Shown here in pieces: positions 1-64,000 of a stretch of 64,000 nucleotides of DNA. The notes under the pieces were generated by a model. That model did not search any database. It saw only the letters and a list, made by a program, of their open reading frames with translations, and was not told the origin of the DNA. A program made the position numbers and the translations under genes. This stretch comes from Pomphorhynchus laevis (Eukaryota; Acanthocephala; Palaeacanthocephala; Echinorhynchida; Pomphorhynchidae). Position 1 is the first letter of the stretch. The number at the start of each line of letters is the position of its first letter. Location: the NCBI GenBank assembly GCA_012934845.2, contig WNNJ02003651.1, forward strand, positions 1 to 64,000, in the 5' to 3' direction.

Positions 1-127
1 TGGTTCAAAACTGTCAGATTCATTTATTAAGCAACAGCAATATCGACTTCGTACGGCCAGTGTACGTCCTGCCCTAAATTTTAAGACAACTTTGACTCTG
101 CGTTATTATCCTGCAAATTTGGATATT

Positions 128-3100
128 ATGGTTCGTGGTAAGCCTGCCAATCAAGTTCTCTGTTGTTCATGCAACGGTCAGTCTGCAAAATGTAAATCCT
201 GCTCTTGTGTGAAGAATAATCAATGCTGCTTTAATTGCCGAGCATCTGGTTGTACAAACAAAGGGCGTACTCACGATACGTCATCTAAAGTTATAGAGAT
301 AAAAGGTGAAACTGAGTCTGATTCGACGCATGATTTCATGCTTGGTGGTTTTGATACTGAAGTAGTCGAGAGTGCCTCTTTATCTTTACACGACATCTAT
401 CAAAAGGTTATCCAATGGAGACCGCAGGCAATTGTACTACCTAAGTGTGGAATCAGTGGAACATCCATCGACTTACTAGCGGGTATCTATGAATCAGCAG
501 TCAACAATGTAGAGGATGTCACTTCTCTCGAAAAGGCAGTCATTTTTGCTCGGTGTGTATTTCAACGACCTCAATCTCTAAAAGTGTCTTTGACGCGTAA
601 ACTGCTTGAACAACGTATACGTTTATGGAAAGAAGATAAAATTTCGGATCTATATAATGAAGCCCGCATTCTACAAGATCGTGCGGTCGCGGGTGTCATA
701 CGCAGTGAGAATTCAATCGGTTGGGAGCGTAAATATCGGAAATTAATGTCAGTTGGCAGAGTTGGTGCTGCAACCTCACTATTGGATCAACAATGCGATA
801 CTGGGGTACTCAATCCATCGTCGATTGTTGACGGTAGCTCTGTTAGTTCGTTACTCGAGTCGCTGCATCCCGATAGCAGTTCAGCAAATGAAAAAGCAAT
901 CCTGAAAAAAAGAATTATAAATGCAAGAGAACATCATCCATCTTTATTTCTCCAAGTGGACAAGGATTCAATTATTCGTGCTGCGAAAAAAACAAGCGGG
1001 GGCGCTGGACCGTCTGGATTGGATGCCCTCTTTTGGAAACGGATGTTAACATGCTTCTCCAATCATTCATCTCGGCTTGCACAGGCAATCGCTGACTTTG
1101 CAATCTCTCTAGCCACCCGAAAATGGCGATCAGAATGTCTGGACCCCTTCAGAGCAAGTAGACTCATTGCTTTATCGAAAAAATCAGGTGGCATAAGGCC
1201 TATTGGTATTGGGGATGTTGCACGTAGAATTATATGTAAAGCTATTCTCGCATCAATCAAAGATGATATTCAAGATTCAGCCGGAATCGAACAACTTTGT
1301 GCCTCTCAACGTAGTGGATTGGAATTCGCAATTCATTCACTCAGAGAATCATTCCATGCGGACGCCAAATGTGGCTTGCTTGCAGTAGACGCGACAAATG
1401 CGTTCAATTCAGTAAATCGTGCTTTAATGCTCCAAAATGTCAAATTCACGTGTCCAGCTCTCGCACAGATAATCGAAAATGTATATTCAGCCGATACTGA
1501 GCTTGTTTTAGGTGGTGCATCAATTTATTCCCATGAAGGTGTCACGCAGGGTGACCCATTAGCCATGGCCGCATTTGCAATGGCTACTCTTCCTATGATA
1601 CATTTAATAAGTCATCGTTTTCCAGCAGTCGTTCAACGATGGTATGCGGATGACGCTAACTTCGTCGGGTCGCCTGAGGATTTATTAAGAGTTTGGAAAT
1701 TTTTGAAGGAAATTGGGCCACTTTATGGATATAATGTGAACCCTAGTAAGACTAAATTGCTACTGCATGAATCCAGTATGATAGATTACCCAGACTTTAA
1801 TGAAGTACACTGTAATACGAATGGAATAGAAGTGCTAGGGTCACCAATCGGTACTCAAACTTATTTGGAAGATTTTGTGGATCAAAAAGTTCGTGATTGG
1901 TCAGTACTGATCGAACGTTTGGGTTTAATTGCTAATGTCGATCCTCACATAGCTTTTGTCGGCCTAACTCATTCACTGCAATGGAAGTGGACACATTTCT
2001 TGAGAACGACTCCGTGTCAGCCTTCCTTATTGATCCCTTTACAACTTCTATTACGCGATGGACTACTGCCCAAGTTGATTAATCGTCGTGTCGACAATGA
2101 TATGTTCACATTATTTTCTTCGCCATTCAGTTTGGGTGGACTAGGAATTTCTGATCCTGTCTTCACGTCGTCCATCGAGTTCAAAAGTTCTCTCAAAATT
2201 TGTGAGACCTACACCTCGGGATTACTTAGGCAGGATCTACGTACCGCGCAACAGAATGCCTCCGTAGTAGTATCGATAGATCGCCAAGAAATGTTTTCTT
2301 CTCGCCTACAAGTGGTATCTAATGAATTGCCTGCTCACGTGCGGCACGCAATCAAATTTTCGATAATACGAGGAGCCTCAGCGTGGCTTAGTGCTTTGCC
2401 GCTTGCAGGTGAGGAGGAACTTCTCACTCCACATGAATTCCGTGACGCTGTTGCGATTCGTTACGGGTTCGATCCTTTGGAAATTCCGCAAATGGCATGT
2501 GTATGCGGTGGACCAAATAAACTAAACCACTTGCTCTCATGTAAACGAGGTGGTCTCCCGACAGTGCGACATGATGCGGTGAGGGATTTTCTAGCAAGTG
2601 AACTTTCAACTGTATGCCACGGTGTCGAAGTTGAGCCATCGTTACGACCGATTGATACATTCGTTAATTTTCAACGACCCACTACTAGTAAAGACGACGG
2701 AGCTCGTCTGGATGTCATGTGTTGCGGTTTTGCCGGATCACGATATGAGCGAACGTTCTTCGACGTGTGTATCTTCAATCACCATGCCATATCGTGTCAG
2801 AGCGAACCTGCAAGTGCCTTCGAATACCATGAGCATCGAAAACGTTCTAAATATGAAGAAAGGATAACAGATGTCGAACGCAGTGTCTTCATTCCGATTA
2901 TATTTACAGCTGCAGGTGGTGTTGGTCCGGGTGCTTTGTTCTGTCTTCGCAATTTAGCCAAGCTAAAATCTCAAAAAACACTGCAGCCCTATGCTGATTG
3001 TATACAAAAGCTCAAACGTAAAATCGCCTTTATTTTATGCAAATCTGCCTCAAATTGTATCAGAGGTCCGCGTTCGAGACGAAATGCACCTATTAGAAGA

Positions 3101-3142
3101 GTGGGTCTCGCCGAACAAGATTGTGTTCGCTCTAACGCGTGA
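128..3142 (+). CDS. Non-LTR retrotransposon RT plus restriction-like endonuclease polyprotein
   Basis: The frame is open from about 92 but the first ATG is at 128, giving about 1004 residues. Residues 12-45 form a dense Cys cluster (C-C-x-C-N-G, then C-x2-C-x-C and further pairs) resembling tesmin/CXC-type metal binding and probably contacting DNA or RNA. The RT spans about 290-700: fingers motif GGIRPIGIG near 353, motif A VDATNAFN at 420, motif B TQGDPL at 473 and the catalytic YADD at 506-509. A CCHC knuckle begins at C791/C793 with H801 and C805. The PD-(D/E)xK endonuclease follows with RLDV (D862), FFDV (D879) and a basic KRSKYEE segment. All catalytic residues appear intact, so this copy may be competent for target-primed reverse transcription. 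It ends with TGA. Confidence 0.9.
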   Translation: MVRGKPANQVLCCSCNGQSAKCKSCSCVKNNQCCFNCRASGCTNKGRTHDTSSKVIEIKGETESDSTHDFMLGGFDTEVVESASLSLHDIYQKVIQWRPQAIVLPKCGISGTSIDLLAGIYESAVNNVEDVTSLEKAVIFARCVFQRPQSLKVSLTRKLLEQRIRLWKEDKISDLYNEARILQDRAVAGVIRSENSIGWERKYRKLMSVGRVGAATSLLDQQCDTGVLNPSSIVDGSSVSSLLESLHPDSSSANEKAILKKRIINAREHHPSLFLQVDKDSIIRAAKKTSGGAGPSGLDALFWKRMLTCFSNHSSRLAQAIADFAISLATRKWRSECLDPFRASRLIALSKKSGGIRPIGIGDVARRIICKAILASIKDDIQDSAGIEQLCASQRSGLEFAIHSLRESFHADAKCGLLAVDATNAFNSVNRALMLQNVKFTCPALAQIIENVYSADTELVLGGASIYSHEGVTQGDPLAMAAFAMATLPMIHLISHRFPAVVQRWYADDANFVGSPEDLLRVWKFLKEIGPLYGYNVNPSKTKLLLHESSMIDYPDFNEVHCNTNGIEVLGSPIGTQTYLEDFVDQKVRDWSVLIERLGLIANVDPHIAFVGLTHSLQWKWTHFLRTTPCQPSLLIPLQLLLRDGLLPKLINRRVDNDMFTLFSSPFSLGGLGISDPVFTSSIEFKSSLKICETYTSGLLRQDLRTAQQNASVVVSIDRQEMFSSRLQVVSNELPAHVRHAIKFSIIRGASAWLSALPLAGEEELLTPHEFRDAVAIRYGFDPLEIPQMACVCGGPNKLNHLLSCKRGGLPTVRHDAVRDFLASELSTVCHGVEVEPSLRPIDTFVNFQRPTTSKDDGARLDVMCCGFAGSRYERTFFDVCIFNHHAISCQSEPASAFEYHEHRKRSKYEERITDVERSVFIPIIFTAAGGVGPGALFCLRNLAKLKSQKTLQPYADCIQKLKRKIAFILCKSASNCIRGPRSRRNAPIRRVGLAEQDCVRSNA

Positions 3143-3256
3143 CATCCTTTTTCGAGGAACAACGACTGAATGACATGATGCAGATTTGACTCTCAAATTG
3201 CAATATAAGGCCCATTTGCGGGAACCTTTAAATGTAATTTTATGAATAATTATTAT

Positions 3257-3262
<6 letters not shown>

Positions 3263-3338
<76 letters not shown>
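3263..3338 (+). repeat. 76-nt poly(A) tail of the RLE element
   Basis: Seventy-six consecutive A residues close the 3' UTR of the upstream element and directly precede unrelated antisense sequence. The absence of any substitution suggests very recent integration. A long pure A tail is noteworthy for an RLE-type element, since R2 itself does not depend on long poly(A). Confidence 0.95.
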
Positions 3339-3341
<3 letters not shown>

Positions 3342-3359
3342 ACTACTGCGACCATATTC

Positions 3360-5804
3360 TTATGGTCTTTCCGTTATATAAACGACAACACCGGTAATTT
3401 TATGCAATTCGACAATATAGGCATTCTTCTTGTGCGTTACAAATCCTATCAGTTTAGTACGTGTTTTCAGATTGTTTTGAACAATTATACCAAGATCCAG
3501 AATGGACTGCGTGGAAACAACAAACTCATCGCCAATAAAATATTCTTGACTCACATTGCTATGACCTAATCTCATATGTGCACACTTTTTAATATTCAAT
3601 GTAATTCCAGTGTTTAAAGACCATCTATAAACAATGTTTAGGATATTTTGAAAGTTATTTCGATCCTTGTTGGTTCCAATCAATTTCCATACCTTTACAT
3701 CGTCGGCAAAAGCTAAAACACTACAATCCTCAATTAAATCTAGTAGCTGATTTATAAATATGTTAAACAACAAGGGTCCTAAGACTGATCCCTGTGGTAC
3801 TCCTGAGGTTATAGGACGATAAGACGATAGGGATTGACCTACACGAACAGCAAAGGATCTATCTTTAAGAAAATCTCGAATCCAGCTTATAATGGAGCGA
3901 TTGACTTTATAAGACTCAAGGGTGGAAATTAGCATTTTGTGGGGAACCCTATCAAAAGTCCGACTAAAGTCAAGAAATATTATGTCGATACAGTACCCGT
4001 TAGCAACATGTCCAACCCAATCTTCACGAGCATGTAATAAGTTTGTAAGACATGAACGCCGAGGGCGAAATTCATGCTGTGCATTATTGAGAATTCTTAG
4101 CGAACTCAAATGATCATATATGCGTCTGTTTAGTATGCGCTCAATCACTTTGCATACAACACTAGTTAGACTTATTGCCCTATAGTTATTCGGATCATCT
4201 TTTTCACCATTTTTATAAATTGGTACTAAAATCGCTTTTTTCCAGGCAGCAGGTAACTTCGAAATGCGCAAGCTCAGCTCAAATATGGAGGCTAATTGCT
4301 CAGCCAGAACAGGAGCAAGTAACTTAAGAAGTTGGGGGTGAATATCATCGGGGCCTGCCGCTGATGATCTAGATAACCTAGCCAATTCAACAAAAACCTC
4401 ATGTGCTGTTATCGTTAAAACTGGAGAACCAATTTCTACCTGTTGTTATGCTGCATCTCCACATATGCTAAAGAAAGCATCTGGTGTCAGCTCAAAAGCG
4501 GATGCAAACAATTCTGCCATGCTGTCTGGCGATGTCACTCGAGTGTTACCGTCTCTTAAAGATGAAATTGCTGGTAGCAGAGCTCTGGATCCTTTCACAT
4601 AAGCCCAAAATTTTTTTGGTTCTGTATCAATTTGTAAAGCTAATTGATCTTCAAAAATTTGCCTTTTTGTAATCTTAAGGCGATTGACGAAATTTCGGAA
4701 CATTGTATACCGCTTTTTAAAATTATTCTGATGACGGCTTAGTTCAAATAGACGATTCCTATGTTTGAGAGCATATCGCAATTCAGTGTCAAACCAAGGA
4801 GGGTATTTAGCTTTACTTTTTGGTAATATACGGAGTGGTGCAAACTTATCTGCAAGAGCTACTAAACCTGATTCAATAACATGCCACCTTACCTCAATGT
4901 CTTCACTAGCACAGTTGAATGATGTTCTTAGTGCCGCCTCTCGTAATGAGTCTTCATCAATTTGTTGCCAAGATCTTTTCGACACTATCAAATTTTCCAG
5001 TTTTGGGATCATACACCTAGAAAAATAATTGAATAAGATCATGCAATGATCGCTCAATCCAATATTACTCTGATAGCTCATATTACCCACACTTGTAATT
5101 AATTTGGAAAATACCAAATCTAGACAAGATTCCTGGTTTTGCACGAATCTGGTGGGCGACTGCACATGTTGCTCTAACATGAGATCATTTGTAAGAAAAT
5201 TCCACAAATCCGCATCTGACTTGGAAGAACTACTATCCAAAACATAATTCCCGATGTGACCAGCTGAGGGTATATTAAAATCGCCAACTAGTAGATATTC
5301 TTCAAGCTCAGAACATTGACTAATTAGTGTAGAGAATTCATGACTCAATACGGATGATTGCGGCGACCTGTAGCACACGGCAATACCTAAGGGACCTCCG
5401 AAGTGTGAAACAATGACTGAGAGAAACTCACACGTGCCCAGTTCATTTTTAAAATTACGAGTGGAAGTAATGTTTAAGGGTGTCGATATATATAGCGCAA
5501 CACCTCCACCCTTCCGAGACTCTCTATCAGCTCTCACCAAATTATATTCCATAATAGCAATTAAACCATCGGGGATATCACGATGCAGCCATGTTTCAGT
5601 GAGAGCCAGGATCGCTGGTTTATTTAAGATGACCCATGCCTTAAGTTCATCAAATTTTGGTAAAATACTCCTTAAATTAGTATAGGCGACACTAATACCA
5701 GAAGCAGAGGGTAATTGAGTAGTAATGTTGGATGTGATATCAATGCGCGCTAGATTTCCTAATTGTAAAATGGAATCCCTCGAAGAACTCTCCAAACTCA
5801 CCAA
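3360..5804 (-). pseudogene. Non-LTR ORF2: AP endonuclease and reverse transcriptase
   Basis: The N-terminal 230 residues are an APE-type endonuclease: YTNLRSI, LTETWL, GGGVALYI, LLVGDFNIPS and SDHCMILF are its conserved blocks. A linker leads to the RT with SAAGPDDIHPQLLK, LVPIYKNG, NYRAISLTSVVCKVIERI, FLDFSRTFDRVPH (motif A), SGVPQGSVLGPLLFNIF (motif B) and AFADDVK (catalytic motif C). One TAA at about 4447-4449 splits the frame; the same frame continues immediately after it, so this is a point nonsense mutation. The ORF2 frame has no early ATG and overlaps the ORF1 stop, suggesting reinitiation or frameshifting in the parent. The C-terminus is missing. Confidence 0.88.
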
Positions 5805-6925
5805 CGCACGAATGGTCGCCGACGAACTACTCGAAAATTTCTTATCATTAGATCAGTCTCTCCATTCGATCTTCTAAATGCTAGATTAGCACGAGCATTA
5901 TTAAGCAACAATCTTTCCTCAACCGAGAGATCTTTAAAAATTTTTGTCGTCTTACCTTTCAAGCGATAACCTCTAGCTAAAACTGCTCTTGTATTATCTG
6001 CAGAATCAAATACTACTTTAAGTAATCGTGGTTTGTGTTGTGCTTTTTTACCAAGACGAAATAAGCTTTTGACATTGAGACTACGCGCAATATTCTCTTC
6101 ACCCTGAACGAATATATCCGAAAAGACCTTACGAATAGAAACTACGTCATCATCCACACGGGTCTGAACGTTGTCTGCAGAAGATTCAGTGATGTTAGCA
6201 AAAATTACGCAATTATTTCTGTTTCTAGCACGATTCCTAATATTGATAATTTCAACAAATGTCTTATCTGTCAAATCATTGGATTTCAGTTCATTTTCAT
6301 TTCCGACTGCCACATCATTGCACACTCTATCATCGTCTCTTGTCTGCGTTCTACTTAAAGGCTGCTTCAATACATTCTTTGGTCGAACAGGAGTAGAAAT
6401 CAATATAGTGTGGTTCTTAGGACTGTGTTCCGCGAATATGTCAGATAAAGGTGAAGGCCATTTAGTAATACTCTCAGGTGTAACTTTATCCTTGTCGTTT
6501 GCTATCACAGTGCTGTCATTGATATTTCTTCTTTGTTTATATACCGTCCGTGAATGTTTATGTCATCGTGTCCAAATGCGAGTCGAACTTGAAGCATCTA
6601 TTACGTCTGGTTCCTTATTTGAATTGACGTGTAACGACATCGGCGTAGTGATTTTGCTCTGGCATATGCTAGATTCTTTGTCAATTATTTGTTCTTGAAT
6701 CTTGGGTGTCTTTAAGTTAAAATGAGCATTGTCCTTTGCTGATGTCGGTGAACTACAAAATACGATTGACGCAGTACAAAAACCAAATATGAATTTTCTT
6801 CTACTCAATGTATCAGCATCTTTATGTGGTACAGTTACTGTAGTCCAGACATTGCAGCCATCACCATCACATCCTACTTGTCTTGATATGAATTCAGGAA
6901 TATCGTTTCCCTTACGTCTGCCCAT
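5798..6925 (-). pseudogene. Non-LTR ORF1 (RNA-binding, gag-like), one nonsense codon
   Basis: The reading frame runs from ATG at 6925 to the stop at 5798 with one in-frame TGA near 6560, in a CGA-like context (the residues around it read STRIWTR then HKHSRTVYK). The C-terminal half has the pattern of ORF1 proteins of many invertebrate CR1-like elements: a hydrophobic strand (NNCVIFANITES), then RLGK, RLLKVVF, DLSVEERLLLNNAR and a terminal DLMIRNFRVVRRR. This is an RRM-like fold plus a basic tail that would coat element RNA and act as a chaperone. A short acidic N-terminal region precedes it. The stop overlaps the start of the ORF2 frame. Confidence 0.7.
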
Positions 6926-7306
6926 AATTGTGGTCTGCTAATATCAGGTCGTGTATTTACTTTAGATTGTATTATTAGTATACAACAGCCGATGAGCGGT
7001 GGCTCGTTTGTCTGTATCTCAATGTATCTTATAATTACTTATAATAAGTAATTCTTCTGGAATCGTTCTTCTGGAATCGTTCTTAATTGTTTGTATGTTA
7101 TTTATCTCAAACTTTTTTTAACGTATTTGATTTATTAACTGATTTGATTTGTTTCAGAGATTATATTTTATCATTCAATTAACGTGTATATTCTTCCATA
7201 CAAAATAAAAATTATTTATTATTTATTACTAATATAATTATTTGTTATTATTATTTTTTAATTATTATAAGTAACATATTTGAAAAAAAATCACAATGTT
7301 TTCAAA

Positions 7307-7813
7307 TTAATCGTCATTTTCAACCGAGTCGGCCGTCTAGGTTTTATCGTTCTTCACATGATCATCAGTTGTTGTATCCTCATTGCTCTCGTCGTCTTCT
7401 ACCGAAGATTCACCATCGGATTCTTCTTCGTTTGCTTTCTCTTTTTCATCCGCTTTCACGTCCACATTCTCGTCTGTGTCATTCTGTATTGCCTCTGATG
7501 ATAGTTCTTGCACGTCACTTACAACTGAGACAATTTAAGTAGTTCCGTCGGTGATAACATTTTCGTCTTCGTATCTTTCCGCTGCCCATCCAGCTGTCGT
7601 TTCTCCTGACAACGCATCGATTCCATTCTCAGTCGATTTCATCAAGAAAGGATCTTCTGTTCCATTCATGACGTCTTCATCTAATCGGCCGTGGTCATCA
7701 TCGTACAACATTCTTTGTTCGCCTGTATCGTGAACTTACCCTTCTGTATGGGTAGCGGACGCGGCAATGATCGCCTCAAGCATACACGCCGCATTGTCTT
7801 TTGAACAGTAGCG
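7307..7813 (-). pseudogene. Unrecognised acidic protein remnant
   Basis: One minus-strand frame reads for about 165 codons with only three internal stops (TAA, TAA, TAG). Composition is strikingly non-random: the second half is a tract of Asp, Glu, Ser and Thr (EEESDGESSVEDDESNED), and the first half includes MLYDDDHGRLDEDV and AAERYEDENV. I do not recognise the family. It lies between the 5' end of the CR1-like element and the truncated 3' end of a second RLE element and could be host-derived sequence or an element ORF. Two of the stops fall in GTAAGT-like contexts, so small introns are an alternative to decay. Confidence 0.4.
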
Positions 7814-7814
7814 C

Positions 7815-10083
7815 TCAGACGCTGTATGAGGAATGAACCTGCGCGCTGGTCTGCAGTGCCCGACCTGCAGTGCGGCGTTGTTTATTTGTAATTTCCTTTT
7901 CGTCCTTTATGGATTTGGCGATATAAGTATGTTGTTCCTTATTGTTTGAAACAAGTGATTGACAAGCACGTAGAGACCATTCGTATTCTTTACCCAGATC
8001 GACATGATGGTATACGATTCCGAGCCCACTCAGTCTCGCCGGAAGGCTGAAAATTTGCATTAGTGTTTCAGGTACGTTTGATATACCGGTTATTTTTGGC
8101 ACCAAGCTGTGACGGATATGTTCCTCGAGTGCCAGGAGCTGCTCGGACCGAACGCGGCAAGTCCTCTTCGCGTAAGTCATCTTTTGTTGTAGTGAGTATG
8201 TTAAAGCATTGTACGCGACTTGTTGGTCGAAAATAGCAATCTCCACTAGGTTCTGTACACATTTGGACTATCTGTCTACTTTGCGGACAATCCAGTCCTC
8301 CATAAAGGATTCATTTCCAATTGGCGATCCCGATACTTCTACGCCGTTCGTACAGATATGGACATTAGTATCATCAAAACATTCTTGGGCTTTGTTCAGG
8401 AATTTCGGATGGACCAGTAATTGACATTTTGAACAATTTATGTTATACCCATACGCTACGCCCTCCCGCATCATGATATCAAAAACTGATCGGCATTCTT
8501 CGACGGTTCCAACGAAATTGGCATCATCCGCATACCACTTTTGTTCAATCGAGGAAATTTGAGTTTGGATTCGCGCAATAAGCGGGAGAGATGCAGCAGC
8601 GAAGGCGGCCATTGCTAAAGGATCACCCCGAGTGAAAACTTTGTCAGAAGTCCAAATTTCCTCCTCAATAGCCAGTACACCTTCTTCCACGTACAAGTTA
8701 GATAAAATATTTGAAAGCGCTGGACAGATGAGCGGCATGTTCGTCAATGCTACCTTCCTATTTACTAGGTTAAACGCATTCTTTGCGTCTAGTACCAAAA
8801 TGCAGGAACTTGCGCACTCTTGAAATCGCTTCCTTAACGAGTGCATGACGAATTCAGTTTCACACTTCTGCCCTGCACAAAGTTGTGTGACACCGGCGAC
8901 GTGTTGTAGGAGGTAGTATATGAGTTTAAGAATAGTCTTGCCAATTATTTGTCGAGGTACGTCGCATATTCCGATTGGCCGGATACCAGGATCCTTGTCC
9001 AAAGCAATAAACCTTCTAGCAGTGAATCCGACAACACTGCGTTGGGGTACCATATTTGATGCCAGAGGAATGGCAAGGCCGGCAAGTAAAGTAGCGAGAA
9101 TCGACGAGTCACGTCCGAATTTATTAAGGAATAGTTGCCACATTCGGGCATCCGCACCAGACGGACCGGCACTTCCCTTTGTTCGGAGTGAGGCTTCCTT
9201 GATCTCATCTTTGTCGATTGTCTCAAACATTATAGGATGAAAGGGGAGAATGTCGTGTAGATGCTCTTTCAGTAAAGTATTTGAATTTATTTTGGCGGAT
9301 CATGGGTGTTTTTCTTTGAGAAGCTCTCTAACAGTTTTGTTCTCGACTTTTGCGTCCAAATTTAATACACTCTGAGAAATTTTGTTCTCGGGCATTCTCA
9401 TGGGCGCGGTTGTCTTTCCGTTGACATACAATTGCACGAAATAGTTTTTCCAGTTACGCTGATGTTTAGGTTTTGTTTGCACACTCGCTTGAAGCTGTAA
9501 AATTCGAGCCTCTTGTGCCAATTCTTGGAGGTCGCCCGACTTCACATGATCAACCTTCTGTTCATAGTTCTTCGTAATATTGCAGTTTTCCTGGAGGCAA
9601 AGCGTTGGAGGATGAATTGACACAACAGAGTTGCTTTCATTAGCGGATAACAATCTCTATCTCTAACTGTTCAGGCATCTTCATATAAGTGCGAAAGTTC
9701 ACGAAGAAACTCACGGGTATCATTGCCTTTGGCGGAATGAATAAGTTCGGGTGCCAAGTGATTATCTCCATATTCAGCTCCGCTATACTTCTAACCGAAT
9801 CTTGTGTAAGAGCATGAATGCGAACAGGTGTATCGATTACGAGCCCAGCTGTTCCTACTGAATTTTTATCGTCAACGTTAAAATGGGTCGAGGATGCCGA
9901 TACGGGGTCGACATCTTTAGTCAGAAGGTCGTGGGTGATTAATGGTCCTAGATTACCGCAGTTCGTTGCGGTGCAGTCTGTGCAATGTCTTCCTGCCTTT
10001 GCGCATTTGCATCCCTTGCAAACTGCGTTTTGCCCATTACAACTACAGCACCTAGGGGTTCTGCGAGGCTCGCTTGTTGTCAT
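7815..10083 (-). pseudogene. Second RLE-type non-LTR element, frameshifted and 3'-truncated
   Basis: This minus-strand copy is homologous to the element at 1-3338. The N-terminus (ATG at 10083) has the same Cys cluster, CCSCNGQNAVCKGCKC. The frame shifts near 9645, continues to about 9300, resumes at 9230 for the RT (GSAGPSGADARMW, GIRPIGICDVPRQIIGK, LDAKNAFN, TRGDPLAMAAFAAASLP, WYADDANFVG), and shifts again near 8265 into the thumb (to 7815). The CCHC knuckle and endonuclease are absent. The motif B Gln is Arg in this copy. It belongs to the same family as, but is older than, the intact copy. Confidence 0.85.
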
Positions 10084-10179
10084 GCAATTCGATTTAAACT
10101 GTAACCAGAGCAGATTTGTGTGTTAATTGTAATTAGCTTATTTTATAAAAACTTGTAAAATGAAAATGCGCGTCTGAAA

Positions 10180-10480
10180 ATCGGCGCTCTGAAAATTCTT
10201 CGACGCTTGTATGTGTTTTTATTTTGTAACTTGCTTGAACACTTATAAATTTTTTTAATCTGGGATAATAATTTTAATATTTATTTAAATAATAATTTTA
10301 TTATTTAAAATAATAAAATTTAAATATTAAAATTTAATTTAATATTAATTCAATAATAAAATTTTAAATTTTAATTAAATAAAATTTAATAAACGACCTA
10401 AAAAGTGTGAGAGAAAAAGTTTTTGACCTAAAGAAGTTTGAGAGATAAATTAACATACAATGACCCCATATTCTATATAA
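10180..10480. other. AT-rich spacer
   Basis: Short A/T palindromic runs (TAAATATTAAAATTTAATTTAATATT-like) lie between the Cys-cluster start of the RLE copy and the tandem repeat. No coding or RNA signal is seen. Confidence 0.5.
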
Positions 10481-10499
10481 CTTGATAATCTGGGATAAT

Positions 10500-10600
10500 A
10501 CTTACAAACTACGATTACTACGATTACTACGATTACAACTATATTACTACGATTACAACGATTACAACGATTACATCGATTACAACGATTTAACAGTGCG
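10500..10600 (+). repeat. GATTAC-based tandem repeat
   Basis: Roughly ten 9-base units alternate between GATTACTAC and GATTACAAC, degenerating downstream. It sits in the presumed 5' UTR of the internally deleted RLE derivative and may be part of its promoter region. Confidence 0.75.
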
Positions 10601-10800
10601 TAATATCCATCAACAACGATTACAAGTGCTTCAACAATTACGAGTGCGAAATCTCATTCAACAACTTTAAGTGGACACCACATCGACGAATCCACGAAGG
10701 ACATAACAAAGTCCACAAGGCAGATTACGTAGATAAGCAGCAAAGTAAACCCAGATTCGCGACAAAATCATCAACCGCTACTGGATCGTTATACCCACAT

Positions 10801-11600
10801 ATGATAAGTGCCCCGCATCTTGCCGAGTATGTGCCTCCTCAGTCTGATGCTACTCACTCCACTCAACCTGTCCCTGTCGAGGGGGAATGTTCAATTTGCA
10901 AAATATCTTGCAGGATCACCAAATTTGGAAAATTCCGGGTTCACGGGCTCCTTCGTTCCAGGTGTGAGGGGTCTGGTCGTACACTTTCTGCATTACAACA
11001 TCAACAAACTGTAAATAACCCAGCTCTTCATGTTTTAAAATTGAACGTTATACCCTCATTAGATCAGCTGTCCCAGCGTCCCCTAAATCGGTTTTGAAAA
11101 GAATACCGAAGGGGCTTGATACCATACAGCTGTATTTACACGCCTCTTAAATGACTGTGCGGATGGGAACAGTCCAACAAGCTGGCTTCGGTTGCTCAAT
11201 TTTTCTAGAAAATGAGAAAGTGAACAAAAATTGAACATTTCCTTTCTCTAGGAAATGTTTGATGCGAGACGCCACCTGCGTGGACACCCTCGCAGCCAGC
11301 AATGTTAGGAACGCAGTCAAAGGAGCGGGTGAAGCAGCTTCATATGCCGAAGAGCGTAAACGGCTGAAATATGCCGACTTGACCATGTCCCACATATTTT
11401 ACTCTTTTGGAGTAGATACTTATGGATCACTCGGCTCTTCCGCTTTGGCTCTCGATAAGGATATAGGAAAAAGATTATAGCACGTTACCGAGGATTCACG
11501 TGCTACGTCATACCTCCTCCAAAACGTTAGCATCGCCATCCAACGTGGAAATGCTGTCAGCATTCTGGCGACGGCTTTATAGGGCAAGAACATTGTAGGC
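10801..11600 (+). pseudogene. Internally deleted RLE-type element: N-terminal finger joined to endonuclease tail
   Basis: The first frame (10801-11094) has a finger-like motif, ECSICKISCRITKFGKFRVHG followed by RCEGSG, of the kind found at the N-terminus of RLE retroelements. After a frame change, LLNDCADGNSPTSWLRLLNF (about 11145-11205) is the pre-RT segment. From 11259 the sequence jumps to the C-terminal endonuclease: RDATCVDTLAAS, AASYAEERKRLKYADL and a terminal IAIQRGNAVSILATAL near 11530-11580. The whole reverse transcriptase (about 2 kb) is missing, so this is a deletion derivative that would depend on a helper. The finger is more like that of the 29.7-33 kb element than the Cys cluster of the 1-3.3 kb element. 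Confidence 0.75.
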
Positions 11601-11877
11601 TGGTGGTAGCAGCCAGTCGTGCTAAAAGAGTAACATTTCTCTACTAAGAAGACAAACGTTCTCCTGTATTTATCTTTTTTTAATTTATTTGTAATTTTAT
11701 CTCCTAAAAGTTGTTATAATTAAATAATAAAATAAAATTTAATTGGTAAATTTAATTACGACATTAATATTCTTATACTAATTTTTAAGCAGGTTTGATG
11801 AATTTTTAATTTTTCTTATAATTAATTAGTATAAATTAACAAAATATTATTAAAACATTAAATTTACAATATACAAA

Positions 11878-12335
11878 TCAACAAAATATAATTAAACTAA
11901 ATTTAATTTTTCGTGTAGAAAGGCATTTTGCCCCACAAAAAGAAACAGAAAGTTTATATTTATTAAGCTTTCGGTAATCGTCTGTTACCATCATCAGAAA
12001 ATTTAGAATAAAATAAACATAAAATGTTAAATATAATGACAATATGTAGTAGTAATTAGTGAAATTATTTTGGGACTCAAAACACTTAAATGTTCTAATG
12101 AATCCCTCGTCCTTTGCATTAAGCTTAGGAGTCATTTTTTTGTTAATAGAGATTCCAACAGCTGTAGATCTTCTTTACGTGTGCTTCGGAAAATGACGCT
12201 TGTGCTGTTGAAAATTTCTTGAAATGTAGGCACTCTTTTGTGTACATCTTTAAAGTGCTTTTGGATTGCACCATTGTATGTATGTTGGCGAATTTGGTCT
12301 CGCAAGAGCTGAGTTGTGTAGCCTATAACTCAATT
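11878..12335 (-). pseudogene. Penelope-like element, GIY-YIG endonuclease end
   Basis: On the minus strand the frame reads YTTQLLRDQIRQH, GAIQKHFKDVH, then an LESLLTKK-type helix and TPKLNAKDEGFIRTFKCF, the characteristic order of a PLE GIY-YIG domain and its tail. The leading strand retains IGYTTQLL; the Tyr pair and upstream RT are lost at a fold-back junction near 12340. One frame change separates the two halves near 12135. A hammerhead-like core follows just downstream. The domain would have made the first-strand nick at the target. Confidence 0.75.
11965..11998 (-). ncRNA. Hammerhead-ribozyme-like core
   Basis: The minus strand reads CTGATGA, one T, GGTAA, a 7-base loop, TTACC, GAAA. 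This is the conserved hammerhead order: core, five-pair stem II, core. It lies about 60 bases after the GIY-YIG coding end, where PLEs are known to carry type I hammerheads. An extra base sits between CTGATGA and stem II, and no convincing stem III/cleavage triplet is visible, so activity is doubtful. Confidence 0.5.
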
Positions 12336-12387
12336 TTTGCAAGAGTTGAGTTATAATGATCGACTTTATTACAAAAGTCGATCATTA
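12322..12387. repeat. Double fold-back at a PLE head-to-head junction
   Basis: Two nested hairpins lie side by side: TATAACTCAA pairs with TTGAGTTATA (12322-12358), and ATAATGATCGACTTT pairs with AAAGTCGATCATTAT (12352-12387). They separate the minus-strand GIY-YIG end from plus-strand GIY-YIG copies, suggesting the junction formed by snap-back copying. Confidence 0.8.
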
Positions 12388-12715
12388 TGAAAGTGCAAAA
12401 GTTTATGAACTCCAACGCGGTTCGTGCAACCAAGCTTATATAGTCCAGACTGGGAAACCTTAAAACAAGAATTTACCATCGGAAAAATCTCTCTGGTTCG
12501 CTGTGTGTGAGCGTACTGGTTGAACACAGCATCTGTAGAAAGCACGTGATCGACTTTGATAATACCCGTGCTTAGCGTATTGAGAACAACTACCATAAAC
12601 GATTAATCTATGAAGCTTATTTCCTAAAAACGAAAAGTTTTACTAATTATTAAGCATATACCAATTTATTATAATCGCCAGACGAATTTAAAGTAGATTA
12701 AACGATACCGCATGA
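12385..12715 (+). pseudogene. Penelope-like GIY-YIG fragment, tandem copy 1
   Basis: The plus strand encodes a decayed GIY-YIG start (VYEL, SCNQAYIVQTGKP) followed by sequence nearly identical to 13012-13350. It contains several stops and frame changes. It is the upstream member of a direct repeat about 627 bases out of phase with the next copy. Confidence 0.7.
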
Positions 12716-12778
12716 TATACACGATGATACTCGCTCGTGTATGCAATTATTCATTCAATAATTTATATATTTAATTTG

Positions 12779-13392
12779 TTAAAATCCGCTGATTTCCCTG
12801 AATCAATTATTCGCAAGTCTTACTTTGCCAGCAACAATATAGTTAAGCGAAATGTTTCTAATTTAACCTACTACGGTGTTCCATTCATTAACGACAACAC
12901 TAATAAAAAATTCAAGATTGCGTTTGCAAAAATTACTTCATCAAATAACAGAATCGTACTGTTCAACATAAGAATGCTGCGACTTGTAAACTACTTTAAA
13001 ATTAAACCCACTTATGAAAGTGCAAATGTTTATGAAATTCCATTCAGTTCGTGCAACCAGGCTTAAATAGGCCAGACTAGGAAACCTCTTAAAACAAGAA
13101 TTGACCAACATCGGAAATATCTCTCAGGTTCGCTTTGTGTGAGCGACTTGTTGAACAAAGCATCTGTACAAATCACGTGATCGACTTTGGTAATACCCAT
13201 GTTTTACATATTGAGAACAACTACCATAAACGATTGATATATGAAGCTTATGCCCTAAAAACGAAAAACGTTTTTACTATTAATAAAGCAGATACCTATT
13301 TATTATTACCGCCAGACGAATTTAAAGTTGGTGTAACGATACCGCAACTTACACGCCTTTCGCAACGCATGCCGGCATTTTTTTATTTGTAA
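12779..13392 (+). pseudogene. Penelope-like RT tail and GIY-YIG domain, tandem copy 2
   Basis: The frame starting near 12779 contains the post-RT connector (SNLTYYGVPFINDNTNKKF) and the GIY-YIG strands VYEIPFSSCNQA. A TAA then replaces the Tyr of the second motif, followed by IGQTRKPLKTRIDQHRKYLS. After a frame change it reads NYHKRLIYEAYAL and LLPPDEFK to 13392. The order matches C-terminal endonucleases of canonical PLEs. Copy 1 upstream shares the endonuclease part only, so this locus is a partial tandem array of 3' ends, a common product of PLE integration. Confidence 0.75.
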
Positions 13393-15764
13393 ATTTATTT
13401 TCCTGTATTGACTTCTTGTAAATTGTGATTTGCTATTTTGTAAATCTGATCCTCGCTCGGCATCTTCTAAAACTAATATTTGGACTATAAATGGAACTAT
13501 CTAAATCTTGAAATGAATTTTTAAACCTGAATTTTTATGAACCGATAAATATGTATTAATCGGTTCATAAAAATGAAGTTTGTTATCAAGTAAACTTACA
13601 ATAGATGATATTCCTGCGACCTTTTTATGCCTTTGATGAATTTTTCAAACAAATTTTGAAAGCAAACACAAGATGAAATTAAACAGGCAATAGGAAAAAC
13701 TTTTTAAGTATTTTTAAAAGACACAGAAAATATATACTAATTGCCAAAAGCATTGAATTATTTACCGTTTATTATTTGCTACAAATTGTTAGTTTAAATA
13801 TAACCACTTTGGATGCTTTTATAAACATACAAACTATAAATTGCAGATGATTTTACATTATTAATAAGTAAACAGTAGGAAATAATATATTTTCCTGTAA
13901 AATGCTACTAAGATTTATGAGTTGTAAACAAACTCAATTTTTATATTAATTTAAACAATTAACGTTTCTATCTATCAACTAATGTTGTTACCAATTGTAA
14001 TCCATCAAGTAAAATATACAAAATAAACTTTAATGCTGTTCTGTGTTGTGATTCCAAGTGCTATATGGATATGTTAAAGCACGCATTGCTCTCATCTTAT
14101 TGCCTGAAATGCTTGTGAGTTAAATCCACATGCCTGTCATTTAGTGATCTATGAAGATAGCAGGATTGTTTGACATTTTTATGTTGCTGAAAATAAAACC
14201 ACATGGATTACTGATAGATATAGAGGATGGATATGAAACTCCCTGGTTTTATGAAATTAATTTGTATAAATTAACGATATTGCAATCGATTTGATTTGTT
14301 GCTTTTCGTATATTCGACAAACCTATGAATTACTAGTATTTATCAATCTTAAGCGATGTTTAACTGTTTTATTTTCAAGTTATTGGGCATAAATAAGGTA
14401 AACCAGCTTTTTATGTTTCTATTTTTTCTATTAACAAACAAATTCGAATTGATTAATGATTGGTTAATTGGTTCAAATTATGCCGTCCCTTCTAAAACAG
14501 TGTAAGACGAGAAAATAAATTTTTAATTCTTTTACGAATGTGTACCTTCTCAATTTAGCCAATTTGACATTTTTAATCGTATATTAATTATTTATTAGTG
14601 AAGATAGTGAAGTAAAATATTTATTTAATCGAATTTTCAATAGCCTTAAATATATATTTTACTTCACTCTCTCCACTAATAAATAATCCAATATGAGTGA
14701 ACAATCAATTTATAACGTATATTTTTTATTAAAAATTCTAATATTGGCGACTGCGTTAATAGGTAAATATTCTATTGCTCAATTAAATGTTACCTTCTAA
14801 TTTACGCATTTTCATCGGATAATATATACACCATTAAGTAATCGAGAACTTTATTTTAGAAAGATCCCGATTTAAGTTTTTACACTAGTACAGTATCATA
14901 AGTTAAACTATACTTTGGTTCGATTATGAGTCTATTTGCAAGTAACATTTCTTGATATTATTATATTGAGCGTTCTGAAATATTGCTGACAGAAGTTTAA
15001 CGATTTTTATATGCAATAGAAAATAAATTCTATTAAACTAATCAGAAAAATTAAAATTTTGGAGAAGGATTAATCTAAATGGAAATTTGTCTATGTTTTA
15101 ATTGTTTCTGCTTTAAAATTCTATAAATTAAAATCAGTTTTTTTTAATCTTTATGTTATGGTTATAAGTATGCCTAATATCGTAGTGCTTGTACAATATA
15201 ACCACTATATAGCTAATACTAATTTGATAATAATTATGAGAATAATTGTGAATTGTAATACAAAATGAATGCTTAGATTCTAAAAAATCCTGTCTATTTT
15301 TCAATTTAAATAGTTACTTCATTTTTAACTCTATGTTTACGGAAATAAGTAAGAGTTAAAAGCTTGGATGATATAAAACGGTGTATTTCTATGTAAAATT
15401 TATATCGGTATCTAAAATTAGAATTAACACAATTGATATCCTAATTAATTTGCGCGTCTACACGACTAATGTTTTTCAAGTATTTCATATATTTTAGTTC
15501 ATATACGTTAGTTTATATACGTTAGTTTATATACGTTAGTTATTTTTCATGAACGTTAGTTCTGCGTTGATTTTATTACTAAAGAAATACATTCCAATGA
15601 TCAAATTTATCTTAATTATGCTTTGGCGAAGCGTCTCGAGAGTGCAAATAAAAAATAATGTTATTGATATTTCGCATGACAAGCAACCCTTTCTAATCTG
15701 ATATACAACCAGATGATTAAATAAAAAAATGTATAGATAAATAATCCCTACTTTTAGTGTGTAT
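13393..15764. other. AT-rich interval without genes
   Basis: No coding frame with recognisable composition was seen. Structures present are a hairpin at 13535-13573 (11-base arms, TATGAACCGAT and its complement), a larger imperfect inverted repeat at 14584-14690 whose arms read TATTTATTAGTG...GTGAAGTAAAATAT and complement, and a three-copy 16-base tandem repeat at about 15503-15545 (GTTAGTTTATATAC). Confidence 0.6.
14584..14690. repeat. Imperfect inverted repeat, MITE-like hairpin
   Basis: Arms of roughly 38 bases (14584-14621 and 14650-14690) are complementary with a few mismatches, separated by about 28 bases. It could be a tiny non-autonomous terminal inverted repeat element or a snap-back product. 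No clear TA target duplication was established. Confidence 0.55.
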
Positions 15765-15947
15765 TATATTGGAAGTAAACTTGGGTTTGTATCAAACATT
15801 ACAAATGCGCTATCGACATAGCGCCACAATTTTTTACACTGTGATAGCATTTCTTCAATTCCTTCTTCCCACTTCGACATATATAAGTCTGCTAGGACAT
15901 GGCTTAATAAAGATCCCATCGCTTCTTCATCCACTTGCTCATAAATT
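15765..15947 (-). pseudogene. Penelope-like reverse transcriptase fragment
   Basis: The minus strand encodes AMGSLLSHVLADLYMSKWEE and, 20 residues on, LWRYVDSAFVMF. These correspond to the PLE motif B block (AMGSPLSPVLADLYM) and the catalytic RYVDD block; the second Asp is Ser here, so it is inactive. Only about 60 codons survive. This subfamily differs from the endonuclease-less PLE at 19.9 kb, whose equivalent block reads MGGNSSPIIADLFL. Confidence 0.7.
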
Positions 15948-17515
15948 GAATCTCAAAAGATAACTAAGATGTTAAAAAGTAGGGATTATCCTCAGTGGGC
16001 TATCAAACAATCCTTAAATTCCGTTAGAAGTTCGTTAATAAAAAATAATCACAGAAGCGATCCTACATTAAGTGGTTTATAAAACATCAAACTTGTCAGA
16101 CTAAACAAAGTCTAAGAACACGAATAGGTTAGCATAAATACAATCTGGAAGGAAAATAAGCTTTATCCGCGTCATTAAACCACTTCACTTTTTTGGGGTC
16201 ATAAAATTGACTTTGACACCAGTAGGTTATTACTGAAAGAAGCGTTAATCCGCCGTTTAATAAAAGAAGATTACTAATATATAGTTCTAGCACAATAGGG
16301 GGAACAGAGCAGGCTGGCAATTTTAATAACTTTCTGGCGATATCAGGTCTACTACTACCAAAATTCTCAGGGAGATGAAATAAAGTAGTTTCAACCTACG
16401 GGATAGACGAACCCGGGATCTCGAGTCACAACAAGCCACAATATAGTTATTTATCTATACATTTGTGTGTCATTTAATCATATGTCTGTATGATTAAAAA
16501 TCATATGTCTGTATGTTGAAAAAATTTAAATTTTAATTTTTTAAATTAAAAAAAAATAATTAAAATTTTATTATTGCCCTTGCTAGTAGTTTGTTTACTG
16601 CAATATTATTATAATACGATTACAAATCATATATCTACATTATTTTCAAGTTTGAGATTGATTTAACATGTATTACGTTGTAAAACAAAATTTAATTTTT
16701 TGAACTTCAAAATACTTTTTAAGCACTTTGGTATGATATCCTGTCATCGGTTCTAACTTATTATTTCCAACTTACAACAAATCAACGTATACATAAAAAA
16801 TTGGTATCATTACTTTATTATCTTGAATAAAAATAAATTTATTTTTAACAATTTTAAAAATTTTAAACGCTGGTTTAAAATTGGCGGAATTCGCGTTGAG
16901 ACATAATAACGTTGATTTTTTCGACTAATTATTAAGTGACATCTCTGATATTTATTAAAAACTGTTTTTTATCTTTCCTGTTACATATTTTAATTACAGT
17001 TAAAAATATCGTTTTGAGCCATTCAACACATGCGTTGTCATCACGCAGCGGTCTGCTGATCAATGCGTGAAGATTCCAAAACATCTAAAAATCGTTCAAA
17101 CACATTATAATTTCAGTTTTATCATTATCGAGCTAAAACTTATGTATGGTGTAGGTACATAATGTGCTATCATTGTGTGATAATTTTTAACTAATCCGAA
17201 CACTTACTTGAAAAATATTCAAATTTTAATTTTTTTGAAAAAAATTTAATTTTAATTTTAAACTTTACCTACACTATGCTGCAAAAATAAAAGATGTTTT
17301 TAAATGTCTAATAAAGGTCTTTCGTTTTTTATAATTTTTTTCTTGCCCAGTTGTGTCCGCCTTTCGAAAATGTTGCCGTAAAACTGCCTAGACAAATCTA
17401 CTGTAATTCAGCTCTGAACAAAATGTGCGTTTTTTGGCAAAAATTTTTTTGCCAAAACTCTCCCTAAAATTTCCGATTCAATGATCGGAAATTTCTAAAA
17501 ATTCAAAAAAATCTC
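15948..17515. other. AT-rich interval, no gene recognised
   Basis: A 63-codon minus-strand frame (16129-16320) has no recognisable motif. A short GC-richer patch at about 16390-16440 was inspected for tRNA boxes without success. The remainder is A/T-rich. Confidence 0.5.
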
Positions 17516-17572
17516 CCTAAAACCATTTATAAAAATTTCAACCCAGCATGTCTCATTCCGATTCAATGATTT
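17516..17572 (+). repeat. Left copy of a direct repeat flanking a PLE end
   Basis: The segment reading AAAACCATTTATAAAAATTT then CAACCCAGCATGT and ATTCCGATTCAA recurs at 18800-18848 with few differences. The pair brackets the PLE fragment, as expected for partial terminal repeats of a tandemly inserted PLE. Confidence 0.7.
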
Positions 17573-17579
17573 TGAAGAG

Positions 17580-18665
17580 AAGTTTGGCCGCTCACTGAGA
17601 CTTTCTCTGAACCGATACATCGGTTGCAACAAGAACCTGCTAAAACTTTTGATCGACATACGATTTCTACGTTTCTACAAAAACGAGAACCTGTTCCAGA
17701 CATTCACAAAATTGACCTATTATGGAACTGCAAAAGGTAACAGAACATTGCACATACCTGAGAAGACATCCAAAAAGCTGCTAATGAACGAGATTTGCTA
17801 CAAATATTCGCTTCTCCGCCGGTTTAAAAAGGACATTCAAATGCTGTACGACGACTTTTTGCCATTTCTAGATTGTGAAGTCAATGCAAAAAACATTCAC
17901 ATTACTAGAGTATACAGAAAAACCATCGAAACTGACATATATATTCGATGGGAAAGTAACCATAGCTAAGCGACTAAGTTAGGCATTTTTCGTGTGTTTT
18001 GTTTCAAGGCATACAGGGTTAGTAGCTCGCATGAATATATCGAGTCTGAGCTCACTCTACTAACCAGAAATTTTGTCAAGTTAGAATATCCTTTGAATGC
18101 GCTTCTTGAACAGATAAAGGTGTCGAAATCAATTAGTCTCAATGATAAATCAATTAGTCTCAATGAGAATGTGCCACGGTCTTCATCTTTGTCTCCGATA
18201 AAACACTTCTTTACTATTCCACACCTCGAAAACATAAGTGTTTGTCTGCAGAGCAAGGTTAAGAATTTGATTGCGTGGTCTAAGTTACCAATAGAAATTG
18301 TGGTTTCATCTCGCTCTTGTAACGCAATACAATCAATAATTAAACCGTCCCAGCGTAACAAAGATTAGAGTGTTGGCGGCATTTATAACATCACTTGTAG
18401 GGAATGTCCATCTTTTTATATTGGCCAAACTGGCAGAACACTGTGTAAGAGAGTCGGGAAACACAAAAGTGCACTGTCCACCCGCCGTAAATCAGCAGTT
18501 GCCGACCACACGAATATTACTGGACACACTATCGATTTTGATGGCGCCAGTATAATTTGCAAAGTTAGATCATATAATCGGAGTATTTTAACAGAGGCGG
18601 TGGCAATTAAACTACTTGATCCTAACCTCAATGGACAAAATGAATTTAATTTGCACACATTTTGA
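17580..18665 (+). pseudogene. Penelope-like element 3' half with GIY-YIG endonuclease
   Basis: The first frame contains FLPFLDCEVNAKNIHITRVY and RKTIETDIYIRWESNHS, the RT thumb block of canonical PLEs, and stops at 17967. A second frame (about 17994-18368) holds the connector helix YIESELTLLTRNFVKLEYPL. A third frame from 18369 to 18665 encodes an almost intact GIY-YIG domain: GGIYNITCRECPSFYIGQTG, RVGKHKSALS, SAVADHTNITGH and an EAVAIKLLDP helix. Two frame changes separate the blocks. The GIY and YIG motifs, the Arg of the LCKRV block and the Glu of EAVAI are retained, so the endonuclease was lost only recently. Confidence 0.85.
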
Positions 18666-18799
18666 CTCGAATTTTGGTTTTTGTTGCTCAACTGTTGTCT
18701 CTTTTCAGATTTATCCTGACGATGTTTACAATTGGTGGAAGAAATATTGATATCGAAATCTTAAACGTTTTCAACGTTTTTTTGGCTGGGTTTGGCCCT

Positions 18800-18848
18800 A
18801 AAACCATTCACAAATATTTCAACCCAGCATGTATTATTCCGATTCAAA
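18800..18848 (+). repeat. Right copy of the direct repeat flanking a PLE end
   Basis: It matches 17516-17572 (AACCCAGCATGT, ATTCCGATTCAA) and lies about 140 bases after the GIY-YIG stop. Preceding it is a CTGACGA-containing stretch that only loosely resembles a hammerhead core. Confidence 0.7.
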
Positions 18849-19540
18849 AATATTATATGCAAATATGCTTTTGTGTATTAACGAAACTGTCTTTAAATTA
18901 TAAATATACTTTTGGAACTTATCCCTTTATTAAAAATTTTGCTTATTTTAACGAGCTGTTACAATTATCGCAATAGTCGTATTGCAATTATCTATTGTTT
19001 AGTCGCTATTATTTATCTGTTACTTGATTTTGACTAATTCAATATTCGCTTTAATTTGAACTAATATTGCATTACAAAAAGTTTGTTTAATCCAGTTTGA
19101 AATCATTTTAAAAGTTTGTCTTTGTACCGGTTTTGTAGCTTTACTTTTTCCGACAGATGTCTGTTTTTTTAGAAACTCCCGTTTTGTGATACTTTTGGAT
19201 TATTCAGAGATTAACTGTTTGATACCGTATTTAAATTTGCTCTATAACACATTTGATCATACAGTTTAACTTGTTAATTTTCGCTGTTCGATTAATATCT
19301 ATGTAGATTTTTAGTAAGGTGCAAACTTGTGACTTTTAAGAAAAATATTTACTGATGCACTGAACGTTGAAATTTTAGTCGAATATTTTTTAAAGTTAGT
19401 TAAACATACATATTATCTGTGAAATGTAAGGATATTATACTGATCTATGCTTTAATCCTAAATATGCGTTTGCAGAATAGTGTATGAATATCGTAACGAA
19501 CCAGTCGCAACACGATCTAACCAATTAAATCAGCTAACTG
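18849..19540. other. AT-rich spacer, no gene seen
   Basis: No frame with coding character or structured motif was found here. It ends at the tail of the terminal repeat of the PLE copy on the minus strand. Confidence 0.5.
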
Positions 19541-19896
19541 AGTCTACGTATTTAATATAATTATAAAATAAACAAAACATATTAATGCTAAATCAAAATT
19601 TAATAATTAAATAATAAAATTAATAATTGCTTTTAGATTTTCTATAATTTAAATTTTCTATAATTTAAATCAAGTTAAAAAAATGAAATTTAAAATAAAC
19701 GTCATTTTTATGAATTGAGTAATAAATAACAGACGTTGTATCAGAATAATAATTAGAGGTCATCAGGAGGAACTGCTATGCTATCAGGTTTCGGCCCCTA
19801 ACTCCTCTACCCAACATAGCAGCGAGGCCAAATACATGCTAATGATGTATTTCCTCTGAAATAACTATCTAGTATCTTATTCTAATACAAAGTATA
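19541..19896 (-). repeat. 3' terminal repeat of endonuclease-less PLE, copy A
   Basis: In sense (minus) orientation this begins immediately after the PLE coding end. It contains the structured module, then a recurrent tail (TATTTATTACTCAATTCATA, long A/T tract, ending ACTCAGTTAGCTGATTTAATT-like). The same module-plus-tail unit recurs at about 23150-23460, 25068-25400, 36650-37003 and 52996-53440. Confidence 0.8.
19738..19888 (-). ncRNA. Structured PLE terminal RNA module, copy A
   Basis: The module is 151 nt, the same length as the copy at 52996-53146. The minus strand has closing arms GTATTAGAATAAG and ATTATTCTGATAC, the hairpin AAATACAT-loop-ATGTATTT, and interleaved helices GGCCTC/GGGGCC (one U-G pair) and CTGCTATG/CATAGCAG. 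Confidence 0.65.
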
Positions 19897-21480
19897 TTAT
19901 TTATTATCCATCCATAAAAATTTGCCACTTAAGAGTTTAAATTTATTCTTTATATTATTGTGTTGATTTATATATTTTACTATTTTCTGCTTGATGTTAT
20001 TTTTATAGTAACCTAGTTTAAAATATGTATCTATTAAATTATTTAAATGATTTTGAAGAAAGCCAATATCATTACATATTGTTGCAATTCTTAAAATTTC
20101 ATTGTTTAATGTATTATATTTTATATTATATGGTATGCATGAATGCTCATGCAAAAATATGTTTCTTGTAAATTTAAATATGTCATCTTTACGATATAAA
20201 TTAATAGTAGTTTTAGTTAATGTTAATTTAATGTTCATATCTAGATATACACCTTCTTTATCATTAATATTGGTTTTGTTAAGAATAAGGCTTTCTGGAT
20301 AAATGTGCTCACTAATTGAATAAAAATCATTAGAATTAAATACACATATATCATCAATGTATCGAAACATATATTTCATATATTTATATTGTTTAGATTT
20401 AGTTTTTACACAGTTATGAACAAATTCATATTCTATAAAGCTTAAAAACAAGTCAGCTATAATTGGGCTACTATTACCACCCATTGGAACACCTTTTACT
20501 TGTCTAAATATAGATGTCCCTACTTTTAAATAATTTTGATTTATCAAAATATTTAAGGATTTTATTAATTCAATTTTATCCATTTATTTATATTTATTTG
20601 ATGGTTTAATTTTTGTTAGATATACGTTATAATTATTATAACATATATATTTTTCCGAATATAAGATTAATTAATTTTACTAACGCTTCTTTAATATCTA
20701 CTAAATCTAGATTTGTATAAAGAGTACTAAAATCGTATGTATTTATATTTTGAAAATTTATTCCTTTTGTCTGTTCTAAAAATTCTTTTGTAGAATCAAT
20801 ACTGAAATAGTGTTTTATACCAGTATTAATTTCGATTACCTTGCAATATTTTTTAAAGTGTGCTTTAATTACTTTAAGTATTTTATTCATATATACAGAA
20901 AGTGGTTTTAATGTACATTTAAACGCACTACATATGAACCTAGGTTTTGATTGGATTTTTATGTAATTTTGGATTCCAATATAATATAGGTATAGTTTTA
21001 TTATCTAATTCAACCTTTATACCCTTTTTATCCATTATAGAACAGTGACTTGTAATAATTGTTTCTTAAACTCAACTCACTACGTTCATATGTTGGATTT
21101 ACATTTAAATCATTAGAATTAACCTCTTTCATTAGTATATCATAATAAAGCTTTTTGCATATGAAGACAAAGTTATTACTAGCTTTATCAATAGTTGTTA
21201 TTATATAGTTATCCTTTAATTTAGTAAGTTCTTTATACATATCTTTATTAATTTTATCTTTCCTTTTATAATTGTTTGTTATTTTCATTTTATTTTTAAT
21301 TTTATCAAATATATAATCTTTCCAAATTTTTATCTTAGATATATTCGAACTTTCACTATTAATCAGCTTACTAAAGTAATCATTTAAGTTATTATATAAC
21401 GAATTGTAAATTTTATTTTTGTCGTTGTTATTATTTAATCTATATTTATATCCTTTTGATAGCAGCTTTCTAAACAACAT
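19897..21480 (-). pseudogene. Penelope-like reverse transcriptase without C-terminal endonuclease, copy A
   Basis: Three minus-strand frames together give a nearly complete RT. 21480-21028 carries the N-terminal block NYIITTIDKASNNFVFICKK. The following segment holds YWNPKLHKN across a frame change. 20890-20636 has the NTYDFSTLYTNLDL block. 20583-19897 has VPMGGNSSPIIADLFLSFIE (motif B), RYIDDICVFN (catalytic motif C), EGVYLDMNIKL and a terminal helix ending KFLWMDNK. Only two or three indels separate the parts. No GIY-YIG domain is visible after the RT, where canonical PLEs carry it, nor before it, so this is an endonuclease-minus or otherwise arranged PLE clade. The stop is followed at once by the terminal repeat with the structured module. 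Confidence 0.85.
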
Positions 21481-21854
21481 AATCCTGCGCTGACGTTAGT
21501 ACTCAATGGATCTTCAGAGCAAAGGCACTGAGCACTTTTCGTTTCAACATGTTTAGGATAGCATAGAGCAGTATAACATTCTTACATTTGACAGATTAAA
21601 TGACCTGTTCTAGTCTTAAGCAGGTCATTAAATGACCTGATCTTAGTCTTAAACTAAACATTTTGCAGGAAAGTTTTGTGCACATTTTGAACGACTAGCT
21701 GGATTCCTTATAGAGCAACCAAGTATTACAGCGTATTAAACGTTAGTGCTCAGTGCCTGCGCCTTGATGATTTACTGAGTACTAACGTCGGCGCAAGATG
21801 ATATTAGTGGTTAGGTCGTGTCGTATCTGGTTCGTGACGATATTCGCACACTAG
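21481..21854. other. Spacer upstream of PLE copy A
   Basis: It holds two short near-repeats of CTGAGCACTTTTCG/AGTGCTCAGTGCC-like sequence in opposite orientations (21522 and 21750) and a fold-back AATGACCTG...CAGGTCATT at 21598-21629. No gene is seen. Confidence 0.5.
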
Positions 21855-22600
21855 TTGGCAGTCACATGTTTAAGATTAAAGAAGATAGCAGTTTAACATC
21901 CTTACGTTTCACATATTAATGACCAGCTCTGAAATCTATTTCAAAATACATATTATCGTATTATCTATCAATTAATTAATTAATTATATCATTTTTGAAT
22001 TTGTTCAAATTTATTTTTAATCATTATAAAATAGCTTGATATAATACATCGAACTTTATATCAATGATTAAAGTTTTGTTTAAAATAAATGTGTGTTCAT
22101 ACTTAGTTTAAACGAATGTGTTCTAATACTTAGTATTAGAATAAAATACACCAAATATTAAATTTCATCAAAAAATACGTCATTAGCGTGTATTTGACCC
22201 CGTTGTTATGTCGAGTCGAGGAATTGGGGCCAAAACCTGGTTAATTAGCATTTCCTCCTGATGACGTCTAATCCTTCTTATGATATATCGTCCTTTATTT
22301 ATTAGTAAATTTATAACAATTAACTTTTATTTGCGTCTTAATGCCTACTTTTGATTTTAAACGTTGCTTTTGGTTGCTTATAATCAAATATTTATGTTAA
22401 GCGTGCTTGAGCATATTTTGCTTTTGCATAATACTTTAAGTAAATTCTTACAGTGGTGAAACACTTCCGTAAGAATGAAACCTGATATTGAAATAATGAT
22501 GAGAATAATAATTAAACCTGATTACATCGCAGTTCCATCTGGTGCACTCTATTCCTTAATCGAATACATCGTCTATTATTTATTAGTCAATTCATAAAAC
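21855..22600 (+). repeat. Long direct duplication, copy 1
   Basis: About 750 bases, starting TTGGCAGTCACATGTTTAAG, recur almost unchanged at 28300-29090. The second copy holds a roughly 60-base A/T segment that is absent here. Each copy contains a diverged structured module and a PLE-like tail, so it is a distinct PLE terminal-repeat subfamily or a segmental duplication. Confidence 0.85.
22133..22286 (+). ncRNA. Diverged structured PLE module, subfamily 2
   Basis: The hairpin arms change from AAATACAT/ATGTATTT to AAATACGT/GTGTATTT, keeping pairing through G-U wobbles. The first pseudoknot helix becomes GACCCC/GGGGCC with one mismatch. The second pseudoknot helix is lost because its 3' arm is deleted. 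Confidence 0.5.
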
Positions 22601-22854
22601 ACACATCAAACTTTATATCAATGATCAAAGTTTAGTTTTAAATGAATGAGTGTTCATTTACCCCATTTATTCACTGATGATCACTTATATTCTAAATTAA
22701 TATTTGTAAATTTGTTGCGTATATATTATGTGGCTGAATGTAAAATTTAGCTAATGGTAAATTTGCGAAAACTGTTTGAATTGGTGAATCGGTACTGCTA
22801 CTGTCTTTTAGTACAAAATATCGAAAGCAATATAACTATAATAAGACGTTTATA

Positions 22855-23150
22855 AAGATATGTATACAGAACTTACTAAATTAAAGCATAACTATATAAT
22901 AACAACTATTGATAAAGCTAGTAATAACTTTGTCTTCATATGCAAAAAGCTTTATTATGATATATTGATGAATGATGTTAATTATAATGATTTAAATATA
23001 AACACAACATATGAATCAAGTCAAAAAGATACACATATATATGTTATAATAATTATAACGCCTATATAACAAAAATTAAACCATCAAGTAAATATAAATA
23101 TATGGATAAAATTGAATTAATAGAATAATTAAATATTTTGATAAATCAAA
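22855..23150 (+). pseudogene. PLE RT N-terminal fragment, copy B, deleted
   Basis: The frame reads LKHNYIITTIDKASNNFVFI and CKKLYYDILM, homologous to the N-terminal block of copy A. It then jumps to the post-YDFSTLY region (THIYVII), so the KLHK and YDFSTLYTNL blocks are deleted. It ends at an inverted terminal repeat. Confidence 0.75.
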
Positions 23151-23460
23151 ATTTAATATAATTATAAACTAAACGAAACATAATAATGCTAAATCAAAAT
23201 TTAATAATTAAATAATAAAATAAATAATTGTTTTTAAATTTTCTATAATTTAAATCAAATTAAAATAAAAAATTGAAATTAAAAATAAACGTCATTTTTA
23301 TGAATTGACTAATAAAGAACAGACGTTGTGTCAGAATAAGGATTAGAGGTAATCAGGAGGAACTGCTATGCTATCAGGTTTCGGCCCCTAACTCCTCTAC
23401 CCAACATAGCAGCCGGGCCAAATACATGCTAATGATGTATTTCCTCTGATTAAATTTGAT
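23150..23460 (-). repeat. Inverted PLE terminal repeat with module inside copy B
   Basis: Tail and module are in minus orientation while coding fragments on both sides are in plus. The module core spans about 23328-23455 with GGCCCG/GGGGCC and CTGCTATG/CATAGCAG arms. Beyond it, at 23468, the closing arm appears inverted relative to other copies, so this end was rearranged. Confidence 0.7.
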
Positions 23461-23559
23461 TATATAGTATCAGAATAAGAATTAGAGGTAGTAATTAGAG
23501 GTAGTAATTTGAATGTAGTGATTTAAGTTTAGAAACAATTATTACAAGTCACTGTTCTA

Positions 23560-24770
23560 TAATGGATAAGTAGGGTATAAAAATTGAATCAGATAATAAA
23601 ACTATACCTTTATTATATTGGAATCCAAAATTACATAAAAATCCAATAAAACCTAGGTTCATATGTAGTGCGTTTAAATGTACATTAAAACCAATTTCTG
23701 TACATATGAATAAAATACTATAAGTAATTAAACACTTTAAAAAATATTGCAGGGTAATCGAAATTAATACAGGTATAAAACACTATTTCAGTATTAATTC
23801 TACAAAAGAACTTTTAGAACAGACAAAAGGAATAAATTTTAAAAACATAAATACATACGATTTTAGTACGCTTTATACAAATCCAGATTTAGCAGATATT
23901 AAAGATACATTAGAAAAATTAATTAATCTTATATTCGGAAAAAGATATACATATATATGTTATAATAATTATAACGCCTATATAACAAAAATTAAACCAT
24001 CAAGTAAATATAAATATATGGATAAAATTGAATTAAAATAATCTTTAAATATTTTGATAAATCAAAATTATTTAAAAGTAGGGACATATATATTTAGACA
24101 AGTAAAAGGTGTTCCAATGGGTGGTAATAGTAGCCAATTTTAGCTGACTTATTTTAAGTTTTATAGAATATGAATTTGTTCATAACTGTTTAAAAAATAA
24201 ATCTAAATTATATAAAGATATGAAATATATGTTTCGATATATTGATGATATATGTATATTTAATTCTAGCGATTTTTATTCAATAAGCGAACAAATTTAT
24301 TCAGGTAGCCTTATTCTTAATAAAATCAATATTAATGATAAAGAAAGTATTTATCTTGATGTGAACATTAAATTAACATGAATTAAAACTACTTTTAATT
24401 TATGTCGTAAAGATGACATATTTCTATTTACAAGAAACCTATTTTTGCATGAGCATTCATGCATATAATATAATTTATAATACATTAAATAATGAAATTT
24501 TAAGAATTGCAACAATATGTAATGATATTGGCTTTCTTCAAAATCATTTAAATAATTTAATAGATACATATTTTAAACTAGGTTACTATAAAGGCATATT
24601 TAATAGATGCATATTTTAAACTAGGTTACTATAGGGGCATATTTTTTAATATTAAAAACAAGATTTAATCTTTCAAACAAGATTACTATAAAAATACCAT
24701 CAAACAGAAAATAGTAAAATATATACATCAACACAATAATATAAAAAATAAATTAAAAATCATTAGCTAA
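23560..24770 (+). pseudogene. Penelope-like RT, copy B main body
   Basis: Heavily mutated plus-strand homologue of copy A. Recognisable blocks in order are PLLYWNPKLHKNPIKPRFIC, NTYDFSTLYTNPDLADIKDT, VPMGGNSS, RYIDDICIFN, the HEHS/NTLNNEILRIATICNDIGF segment and the terminal lysine-rich helix. Many stops and several indels prevent translation. The carboxyl end is duplicated (about 24585-24640) and followed by a short-unit array TTAGCTAAAAATTT. Confidence 0.8.
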
Positions 24771-24789
24771 AAATTTTTAGCTAATAAAT

Positions 24790-25015
24790 TTTTAGCTAAT
24801 AAAGCGGATTCTTGAGCATGAACGAGGTGAGTCAGTCAATAGTGAACGTTCAGACGATGATGAAGTTCGGAGGAGAATCTTTATTGAATAACGCTGCGAT
24901 AAGTATAGGAGGGCCAAAGAGTTACTCCAACACTCCCCAACCGCGTCGGCGATGACCTCGTATTGTAACGAACAATTAATATTTGGGACCCAATTATGGG
25001 TAACCCACAATTTTT
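24790..25015 (+). other. Unassigned coding-like insert
   Basis: Between the end of PLE copy B and its terminal repeat is a GC-richer stretch whose plus strand reads ILEHERGESVNSERSDDDEV, then CDKYRRAKELLQHSPTASA, with one stop. It is unlike the PLE and I cannot assign it. It may be a foreign fragment captured at the element end. Confidence 0.3.
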
Positions 25016-25067
25016 AACTTGTAATTATTTGATTAAGAATTATTATAGATAATAAATAATATACTTT

Positions 25068-25215
25068 GTATTAGAATAAGATACTATATAATCAAATTTC
25101 ATCAGAGGATATAACACGTATTTGGCTTCGCTGCTATGTTGGGTAGAAGAGTTAGGGTCCGAAACCTGAAAGCATAGCAGTTCCTCCTGATGACCTCTAA
25201 TCCTTATTCTGATAC
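25068..25215 (+). ncRNA. Structured PLE module, copy B 3' end
   Basis: Closing arms GTATTAGAATAAG and CTTATTCTGATAC and the second pseudoknot helix CTGCTATG/CATAGCAG (with one flanking change) are intact. The hairpin and the first pseudoknot helix carry mutations. It lies downstream of the copy B coding body in the same orientation, like the other copies. Confidence 0.6.
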
Positions 25216-25400
25216 AACGTCTGTTATTTATTAGTCAATTCATAGCAACTAAATTTTATTTTAAATTTCATTTTTTTTATTTTAGGTTGATCTAAATTAT
25301 AAAAAATCTTATAACAATTATTTTATTATTAAATTATTTAATTTTGATTTAGCATTATTATGTTTTGTTTATTTTATAATTATATTAAATACATCGTCTC
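25216..25400 (+). repeat. PLE terminal-repeat tail
   Basis: The tail TGTTATTTATTAGTCAATTC followed by an A/T tract ends at TCAGTTAGCTGATTTGA, the same terminus seen at 19540 and 36660 in inverse orientation. Confidence 0.7.
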
Positions 25401-26055
25401 AGTTAGCTGATTTGATGTTTGAATAGTCCTATGCAAAATAGTTAATGGCCTTACAACGTAATTTAATTTCTTTTTCGGAAAAATGTCCTGAATTATTTTT
25501 CAATATTCTAACTTTTAAAGGTCAGGCAGTTTCTCTACATTAATAAGTCAGATAAGCGGATCCGTAACCTCAAATGATAAAGGTTTCGTTTGATGCGATC
25601 TATCTCGTTTTGTAACAAATTTGTATAAATTGATATTTTGCAATTTAAATACAAGATTTTTATCTATCAATGAATAGCTTTCCGTCTACAATTCATGCTT
25701 ACAGCAAATGCTTTCAACAAAATATAGATAGATCATGTTCTGTTTCTCATTTATAACTACTTGCATATTTGTTTGACATCGATATCAAGTTCTTTATTTC
25801 AATAAATATTTCCCTCATTTCTTACCGTTTAAATTTTAAAGGGAAAGAATAAAATAAATTAAAGTAATCATAGTTAAGCGCTAATTGAAGGTGCTTTGAA
25901 TGAGTACATTTTTGTGATTTACTTAGTAAACTAAGATCGTTTATTTTTGAGTTTAGTCGATTTTTTTAAATATTAAGGATTATTTCAGCATTACTAATAA
26001 CAACAACAATTTCTTTACAAGAAAATACAAATAATATACAAGATTTTTCCTGTCA
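25401..26055. other. Spacer without recognised features
   Basis: A/T-rich, no coding frames of note and no strong inverted repeats. Confidence 0.5.
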
Positions 26056-26165
26056 ACCACTGGTCCGGGTAGCCGTCATGGAGGGCTACCTCTGGTCATG
26101 GAGGTAGCCATGACCTCTGGAGGTAGCCATGACCATGGAGGTAGCCACGAACTCTGGTCATGGAG
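26056..26165. repeat. Degenerate tandem repeat in a retroelement 3' region
   Basis: Four to five imperfect units based on GGAGGTAGCCATGACCTCT (unit about 20-30 bases) end exactly where the antisense RT tail begins, so they probably formed the 3' UTR of that element. Confidence 0.75.
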
Positions 26166-26856
26166 GCAGTGCACGAATCAAACGACTCCAGTCATTGCGA
26201 TCCTGGGCAACAGACCAGAGTTCTCTTTCTGATAGCCCAAGGCGGTCTTCGGCGAGTTTCCACCGATATCGAGGTCTACCTCGATGTCTCTTTCCAGAGA
26301 GTCCGGTCTGGAAAACCCTCCAAGGAAGGCGATCTCTAGACATCCTCAGAACGTGTCCTAGCCGACTCAGCTGACTTTCTTCGATGTGAAGAAGCAGCGA
26401 CTTTACTCTGAGTCTATCCCGGATGACCAAATTCCTAACATGATATCTTAGGCTAATGCCGGCCACACCGCGAAGGAACCTCATTTCGATCGCTTGTATC
26501 CGATATATTATCCTTTCGGTCATAACCCAAAGCTCATGACCATAGGTTAAGATAGGAACGAAGATTGCGTGGTAAACCGAAAGCTTCGCCCGAAGACTCA
26601 ACTTCCGCTTCACCACGACAGACCTGTACAAAGAACGGATTGTTGCGTTATCTGCACAAATCCGCTTCTCAATCTCCCCGATGTTCCTGATGTACCTTGG
26701 GAACAATACCCCAAGATACTTGAAATCCTCCACATCCGGAAGAATCGTTTCCCCAATCTGGATTGACATTGGCACCTTAATCCGAGCGTTACCAATAAAC
26801 AATATAAAAATAGAACGTTTTATATTCAAAATTGAAGGTGATTTGAATAAGTGCAT
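26158..26856 (-). pseudogene. APE-type non-LTR RT C-terminal domain (RTE-like)
   Basis: A 232-codon minus-strand frame without stops encodes the carboxyl part of a non-LTR RT: FKYLGVLFP, IEKRI, LSLRAKLSVYHAIFVPILTY followed by GHELWV, IQAIEMRFLRGVAGIS, LRVKSLLLHIEESQLSRLGH followed by VLRM, GRPRYRW and DRNDWSRLIRALPP. This is the post-catalytic thumb and tail shared by RTE/Rex-like elements. The catalytic palm is absent (5' truncation). The preserved frame implies a recent insertion. A shorter, degraded relative lies at 57640-57790. Confidence 0.8.
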
Positions 26857-26859
26857 TTC

Positions 26860-28287
26860 TCTAATTAAATTAGTTTAATTAATTTAAATAGTTGATCCTT
26901 AAAATTGTAGTAGTAAAAAAGTTACATTTGAATATAAAGCGTTGTTCTGTCCTTATTTGTTTCATGGACCTTCGACAAATATATCAAGTTATATCAAGTT
27001 AAAATAAAAAATTGAAATTTAAAACGAAAATAAATTTTTATGAATTAATTAATTAATAACATACGCTGTATTAGAATCAGCATAAAAGATCATCGGGAGT
27101 CATAGAGGCTATTATAGGTCATTAGAGGTCATCTAATAAGGATTAGAGCTCATCAATTTTTATCACGATCTCGAGTTTCAAAATTTGAATTTTAATATTG
27201 AAAATTAAAAAATAAACTAATAAAATTAATTAAACTTAATAAATATTTTGCGTTGCTCATTAGCAATTAACGCAATATCGTACTGCAAATGAATGACAAT
27301 TGTAATTCCATTTTGATTTAAGCAATGTGATACTCATATATTGGATTTAAATAGATATAAAATGCTTGTTTCTGTATTTATTTTCAATTCATTAATTTAA
27401 GCGGCTATCTTTGATAAGCCACTGCTATCTGACATTATATGCTACAACAAATATATCTATTTCAACATGTTGACAGTAAATCAACAGTTGATATACAATG
27501 TGTTGCTATTTATAAAATTGCTCGATTTTTATCAGATTTACTGTAGCTAGTTTGGATGTAGCCAACGACCACTTGACAGCAGTAAATACAACAATTTGAC
27601 TTTGTCTAGTAAATCTTGTTCTTAAATGATAGTTTTATTATAGATAAATGTTTTCCTTCTTTAAAAAGGAACACAACGCTCAACATCAGAGTGGCTGCGA
27701 AAATAAAAACATTTCTCAAAGTCATAAAAAGTCTACCTGCCAATTGGGGTCTACTGATAATCAGACGCGATCAACAAACGATAAATCTTCTTCAAGACGC
27801 TCTTCGCTTGCACTCCTGACAGTAAGTAGTATAAATGCATATCGTATCTTTATTTGCGAATGATTCATTTTTCTAAATGTTTCTTATCTCTTCAAAACAA
27901 GTTGTCATTATTCACTATTTCATATTTCGACAACTTGGAGAGAATACATTGATGTAATGAAACATATTCGTAGTTAGCTATTTAGTAAAATGAAATAACT
28001 GCTGCTTTTTATATTTAAATAATGTCATCACATGCCTGTAAATAAAACAATTGCTATGCACGTATTTTGTTCAGTTAATGTTTTACTATAAAAGTATGAC
28101 AAGAAAGGTAAGTATAATATAAAAATGCAATTTTCAAACAAAATACATATTATGGATATGCAAATTGATTTTGTTTTTAACTTGAATAACTTAAGCGGAA
28201 ACAAAAATATATTTCTGGAATGCGATTATAATCACTTTCGTATCGGATGTGACTGCCAACACTATTTGTATACACTAGTTGTATGTG
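26860..28287. other. Spacer with PLE module remnants
   Basis: At about 27050-27160 fragments of the PLE tail and module arms (ATTAGAGGTCATC repeated) are recognisable. Frames at 27616-27863 have no family resemblance. The rest is A/T-rich. Confidence 0.5.
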
Positions 28288-29100
28288 ACTGCCAACACTA
28301 ATTGGCAGTCACATGTTTAAGATTAAAGAAGATAGCAGTTTAACATCCTTACGTTTCACAGATTAATGACCAGCTCTGAAATCTATTTCAAAATACATAT
28401 TATCGTATTATCTATCAATTTAATTAATTAATTATATCATTTTTGAATTTGTTCAAATTTATTTTTAATCATTATAAAATAGCTTGATATAATACATCGA
28501 ACTTTATATCAATGATTAAAGTTTTGTTTAAAATAAATGAGTGTTCATACTTAGTTTAAATGAATGTGTTCTAATACTTAGTATTAGAATAAAATACACC
28601 AAATATTAAATTTCATCAAAAAATACGTCATTAGCGTGTATTTGACCCCGTTGTTATGTCGAGTCGAGGAATTGTGGCCGAAACCTGATTAATTAGCATT
28701 TCCTCCTGATGACGTCTAATCCTTCTTATGATATATCGTCCTTTATTTATTAGTAAATTTATAACAATTAACTTTTATTTTAAATTTCAATTTTAAATTT
28801 TATCGTTATACGAATCTTAAATATTATTTATAAAATCGTCGTAATGCCTACTTTTGATTTTAAACGTTGCTTTTGGTTGCTTATTATCAAATATTTATGT
28901 TAAGCGTGCTTGAGCATATTTTGCTTTTGCATAATACTTTAAGTAAATTCTTACAGTGGTGAAACACTTCCGTAAGAATGAAACCTGATATTGAAATAAT
29001 GATGAGAATAATAATTAAACCTGATTACATCGCAGTTCCATCTGGTGCACTCTATTCCTTAATCGAATACATCGTCTATTATTTATTAGTCGATTTATAA
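28288..29100 (+). repeat. Long direct duplication, copy 2
   Basis: Near-identical to 21855-22600, with a roughly 60-base A/T insertion at about 28787-28845. A short repeat of TATGTGACTGCCAACACTA precedes it. The two copies lie about 6.4 kb apart in the same orientation. Confidence 0.85.
28581..28746 (+). ncRNA. Diverged structured PLE module, second copy of subfamily 2
   Basis: Sequence and pairing are like 22133-22286, including the wobble-preserving hairpin arms AAATACGT/GTGTATTT. Confidence 0.5.
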
Positions 29101-29740
29101 AAATTGACTTTTATTTTAAATTTCAATTATAAAGTTTAACTTGATATAAATATTAATTGTATAAAATATTATATAATTATTTATTATTTATCTTTATTTT
29201 TATTTATATATAATATCTTATTATATATTGTATTAAAGTTTATATGATTGTTAATAGGTATCTCTAATTGTCATTAGATTGTAAACAATGCGAATAGACA
29301 TTATTATTTATTTTACATTTTTGATCCAATATGCCGACGGCACGTGGACACACCATTATCAAGGATTATTCAATCTGAAAATAAAAAACAATTAAAAGTT
29401 GCACAAAAAAATCAATAGTACACATTAATCGCTATCTATAATAATAGTAAAAATTGTCCAGTTATTCTTCGAGGATTTAAGGTCTGCTTTATTAGCTGAA
29501 ATGATCCTATCCTCAATGAGGCTAATGTAAATCGCCTCAATTATTTTTCTTTTATAAGCTTCAACTTAAGCGAAATTTTTTTAAGGATAATAAATAATAT
29601 ACTTTGTGTTTGAATAAGATTCTAGATCATATCAGATAACTCATTCTACGTATTTTAAACTAAATATAAATAAATATAAAGAATGAATAAATTTGTTAAT
29701 TTTTCAGTCAAAATACAATGTTCAAAAGAATCACAAGTCA
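29100..29740. other. PLE tail and AT-rich spacer
   Basis: 29090-29235 is another copy of the PLE tail (AAATTGACTTTTATTTTAAA and downstream A/T tract). No gene is seen in the rest. Confidence 0.55.
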
Positions 29741-29741
29741 A

Positions 29742-32700
29742 TTAAAAATTTACCAATAGTTTTTCCGCCATCGACACCACAACGCAAACAGCGTTCCCTT
29801 GCTGGAGAGCTACGCTCAGCTGCTGGATCAGATAGCTACTTGCTTTTGCGCAGTCTGTTGTTCTTTTCAGCATGTGATCAGGCGCGCGATGAAAGCTTTT
29901 GTTGATGGGCCGTATGCACCGAATGCTTCGACCGAAACCAGCTGAAATTCGTATATTCCCTGGTCGTTGCATGCATATTTTGTGGTTTCTCTTGTTTGGG
30001 CGAGTCCGGCCACCTCTCTGGCACCGGCAGCTTCGTACATAGCGTAGCTATGGCCATAGCTACGCTAGCGGCCGTATTATTGAGACATGTGAAGTCCCAC
30101 ACCAGGTTGAGGCCGCCGGTTCATAGCACTAACAAACAACCATCAAAACTCTTGCCCTCATCACGCGCAAGGCCACTCGGCTCTAAGCGGCATGGTATTT
30201 CAGCCCAACAGAGCGCTTGTTGCAGTAGCTTGTTTAATTTTGCATGTCGAGAATGTAGAGTTTTGATCTGTTTACAGTCAAGTGCGTGGTGGCCGAACAA
30301 TCTGACTTGTCGCCACACATATGAACTATCTAGCGATAGGAATACCTAGCCGCATGCCAACCGATATTGTAAAAGTTGTGTCCTCCATGAGGGTGCCAAC
30401 CGCTGTGATCGGCAGTTCTGCAGAAAGGCCCTAGACTCAGGTGTAGACACCGCTAACAAGCGGGATCTGTCCCTTGTTGTTCCACTGTTCTGTAGAAGAC
30501 ATTGAAACTTGGCGACATGTCGTAGCTCGGTCCATTGTCCTTGAGTGTTTAGGTCCGACAGAACCGGAGATAACGGACATGACGACCGTTAATCGACTGC
30601 GATTGCGAAAAGTGGATCTGCCCAACCGTACGCATTAAGACTGCATCTCCCTAGCAGCCGTCCCGTCAGATCGTTTTGTCTGGACAGAGATGAGTAGAAT
30701 GCTGGAATGACCGTTTCGCTAGTAAGGGATATTCTGATCCCACTGAGATTGATTGGTAGAGTTGCCTGGGACCAGGCATGGTCGGTTAATTTTAAGATAA
30801 GAATACTCGACAGTATAGAATGTAACACATCATCGTGATCATTTAATCGAGTGCTTAGAAAACAAGTACAGCATCGGAATAGGTACGACATCTTAGAAAG
30901 GCTAAGGCATCTACGCAGAAGAATCAATGCGTCTTGCCGGGCTTAACAGGAAAGACGCTCTTGTGCTAAGCGTAACTCTTCTATTGCTGAGTTCAATGCG
31001 GCATCCAATGACGCCACGGTTCCGCTGATGGGCACTCCTAGCAAATATACATCCCTACGCCCCACGACTACAGCATCCGGTAGGACTGAAAGAAGAAGAC
31101 CCTGAACGGCTGGGTCATCTCGCATTTAGCGGTATTTAGTTTTAAACCCAAAGACGCTGCTCCTTCAGATATCATAAGGACGTCCTTGACCAAGGTCACG
31201 CTGTCTCCTCCAATTGTTCCGTCATCGAGATACCAGACGGATAGGCTCGATGTGTATGATGCCACTAAATTGTGTATCGCTAGCGAAAACGTCAAAGCGC
31301 TGTCCTTGTTGAGGATTGTCAAAGGGCGATTCTTGTTGATCGCCTTCTTCTGATCAGATATGCCGGTTTCCCATCAACAGTAGACTTGGTTGATCGTAGC
31401 CTGCTCGCACGAACGGGAAAATGCCTGGAATATACCGTTGTGTGCAGTTTAAAACGGCATCGTCGCTTTTTGTATCGAAGGCATTTTCAAAATCCAGTTT
31501 TACGAGTCCTTGATTACCGGTCAGTCCATTTTTTATGAAACATCGAGCCGCTTGAGTGGCCGCTTCCATTCCTCCAGAAACGCCTATGCCCTGTAGGTAG
31601 GGTAATAAGTGATCAGCTAAAGTTTTGGAAATATACGAGCACACTATTCTCCCGATTGCGATTGGTCTGATTCCGCCTGACTTTGTCCGCAACGGAATAA
31701 GACGCGACCCGCAAAAATATTTGCTCACGTCGCGCGGTACCGCACCAGTCAATATCAGAAGTAAAAATTTGCATATGTTTTCGACCAATCTTTTACCGGA
31801 GACCCCGCTTGAGGGGCCCGTCAGATCCTCTAGATGAAGTAATGTCAGGCCATCGACACCACCTGATAAAAGCATTAGGAAATAAGCGGATAGCCCGCAC
31901 GACCGCATCGCATGTGATTATTGATGGATCGCAAAGAAGTTGAACTGGGTTGGCGGTTTTGGCGAGGTACTGGGAAGGCAATGCTCATAGTTAGTTGATT
32001 GAACGACCTTCGTGCTGGATGTTTCTCGCAAAGTTGATCAAACTTAATATCGTCCAGCTGGACAACCTAATCGTTGCTGCCGAGCTACCGCATTTCGTCC
32101 TCTAACTTCTCCGAAACAGTCTTCGCAACCACTCCTCAGATGGCGTATCACTGTGTGTTGGGCGATAGTTTGCCTCATACAAAATATGATTCGCTGCGGC
32201 TGACACTAAGAACGAGTTGCACGCTTCCTTGATAAGATTTGCAAGACTTGTTTTGGCACAGTCTTTCCTTGTCTTGATGGGAAGTCTCAGCACATTTTTA
32301 CCGAAACACAGAAACCTGCCCCAGGATTCACTGTTGGACTGACTGCACACGATACCAGACAATAGGAGCGACAAATGTTCAATCACTGCGGAACGCGCTT
32401 CGCGTCAAATGCGCGAGCAATTCGCAATAGTGTATTCGTTCTTTGCTATACATCGTACTCGCCACAATCATTAATGTGGCCCACCGCCTCGGAAATGTCA
32501 GTTGTATATTGGTCTATCCCGATCTCATTTGCAGGCAGAGCACTGTTCGCAGAAGGTTAACCAGATCCCGGACATTCGAGAGCGGGTCCATGTTTCTGAA
32601 GGAGTTCACATATTGTAGCTGCGAATAATCTGAAGCAGACAGCGCAGCGCTCTTGGCGAGCACGTTTCCGCTGCCGAAACATAGCTGGATCAGGAAACCA

Positions 32701-32951
32701 CTCTGTATTCTCCCCTGATTGCACATGACCAGACCGACCATTCGGTTGTTCGACCACTCGATTAGCCTTTATGACTCGGCCAGAAGTAAATTACCAGCTG
32801 TATCCGAGATGACAACGGTATCTAGTTGTACGCCCACACTAATTGCTCTTGTAATTGGTTCGAGTAGACCATTCGGTTCAATACTCAATTTGGGAACATC
32901 GACAACTATGTGACGCGATAAAGGACAATGTACAATCGATTTAGACGCCAC
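29742..32951 (-). pseudogene. RLE-type non-LTR retrotransposon, long but heavily decayed
   Basis: Minus-strand blocks appear in the correct order for a whole element. N-terminal finger RCAVCFRLFAATICELLQKH with CPGSG lies near 32600. The pre-RT segment SESWGRFLCFGKNVLRLP is in 32386-32102. The RT has SGGIRPIAIGRIV and LVKLDFENAFD in 31908-31354, and a catalytic YLDDGT block with ASLGLKLNTAKCE in 31322-31068. LLGVPI is in 31125-30943. The knuckle and endonuclease read RLFGHHALDC, then SRHAKLNKLLQQAL and LEPSGLARDEGKSFDG in 30318-30121. WDFTCLNNTAAS is in 30102-29878, and the terminal VALQQGNAVCVVVSM in 29972-29742. At least six frame changes and stops occur. It is a different subfamily (YLDD, C2H2-like finger) from the elements at 1-3.3 and 7.8-10 kb (YADD, Cys cluster). 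Confidence 0.85.
30040..30067. repeat. Perfect 28-bp palindrome
   Basis: TAGCGTAGCTATGG is followed directly by its exact complement. The homologous sequence at 52330-52350 has only ATAGCGTAGCTAGCGGCC, so the palindrome arose here by a local inverted duplication of about 17 bases. Confidence 0.9.
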
Positions 32952-34300
32952 ATAAAACTGTAAGGATCGACGCCGGAGAATCTCGATGGCGGAGTTGAAT
33001 CGTCAATTGTTCAGATTAATGACAACGTTTGTTTCCGCGCGTTTATATTGTATGTTATTTGTATTAGATTTGTATTATATTATATTGACGTATATATAAA
33101 TTATTATATAAAAGAATTACATTTACTTTTTTATTTTTTTAGTATTACACACAAACAGGAAAGTTAAAACCTCATACTTTTTTACAACCTTCGTCGAGAA
33201 GCTTAACCCGGAATGTCCCGCACTACCTACGCCTTGTCCCCAATGGAGTGTTTCGACATTAACTATGTCTACTCATGACTACAGGGTGGTCTCATTAGTG
33301 TAGTCTCTAAACGGAATTTGCTAAGTGCACGTTTCTCCACCGGTTGTTCAGCCTTACATCTGACAATCAGAAATTATAAAGTGATCTCACAGGACAGCAC
33401 GTGTGCTGTCCCTCCTTCCGTTATCAATTTACTAATGTTGATTACAGGGTGGTCTCACGTGCTGTACTAAGAATGAAGTACTGTCGAAGTTTGTAGCTAC
33501 ATAGCCTTATATAATTTATCTTATATAATTTATCAACCATGATAATGGTGGAAGATGGTAATTATCACACGCAAATTACAATGTACTTAGCTATGAATCA
33601 CATCAGAATCTACGTATTTTATACTATATATAAATTAAACATAATGATAAATAATTATAAATAATAGATAATTATATGAGATATTATATAAATTATACAA
33701 TTTATATAACGATATATTAATAATTAAAATTTTAAATAAAAATCAATTCATTTGAATTGTCTGATAAATAACTTAATGTAATTGACTAATACAGCATAAT
33801 CAAACAACGATGAATACGAAGCATCTATAAGAGTATAGCAAAATACCGACTTATTACCCGTATCGATAAAGCTAACGCTACTGTAATTATGGACAAAGCT
33901 TTTAATCAGATAACTGAGTATATGTATTTTATATTATAAATTAAAAATTATATAATATTTTATACATCGTATATTATTTATTAGTCAATTAATAAAAATT
34001 AATTTTATTTTTAATTATAAATTATATCATTATATAAATATTAATTGTATAAAATCTTATAATTTTGAAGTAAATAAAATTATGAAATCAAAATTTATAC
34101 ATAGTTTGGAATCAAATTCAGAAGATGGGAAATATGTCGATATTTCTCTCTCGATATGTCGCTGTTAGCTGATAACGTCCGAACGATTTACCGCATTCCC
34201 GTGGTGCGAAACCATTTGTAGCATCGAAATGACGAAAATGCGGCCTGGTGACGAATGATATGCTCCCCAAAAGTACGTCTTCAAGTGCCAAGGTGAATTG
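32952..34300. other. Spacer with PLE tails and unassigned GC-richer patch
   Basis: 33170-33480 is moderately GC-rich and contains two copies of GACTACAGGGTGGTCTCA-like sequence (about 33277 and 33440) but no coding frame. 33740-34070 contains A/T tracts with the PLE tail signature TTATTTATTAGTCAATTAAT. Confidence 0.5.
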
Positions 34301-34440
34301 GCTCAATTCATAAAGCGCCATCTCTTACTACGGAGGCCCGCTCTGGCTGCCACCTGCCACAACCACGCCATGATCAGATGATCTATCGGAGGGCGAAATC
34401 AAAATGATCAAGGGGCTCAAATTCGTTAAAAGATATAGGA
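34300..34440 (+). repeat. Dispersed repeat R1, copy 1
   Basis: The stretch TTCATAAAGCGCCATCTCTT through TCTGGCTGCCACCTGCCAC and GGAGGGCGAAATCAAAATGA recurs at 35466-35580 with about 10 percent divergence. GC-richer than the background; possibly a 3' UTR of the nearby non-LTR element. Confidence 0.75.
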
Positions 34441-34556
34441 AAAGATAGAGGAAGGTGACGCTACGATGACGCTACGGACATTTTGTTCAGTTGTCATTTT
34501 ATTGCCTGTCACAGCTTTAGCTAAATCGCTCAAGGCGCTGCATCCAACATGGTGCT

Positions 34557-34670
34557 TTCACTCACAAGATCCTCCATTATCAAGAATGGATGATCGTGTA
34601 AATGGTAATGGATGATCCTTTATTATCAAGAATGGTAGGTTATGTGCTTTGGAATAAACCGAATGTCATG
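34557..34670 (+). repeat. Dispersed repeat R2, copy 1
   Basis: CACTCACAAGATCCTCCATT through GGTTATGTGCTTTGGAATAA recurs at 35585-35692; the final TTATGTGCTTTGGAATAAAC also occurs alone at 35429. Internal half-units (ATCAAGAATGG, GGATGATC) are themselves repeated. Confidence 0.8.
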
Positions 34671-34689
34671 TAATACGCCAATGACATCC

Positions 34690-35245
34690 TCATATATGCT
34701 CATGCACCCCCACATCGCATACACGATATCAGCATTCTGCATCCAACTGTCTTTCTTCTATCTACAAACGTATCTCCAAGCTCCATCTCGTTCTAAACCC
34801 CGACAAGTCCAGAATAATGTGGATCTTCCCTCGTAAACCACACATATCTCCTCCCACTGTATATTTTGCTTTATCGAGTGCTCTTTCGTATCAGTCGCTT
34901 CGACCACACATCCACATATCTTGCCCAACTCTCCTGACCAACCTTCACATCCGCATCAAACTCCGCCTTTTTCTCGTAAGTTTTCGTCTCATCGCTGTCG
35001 GATCTCCATCATTCATCAACCATCCTTTCTTAGACGACACTCGCCCCGCCTCACTATCCCTGCGTTCCCGTCATACCCTCTTACTCTACGTTCCCAATTA
35101 CTCCAACAACTATGGTATCCGATCCTTCCTCGTCGCCGCCTCACTCTCCTGGAATCAACTCTCTCTCGACGTCCGCCGCGCTCTCCTTCATCACATTCAA
35201 ACCCCTCCTCTGTTCACACCTTCTCGACACATGATTTACATTTTT
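34690..35245 (+). pseudogene. CR1/Jockey-like RT C-terminal fragment
   Basis: Broken plus-strand frames retain the RT tail pattern: a decayed palm (TATATGCTCATGCACCCCCA in place of YADDT), a segment like ISKLHLVLNPDKSRIMWIFP, then LSLRSRHTLLLYVPNYSNNY and GIRSFLVAASLSWNQLSLDV. The last block matches the same position in the better preserved copy at 54219-54680 (GYRAFIIAAPRLWNKLPRDT). Locally higher GC and C-rich codons mark it as foreign to the surroundings. Confidence 0.7.
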
Positions 35246-35465
35246 GTTTTGTTGTGGTCATGTAAGCGTGCGCTGGCACGCATTTGCCACGTTAAAATAT
35301 ATCTATTTTATAAACAAGACAGGGCTGGACAAGGTAATTTAAAAGAAGGGATGATCTTAAATGGCACTTAACTAAGGTTAAAAGACCTTGAGAAGAAAAG
35401 GAATAATATATACGGAATAAAGAGATAAATTATGTGCTTTGGAATAAACCGAGACCAGAAGCGGT

Positions 35466-35692
35466 TCAACTCATAAAGCGCCATATCTACTACGAAGGCC
35501 TGCTCTGGCTGCCACCTGCCAACAACCACGCCATGATCAGATAATATATCGGAGGGCGAAATCAAAATGATCAAGGGCTCATTTCACTCACAAGATCCTC
35601 AATTATTAAGATTGGATGATCGTGTGAGTGGTAATGGATGATCCTTCATTATCAAGAATGGTAGGTTATGTGCTTTGGAATAAACCGAGTAA
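35466..35692 (+). repeat. Dispersed repeats R1 and R2, copy 2
   Basis: These are the second copies of the units at 34300-34440 and 34557-34670, now adjacent rather than separated by about 115 bases. The RT fragment lies between the two R1-R2 sets, so the sets could be flanking remnants of one element duplicated in tandem. Confidence 0.75.
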
Positions 35693-35829
35693 TGTCCTGA
35701 GGAGACTGGATAGATCTAATTTACTGAAGGACTATAACATCTGCATCTGCACCAGATAAAATACTAAGGGCAGTATTCTCTCCCGAATTCCACCAAACGA
35801 TGTTCAGTAAAAATAGATTGAAATTACTT

Positions 35830-35965
35830 ACCATGCAAGGGTGTCACTAGAAGGGACAGAGAACCCCCTTAATTAGGCCCAAAGGGGGAAAATTGCCAGT
35901 CCGGCCTCTGACCCTAACAGCGGGATCACTGGCCACTCCTTGGCAGTTTAGGGGGAATATCATCA
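35830..35965 (+). other. GC-richer structured segment, possible ncRNA
   Basis: Several complementary segments are packed together: CCCCCTT with AAAGGGGG, TTGCCA with TGGCAG, and GGCC with GGCC around a CAGCGGGATCACTG core. It is much richer in G and C than its surroundings and has no coding frame. It begins ACTTACC, like U1 snRNA, but has no Sm site and does not otherwise fit U1. I cannot name it. Confidence 0.35.
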
Positions 35966-36198
35966 TATCCCTTGTTATTAATCCTTTACTTCTTTCTCTC
36001 CTTAAACATACGAATTACGGAGTTGTTATTCGGTGAAGAAGCCCTTTTTGTCGACGCTTGTTTTGTAGATGTTGTTATTACAAGAAGTGTTAGCACCGCT
36101 TTTGTTAGCCTACCCAACAATAATTTGATCGATGTCATATTATAACAAATTAGACAAACAATAGACTTAAATATCCGCTTATCTCGCAGCTTCATGTT

Positions 36199-36454
36199 GT
36201 TAAAATGCAAAAGTTAATCATATCAAAGGCTAAATTAGTTATTATATAAATTGCCAAATCTTTTGCCGCGTTACGGGTTCGTCACTGTCTCATTGTATAT
36301 AGTTATAAGAAAAGAATTTTTAACCACTGTTTAAAAATTCTTTTCTTATAACTATATACAATGAATCACTGATGAAGCCGTAACGCGGCGAAAGCTTTGG
36401 CAATATATAATAACTAACTCAGCCTTTGATCTGGTCAACGTTTGCATTTTTTAA
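36199..36454. repeat. 125-bp-arm palindrome with hammerhead-like core
   Basis: Arms 36199-36323 and 36330-36454 are complementary with scattered mismatches around a 6-base spacer (CCACTG). The centre (about 35 bases per arm) is nearly perfect. The right arm contains a hammerhead-like core, the left arm a mutated version of it, suggesting an inverted duplication of a PLE 3' end. Confidence 0.9.
36369..36400 (+). ncRNA. Hammerhead-ribozyme-like core in the palindrome
   Basis: CTGATGA is followed by A, GCCG, a 5-base loop, CGGC and GAAA: the hammerhead core with a four-pair stem II. As in the 11965 copy there is one extra base after CTGATGA. A downstream cleavage triplet could not be fixed with confidence. 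Confidence 0.5.
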
Positions 36455-36594
36455 CAAATTAGTTTGTCAATAATCATAAGGATAATAAATACTAAACCCA
36501 TAATCTTCTTCTATTTCAAATATATAAAAAAAATTTTTGTACAAAGTTTCCGAAATAAAGAAGCAGAAATTATCCGTTATTTGATAAAAAATTC

Positions 36595-36628
36595 TATATT
36601 TGAATAGCTCCTGCTATCATCATCAGGA
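36595..36628 (-). ncRNA. Decayed hammerhead-like core, PLE 3' end
   Basis: The minus strand reads CTGATGA, T, GATAGC, AGGA, GCTATT, CAAA. Stem II is six pairs including one wobble; the GAAA box has a G-to-C change that should abolish activity. The flanking 60 bases match 41690-41770, which belong to the GIY-YIG PLE. Confidence 0.45.
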
Positions 36629-36649
36629 TTACAATAAAATGTTTAACGA

Positions 36650-37003
36650 ATCAAATCAGCTAACTGAGTCTACGTATTTAATATAATTATAAAATAAACA
36701 AAACATAATAATGCTAAATCAAAATTTAATAATTAAATAATAAAATAAATAATTGTTTTTAAATTTTCTATAATTTAAATCAAGTTAAAATAAAAAATTG
36801 AAATTTAAAATAAACGTCATTTTTATGAATTGACTAATAAATAACAGACATTGTATCAGAATAAGAATTAGAGGTCATGAATAGGAACTGCTATGCTATC
36901 AGGTTTCGGCCCCTAACTCCTCTACCCAACATAGCAGCGGGGCCAAATACATGCTAATGATGTATTTCCTCTGAAATAACTATCTAGTATCTTATTCTAA
37001 TGC
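36650..37003 (-). repeat. PLE terminal repeat, copy C
   Basis: Sense orientation is minus. The structured module lies at 36853-37003 (151 bases) and the tail runs to 36650, ending in the same ACTCAGTTAGCTGATTTGATT sequence as the other copies. Confidence 0.8.
36853..37003 (-). ncRNA. Structured PLE module, copy C
   Basis: Closing arms GCATTAGAATAAG/CTTATTCTGATAC, hairpin AAATACAT/ATGTATTT and both pseudoknot helices (GGCCCC/GGGGCC, CTGCTATG/CATAGCAG) are perfect. The inner helix is damaged by a small deletion near 36880. Confidence 0.65.
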
Positions 37004-37019
37004 AAAGTATATTATTTAT

Positions 37020-38470
37020 TATTCATCCATAAAAATTTGCCACTTAAGAGTTTAAATTTATTCTTTATATTATTGTGATGATTTATATATTTTACTATTT
37101 TGTGCTTGATGTAATTTTTATAGTATCCTAGTTTAAAATATGTATCTATTAAATTATTTAAATGATTTTGAAGAAATCAATATCATTACATATTGTTGCA
37201 ATTCTTAAAATTTCATTATTTAATGTATTATATTTTATATTATATGGTATGCATGAATGCTCATGCAAAAATATGTTTCTTGTAAATTTAAATATGTCAT
37301 CTTTACGATATAAATTAATAGTAGTTTTAGTTAATGTTTATTTAATGTTCATATCAAGATATACACCTTCTTTATCATTAATAATGGTTTTGTTAAGAAT
37401 AAGGCTTTCTGGATAAATTTGTTCACTAACTTAGTTTAAAATATGTATCTATTAAATTATTTAAATGATTTTGAAGAAAGCCAATATCATTACATATTGT
37501 TGCAATTCTTAAAATTTCATTATTTAATGTATTATATTTTATATTATATGGTATGCATGAATGCTCATGCAAAAATATGTTTCGTGTAAATTTAAATATG
37601 TCATCTTTACGACATAAATTAAAAGTAGTTTTAGTTATAATATACTTTAATGTTCACATCAAGATATATAATTTCTTTATTATTAATATTGATTTTGTTC
37701 GCTTATTGAATAAAAATTGCTAGAATTAAATACACAAATATCATCAATATATCGAAACATATATTTCATATCTTTATATAATTTAGATTTAATTTTTAAA
37801 CAGTCATGAACAAATTCATATTCTATTGGCTACTATTACCACCCATTGGAACACCTTTTAAATAATTTGATAAAAATTATTTAAAAGTAGGGACACCTTT
37901 TATGTCCCTACTTTTAAATAATTTTGATTTAACAAAATTATTTAAGGATTCTATTAATTCAATTTATATCCATATATTTATATTTACTTGATGGTTTAAT
38001 TTTTGTTAGAAAGGCGTTATGGTTGTTATAACATATATATGTATATCTTTTTCCGAATATAAGTTTAATTTTACTAAAGCTTCTTTAATTTCTGCTAAAT
38101 CTTGATTATTATAAAGCGTACTAAAATCGTACGTATTTATATTATGAAAATTTATTCCTTTTGTCTGTTCTAAAAATTCTTTTGTAGAATTAATACTGAA
38201 ATAGTGTTTTATACCAGTATTAATTTCGATTACCTTGCAATATTTTTTAAAATGTGCTTTAATTACTTTAAGTATTTTATTCATATAGACAGAAAGTGGT
38301 TTTAATGTACATTTAAACGCACTACATATGAACCTAGGTTTTATTGGATTTTTATGTAATTTTGGATTCCAATATAATATAGGTATAGTTTTATTATCTA
38401 ATTCAACCTTTATACCCTTTTTATCCATTATAGAACAGTGACTTGTAATAATTGTTTCTAAACTCAACTC
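37020..38470 (-). pseudogene. Endonuclease-less PLE RT, copy C, internally duplicated
   Basis: The minus strand holds the RT of the copy A family: PILYWNPKLHKNPIKPRFIC (38467-38006 frame), YDFSTLYNNQDL, a decayed motif B, RYIDDICVFN, and the terminal helix ending near 37020. The carboxyl block (ILRIATICNDIGF region) is present twice, at 37131-37400 and 37435-37690, as a direct duplication. A 23-base snap-back lies at 37873-37925. It carries multiple stops. Confidence 0.8.
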
Positions 38471-38530
38471 ACTACGTTCATATGTTGGATTTACATTTAA
38501 ATATTATATTAAATATTATATCGATTAATA

Positions 38531-38900
38531 TTATATTCCGGATATAATGTTAATTAATTTTTCTAACGTGTTTGCATTATCTGCTAAATCTAAATTTGTA
38601 TAAAGCGTACTAAAATCGTATGTATTTATATTTTGAAAATTTATTCCTTTTGTCTGTTCTAAAAATTCTTTTGTAGAATTAATACTGAAATAGTGTTTTA
38701 TACCAGTATTAATTTCGATTACCTTACAATATTTTTTGAAGTGTGTTTTAATTACTTGAAGTATTTTATTCATATAGACATAAAGTGGTTTTAATGTACA
38801 TTTAAATGCACTACATATGAATCTATGTGTTATTGAAATTTTATGTAATTTTGGATTCCAATATAATATAGGTATAGTTTTATTATCTGATTGAATTTTT
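38531..38900 (-). pseudogene. Second copy of the PLE KLHK-to-YDFSTLY segment
   Basis: The frame (38773-38531) reads INTGIKHYFSINSTKEFLEQ, NTYDFSTLYTNLDLADN and repeats the segment at 38030-38320 almost exactly, upstream in sense orientation. It abuts the terminal repeat of the GIY-YIG PLE at about 38920. Confidence 0.75.
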
Positions 38901-38925
38901 ATATCCTTCTTGTTTTCGTGTTTTC

Positions 38926-39235
38926 AACATTTATACAAAAATACAAACATTGATGTGCCCCGCATTTCTACTTTAAAGAAAAAGAAAATACCGAGAAACA
39001 AAACAATCATACACTAAAAGTGTATACATTTTATAACAAACAGAAAGAAAAAAAATCATAAAACAAAATAAAATTAAAATCATAACATAAGTAACAAACA
39101 TACGAATTTTAATAAAAATAATTTAAAAGTAGAGAAATGAATTATAATTTAATCTAAACCAAAACAAAATAATAATACAATTAGAAAAAATACGAATTGA
39201 AAAAATTAAAATAATGTAATATTAGAAGACATCAA
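38926..39235 (+). repeat. Left inverted terminal repeat of GIY-YIG PLE
   Basis: About 300 bases, starting near CGTGTTTTCAACATTTATAC and GATGTGCCCCGCATTTCTAC, are the reverse complement of 41395-41674 with modest divergence. PLEs are known to end in partial repeats in either direct or inverted orientation. Confidence 0.85.
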
Positions 39236-39492
39236 TGTTACAGAAAAAGAATAATATTATTAATATGTAATATTATAAGACATCAATGTTACAGAAAAAG
39301 AATAATATTATTTAGAAAATTTACAAGTGTTCTAGCTAATTACAATTGAAAAGGACTGCTAAGTACAGTCGAAATATCAAATAAATAAAGTTCTTTTTGT
39401 ATTCTCTGGGATGGTTCGCAATAAAAAAGTTACTTTTGACCCGAAAGCAATTCTCAACAATACTATTTATATTAGAATAATTAATTTTAATA

Positions 39493-41341
39493 TTATTTAA
39501 CTTTGAAATCGGATTTATTATTAAGGATTAAATTAGGTTTCTTTTTGATAAAATACACTTCTTGAATAATGCGAGATAACAAGTTACTTTCAAATGATAA
39601 AATAAATGCACTTTCAAAATCAACGGAATGATTCAAACTCACAAAATGCTGAGCAACAGCACTAGATGTAGACCCCTTAGGTACATTATAATTATGTTGT
39701 TTAATAAGTTTAACCAAACCTTGAGCGGTTTGACCAACATACACTTGTTCGCATTCTTTACAAGGTATTTTATAAACAATGGCATCTTTGTTAAAATCTG
39801 GTTTACGCTTAAAAATGTTGTGAAGTTTAGGTAATTTTCTGTTAAAAATGTGCACTTTGTTAATACAACTATTTTTTCATGTTATTGTTAATAAACTTTG
39901 AAAATACTGAATTCCACTTGTTACTAACAAAAAATATTCCTATATGATGTATTCTTTTTTTGAACCAAAAACTTTATTTTTTTTGCGCTAAAGATTTAAA
40001 TTTAGCTCTCCTAATAGCCCAAAGCGGAAAACCAATTTTTAGTAAATTATGAATGATAGCCTCTTCTCTTTCACAAATTAAGTGATAGTTAGAACAGATA
40101 AGCCTGCAACGTAGGTAATGTGACGTAGCAGCGGAAATCAGCCAATTAGTTGGGATGCTTGAGTCCACGAATCAATATTTGGTCCTGTACCAAATTTTCG
40201 ATAGACACATGTTTGAAGTATAGAATAATTAACCCGCTTAACCTAGACATCGAGAAAAAGTATACCCAAATTAGATTCAAAAAACGCACCATTGAATTCG
40301 AGAATCCTTAGTTGTTAGCGTATGGGTAAGGAAATCCAGTGTAACGCAATTCTGAGCAATCAAAATACATCGTCAACATAACGAAACTACTTGACAACTC
40401 CATCAATACTATTGACAAAAGAATTTTCCCAATTCCTCATGTATAACTTGGACAATACAGGAGCAAGAGGGTTGCCCATTGCCAATCCACCGATCTGATC
40501 CCACATTACAGATTCAAAAATAAAATTGCAACGACCGGTACACGTTGTAAGGTGAGTATGCCAATCTTCATGATTAAGAAGAATATCACAAGGTGTGTTA
40601 AGAGCTAATATATCAGCTGCAATGTTTATAGCATCAGAGAGTGGAATGTTAGTATAGAGAGATGATGTCAGCTGTAAACAATGAATGTTCAAGAGCGTTA
40701 TGTCCACGGATTAAACGAGAAAAATGAGGTCCATCCTTAATGTATGAGAAATGACTATCAGTTATATGAAATCGTAAAGTGGTTGCATTAAAATTTGAAA
40801 TTTAATAAGAAAAAGTGTAATATGAAGCTACAATTGGTCTTGCACTGTGTTGAACTTTGTGAGTTTTCGGCAATAAGTATAAAAATCCTGGTTTAGCATT
40901 TTTTAAAGATAAGATTTAAGAAACTTATCAAAAAAATTTCTTTTAGAAAGCAACTGCCGTAGGAATCTATTAAACTCACTTTGTCGAGTAGCTGTAGGAT
41001 CATTATTTAATCGATCAAATTTATGGCAATTTAGTAATGAAAGACCCATTCGCGTATATTTTTCCTTATACGAAACAACAAACTTGTTATGTTTATCAGC
41101 CTTAGATACGACCAAACCCTCTTCATCAACTTTCTTTTACACTAATGATGGTTTTGTTCAAAACATTGGGAACATCAACATCTTTACTCATTAATTTAAA
41201 GTTTAAATTAAAGAAATTGTCTAAATTATAAATAATGTTTTCTGAGAAAATAAAAGTCTTTTCTAACTCCGAAGATAACTGTGCACGTAAACGACATGGT
41301 GGAGTAAAGTAACCTAAAAAGGAACCCAATTCAATGTTCAA
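39493..41341 (-). pseudogene. Canonical Penelope-like element: RT and GIY-YIG endonuclease
   Basis: Minus-strand blocks run in order. N-terminal helices ELEKTFIFSENIIYN are in 41341-41126. VVSKADKHNKFVV and DPTATRQSEFNRFLRQLLS are in 41115-40903. The RT block SSLYTNIPLSDAINIAADIL with GGLAMGNPLAPVLSKLYM is in 40707-40387. A connector is in 40168-39974. The GIY-YIG domain IVYKIPCKECEQVYVGQT with a VAQHFVSLNH helix and SRIIQEVYFIKKKPNLI is in 39855-39493. The catalytic D-D pair and some frames are lost; the endonuclease frame is open. It belongs to a different PLE clade from the copy A family, and is bounded by inverted repeats. Confidence 0.85.
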
Positions 41342-41394
41342 TAATAAATCTGATTTTAACCTTAAATTAAATTATAATTAATTAATTATAATTA

Positions 41395-41674
41395 ATTATT
41401 CCAATATTAAATTATTTTAATTTTTTCATTTCGTATTTTTTCTAATTGTATTATTATTTTGTTTTAGTTTAGATTAAATTATAATTTATTACTCTACTAT
41501 TACATTATTTTTATTATTAAATTCGTATTTTTGTTGTCACTTATTTTATTTTGTTTTATGATTCTGTTTTTTTTAGTGTTTGATTGTTTTGTTTCGGCGT
41601 ATTTTCTTTTTCTTTTAAGTAGAAATGCGGGGCACATCAATGCTTGTATTTTTGTATGCATGTTGGAAACACGG
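41395..41674 (-). repeat. Right inverted terminal repeat of GIY-YIG PLE
   Basis: Complement of 38926-39235, ending at GTTGGAAACACG. Beyond it the sequence continues 30 bases to a hammerhead-like core that is missing at the left end. Confidence 0.85.
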
Positions 41675-41704
41675 GGGAAAATTGTGAAACATTATATTGC
41701 AATC

Positions 41705-41735
41705 CTGATGATGATTGCAGAAGCTATCTAAATAT
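41705..41735 (+). ncRNA. Decayed hammerhead-like core beside PLE terminal repeat
   Basis: CTGATGA, T, GATTGC, AGAA, GCTATC, then TAAATA. Stem II has five of six pairs and the GAAA box is mutated to TAAA. It is homologous to the minus-strand core at 36595-36628. Confidence 0.4.
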
Positions 41736-41799
41736 AGAATTTTTATCAAATAAAGGATAATTTCAGCTTCTTTGTTCCTGTAATAGCTATAAATCATAA

Positions 41800-42470
41800 G
41801 GATATCGTCTATCGATAGATCAGAACTCTTTGCAACATCGTTGAAGCCTTCTATAACCTGCTTTGTGGACGTTGACGTTTTTAATTGCCTTTTTTGTAGC
41901 CTTTGAAGCCCGAGTATCTGTAGGATCACGCTGAGTGTGGTTACCCGCAGTTGTAGCAGCAGGTAGCAGAAGTAAAATTGACCTTGTGCTCATATTCAGT
42001 GGAAGAGCAAATCCCGCAAATTTTCTGTTCTTTGAAGCACCCCAGTGCCTCCAGTGATCACAATGGTTACAGTGAGGGTAGGCCTGCTTGTCAGATGAAA
42101 TGTAATTAAATTTAATGTTGCACCATATAAAGGGGTTCCTGGATGACTTAAATATAATCACCGCATTGTCTATAGATGTTTGTTCAAAAGCAATAAATAA
42201 ACGTACGTCCCCCTTACCATTAATAAATCTGGCGTTTGACATTTGTACTGATTTTCCAGATCTTCTAAGTTAGCTCCATCCTTGGAGTTTAATATATTCG
42301 TTATCGTAACTGTAGCCTGGATGGGCTTGTACACGATCGAGGCAAAAGTCTTTAAGTTCTTTGCAGCAAGCGTTAGATACTCCTGTGCTATGTCAGCGTT
42401 AATGAAGCTGATCCGATATGAGTTGCCTACACTTCGTGTTGCGCTTATAAATAGCCAATATTGGTACATT
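41800..42470 (-). pseudogene. Non-LTR ORF1-like zinc-knuckle protein fragment
   Basis: Overlapping minus-strand frames give SYRISFINADIAQEYLTLAA (an RRM-like strand-helix), then FIKSSRNPFIW-type and YPHCNHCDHWRHWG sequence, a decayed CCHC knuckle as found in Jockey/I-type ORF1 proteins. A basic-hydroxylic tail follows (DPTDTRASKATKKAIKN). Two frame changes separate the parts. No neighbouring ORF2 is present, so it is an isolated fragment. Confidence 0.45.
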
Positions 42471-43463
42471 AGAAGTCACGATCACCATGTTTGCTGTCTT
42501 TGGTATCGGTGCTAGCTTCTCTGATATTAAATTTTAATTAACAAATTCTTTATCACTAACCTTTAAGATTACATTTTCGTCAATTTCCAGTAAACTCTTT
42601 GAACTTCCGTCACTTGCACAATTTTTTTCACTGCTATCGCAAAACGTTAAATAATTACATACTAGTTATGTAAATAAATAAAGGTTTTTATAAATAATAA
42701 CTAATAAGAAATAATTAAAAACGAAGCAGAAAAAAACAATCAAAATTAGCCAGTCCTTAAAAATTCGTTCGCTTCTTTAACTTGTTACGGCCTCAGGTCC
42801 AGCGAGATCTGAGCCTTACAGTCAATCCAACACCCCGTTCTCCGACTAAATAGTTATGCAACAATTACATAACAGTTCCTTTTTTAATATGTTGTGGACC
42901 GACAATCTCGAGTCTCTTCCAAAAATAAGTATCATAGGTTATCCGCTACACTAAGCGATGAAAAGCTAAAGCTGTTAATTCAATACAATGCTCAAAACGA
43001 AATTTACTTACATTATAAGAGGAATGGGTAGCTTGCAACTTAGGACTGCAATAAATGTTTTTTTTTGTTTGATTTGACAAAATAGTACAATATGTCGTTT
43101 ACATTTAATTTTGTATCTACTAATTTATATAAGAACCAATAATTGCGTTTTCTAATCTGAAACGGCTGTAAAATTTCAAACTGTTGACAAAATAAAATAA
43201 ACAACTAAAATTCCTTGATTGAGATAACGGTTTTGTATTCAAAAGCTGTTTGAATAAATTTCCATGTCAATCAATATTTTAAGAATCGGTTCAATCATTA
43301 TTATTTAGTTATTTCGATCAATTTTGCAACTTCAATTCTATTCATCAAACCTTCACTTAGAATAACATTTTACTGAATTTATTTTGACAAATTTGATTAC
43401 TTTTGTTGTGTGATGAAGCTGTAAATTTGTCACTATTATGTGATTTCTCTGTTTGATTCATAG
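42471..43463. other. Interval upstream of the first visible myosin exon
   Basis: It may be the upstream intron or promoter region of the myosin-like gene; no initiator exon was recognised. A GC-richer patch at 42780-42850 has no tRNA or other identifiable structure. Confidence 0.45.
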
Positions 43464-43466
43464 CAG

Positions 43467-43566
43467 CCGAAGACGTTTTATGATGTGCCAACTCAGCCCA
43501 CTAAGCAGCGATCTGTTAATTTGGACGTCAATAGCAATTATTCATGTTCACTTACGAAGACGGAAG
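43467..43566 (+). CDS. Myosin XVIII-like exon 1 in window
   Basis: PKTFYDVPTQPTKQRSVNLD and a Ser/Asn-rich stretch form the low-complexity N-terminal region. The acceptor is TAG/CAG at 43461-43466 (start could be 43464) and the donor GTAATT follows 43566. It ends in phase 1 and joins exon 2 across a 63-nt intron. Confidence 0.7.
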
Positions 43567-46500
43567 GTAATTATAGTCTCTTTTATTAAATTCGCTTTGA
43601 TGACTGTTTTGCTTTTTTATTTAATGTAGGCGTTATGTCTTCGTCACATTACGATGCTAACTTGTCCTCTGATCAGCCTAAACATTCAAGTTTGCAACGT
43701 AGATTTATTCGAGAAGTAGTTGTCGAGCGTAGACAAGAGGACGATCAGTTTGATGTTGTAATTATGCAACACTTAGACTGCTTACTCGCTGTAGGACCTG
43801 GATTTTTTCCGCAAGATATACTAATATCTTTAAACGATAGAAATTTGGAATCTATGCCAGCTGAGAAAGTTAACCGAATTATACGATCATTAGCAGGAAG
43901 AACGTTGACCGTACAAGTTCTTTCCTTACACACTCATGAATCCTCATCAGACAAGAAAAGAATTAAGCGCTTTGGAACGCTAAGATCAAGACAGGTAATT
44001 GTTATAAATATGAACATCTCACAGTTTGTGACGTTTGAAGACTAGAAAATCGTGAAATATTAATTTTGTTTAATAATAACATTGCTAAAACGTTTTAATT
44101 GAAAAGTTTCTGACAAACAAATATTTTTTAAATTTAAATAAAAATTAAATGTGCTTATATAAAAATTAATATTTATTTAAAAAATCCTCCTCATATAAAC
44201 TGGTTTTAGATAGAATAGTCATTTATCGTATTAAAATTATAATATGATAGACATATTATAATGAACATATTATATTTACTTTAATAAACAAAATTTGTTT
44301 ATTGTTTCCACTGATTCGGAGGTCAGGTTATAGATGCAGTTCACGGACGAGACGTGACCAAGTATCACAGTCTTAAGTGACCAACCACACTTACCTTCTA
44401 GATAATCGTAATCGATCCTTTGCAAAATGGAGAGTTTGATCAATTCACCAATTCCAAGCGCGTACCAACTCCCGAATAGTGCAAGCTCCAACCTTGATCC
44501 ATAAGTTGAATACTGGAACCAGAATAATAGAGTTAGGTTACTCCAACTATTTTAATATCTGATCGATTTACTACCTCCCTAGATCTGGTTCTTTTCCTCA
44601 GCGAAGTAACGCTCCAGCAGATAGACTAGTCAATTGAAATGACCGTCGACGTTTGGCTCGCCTATTTCACGCAACTAATCCAGCGCACTGCACCCAACTT
44701 TGACAATTCTTCCTGTTAGTTGTAAGCTGTACGTCGTTTTGATCTTGATCCATTAAATTTTATCTTGTCGTCATTGTTATTGTCGTTGGTTTTTTAGTTA
44801 TCTGCTGTCACCTTATCATTGAGTAATCCAATACCATTTCCTGTAACAAACCTATTTTTGTTCAGATCTCTGCTGTCTCCCATATCATCTGTTAGTCCAT
44901 TATTTTTTGTTGCGAGGAAGCGATACCTTATTGACTATTGACGTTTTTACGCTTTCTTAAGGTTAATCCACCTATAGGATCATAAAAGGGACATGAGCTA
45001 GTTCATTAAATATCTAGCTCTACGGCTTATACAATCCGGTAAGTTATTTAGCCTCCTTAATATCAGGTGTTGCCCAGAACTCACCACGCGGAGGTTAAGA
45101 CCCGAACCAAATTCATCACTCGACGACGGATCAGTTTAGCCTGTCCATAAATTAAAGTTTTAAATAAGTTTTTAAAATCTCAAAGTCTAATATTATAATA
45201 TAATATTATTGTCAAATATATAATATTACTATACGATAAGTACGATATTGTATATGCAAATTACAATGTAGCACTTCAATAATTAAAATTTAAACACATC
45301 AAAATAAATTAGGAATAAAAATAAATAAAGTTAGCTTTTAAATTAATAATATTGATATATTATGTTTGATAAAAATTTAGTCAAGGTTGCAACCGAAAAA
45401 TGTTTTAGGAAATATCGTATTAGTAAATTCATATAGTATATCGAATTTTATTCAATCTGAATCTAATAAAGATAACATTAACAATTTTTTAATAAGATAA
45501 TTAGAATTCTATTAGATAAAAACGGATTTCCATCATAGGCAGTTTAAAATAATAGATAAATACAGGAAAAGTAAGAAAAAGATAAATACATTAACCATTT
45601 TTTGTCATAATTTCTGTCAGCAAATTTTATTAACTTTGATCTTATTTCAAAAAATGCAAAACTACATCTATAAGTTTTTTAAATAAACTTAAAGTCTATG
45701 CTAATAGATGACATCATAAAACCAGCATTTGTTAGAAGGATTTTGTTAAATAAATATTAGATTTTATATAAGCACATTTAATTTTAATTAAAATTTAAAA
45801 AATATTTGTTTGCCAGAGACTTATTATGAGGAAACTTCATATAAAGATAATTATAATTATAATTATCTTATTAAAAAATTGTTAATGTTATCTTTATTAG
45901 ATTCAGATTGAATAAAATTCGATATACTATATGAATTTACTAATACGATATTTCCTAAAACATTTTTCGGTTGCAACCTTGACTAAATTTTTATCAAACA
46001 TAATATATCAATATTATTAATTTAAAAGCTAACTTTATTTATTTTTATTCCTAATTTATTTTGATGTGTTTAAATTTTAATTATTGAAGTGCTACATTGT
46101 AATTTGCATATACAATATCGTACTTATCGTATAGCATTATTATATATTTGACAATAATATTATATAATATTAGATTTTTTAATTAATATAATTTTTACTT
46201 TTAGTTTTGGGATTTGCAAAGTACTTTAGATAAAAAGTGCTTCTTTCTTTTCAAGTACTTTAATACACGTACACTGTTATTTGATTAAATTACAGATTTT
46301 ATTAAAGTTAGAATAAATAAGTTAACAAATTAATGTTATCTTTCATTAGATTCAGATTGAATAAAATTCGATATAGGAATTTACTAATACGATATTTCCG
46401 AAAACATTTTTCGGTTGCAACCTTGACTAAATTTCTATCAAACAAAATTTCAATCATTAGTTGGCTCTTTCTCCGGAAAATTATATTTGATTTATATTTG

Positions 46501-49500
46501 TTACACTAAATGCCTTTCTACGTCATTAGCATGTATTTGCCCCCGCTGCTTGGTTGGGTCGAGGAATAGGGTTTAAACCTATTATTAAATATAGGTGTAT
46601 TATTAAACCTATATTTTTTATATATCGTATTAAAATTAATTATTATACTAAATGATTTCCTACGATGTTTTGCATTTGTTTAAGGAAAGCAATATCACTA
46701 AGAATAACTACTGGCTGCTGGATAACGATGGCTATATTCCTGTTGTGTTACTTGATGTTTTAAATAAGAACAAGAGTCGGGTTCGATTCGTGAACAATAT
46801 GTCCGTTGTTTCAGAAGTTAATTCTGATTTGTTAGAAAAGGTTTGTTAGAAAAGTTTAAAGGTTTATGTAAAATAAAAAAATTTTAAATAAAAATATTTA
46901 AAAAATTATACATTAAATGATTAAAAAATTAATCATTTTTAAAAATTGAATTTTATTATTAAAAAATAATTAAAAGCATTTAACTATTATATTTTAATTT
47001 AAAATATAATATTATATTTTAAATATAATTTATAATTAATACTTTTAATTTAAAATATTTTATTATATTTTAATTTAAATGTGAATTTAATTTTTATAAG
47101 TTTGTTAAAAAACGTATAAAGCTTTTGGTTTAAAAAACTTGATATTTTACTTTAAATAAAAAATATAAAATACCCATCTTAATAAGATACTTAATTAAAA
47201 ATATATATACATTGCATAGAACTGACTTACCTACTAGGTTTCCTAGTAGGTTGTTAGTTAATTTAATAACCTAGTTTAACTTACCTAGTAGGTTACAGTT
47301 AAGTAAAAATCCTTTTATCTACATTTAGGCAATAAATGTTTGGTGTTCAGTAAACATGAATAAATATATAAATTGGATACAAATCTTCTGATATTAATAA
47401 ATTCAAACAATTAAATTATATTCAAACAATTAAATGGTCGAGGAATAAGACCGAAACCTGATAAATATATTACTGGTAAAACCTGATAAATATAACATGG
47501 ACACAAATCACCTGATATTAATAAATTCAAACAATTAAATGGTTGAGAAATAGGGGCCGGAACCTGATAACATAGCAGTTTTTTCTGATGACCTATGATC
47601 CTTCTTATGCATCGGCTGTTATTTATTAGTCAATTGTTAAAAATTGACTTTTATTTTAAATTCAAATTTTCAATTTAAACTTGATATAAATATAAATTGT
47701 ATAAAATCCTATATAATTATTTATTATTTATCTTTATTTTTATTTAGAGATAGTATAAAATACGTTGACTAAGTCATCTGATTTGATTTAACTAGATAAG
47801 AATATGATAATTTTTAAAGTTTGTTTTAAAAATATAATATAATATTTATAATAAAGATAATTATATTATCTTTATTATTTTATAATAAAGATAATATTAT
47901 TTATTAAGAATGTGCTATTTATTTCTTATAAGAATTCGCAAATCTTATTCTTAATTTTTCGTAATCAAGCACTATCCCAAACAACAATGATTTGAAATGA
48001 CTTGTAAAATTTGTATATACACAATTATAAAAAAACGTACAAATTTTTTACTTATATACTTAGATTATATACTTAGATTTCTAAAGCTGCTAAAGCTCGT
48101 AGGGAAGCGTTTCATCGAAGTAAAAATAGAAATAACAATTTTATTTGTATAATTTTAAATAATTTTGATTTATTAAAATATTTAAGGCTTATATCAGTTC
48201 AATGTTTTCCATATATTTATATTTACTTGATGGTTTCAAAAATTGCCTATGCAAAAATTGTAATAATTTCAAAACTGTCAACTACAATGTAGGGGATTGT
48301 ATATGTCATAGATGAAATGACATCGATACTGCTACTGTCTTTTAGTACAAAATATCGAAAGCAATATAACTATAATAAGACGTTTATAAAGATATGTATA
48401 CAGAACTTAGTAAATTAAAGGATTACTATATAATAACAACTATTGATAAAGCTAGTAATAACTTTGTCTTCATATGCAAAAAGCTTTATCATGATATATT
48501 GATAAAAGAGGTTAATTCTAATGATTTAAATCGTTGAGAATTGCATTAAATATATTAGTTTTTCAAATGTTTATCTTTGATGTGTTTAAGCTTCCACTAT
48601 TAATCAGATTACCAAAGTAAGCATTTAAGTCATTATATAACGAATTGTAAATTTTAATTTGATTGTTGTTTTTATCATTTTCGTTACATATTGATTTTAA
48701 TTCTTTATTATAATTACAAATACTTATTATACTTATAATTATATATTATCAGTATTTTTATTTTTGTCGTTGTTTTTATCAGTATATCATAATAAAATTT
48801 TTAATGTCAAGCCTTATATGCTTGTAATATACATACATATAATCTATGTTCACCATCTAATTTTACAAGAAACACTAAATTATTTTAATATTTTAATGCT
48901 TTTTTTATCATACTGAATTCAGTTTTGTATTTTTTATTATAAAAATAATAAACTTCACTTGTGCCTATTTCTCAAAATTTATTTTAAAACCTAAAAAAAT
49001 GAAAAAATTCGTAAAGATTTTTTATAAAAATCTTATCATGATATTAAACTACGAGCAGGCAGGTTTTTAAAATCTCTTGTTACACCTTTTCTCAAGTTAT
49101 CCTTCATTATTACTCCGGTATATTAATAACCAGAGTTATTTCCAATAACTCTGGTTATTGGAAATTCAAGTTGTTAAATGTAGAAGCTGAATTCTCGCAC
49201 TCACCGATAATGATCCAAATAAAAAGGAATAAAACAAATAAAATTGATAAACGTTATCGACTAGCTTGATTCGCTAGACTGAATATCAGCTGTCTTTATG
49301 CAAAGGTGGGAAGCATTTACCACCTTTGAGAAAGTTCCTGCATTTGCAAGTTTTGCAATAAATACTGCTTTAACCACTGACTTTTATTCACTGATTTATC
49401 TGTGAGGTACTGAGCAAAAAGGGCTAAAATCAAGTAGGTAAGTTGTGAAGTTATGATAATTTTATAATTTATGAAATTGTACGAAGAAATTACTAGTAGA

Positions 49501-52500
49501 AAATTTGCATAAATTATTGTTTTGTTATTATGTTGATTGATTATATCATATATTGATCAATGTTATTTGATTTTAAGAAATTATTTTTTGACGCTCTTTT
49601 GTAATAAAGCATCATTTCTAATTCAGTTTTTATTATTTTACCTAGAAAATATTAACTTTATAGGAAAAATATATATTTTCAAGAAAAATATAATGATTAA
49701 AATATTGTCATGACTAATTTAATGACATCTCTAATTAGAACTATATATTTCTAATGTTTGTTTTATATTTTAGGCTAATGATGCTGAATTCGATATGAGT
49801 GATGATTTGTCTACCTTGCAATTTATCAATGAAACAAATTTGTTACACGTTTTAAAAACACGCTCCAAAGAAGGCTATAATTGTACGTTTGTCGGATCAT
49901 CAGTTCTTATTGTTGTCGCTACTGAACAGTCAAAAAATCAATTGAATGATAACGAGAATTCTGCAATTCTAAGCAGTTTTAAAGGTAAATTGCTGTTTTA
50001 AACAGACAAAATACGTCGTACAGCTTCACAAATTCATTAACGTTTTACTTTTATATAATGAATACGAAATAAGCAAGATTTATAATTTAAATATTTAATT
50101 TAAAATTTAACTTATTAATATTAAATTTAATTTATTCTATGATTATATAAGTAAATTAAATTATACCTAGTTGACTTCAAACCTTTCGGAACCACAGGGT
50201 GATTCCAATGCAGTAATTTCTTCATATGTAAAGTGAATACCCGTTTCCGATAAAAGCCGTTTACTAAATTATTTAGTTTTTTAATATTTGATTATAATAA
50301 TTACAGTTACTGTATGGATCTCAAATTTTAATATTTATGGTTCTTAATTACCGTTAGTTTGAATGGTTTGTTATGTCTATTCTTAGAGTTAATAACAAAA
50401 ATTGTGTGGTCATTTCAAAAGATAATTTCAAAGATTAAAATTATTAAATTTAACAGCAAATTACAAGATACATATTATCTTAATAAATACTGGAGGACTC
50501 CCTCACTTTCTTTCTAATTGAAAGAAATTTAGTTCTAGTAGATTTTCTTAATCGTGTTATATCTTGATAATTGATGCGTTGAATACTTGCACGATAACTT
50601 AATTAAGATAATTATGTAAGATTTTCTATTTTTGAAATCAGTAATATTTATATTGTTGTTAAAATTCTAGAAATATACACTTTGCGTCCAGATTGTCTTC
50701 CTCCTCATACTTTATCGATTGCTTATAATGCAAGTAGAAATATAATGAGAGGATCAGCAAAGCAATCGATAGTTCTCGTTGGCAGCTACATTTCTACCAA
50801 AGATGAAATACTTCGTCATACTCTCAAGTATTTAGCACTTGCACACCTAAGAAACAAGAAACCACTAGAGTGTAAAGTATCTATCATCTATTTGTACTAT
50901 ATTTTTATTTTACTTTTAGGTTGTCAATGGGTTGATAGTGTTTGTAAGCTCATTAGCACGGCTTGTGGGGCAGTATCCAAAGATAATTTTGATTGCACAG
51001 TTGTTTTTAAAATGGGAATGAATGGACGTGGATACGCATGCCAGTTTTTAGTCGAGGTATTTATTAAATTGCTAACTATAGCCTTAGTTAGATAAATTAT
51101 AATCTTTGTAATTTAAATAAAATCCTCTCTCCTTAATTTTACAAACACGTATTTTTTATATTTTTGATTTTTTAATGATCGTAAAAAATGTAAACTTAAA
51201 CGTTCTGAGCACAACATTACACAATCTACACACATATTGTATCTCTGTTTAGGAATAGGAGACGATATCTAATAACATAGCAGTTCCTCCAGATAATATA
51301 TAATCTTAATTTTATTAATCGGTTCATAAAACTATAGCGTTATAAAAATTCTTCTTTTTGACTAAAATATTTCCATTTTTTAAATTTTATTGCAAAATAT
51401 TCCGCTTCAGTTAAATAATCTGATTTATTCACACTTGAGTGTATTCATAACACGAAACACCATTTTTATAAATGTATTAATGTAATATTATTAATACTCT
51501 ATGTAATGTTCTATTGAATGCGCTATTGAATATTGTAATGTGCTATATTGTTAGCATATTAATTCTATTAATATGATAAAATTTGAGGATATTAAAGATT
51601 TCAAAAGATAATTTCAAAGATTAAAATTATTCAATCATTATAAGTTATCTATCAAGATGCTAAAGCAACGGGTCAAGTGCTATTATCTCCTCAAACGCTA
51701 TTTAAGTCGACAAATTGATGATAGAGTTGCCAACAGTTATGCAGATGGTCAGATCAATTGATTATTCTACGACTATGCACCTTAGCAAGTTTCAGCCGAG
51801 CACAAGTTTTCTTTCGCATTTAAGTGATATACGACTGATTACATATTCAACTGAGTACGTTTACAACAGGCGAGTTAGATAAGGCTGATTTCGTGACCCT
51901 CGATAACAAATGATAAATTCCTTTTGCACTGATAACCTATGTGAAAGCTACTCGTAGCGTCGATAGAGATTTTTTCCGCGGAGCTCCACTTTGGATATTG
52001 TTCAGTAAAACGTTTATCATCAATTGAAGAAGTTGTTGAGCTCTCACGAATCGAAATCGCTGAGTTGACGACATAGCTTGGAAACCTAAAGAAAATAATT
52101 TATGAAAAGAACTTTATCTGATGGTGGAGAATCCAGTGAAGAGAGAATCAAGTCATTAAGGAATGAAGTCATGAAAGAATCTTCCAGGCTTTGTTGGCTT
52201 GACCGTATACGCCAAGTGTTTTGATTTCGACCGGATGAAACTCTTTGGTTCGTTAATCAATGTATGTATATTTTGCTGATTTTCGTGTTTCGGCGAGTCC
52301 TGCCACCTTTCCGGCACCGGCGACAGCATGCATAGCGTAGCTAGCGGCCATTGTTAATGGGCATGTGTAGTTCCACACTAAGTGAAGGCTGCCTGTCCAT
52401 ATTACTAACGAACCACCATGGGGACGCTTTCACCGTTTTACACAAAGCACTATCGCTTTATTCGGTATGATATTTCGACGCTACAGTGGATTTTTCAACA

Positions 52501-55500
52501 GCTTGTTTATCTTTTTATGACGAGTGTGCTTTGCTTTGCCCTGTTTACAATCTAGTGCGTGTTGATCGAATGCATCTGACTTGTCACCACAAGCACATTT
52601 TATCGATAGAAACTCCCAGTCGCATGCCAATTGATAAAAGTAGTGTCCACCAAGCGTGTGCCAACCATTGTAATCGGCAATGTAACTGTCTCAAAACGCA
52701 TCCGATTGCAATTAATCTGATTACGCCTGTCTTCTTCCGTAACGGGATAAGACGTGCTCCGCAGAAGCGCGTTTCATTCCGTTATGGCGAATAATTGAAA
52801 TATAATAATTTGCAATGATATGAATTTTCAAAATCATTTAAATAATTTAATGGATACATATTTTAAACTAGGTTACTATAAAAATAACATCAAGCAGAAA
52901 ATAGTAAAATATATAAATCAACACAATAATATAAAGAATAAATTTAAACTCTTAAGTGGCAAATTTTTATGGATGGATAATAAATAATATACTTTGTATT
53001 AGAATAAGATACTAGATAGTTTTATCAGTGGAAATACATCATTAGCATGTATTTGGCCCCGCTGCTATGTTGGGTAGAGGAGTTAGGGGCTGAAACATGA
53101 TAGCATAGCAGTTCCTCCTGATGACCTCTAATCCTTATTCTGATACAACGTCTGTTATTTATTAGTCCATTCATAAAAATGACTTTTTAAATTTTAATTT
53201 TTTAAATATCATCGGTCGCCGACATTATATCGTAAAGATGACATATTTAAATTTACAAGAAACATATTAATAAAATTAAATTTCAATTACAATTAAAATT
53301 TCAATTTAAAATTTTAACAAAATTTATAAATTTTGATATAAATATGAATTGTAAAAAATCTTATATAATTATTTATTATGTATCTTTATTTTTAATTTAT
53401 ATATAATATAAAATACCTAGACTCAGTTATCTGATCTGATTTGTTCTACTGACAAGTTATTATTGACATGTGGACTTTGATTTCCCGGTAATATAACCTC
53501 TGTCAAAAATACTGAAGCATTTACATTTAAAGATAAAAGACATTTACATTTGATCTAATTTTTAAATTAGATTTTTAAATTAGTTAAAAATTCAAATAGA
53601 TAAAGAAATACAATTTACATTAAAATAAGAAGTAAATAATTTAAACTGATTATGTAAATGCTATTTACTAGAAAATTAAAAGTAAAAAATTCAAGCCGTT
53701 TATGAAAATGCACTTTATTAACAAATTAAAAAATTTAACCCGTTTATGAAAATGTAATTGTTTTTTTAAATACTGAATACTTATTATAAATTTATAGTAA
53801 TGTATTATTGATACGACATATTTTACTTTGATTAGTGCAAATCAGAGTATGCATTTTGTTAAAATTCAGTTAGAAAAATATGGATTTGATTCAGAAAACT
53901 CACATATGGTCAAAGAACTATTAAACACAGTCGTGAAGTTAGATAATATGAATCCTAAGATTTTATTACAGTGTGCCATAAATATATCATATCATATCAT
54001 ATTTTAAGATTTTTTAAATGTTAATTTTAAATTTTATCTTGATATAAATATAAATTGTATAAGTAATGATATTGGTTTTCTTCAAAATCATTTAAATAAT
54101 TTAATAGAAACATATTCGTAGCAAGATCAGTTCATGCTCCCTCATCCTCCGTGACATCCGAAGTGTCCGTAGAAACCTCGACGTCAAATCGACAGCTATT
54201 TTAATCTCCAGCCTTTTCATGCCTCGTCTAGAATATTGCTTAGGTCTTCTCGTAAACTGTCCAGCATATCAATTTTACTATTTACAAAGGATTCTGCACA
54301 TGGCTGCTAGGGTCATCTTCCGCCTTCGCAAGTACGACCACATCTCCAACACCCTCCGCATCCTTAACTGGCTCGACATTCCGAGCCGCATAACCTCTCA
54401 AATTCTCACACTTGCATGGCAAATCAAATTCCGGCACAACCCTCCTTATCTATATCTTCCTGATAGCGCATCCTATATGACGACTGGTCTCTCCCTAAGA
54501 AGTCATCGCTCCTACTCGCTTTTCGTCCCCCGTCACAACGGTAATCACGGATATCGTGCGTTCATCATCGCTGCACCACGCCTTTGGAACAAACTTCCTC
54601 GAGACACAAAATCATTGATGTCGCTTAAACACTTTAAAACTTCCTTGATCGCCATACTTCTTGCAAACGAACTAAAATAACACTTTCAGCCGCAATCAAT
54701 TCAATAACTCTTCATACAAGTTCAAACATTCATCGGACGTAAACTTGTCTTTTAATTTTTATAGTGGGCCTGTAAATGATCTATTTACCATAAAGGCCAC
54801 TCTAAATAAATTCTATTCTATTCTATATTTTAAACTAGGTTACTATAAATATACCATCAAACAGAAAATAGTAAAATATATAAATCAACACTATAATATA
54901 ACGAATAAATTTAAAATCATTAAATTTTTAATGATTTTCCCGCTAATAATATTAAAATCATTAGCGGGAAATTTTTATGGATGGATAATTTTTAACTTAT
55001 TTTTAATAACTTATTTTTAAGCTTTAAATAATATGAATTTGTTCATGACTGTGTAAAAAATAAGTCCTTATTATATAAATATATGAAATATATGTTTCGA
55101 TATATTGATGATGTGTATTTGACTCTAATAATGTTTATCAATTAAGTGAATAAATTTTACCATGTAACCTTAATCCTTAAAACTAATATAAATGATAAAA
55201 TAAGTACATATTTAGATATGAACATTCCATATAATATTAAATATAATACATTAAATAATGAAATTTTAAGAATTGCAACAATTTGTAACGATATTGGTTT
55301 TCTTCAAAATCATTTAAATAATTTACTAGATACATTTAATTAGGTTACTATAAAATTGATATATAAATCAACACAATATTATAAAAAATAAATTTAAACT
55401 CTTAATAATCTCAGTAATCGGCAATGCCTGTAGAAAGGATTTAGACTATGGTGGTGACACGGCCAACCAAACTGAATATGTCAATAATCGTTTCGTAGTT

Positions 55501-58500
55501 TTGCAGAAGACATTGAAACTTGGAAGCCTGTCGGGGCTCGATCCATTGTCTTTGACTGTTTACATTCGACGAAATTAGAGACAACGGGACATAACGACAA
55601 TTGTTCAATCACAATGGCAAATATCGGATCTGCCCTACCGTACGTGTTCATACTGCATATTTCTATCAACCGCTTTATCATATCGTTTTGTTTGGACAAA
55701 TGAGCAGAATGCTGGAATGACCGTTTGGCTAGCAAGTACAATCCAACCGAGATTGATGGGTAGAGTTGCCTGGGACAACTCTACCCATCAATACATTAAT
55801 ATATTGTGTATTAAATTTACATTTTAGTTTATATGCACTGTGAATATTTGTACCATCAATTTTCGTTTATATTTGAATATTAATTATAGACATATTTATA
55901 TTTAATATTAATTAATATTAATATTAAAATATTAATACTAATATTTTAAATTTCTTTTGCTATAATTTAAGTTTACAATTAAATGGTTTAATTTAAGTTT
56001 ACAATTAAATGGTTTAATTTAAGTTTACAATCATTTTAATTAAAATGTTTTGTATTTTTTGTAGACGCTGTTTTTAAACCGTTCCAAACTCTTTTATCGT
56101 CGCATGGGGTCTTCTAAAATTCTATCTGCGATTGCATATTGCGATAATCCTGAAATTATTCGAGACTTTATACTAGATGAAATAGATTTAACGAATAATA
56201 CGTTTCTACATAAGATGGTAAGCTATCGTTTTATTATTTTTACATATTTTCACTTATTCTTCAGCAAGACCGCGATCAGTGTCAATTTGAATGTCGACAA
56301 CTTTTTGATTCTTTTATGAAGCTGAATGTTGACCGTAACATTGTAAACTTTGTTGTTGCAATGGCTGCAATTATCTTACATATAGGATCTTGTGATATTT
56401 CAAAACTAAGTAAGTAAAGAAAAAATGAAATACGATTTTTTTTGCTGTAAAGATTTTGTCAGTTACTCAGAATTTAGAAATTAGGAAGTATTTATATTAT
56501 ACTAAATATAATAAAGTTTTTTATTATATTAAGTTTTTAATACTTAATTTTAATGATAGAGTTGTTTATTTAGCTTCGTTTACCTGTCAGTATTGGATAG
56601 AAAGAAAAAAAAGACAAGAAAACCGCGTGTACAAGTTACTGCCTGATATTACAAGTTACTGCTTGCTAGTCACTGCCTTTTATCATTGTCTTTGTCATTG
56701 TCAAGTGGAATCTTCTGTAATACCAGGCAACGAAACATGTGAAGGATATCCGCACATTCATTTTTGCATAACATGAGCTGGATCTTTCTTGTAGCGAAAT
56801 TCGAATTGTACAATAACTGTCGCCTATCCATGAATGGATAGGCGACATACTAGGAGGTCGCTTTCTGCTGTAAGGTTCGTTGGACAAGTAGACTGTGTGC
56901 ATGCAGGCATATTACGGTATTCATAATTTATGGAATTTAATTTTGCCGTATAAACATCCAGATTAGACGTATACGAGGGAGTGATGCCAAGCTGGAATGA
57001 TTCTTTTATGTATTTGGAGAATGAATCTAATGAAGAAAGCAAAGCGTCTATCCGTGAGCAGCACTTTGGTGAGATTCCGACAACCCTCTTAGCAAACCGC
57101 TATTGTACTTTATCTATTTGTGCAAAATTGTATGTGGATAGATCTGACCAAATGATAGACAATGCGTAAGTCACAATCGGAAGTAGAATGGATCGGAAAT
57201 GACCTTGCAAAGGACAATGCTTCTAGGTTTTTGCCTAAGGAAGTATATATTACAATTTTGACGGATTTTCGATGCAGATGTTCAGTGAATAACCATTTGG
57301 TAGAAAGAAGAACTCCCAAATAGTTGTGTGAATTGCAGAATTTGACAACTTAATTTCCAATGCTCAACTTAGCACTTTGACATAAAAAACCACCCCGGCG
57401 AAATTTAATTGCTCTGGACTTATGTACGTTTATGGCCAAATGATTCTTAATTCAAGGCTATTTGAGAAGACAATAAATCTGGAGAAACTACAGCCAAATA
57501 TCATATAAGATTATTAGGCTATTTGTGGTGCACACGTTTTGCTAAGACAGTTTTATTTCGTCTAAAGTGTTGATCTAGTTGATTATAGAGGCATTTGCGC
57601 TTTTTAAGGAATCTTCGAGAGCGCTAATACTTTTAGACGCTCAGATTCCGTTCTCTTTCAGATAGCCCAAGGCGGTCTTCGGCCAGTTTCCAAATTTGGT
57701 CTCTTTACCGGAACCGAGGTTTACTTAGAGGTCTCTTTCCAGAGAGTTCGCCTGGAAAACCCTCCGAGGGTGGCGATCCCTACACCGTTTGAGTTAAACA
57801 GTCTTGTCTAGCATCCGATCCTGCTATTGAAGCTTACTAGCTACAAGATAGTGATAGTTTAACAGCTTAGCTCTTCTCTTCACATATTTTCCAGAACATA
57901 ACGTCGCAAATCATATGAAACTATTACAAACTAAATCTTTGATTCAGAGAATCCTGATGTCATGTGAATTTATGGATCTCCTTATGTTCAAACATGGTGT
58001 TGGTTATGCACAAATCGTTACGAGAACGAAAGTGCAATAATTCAAAAGCACTTGCATTCAGATCGGATAGTCTGTATCATCCAAGACTCCCTTACAAGTG
58101 CTATTGTCGCTACCAACATGAGCTTTTGAGTCACCCAATAAAACGTGGGAATCTTCCACAGGAGTACTATCAAGCGAAGCCTGTAGATCTTCTACGAAAA
58201 CTTCGTATTTGGAGATAATATCGGGCTCATACACACAACGGTTATTCCTTTCCCTCTGTGACTAAAAGTCTCAGAGACGCCAGTCTCAGATGACAATCGG
58301 AGACTTGTAATTATCCCTACTAAATAGTTCTATACCCACCCATAGTCGTTTCTCGTTGGTAACTCCCGAATAGTTTAAGGTCCAACCTTGGTTCGCTTCA
58401 GATGTTTATGTCTCTTTCGCTGTCTCCGTACAACTGCTTGGTCACACGGCACCCGACAATGAAAACTCCTCCAGTCAGTGGTGAGTTAACCATTGTTCGT

Positions 58501-61500
58501 CACTCTTATTTTTTTGTAAATTTGTTGCTTGTAATTTTCATAGTATTAATTTTGTTTGTTCGGCTATATCCCGTTCCCGATATCCTTTGACGATCCAGCA
58601 TCGCTATTGTAAGAAAACAGACGTTTGCGACACTATTCCACCTTTTCGTTCATTGTCTAATATGCCGTTGTAGTCATTGGTGTGATTTTGTTTGTTCGGC
58701 TATCTCCTATTCGTGATATCCTTTGAAGATCCAACATCGCTACTGCAAGAAAACAGGCCTAGTTGATTCTCTTCGTCATTTTTGTTAATTGTTCAATTCG
58801 TCGTTGCGTTCATCGAAGGGATTTGAGATAGTCTATGAAAAGATTATCCCTATGGCTTATGCAAACGGGCCTATTATTTAGTCGTTGATCGATTAATGTC
58901 GAACATACGTTACCTGGGCGGCTTCACGAAGATTCTAATTGGCAATAGGTGCCAGCTTCATACTTAATCTACAGGTACCTAGCGGCCCAAATTAGATTTT
59001 AATTTTTTGAAAATTTCTTACATAAGACCTTGACAATTTAAATAATTTCTTGTTGTCTTTTTAATGCGACAATTTTTATCTTTCTATCCTAAGAGATATA
59101 ACTTAGAATTTGAATATAATCTTTAATACTTTGTAATTGCTATTTTATATTTTATTTTCGATAATTTTCGTATGAATCGCTAAATATATAGTTTAATAGT
59201 TTTAGTTTTTGATCGTAAATATAAAAGTCAAGAGTCTTAAATACGTTCTACAGCCATTTTTGCGTCCCCCATAGATGCAACAAGCGCTTCAAGATTAGTA
59301 TCACGGCTATGGAATCGCACCGTCTGCATTTGCACAAGTTCGGATGCATAAAGTTGTTCTTGAGTTTGGTTTGATTGTTGATTTGTCGGCTGATGTTGCT
59401 GGGGTTGAAGACGATTAAATGGTTGAAACAACGAAGCAGTATGATCTTGATTTGAATTTTGTAAATTTTGAAATGCTGTTGTTGCATAAGCTGTTTGTCT
59501 ATTGTTTGGTGATTGAATGAAATCCACATTGAATGAAGTAGGTTGACTATTCTTTTGATTATCGACTAAATCGCTTATATTTGAAGAGATCAACTGTGGA
59601 TATACTTGTGGGGATGTATCCCTAAGACGAAGTAGGTTTTGTAGAATTTGTACAATCGGCATTAATGCTCGAGGATTTGTGTATAGAGCACGAATTTCAG
59701 GTTTTGTACCCTGACTTATAAACTCATGAATTACACGATGTACTTGTTCTCTTTGTCTTTCGTCAGCAGATTAAGTAGAATACCAGGATTGCGGATAGAA
59801 TTATCCATGTTTGGATTAAAACTGGATGCCCACAACATGTCGCTTAACACGCGAGGATTTTCTGCAGCGACTACTAATAATTGTTGAGGGTTCATCGTAG
59901 AATACCGATTAGTGTTTTCGCTTGATGTAGATTGCAAAGGCGACTCTAAACAGTTTGTATTAGATACATATGATCTAGACGAATCGACTAAATTAAATGG
60001 CAAATGATTTAAAATGGATGCAGATCGATTATTTTGAAATGTAGTATTCTGAGATGCCCCCGGGATTAGGCAGGGGGTTTGTATTTTCAGTTCCTACTTG
60101 ACTATTGTTAGCTGTACTAGATGAGCTAGAATTAGTATGAGATTTTATGCCATGAAATTAGCACCGGCGACAAAGGGCACGAGGTCGTTCGGGAGAGTAC
60201 CAGCGATCATGTTGTTGACTAGTGACGTTAGGCGTTAAAGCAAAATCGCATGATCTACCGACAGCATATCTCGAATATGTTCTGTCCTCAAACCTAAACA
60301 GCCAGGAGTGGAAGAGGATAGGAATGATGATACTGCGGCCTTATCTATGTCCGAGTCAATCGACAAGGGGGTACTCAAAGATGTTTGTCCATGACTTTAA
60401 AGAACATTATGTAAGGGGTGTAGCTCTGTCAGTCTTCCGCACAAAGATTCTGAAAATTCGCATATATTATTCGATGTAAGGCTGCGCATCGCTTTTCCGA
60501 AATTGCCATTTCTTGCCAATTCGATGACTTCCATAAATTCATTTTTCTCATCATGAGCTCCTCTGAATTTCCTGGTAGATCGAAACCTCGAAGAGGAAAA
60601 GCAATCACGCTCTCTTCCACTTTTGAATTTGTCTATATGCGCATTAATATTAGATCTAGTGTTGTCTCCGGCATGGTGCCGACCTGAGGAAGTCTGTAGG
60701 CATAGCTTCGGGAAGCAGAGCAAACGCTCCCAATCGTGGGATGAATTTGAGCACAATGCCTCTAGAATTAAAGAAGAAAAAACATCGCCAACTCGGCGGC
60801 GAAGATTTAAAGGTATGCGCTTGATCGTGTTTACTGGTTCCATCGAAATCCTATGAAGAAGCTCGAAGGATTTGTCTTGATATTCGCAGCAAGAACTGTC
60901 CATCTTTTCAAACTGAAACGATGTCTCCAAGGTGTTCTCGTCGGCGTCTAAAAACTCAGGTATTGTGTCAGTTGATTCGATTACGTTGTGAGAGCTGACT
61001 GTCGGTAGCTGTCATGATCCTGAGCATCGCAAGTTCACAGGTCCGTGTCCCGGAGATGACCTGATGCATTAAGGCGAAACGATCTGCCACAGGCCACGCA
61101 ACTACCCGTATTCGCTTGCATGTTATCGCAAGCTCAGTTTTGTATTTATTAATTGTAAGTAGTTGGTTCGTAGCTGATTCGTAGTTGGTTCGTAGTGTAA
61201 GTTGGTTCGTAGTGTAAGTTGGTTCGTAGTGTAAGTTGGTTCGTAGTGTAAGTTGGTTCGTAATGTAAGTTGGTTCGTAGTGTAAGTTGGTTCGTAGTGT
61301 AAGTTGGTTCGTAGTTGTATCTATGTATGTTAATTTATTTCAAACTTTTTTAGGTTATAGTTTTTATAGTCTAAATTCAATGGTTATTATTATTTGTTCC
61401 GCGTATAATTATAATTATATGCCATCAAGTGATTTAAGATAACGAATAATTTAAGTATTATTATATAATTATATTTATATTATATTATAATATAATTATA

Positions 61501-62683
61501 ATATATTATAATTATATAAATATAATTATATATATTTATAATAATATATATTTATATAATAAATAATTATATAAATATAATTACAATTATAATAACATTA
61601 AAAAAATTATTAATAAAATAATAATAACCTGACAGCATAAAAAAATTATATTAGTCAATTCATACTAATTTATTTTTATTTAGGGCAAATATTATTTGCA
61701 TATTTAATAAATTGGTAAAATGCTATAATTAATTTTTTATAATTAAGTTATTATTATTTATGCAATGTATATTAATTATCTTTTTTGAATAAGCATAAAT
61801 TGTGATTCATTTGATACAATCTTCGGTTTCCTTAAATGGACTCTTGTCATTCTTCTATGTGATTTGACGCGTGCTGGTAGGAAAATACCCTACAGGCATG
61901 CCACAGCGAGAACGGGGCGATCTTAGACAAATAGAAGAGGATCGAGCAATTGCAAACGACTTTTTTTGTATTAATATACATAATAATGTATATAATATAC
62001 ATAATAATATTAATATGTATATTAATATTGTTACATATTAATATGTAACAATTCTGCGTTGCAGCTTAAATGCTTGAATTTCACATTTAAATTATAAGTA
62101 AAAAATTATTTTATTCATAAAAATTTATTTCAATTTTGAATTTTGACTTGATATAAATTATATAAAGTCTTATATAATAATTATTTATCTATTATTTTAT
62201 TATTAATTTTTAATTTTTTATTAATTTTAATTTAATTATTTATTGTTTAATTATTTAATATTTTATAATTAATTATTTATTTTTTATTAATTTTAATTTA
62301 TAAATAATATAAAATACGTAGACTCAGTTAGCTCAGATTAAGTAATTATTTCAATAATTATCTTATAACTTAATAATTTTACATTCATATGTCTTCGTTT
62401 TATTTAAGGTGGTGTTGATGTAGAAATGGCCAGGGAGACGTGCTGGGCTTTTCCTGAAATCGACAACTGTTCTACTATTTTAAAAATTGACAAAGATTTA
62501 CTTTTAAATTTAATATTCACCTCAAAGTATGAGAACAGTTAATCTCGAATACATGTCACTTTTGTTTAGCTATGACCGCAACAGTAACATTGCAGAAATG
62601 ACTCCTCTTCGTATGATCTGTGGATTCGCCACAACGTGCTATAATCACTTAATTGAAGCAGTACTTAGAGCAATAAATATTAC
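43467..62683 (+). CDS. Myosin XVIII-like gene (PDZ plus divergent motor), ten exons, open at both ends
   Basis: Ten exons (43467-43566, 43630-43994, 46685-46840, 49774-49984, 50671-50871, 50920-51056, 56065-56217, 56265-56409, 62409-62526, 62570-62683) join into 566 codons with no stop. All splice sites are GT-AG and all phases agree. The product has a PDZ-like domain (about residues 55-135), an SH3-like entry segment (YWLLDNDGYIPVVLL), then EKANDAEFDMSDDLSTLQF and the first half of a myosin motor. PDZ before motor is diagnostic of myosin XVIII, which tethers actin and membranes and shows little motor ATPase. The P-loop is degenerate (VGSYISTKDE for GSSGSGKT: Lys kept, Thr and two Gly lost) and no switch I SSRF is seen, predicting a non-catalytic pseudo-motor. 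Short introns of 43-63 nt alternate with TE-filled introns of 2.7-6 kb. The 3' exons lie right of the window. Confidence 0.82.
43630..43994 (+). CDS. Myosin XVIII-like exon 2: PDZ domain
   Basis: The exon encodes the PDZ strand-helix core FFPQDILISLNDRNLESMPA and EKVNRIIRSLAGRTLTVQVL, aligning with the VPGD-RLVEINGQNVE region of vertebrate MYO18A. The usual carboxylate-binding GLGF loop is not recognisable. A Ser/Lys-rich linker follows. Donor GTAATT; phase 0 end. Confidence 0.8.
44280..45130. repeat. Unassigned dispersed repeat, copy 1
   Basis: The phrase AACTCCCGAATAGTGCAAGC (44471) and following CCAACCTTGATCC recur at 58364 with small changes, and scattered matches continue on both sides, so 44280-45130 and 58260-58990 appear to be diverged members of one family. 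GC-richer than the surroundings, without a coding frame; perhaps a retroelement 3' region. Confidence 0.45.
45184..46175. repeat. Giant palindrome in intron 2
   Basis: Arms 45184-45505 and 45858-46175 (about 320 bases each) are near-perfect complements around a 350-base loop; for example CAAGGTTGCAACCGAAAAAT in the left arm returns inverted in the right. Transcribed intron RNA would form a long double strand. A third, partial copy of the right arm lies at 46325-46450. Confidence 0.92.
46325..46450 (+). repeat. Third partial copy of the palindrome arm
   Basis: AATGTTATCTTTCATTAGATT through TTGCAACCTTGACTAAATTT repeats 45885-46000 in the same orientation with a small deletion. Confidence 0.85.
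46510..46600 (+). repeat. PLE module remnant in intron 2
   Basis: CATTAGCATGTATTTGCCCC, CGCTGCTTGG and GGGTCGAGGAATAGGG are the hairpin 3' arm and first pseudoknot helix of the structured module; the 3' half is lost. Confidence 0.65.
46685..46840 (+). CDS. Myosin XVIII-like exon 3: motor entry segment
   Basis: Fifty-two codons, including NYWLLDNDGYIPVVLLDVL and KSRVRFVNN, match the SH3-like beta segment before the motor of MYO18 (WLVHKDGF, KVRV). The acceptor is TTTAAG; the donor GTTTGT is weak. Phases are 0/0, matching the neighbours. Confidence 0.75.
47430..47780 (+). repeat. PLE module remnants and tail
   Basis: Two partial module starts (GGTCGAGGAATAAGACCGAA at 47432 and GAGAAATAGGGGCCGGAAC at 47543) form a short tandem duplication. 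They are followed by CATAGCAG, the CTGATGACC arm and the TTATTTATTAGTCAATTG tail. Confidence 0.65.
48330..48540 (+). pseudogene. PLE RT N-terminal fragment
   Basis: The plus strand reads YIITTIDKASNNFVFICKKL after an upstream stretch shared with 22795-22980. About 50 codons remain. A minus-strand fragment of the still more N-terminal part of the same family follows at 48590-48690. Confidence 0.65.
49125..49159. repeat. Snap-back hairpin
   Basis: AATAACCAGAGTTATT, a 3-base loop TCC, then its exact complement: 16-bp arms with a minimal loop. Confidence 0.9.
49774..49984 (+). CDS. Myosin XVIII-like exon 4: motor start
   Basis: ANDAEFDMSDDLSTLQFINE and NLLHVLKTRSKEG correspond to the EKAN, DLASLVYLNE and VLHTLRQRY blocks that open the motor in myosin XVIII. 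Acceptor TTTTAG, donor GTAAAT, end phase 1. Confidence 0.85.
49985..50670. other. Intron 4 of the myosin-like gene (686 nt)
   Basis: No mobile element fragment or coding frame recognised. It ends with a TTAAAATTCTAG acceptor. Confidence 0.6.
50671..50871 (+). CDS. Myosin XVIII-like exon 5: P-loop region
   Basis: LRPDCLPPHTLSIAYNASRN matches the motor block DDMPPHIYAVAQTAYR, followed by QSIVLVGSYISTKDEILRH in the position of QSIILLGSSGSGKTTSCQH. The ATP-binding loop keeps the Lys but loses two Gly and the Thr that coordinates magnesium. Donor GTAAAG; a 48-nt intron follows. Confidence 0.85.
50920..51056 (+). CDS. Myosin XVIII-like exon 6: motor core
   Basis: WVDSVCKLISTACG occupies the place of the loop and helix normally reading WQALYTLLEAFGN, and FKMGMNGRGYACQFLVE that of [22 protein letters not shown]. 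The N-x-SSRFG switch I sequence is not present. The 48-nt intron upstream is a multiple of three without a stop, so retention would add 16 residues. Confidence 0.7.
51245..51305 (+). repeat. PLE module remnant
   Basis: TAACATAGCAGTTCCTCCAG is the second pseudoknot 3' arm and the inner helix arm of the module; the 5' half is absent. Confidence 0.55.
52130..52790 (-). pseudogene. RLE-type element endonuclease fragment
   Basis: The minus strand reads VWNYTCPLTMAASYAMHAV, AGAGKVAGLAETRKSAKY and FHPVEIKTLGVYGQANKAW, the C-terminal endonuclease of the 29.7-33 kb subfamily. At about 52690 it jumps to a piece of the RT finger region (homologous to 31640-31700), so an internal block is deleted. Numerous stops. 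Confidence 0.75.
52810..52989 (+). pseudogene. PLE RT carboxyl end, copy D
   Basis: The last 55 or so codons of the endonuclease-less PLE: FQNHLNNLMDTYFKLGYYKN, VKYINQHNNIKNKFKLLSGK and FLWMDNK before TAA. Intact in this short span. It is followed by the terminal module. Confidence 0.8.
52996..53146 (+). ncRNA. Structured PLE terminal RNA module, best plus-strand copy
   Basis: Closing helix 52996-53008 with 53134-53146 (GTATTAGAATAAG / CTTATTCTGATAC). Inner helix about 53023-53033 with 53112-53124. Hairpin 53032-53039 with 53047-53054 (AAATACAT / ATGTATTT). Pseudoknot helix 1 pairs 53055-53060 with 53086-53091 (GGCCCC / GGGGCT, one G-U). Pseudoknot helix 2 pairs 53062-53069 with 53104-53111 (CTGCTATG / CATAGCAG). 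Adjacent helices abut with zero or one base between them. The interleaved order is that of a double pseudoknot, like HDV-type ribozymes in topology only. It lies seven bases after the PLE stop codon. Confidence 0.7.
53147..53440 (+). repeat. PLE terminal-repeat tail, copy D
   Basis: TGTTATTTATTAGTCCATTC, A/T tract, and terminal TACCTAGACTCAGTTATCTG. A stray RT fragment (CGTAAAGATGACATATTTAA) is embedded at 53230. Confidence 0.7.
53836..53990 (+). other. Unassigned short frame, possible exon
   Basis: After a GATTAG acceptor-like site the frame reads ANQSMHFVKIQLEKYGFDSE, then HMVKELLNTVVKLDNMNPKI and LLQCA. Composition looks coding and the stretch ends at a CAG. It is not needed between exons 6 and 7 of the myosin-like gene, whose phases already match. 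I cannot assign it. Confidence 0.3.
54050..54116 (+). pseudogene. PLE carboxyl fragment split by an insertion, left side
   Basis: NDIGFLQNHLNNLIETYF-type sequence stops at ACATATT, exactly where a CR1/Jockey fragment begins, and resumes at 54825. Confidence 0.75.
54117..54824 (+). mobile_element. 5'-truncated CR1/Jockey-like insertion with ATTCT tail
   Basis: About 708 bases ending in a TTCTA-type short tandem tail (AAATAAATTCTATTCTATTCTA) split one PLE sequence. The flanks share ATATT, a candidate 5-base target duplication. Confidence 0.8.
54219..54680 (+). CDS. CR1/Jockey-like RT C-terminal domain, 5'-truncated
   Basis: A frame of 153 codons encodes the tail of a non-LTR RT: PRLEYCLGLLVNCPAYQFYY, LQRILHMAARVIFRL, ILNWLDIPSRITSQILTLAW, LSLRSHRSYSLFVPRHNGN and RAFIIAAPRLWNKLPRDT. 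It lacks the palm and endonuclease because of 5' truncation and cannot be functional. The open frame in an otherwise decayed region points to a recent insertion. The same domain in a much older form is at 34690-35245. Confidence 0.8.
   Translation: MPRLEYCLGLLVNCPAYQFYYLQRILHMAARVIFRLRKYDHISNTLRILNWLDIPSRITSQILTLAWQIKFRHNPPYLYLPDSASYMTTGLSLRSHRSYSLFVPRHNGNHGYRAFIIAAPRLWNKLPRDTKSLMSLKHFKTSLIAILLANELK
54825..55400 (+). pseudogene. PLE carboxyl fragments, right side of the insertion
   Basis: 54825-55000 continues the PLE terminal helix, with a snap-back (CCCGCTAAT...ATTAGCGGG, 54938-54968) before WMDN. 55020-55370 is a second, scrambled RT piece with RYIDDV-like sequence and NTLNNEILRIATICNDIGF. 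Confidence 0.7.
55430..55790 (-). pseudogene. RLE-type element fragment ending in a snap-back
   Basis: Homologous to 30430-30760 of the long RLE element (about 75 percent by eye) and complementary in coverage to the fragment at 52130-52790. The right end folds back: TGATGGGTAGAGTTG (55754-) pairs with CAACTCTACCCATCA (-55790), whereas the parent continues normally. Confidence 0.7.
56065..56217 (+). CDS. Myosin XVIII-like exon 7
   Basis: TLFLNRSKLFYRRMGSSKIL follows FLVE directly, matching LLEKLRVARR...FNVFYYLLA. The remaining helices precede the K/R-loop region. Acceptor GTAG, donor GTAAGC, phases 0/0. Confidence 0.75.
56265..56409 (+). CDS. Myosin XVIII-like exon 8
   Basis: FECRQLFDSFMKLNVDRNIV and VVAMAAIILHIGS match the motor helices FxxLxxAMKVLGIS and the AAIYHLG/ILHLGN block. 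A 47-nt intron separates it from exon 7. The donor is a consensus GTAAGT; end phase 1. Confidence 0.8.
56780..57470 (-). pseudogene. CR1/Jockey-like RT C-terminal fragment, antisense
   Basis: The minus strand reads NYLGVLLSTKWLFTEHLHRK and ALSFARSFPIHSTSDCDLRI followed by VYHLVRS, the thumb pattern YLGV..., F..HI, R.F....L..LY..LVRS. This is the region missing from the truncated element at 3360. Frame changes and stops are present. Confidence 0.6.
57640..57790 (-). pseudogene. RTE-like RT tail fragment
   Basis: About 140 bases match 26211-26340 (AGCCCAAGGCGGTCTTCGGC, TCTCTTTCCAGAGAGT), the end of the RT frame described there. Too degraded to translate fully. Confidence 0.7.
58260..58990. repeat. 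Unassigned dispersed repeat, copy 2
   Basis: Shares AACTCCCGAATAGTTTAAGG/CCAACCTTGG with 44471. Within it TTTGTTCGGCTAT...GATATCCTTTGA is itself duplicated (58554 and 58689). No coding frame. Confidence 0.45.
59237..60150 (-). pseudogene. Ubiquilin retropseudogene, C-terminal half
   Basis: In three minus-strand frames the order is that of ubiquilin: a Ser/Asn linker, GTENTNPLPNP (near 60080), an STI1-type block NPQQLLVVAAENPRVLSDML (59731-60003), RVIHEFISQGTKPEIRALYT with NPRALMPIVQILQNLLRLRD (about 59600-59740), a Gln-rich linker and a C-terminal UBA-like helix TNLEALVASMGDAKMAVERI (59237). Ubiquilins shuttle ubiquitinated proteins to the proteasome. The UBA has lost its MGF loop. Two frameshifts (a G-run at about 60065 and another near 59745) and no introns mark an RNA-derived copy. 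The N-terminal UBL half is absent; an RLE element fragment takes its place. Confidence 0.78.
60150..60990 (-). pseudogene. RLE-type element pre-RT/RT-0 fragment joined to ubiquilin
   Basis: The minus strand encodes SHDWERLLCFPKLCLQ, FGKAMRSLTSNNICEF with LTELHP, then after one frame change FLSSSTPGCLGLRTEHIRDM and MIAGTLPNDLVPFVAGANFM. These are the W-LL-F, L-S, LHP, GLR-EH and G-VP-LL blocks before the RT fingers of RLE elements. The sequence stops exactly after GANFMA and passes into ubiquilin in the same orientation. Confidence 0.75.
61150..61316 (+). repeat. 17-bp minisatellite
   Basis: About eight units of GTTGGTTCGTAGTGTAA with shorter variants at both ends. Confidence 0.95.
61317..62080. 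other. Very AT-rich spacer in intron 8
   Basis: Long TATAATTATAT runs (61450-61620) with strong self-complementarity. A moderately GC segment at 61850-61960 has no coding frame. Confidence 0.5.
62080..62340 (+). repeat. PLE terminal-repeat tail
   Basis: A/T tract with TTGACTTGATATAAATTATA and the terminus ACGTAGACTCAGTTAGCTCAG, as in the other PLE copies; the module is missing. Confidence 0.6.
62409..62526 (+). CDS. Myosin XVIII-like exon 9
   Basis: GVDVEMARETCWAFPEIDNC and ILKIDKDLLLNLIFTS fit the helices after the ILHLG block (lid region before SH2-like helices). Without splicing the frame stops at 62541-62543; the 43-nt intron restores the frame. Confidence 0.65.
62570..62683 (+). CDS. 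Myosin XVIII-like exon 10, last recognised in window
   Basis: PLRMICGFATTCYNHLIEAV and LRAINIT match the conserved motor helix [24 protein letters not shown]. The donor GTGAGT follows in phase 2. The switch II and converter exons must lie beyond the window. Confidence 0.75.
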
Positions 62684-63480
62684 GTGAGTAGTGATATGAC
62701 TTTTAATATGGTATATAGTAAATGAATAATTCAACAACTTGGCTTAAATATTTTGTATAAAAGACTAAAAGACGATATTTGAAAATTTTCATTTTTAATA
62801 CATAATTCATAATTTTTATATCACATTATTTGCAATTGCAGAGTTAGTTAACTTTTTCGATTCAGAAAAAGTTGACTAATTTTTTGAAGTAAAAATAACT
62901 TAAATTGTTTAATAAAAATTGTCATTTTTATTTAAAATGAACATTTTTATTTATTTAAAATAATTATATTTATATGAATAAATATACTATTTAATATAAT
63001 TTTTACACTAAGTTGTTTATTTTTATATAAATAAATTGCTCAACCAATTTCTTTTATTGTTTTTTATATATAATTTATAATAGAAATAAACCATGAACTT
63101 TTACAGAACTTAACTCATTTCAAAGCATCTGAAAATTAGTATGGAAAGTTAATAAAAATTAATGTTCCATCATTTACCTATACATTAGTAAATAGTGATT
63201 TTACGTCTAAGGTGAAAATTACATATGTATTATTATTTAAATCTAAGGCTATCAAACAGTTTCCTCCGCAAACTGTTTACGACAAAGGTTTTGAAATTAA
63301 GAGACAAGATTTGCTCTTTGCGTTCGCCCATGTTTTATCAATTTCGAAATACCTTGCCTTGCGAAGATGTTGTGAGTACCCTGCCCAGGTCTGTTATTAA
63401 TTAAAAAAAAATATTTCAGAGAGTCAGATTGACGTACTAAGGAAAGGTTTTCGATTGGGGATTTGTGGTTCGCCCCTAAA
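62684..63480. other. Start of intron 10, with one unassigned frame
   Basis: 63200-63372 has a frame (SKAIKQFPPQTVYDKGFEIK, RQDLLFAFAHVLSISKYLAL) bounded by an AAACAG acceptor-like site and a GTGAGT donor-like site. It does not resemble the expected next motor segment in any frame and I cannot assign it. Confidence 0.35.
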
Positions 63481-63559
63481 ATTAAGTGATGAAATTTCAG
63501 TTATTACTTGGTCAAAATGTAATCAAACATTTCAATGAAAATCAAAACTGTTATTACAT

Positions 63560-63740
63560 AAGCTTACTGGCCTCATACATCACATTTCAAGATTTAATAT
63601 TAGTAGATCTATTCGCCCCAACATCTCGAAAACTGATTTCAATGCATTGAAAGAGCTACGTGAGAATGATCAAATTGTAGTAGCTGAAACTGACAAGGGA
63701 AATTGTTGTAGTAATGGATAGATCAAACTATAAAATTGCA
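63560..63740 (+). pseudogene. Penelope-like RT N-terminal fragment
   Basis: SIRPNISKTDFNALKELREN and DQIVVAETDKGN, then after a one-base change VVMDRSNYKI, the opening RT block of canonical PLEs (LKEL-N-DIVV-ADKGNAVVVMDR). The rest of the element is not present before the window end. Confidence 0.75.
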
Positions 63741-64000
63741 TCACAATAAAAGATGACCAGGCAATTAGAACCCAGGACATAAAAGAATTAGAACCCAGAA
63801 TGTAACTATAAAATAATTAAAATAATAAAACATCATTAAGTGTTTATTAAAAGATCGATATCGGCTTTATTATTGTCCATCACACGATTTGAAAACTTTT
63901 TTTAATAAAACATGCTTCTTGAATTTTACGTTCTTTTACATTATTTTCTTGACAATAATTATTGCAACATATGCACCATATGCGTACTTTAAGTATTTTT

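Follow-up and report, generated by a model that had tools for sequence, protein, structure and literature searches.

The question raised by this locus is what kind of RNA is specified by a 151-nt module that occurs in seven full copies within the window (the whole 64-kb stretch of DNA analysed here) and lies just behind the open reading frame (ORF) of a Penelope-like element (PLE). A preliminary description had read the module as a set of nested and interleaved helices and as a structured RNA different from the hammerheads that canonical PLEs carry in the equivalent position, possibly a self-cleaving ribozyme of HDV-like topology or a docking site for the reverse transcriptase (RT). We think it probable, judging from sequence, that the module is instead a hammerhead-type ribozyme with its core blocks in S-G-C order, placed in the terminal repeat of a PLE that encodes GIY-YIG and RT domains, and we predict that it is capable of self-cleavage. 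The features on which the argument rests are collected in Table 1.

Table 1. Positions in the window of the module copies, the adjoining RT frame and the structural elements of copy 52996-53146
Feature	Position	Strand	Remarks
Module, copy under study	52996-53146	+	GAAACA (C to A); fails hammerhead descriptor
Module copy	19738-19888	-	94.7% identity; sole full window copy passing descriptor, stems 8/8/8; predicted cut between 19808 and 19807
Module copy	36853-37003	-	94.0% identity; CTGATGA mutated
Module copy	23328-23455	-	94.5% identity, match begins at module position 25; CTGATTA
Module copy, second subfamily	25068-25215	+	82.7% identity; one stem I mismatch
Old module copy, GTC site	28581-28733	+	76-77% identity; absent from preliminary description
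Old module copy, GTC site	22133-22285	+	76-77% identity; absent from preliminary description
C-terminal RT part of PLE ORF	19897-20583	-	Directly upstream of module copy 19738-19888; RVT_1 E 1.2e-06, just below curated cut-off
Closing helix, 5' arm / 3' arm	52996-53008 / 53134-53146	+	13 bp; -13.6 kcal/mol as duplex
Hairpin AAATAC/GTATTT	53032-53054	+	Read from the sequence
Interleaved (pseudoknot) helix 1, GGCCCC/GGGGCC, candidate stem IIb	53055-53060 / 53086-53091	+	-12.5 kcal/mol
Helix 1, 3' arm GGGGCT (GGGGCC in most copies)	53086-53091	+	Adjoins GAAA
Interleaved helix 2, outer part of stem III	53062-53069 / 53104-53111	+	3' strand CATAGCAG
Stem III 3' strand CTGCTATGTTGGGT, ending with U16.1 (Block S)	53062-53075	+	Pairs with 53095-53111, 3-nt bulge
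Predicted cut, A53076 (H17) / G53077 (1.1)	53076/53077	+	Placed by hammerhead register; insertion 5' ends pile up from here
Stem I, GAGGAG / TTCCTC	53077-53082 / 53112-53117	+	Read from the sequence
GAAA (G12 A13 A14 A15.1, Block G)	53092-53095	+	A13 and A14 in 31/31 copies; G12 and A15.1 in 29/31
CTGATGA (C3-A9, Block C)	53118-53124	+	29 to 31 of 31 copies per position
Candidate stem IIa, TTAGGGG / CCTCTAA	53083-53089 / 53125-53131	+	-6.7 kcal/mol; 3' strand continuous with CTGATGA

The module is real, recurrent and structured. All five places at which it had been reported hold it, and the window also contains several module fragments that the preliminary description did not list. The closing helix, inner helix, hairpin and two interleaved helices assigned to it are all present in the sequence, the 3' arm of the inner helix overlapping CTGATGA, and copy 52996-53146 folds better than its dinucleotide shuffles (z = -3.37, with 2 of 200 shuffles as good; z = -3.78 and 0 of 200 for copy 19738-19888). 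The covariation that had been suggested as a check did not appear: over 31 copies neither these helices nor the hammerhead stems described below exceed shuffles, and the closing helix is without covariation. This test has little power because the copies appear to be degraded remnants of a small number of master elements. Missing covariation had been named in advance as grounds for abandoning the fold, and formally that is the outcome, but with degraded copies from a single genome the test cannot tell the alternatives apart.

Across the genome (249,390,268 bases in 3,242 contigs) a 15-mer from the G block of the module, CCGAAACCTGATAGC, occurs 5,133 times; in the module search itself 40 of 717 first-look candidates were scored. 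No relatives were found in viral contigs, by protein or by one exact pattern, or in genome contigs searched by one pattern, and the protein search for relatives gave a single distant metagenome RT. Used as a query (P0001; 150 of 10,423 candidates scored), a distant RT led to no divergent module from other PLE families of the genome, the matches listed being 29-31% identical to the query and including loci of the same PLE family.

The element that carries the module is seen best in an intact tandem array (L091) with a unit of 3,499 bp. Its ORF (908 aa, L091:1593-4316) has GIY-YIG near the N terminus and RT near the C terminus (GIY-YIG E 5.7e-06 for the N-terminal piece, RVT_1 E 6.5e-07 for the C-terminal piece), and no family was assigned when the whole 908-aa protein was compared with families. 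As GIY-YIG lies ahead of RT in one ORF, this is a PLE with permuted domains and in that respect Naiad-like. The module starts 8 nt past the stop codon of this ORF, both in the tandem unit and at 52996-53146. The relationship to the RT that the preliminary description had given, downstream and in sense or else isolated, is borne out for the copies beginning at 19738, 36853 and 25068, the last two lying behind RT remnants in sense that were placed by repeats, while the copy at 23328-23455 is an isolated module because the PLE sequence upstream of it has the opposite orientation. Copies of the RT part at 19897-20583 are 99-100% identical genome-wide (150 matches scored of 26,273 candidates, all in this range), several of them lie in open 908-aa frames, and the family has therefore been active recently; nearly identical copies also stand head to tail about 3.5 kb apart (C2904:189533 and 193032; C2046:1471 and 4991). 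A MITE was considered on account of the 13-bp inverted ends and dropped, since the module has a fixed place behind the ORF of a tandem unit.

Other features of the window may be recorded here. A second, different GIY-YIG frame at 39493-39876 (reverse strand; Pfam GIY-YIG E 0.0053, below the cut-off) has its stop right behind the domain and is perhaps the C-terminal endonuclease of another PLE type. Non-LTR retrotransposon-like frames with endonuclease-like and RT-like parts were recognized by eye at 3360-6562 (reverse strand), a near-perfect inverted repeat has 321-nt arms at 45191-45511 and 45852-46172 (98% complementary, 340 nt apart), and a tandem array with a 17-bp unit occupies 61166-61349.

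Contrary to the view that the module is a different structured RNA, it contains the core letters of the hammerhead together with stems I and III. All the core blocks are there, namely a cleavage site GU(A/C), GAAA and CUGAUGA; stems I and III flank them, and the blocks stand in the order S-G-C, which is non-circular. The common form of this part of the module can be written CTGCTATGTTGGGT-A/GAGGAG-TTAGGGG-CC-GAAACC-TGATAG-CATAGCAG-TTCCTC-CTGATGA-CCTCTAA, the slash marking the predicted cut. Stem III begins as GGU/ACC beside the site and GAAA and continues into CTGCTATG/CATAGCAG, and stem I (GAGGAR/TTCCTC) has the cut on one flank and CUGAUGA on the other. Thus, as in a hammerhead, CUGANGA lies beside stem I, GAAA is followed by stem III with the A15.1-U16.1 pair, and NUH is followed by stem I. 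The site is GUA, or GUC in the older subfamily. H17 is A in 94, C in 41, T in 10 and G in 2 of 150 aligned rows (3 gaps), which corresponds to NUH. Core positions depart from the majority letter in 3.5% of cells, compared with 9.2% over the module (p = 0.009 in a permutation test), a difference that taken alone is weak evidence. The suggestion that the module might be a self-cleaving ribozyme where canonical PLEs carry hammerheads gains support.

How readily such a combination arises was judged with a descriptor requiring CTGANGA, GAAA and UH, stems I, II and III of at least six pairs, any of the six block orders and 0-3 nt between stem II and GAAA. The real module gives stems of 8/8/8 (stem length counted up to 8). 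When the module was shuffled with its dinucleotides preserved, 1 of 1,629,038 sequences matched the descriptor, as did 11 of 280,494 permutations in which the cores were kept in place; shuffling of the whole window gave four matches in 3,136 shuffles. Applied to the window with every one of the six orders allowed, the descriptor returned five matches, only 19738-19888 having three long stems, and the single match in CGS order (position 7737, reverse strand) is far from any module. The module itself does not have the C-G-S order of canonical PLE type I hammerheads and gave no Rfam hammerhead match. When the window and the fetched loci were scanned together (689,600 bases as the sum of both strands, four loci inside the window excluded) there were 67 module matches, 48 of them with all stems of at least six pairs, and their cleavage triplets were GTA (59), GTC (6), GTT (1) and ATA (1). 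The 42 matches outside modules included none at 6/6/6 and one at 5/4/5.

The module also departs from a hammerhead in several respects. No stem II abuts both CUGANGA and GAAA. Stem IIa joins CUGAUGA directly, but CC separates it from GAAA (in 54 of the 67 module matches a stem II of at least five pairs starts 2 nt from GAAA), whereas stem IIb abuts GAAA and has a second strand that does not run on into CUGAUGA. These helices are mutually exclusive, IIb being computed as the stronger. Because of this irregularity we call the module hammerhead-like in S-G-C order and not a proven type-SGC hammerhead. Only one in seven full window copies passes the descriptor; that at 52996-53146 fails because GAAACA leaves two stem III pairs beside GAAA, the third pair being broken in GAAACA lineages such as this one. 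There are 124 distinct copies with a length of 140 nt or more; the core letters are in order in 78 of them, and 50 have in addition a stem I of at least five and a stem III of at least three pairs. GGGGCT or GAAACA is found in widespread lineages, with a weaker stem IIb or stem III as the result. Finally, the far end of stem III meets stem I without a linker, which by our reasoning is hard to accommodate sterically in the usual hammerhead shape; PMC10085705 remarks on a puzzle of a similar kind. A kink-turn in the stem III bulge was dropped by eye, there being no G.A pairs.

Cleavage of array transcripts within the module would lead one to expect full-length copies that start at that point. 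In a sample of 20 copies selected by 5'-UTR sequence, 12 continue through the whole module and 5 start inside it, 2 being broken elsewhere and 1 lying at a contig end. When all fetched DNA was searched with a profile, 240 matches were obtained (224 after removal of those overlapped by a better match on the opposite strand); with split copies and duplicates removed, 55 independent 5' ends at HMM position 91 or above were left. Seventeen of these fall in HMM 151-170, the bin that holds the predicted cut between 154 and 155 (p = 0.0013); the other six 20-nt bins of HMM 91-230 hold 4, 7, 4, 7, 8 and 8. The step from the four ends in HMM 131-150 to these 17 has p = 0.0036; split exactly at the cut, with 20 nt taken each way, the ends number 7 before and 14 after, which is not significant (p = 0.09). 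Pattern counts, which are raw and include old copies with indels, point the same way, with 110 copies having five foreign letters before the cut (anchor 5,133) against 55 for an equal window upstream (anchor 4,306); a downstream window, taken without an anchor total, gave 66. Among the 100 matches listed (90 distinct) four break cleanly at the cut (C252, C944, C1709 and C1722), one breaks there with a 1-nt deletion behind (C724), and by eye some 35-40 further breaks lie 2-13 nt behind it. Within the 8 nt ahead of the cut the pattern matched 45 times; most of these cases are 1-nt indels, and judged by eye about six are plausible ends. The 5' ends thus start fairly abruptly at the predicted cut and spread behind it, a pattern that fits RNA starting at the cut and copied nearly to its end and that is also compatible with RT stops at the GC-rich helix. 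Most 5' ends outside the module are scattered as in ordinary 5' truncation (L085, L037, L039 and other fetched loci).

The 3' ends behave differently. In 47 of the 87 loci with a usable match they fall at unit positions 1165-1184, most often 1172-1177. They lie not at the cut (between unit positions 909 and 910) but about 265 nt further on, with about 200 nt between them and the module. The template therefore runs through an uncut module, with its 5' end at the preceding one, and since insertions retain a complete module close to their 3' end, any cleavage must be incomplete. Short partial duplications of the 5' sequence of the element were also seen at 5' junctions (L093, L098 and L108; in the window at 22479-22530 and 47455-47600), for example AACCTGATA, GGGCCGATACC and TTTGGCCCCGCTGCTATG, as if the RT had jumped or restarted; the AACCTGATA repeats at some of these junctions prompted the idea of a telomerase-RNA-like template.

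In the mechanism that we propose, the transcript of a tandem array would be cleaved 3' of GU(A/C), between stem III and stem I, so that the RNA of the downstream unit would be trimmed to a 5' end reading GAGGAR...GGGGCCGAAACC. Stem II would be either IIa (UUAGGGG/CCUCUAA) or IIb (GGCCCC/GGGGCC), and exchange between the two may be what keeps cleavage partial or regulates it. The observations in support are the core letters, stems I and III in register, the position behind the ORF and the pile-up of 5' ends that starts at the predicted cut and extends behind it; from them we infer RNA cleavage itself, a stem II formed as IIa or IIb, and partial cleavage through their exchange. The G10.1-C11.1 pair is canonical in hammerheads, and it is through this pair that IIb abuts GAAA, while CUGAUGA comes in from the far 3' side. 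A variant of the fold, which we hold to be unlikely, would accordingly have a core of four blocks, with IIb as the active stem II, the backbone broken between A9 and 10.1, and UUAGGGG/CCUCUAA acting as a switch by which the 3' module escapes cutting and a downstream RT start becomes possible. If true, it would lie outside the six permutations described so far.

Some of the same evidence can be read without catalysis. The pseudoknotted module might bind the RT/endonuclease and position internal initiation by the RT about 200 nt downstream, its hammerhead core being a coincidence; the fixed place behind the ORF, the clustering of insertion 3' ends at that distance, the strong helices around the core and a protein-binding stretch reported near the hammerhead and RT start of an Anolis PLE (PMC11167929, accessible portion) would all suit this. 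We regard pure docking as rather unlikely, as it predicts neither GU(A/C), GAAA and CUGAUGA with matching stems, a combination reached by a single shuffle in 1,629,038, nor the pile-up of 5' ends; docking as such is compatible with the ribozyme reading. Distinctly unlikely, in our estimate, is a relic, in which the core would descend from a permuted hammerhead that has lost catalysis, the module being kept for protein binding or by hitch-hiking. The irregular stem II and the widespread GGGGCT and GAAACA lineages would then be explained, and the accessible text on the Anolis PLE has its RNA cleaved only with protein and insertion in vitro unaffected by hammerhead mutants, and so in no need of hammerhead activity (PMC11167929), but a relic accounts poorly for core positions that vary less than the rest of the module and for 5' ends that begin near the predicted cut. 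That the pile-up reflects the RT stopping at the GC-rich GGCCCC/GGGGCC helix, and not RNA cleavage, is very improbable as a full account: the ends do extend from the cut past +13, and some lie at or near GAAA (HMM 164-170), where such a stop would fall, but other helices are met first from the 3' side and those bins hold only 7 to 8 ends per 20 nt, and both the hammerhead core and the ends exactly at the cut would be left unexplained. RT stopping and the ribozyme reading can both be true.

Comparison with Rfam gave no match in the window at gathering score; with E values up to 10 there was no ribozyme around the window copy, in one tandem unit or in five further loci, where only weak snoRNA, miRNA or sRNA matches appeared. 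To our knowledge the Rfam hammerhead models cover only circular permutations, and they are therefore not expected to detect this module. The proposed HDV-type resemblance is left without Rfam support by the same search. Another ribozyme class, HDV-like or new and built on the helices first described, is scarcely credible, for although the helices are interleaved and in other retrotransposons the 5' end is defined by HDV-like ribozymes (PMC7761336, as far as its accessible text goes), no Rfam ribozyme matches up to E = 10 and the conserved letters are explained by the hammerhead core.

Returning to the hammerhead reading, its interest lies in where the motif resides. Type-SGC is a non-circular hammerhead order, and RNAs of this order have been shown to cleave (Eckert et al., 2023, PMC10085705); according to the available part of that report, non-circular permutations have so far come from metatranscriptomes and metagenomes, without hosts or roles, and genomes of known organisms hold no permuted hammerheads apart from one type-GCS candidate. 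In the titles and abstracts covered on permuted or non-circular hammerheads and PLE ribozymes (subscription papers were largely outside this scope) none reports a permuted hammerhead in a retrotransposon. A copy-rich case in the retrotransposon of one genome would give permuted hammerheads a place and a job. If true, it would mean that PLEs keep a self-cleaving ribozyme at this position while the architecture changes, and the role of PLE hammerheads becomes testable, with predicted cut, insertion 5' ends and RT start all on one 3.5-kb unit.

Among known systems, the HDV-like ribozymes of R2 and other non-LTR elements set the 5' end and have a pseudoknotted fold; the module would share both properties, but its core differs and has no Rfam match. 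Craig and colleagues are said to have described in 2021 Naiad and Chlamys PLEs with an N-terminal GIY-YIG, and the present element resembles these in having GIY-YIG before RT in one ORF and tandem copies. With the type I hammerheads of PLEs and Terminons, as described in the accessible text of PMC7761336 and PMC11167929, the module has in common a core that lies ahead of the RT start, within the terminal repeat of tandem units, and cleavage that is apparently incomplete; those hammerheads, however, are of circular C-G-S order with a tiny stem III or none and overlap the start of the ORF, whereas the module is S-G-C with a long stem III and follows the end of the ORF. The partial cleavage suggested here would by analogy resemble that of the Anolis PLE studied in vitro, in which the RT initiates internally, downstream of the hammerhead (PMC11167929, in part). 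Like the type-SGC hammerheads (HRIMA-1 motif and variants; available text of PMC10085705), the module combines S-G-C order with mutually crossing stems, CUGANGA, GAAA and UH, and a stem I strand that runs almost directly into a stem II strand. Unlike them, it has stem II out of register (CC before GAAA), adds a rival helix, an outer closing helix and a hairpin, and resides in a genomic retrotransposon. Type-SGC hammerheads also have an extra helix that links stems I and II on their outer sides; in the module the bases just before stem I' belong to stem III.
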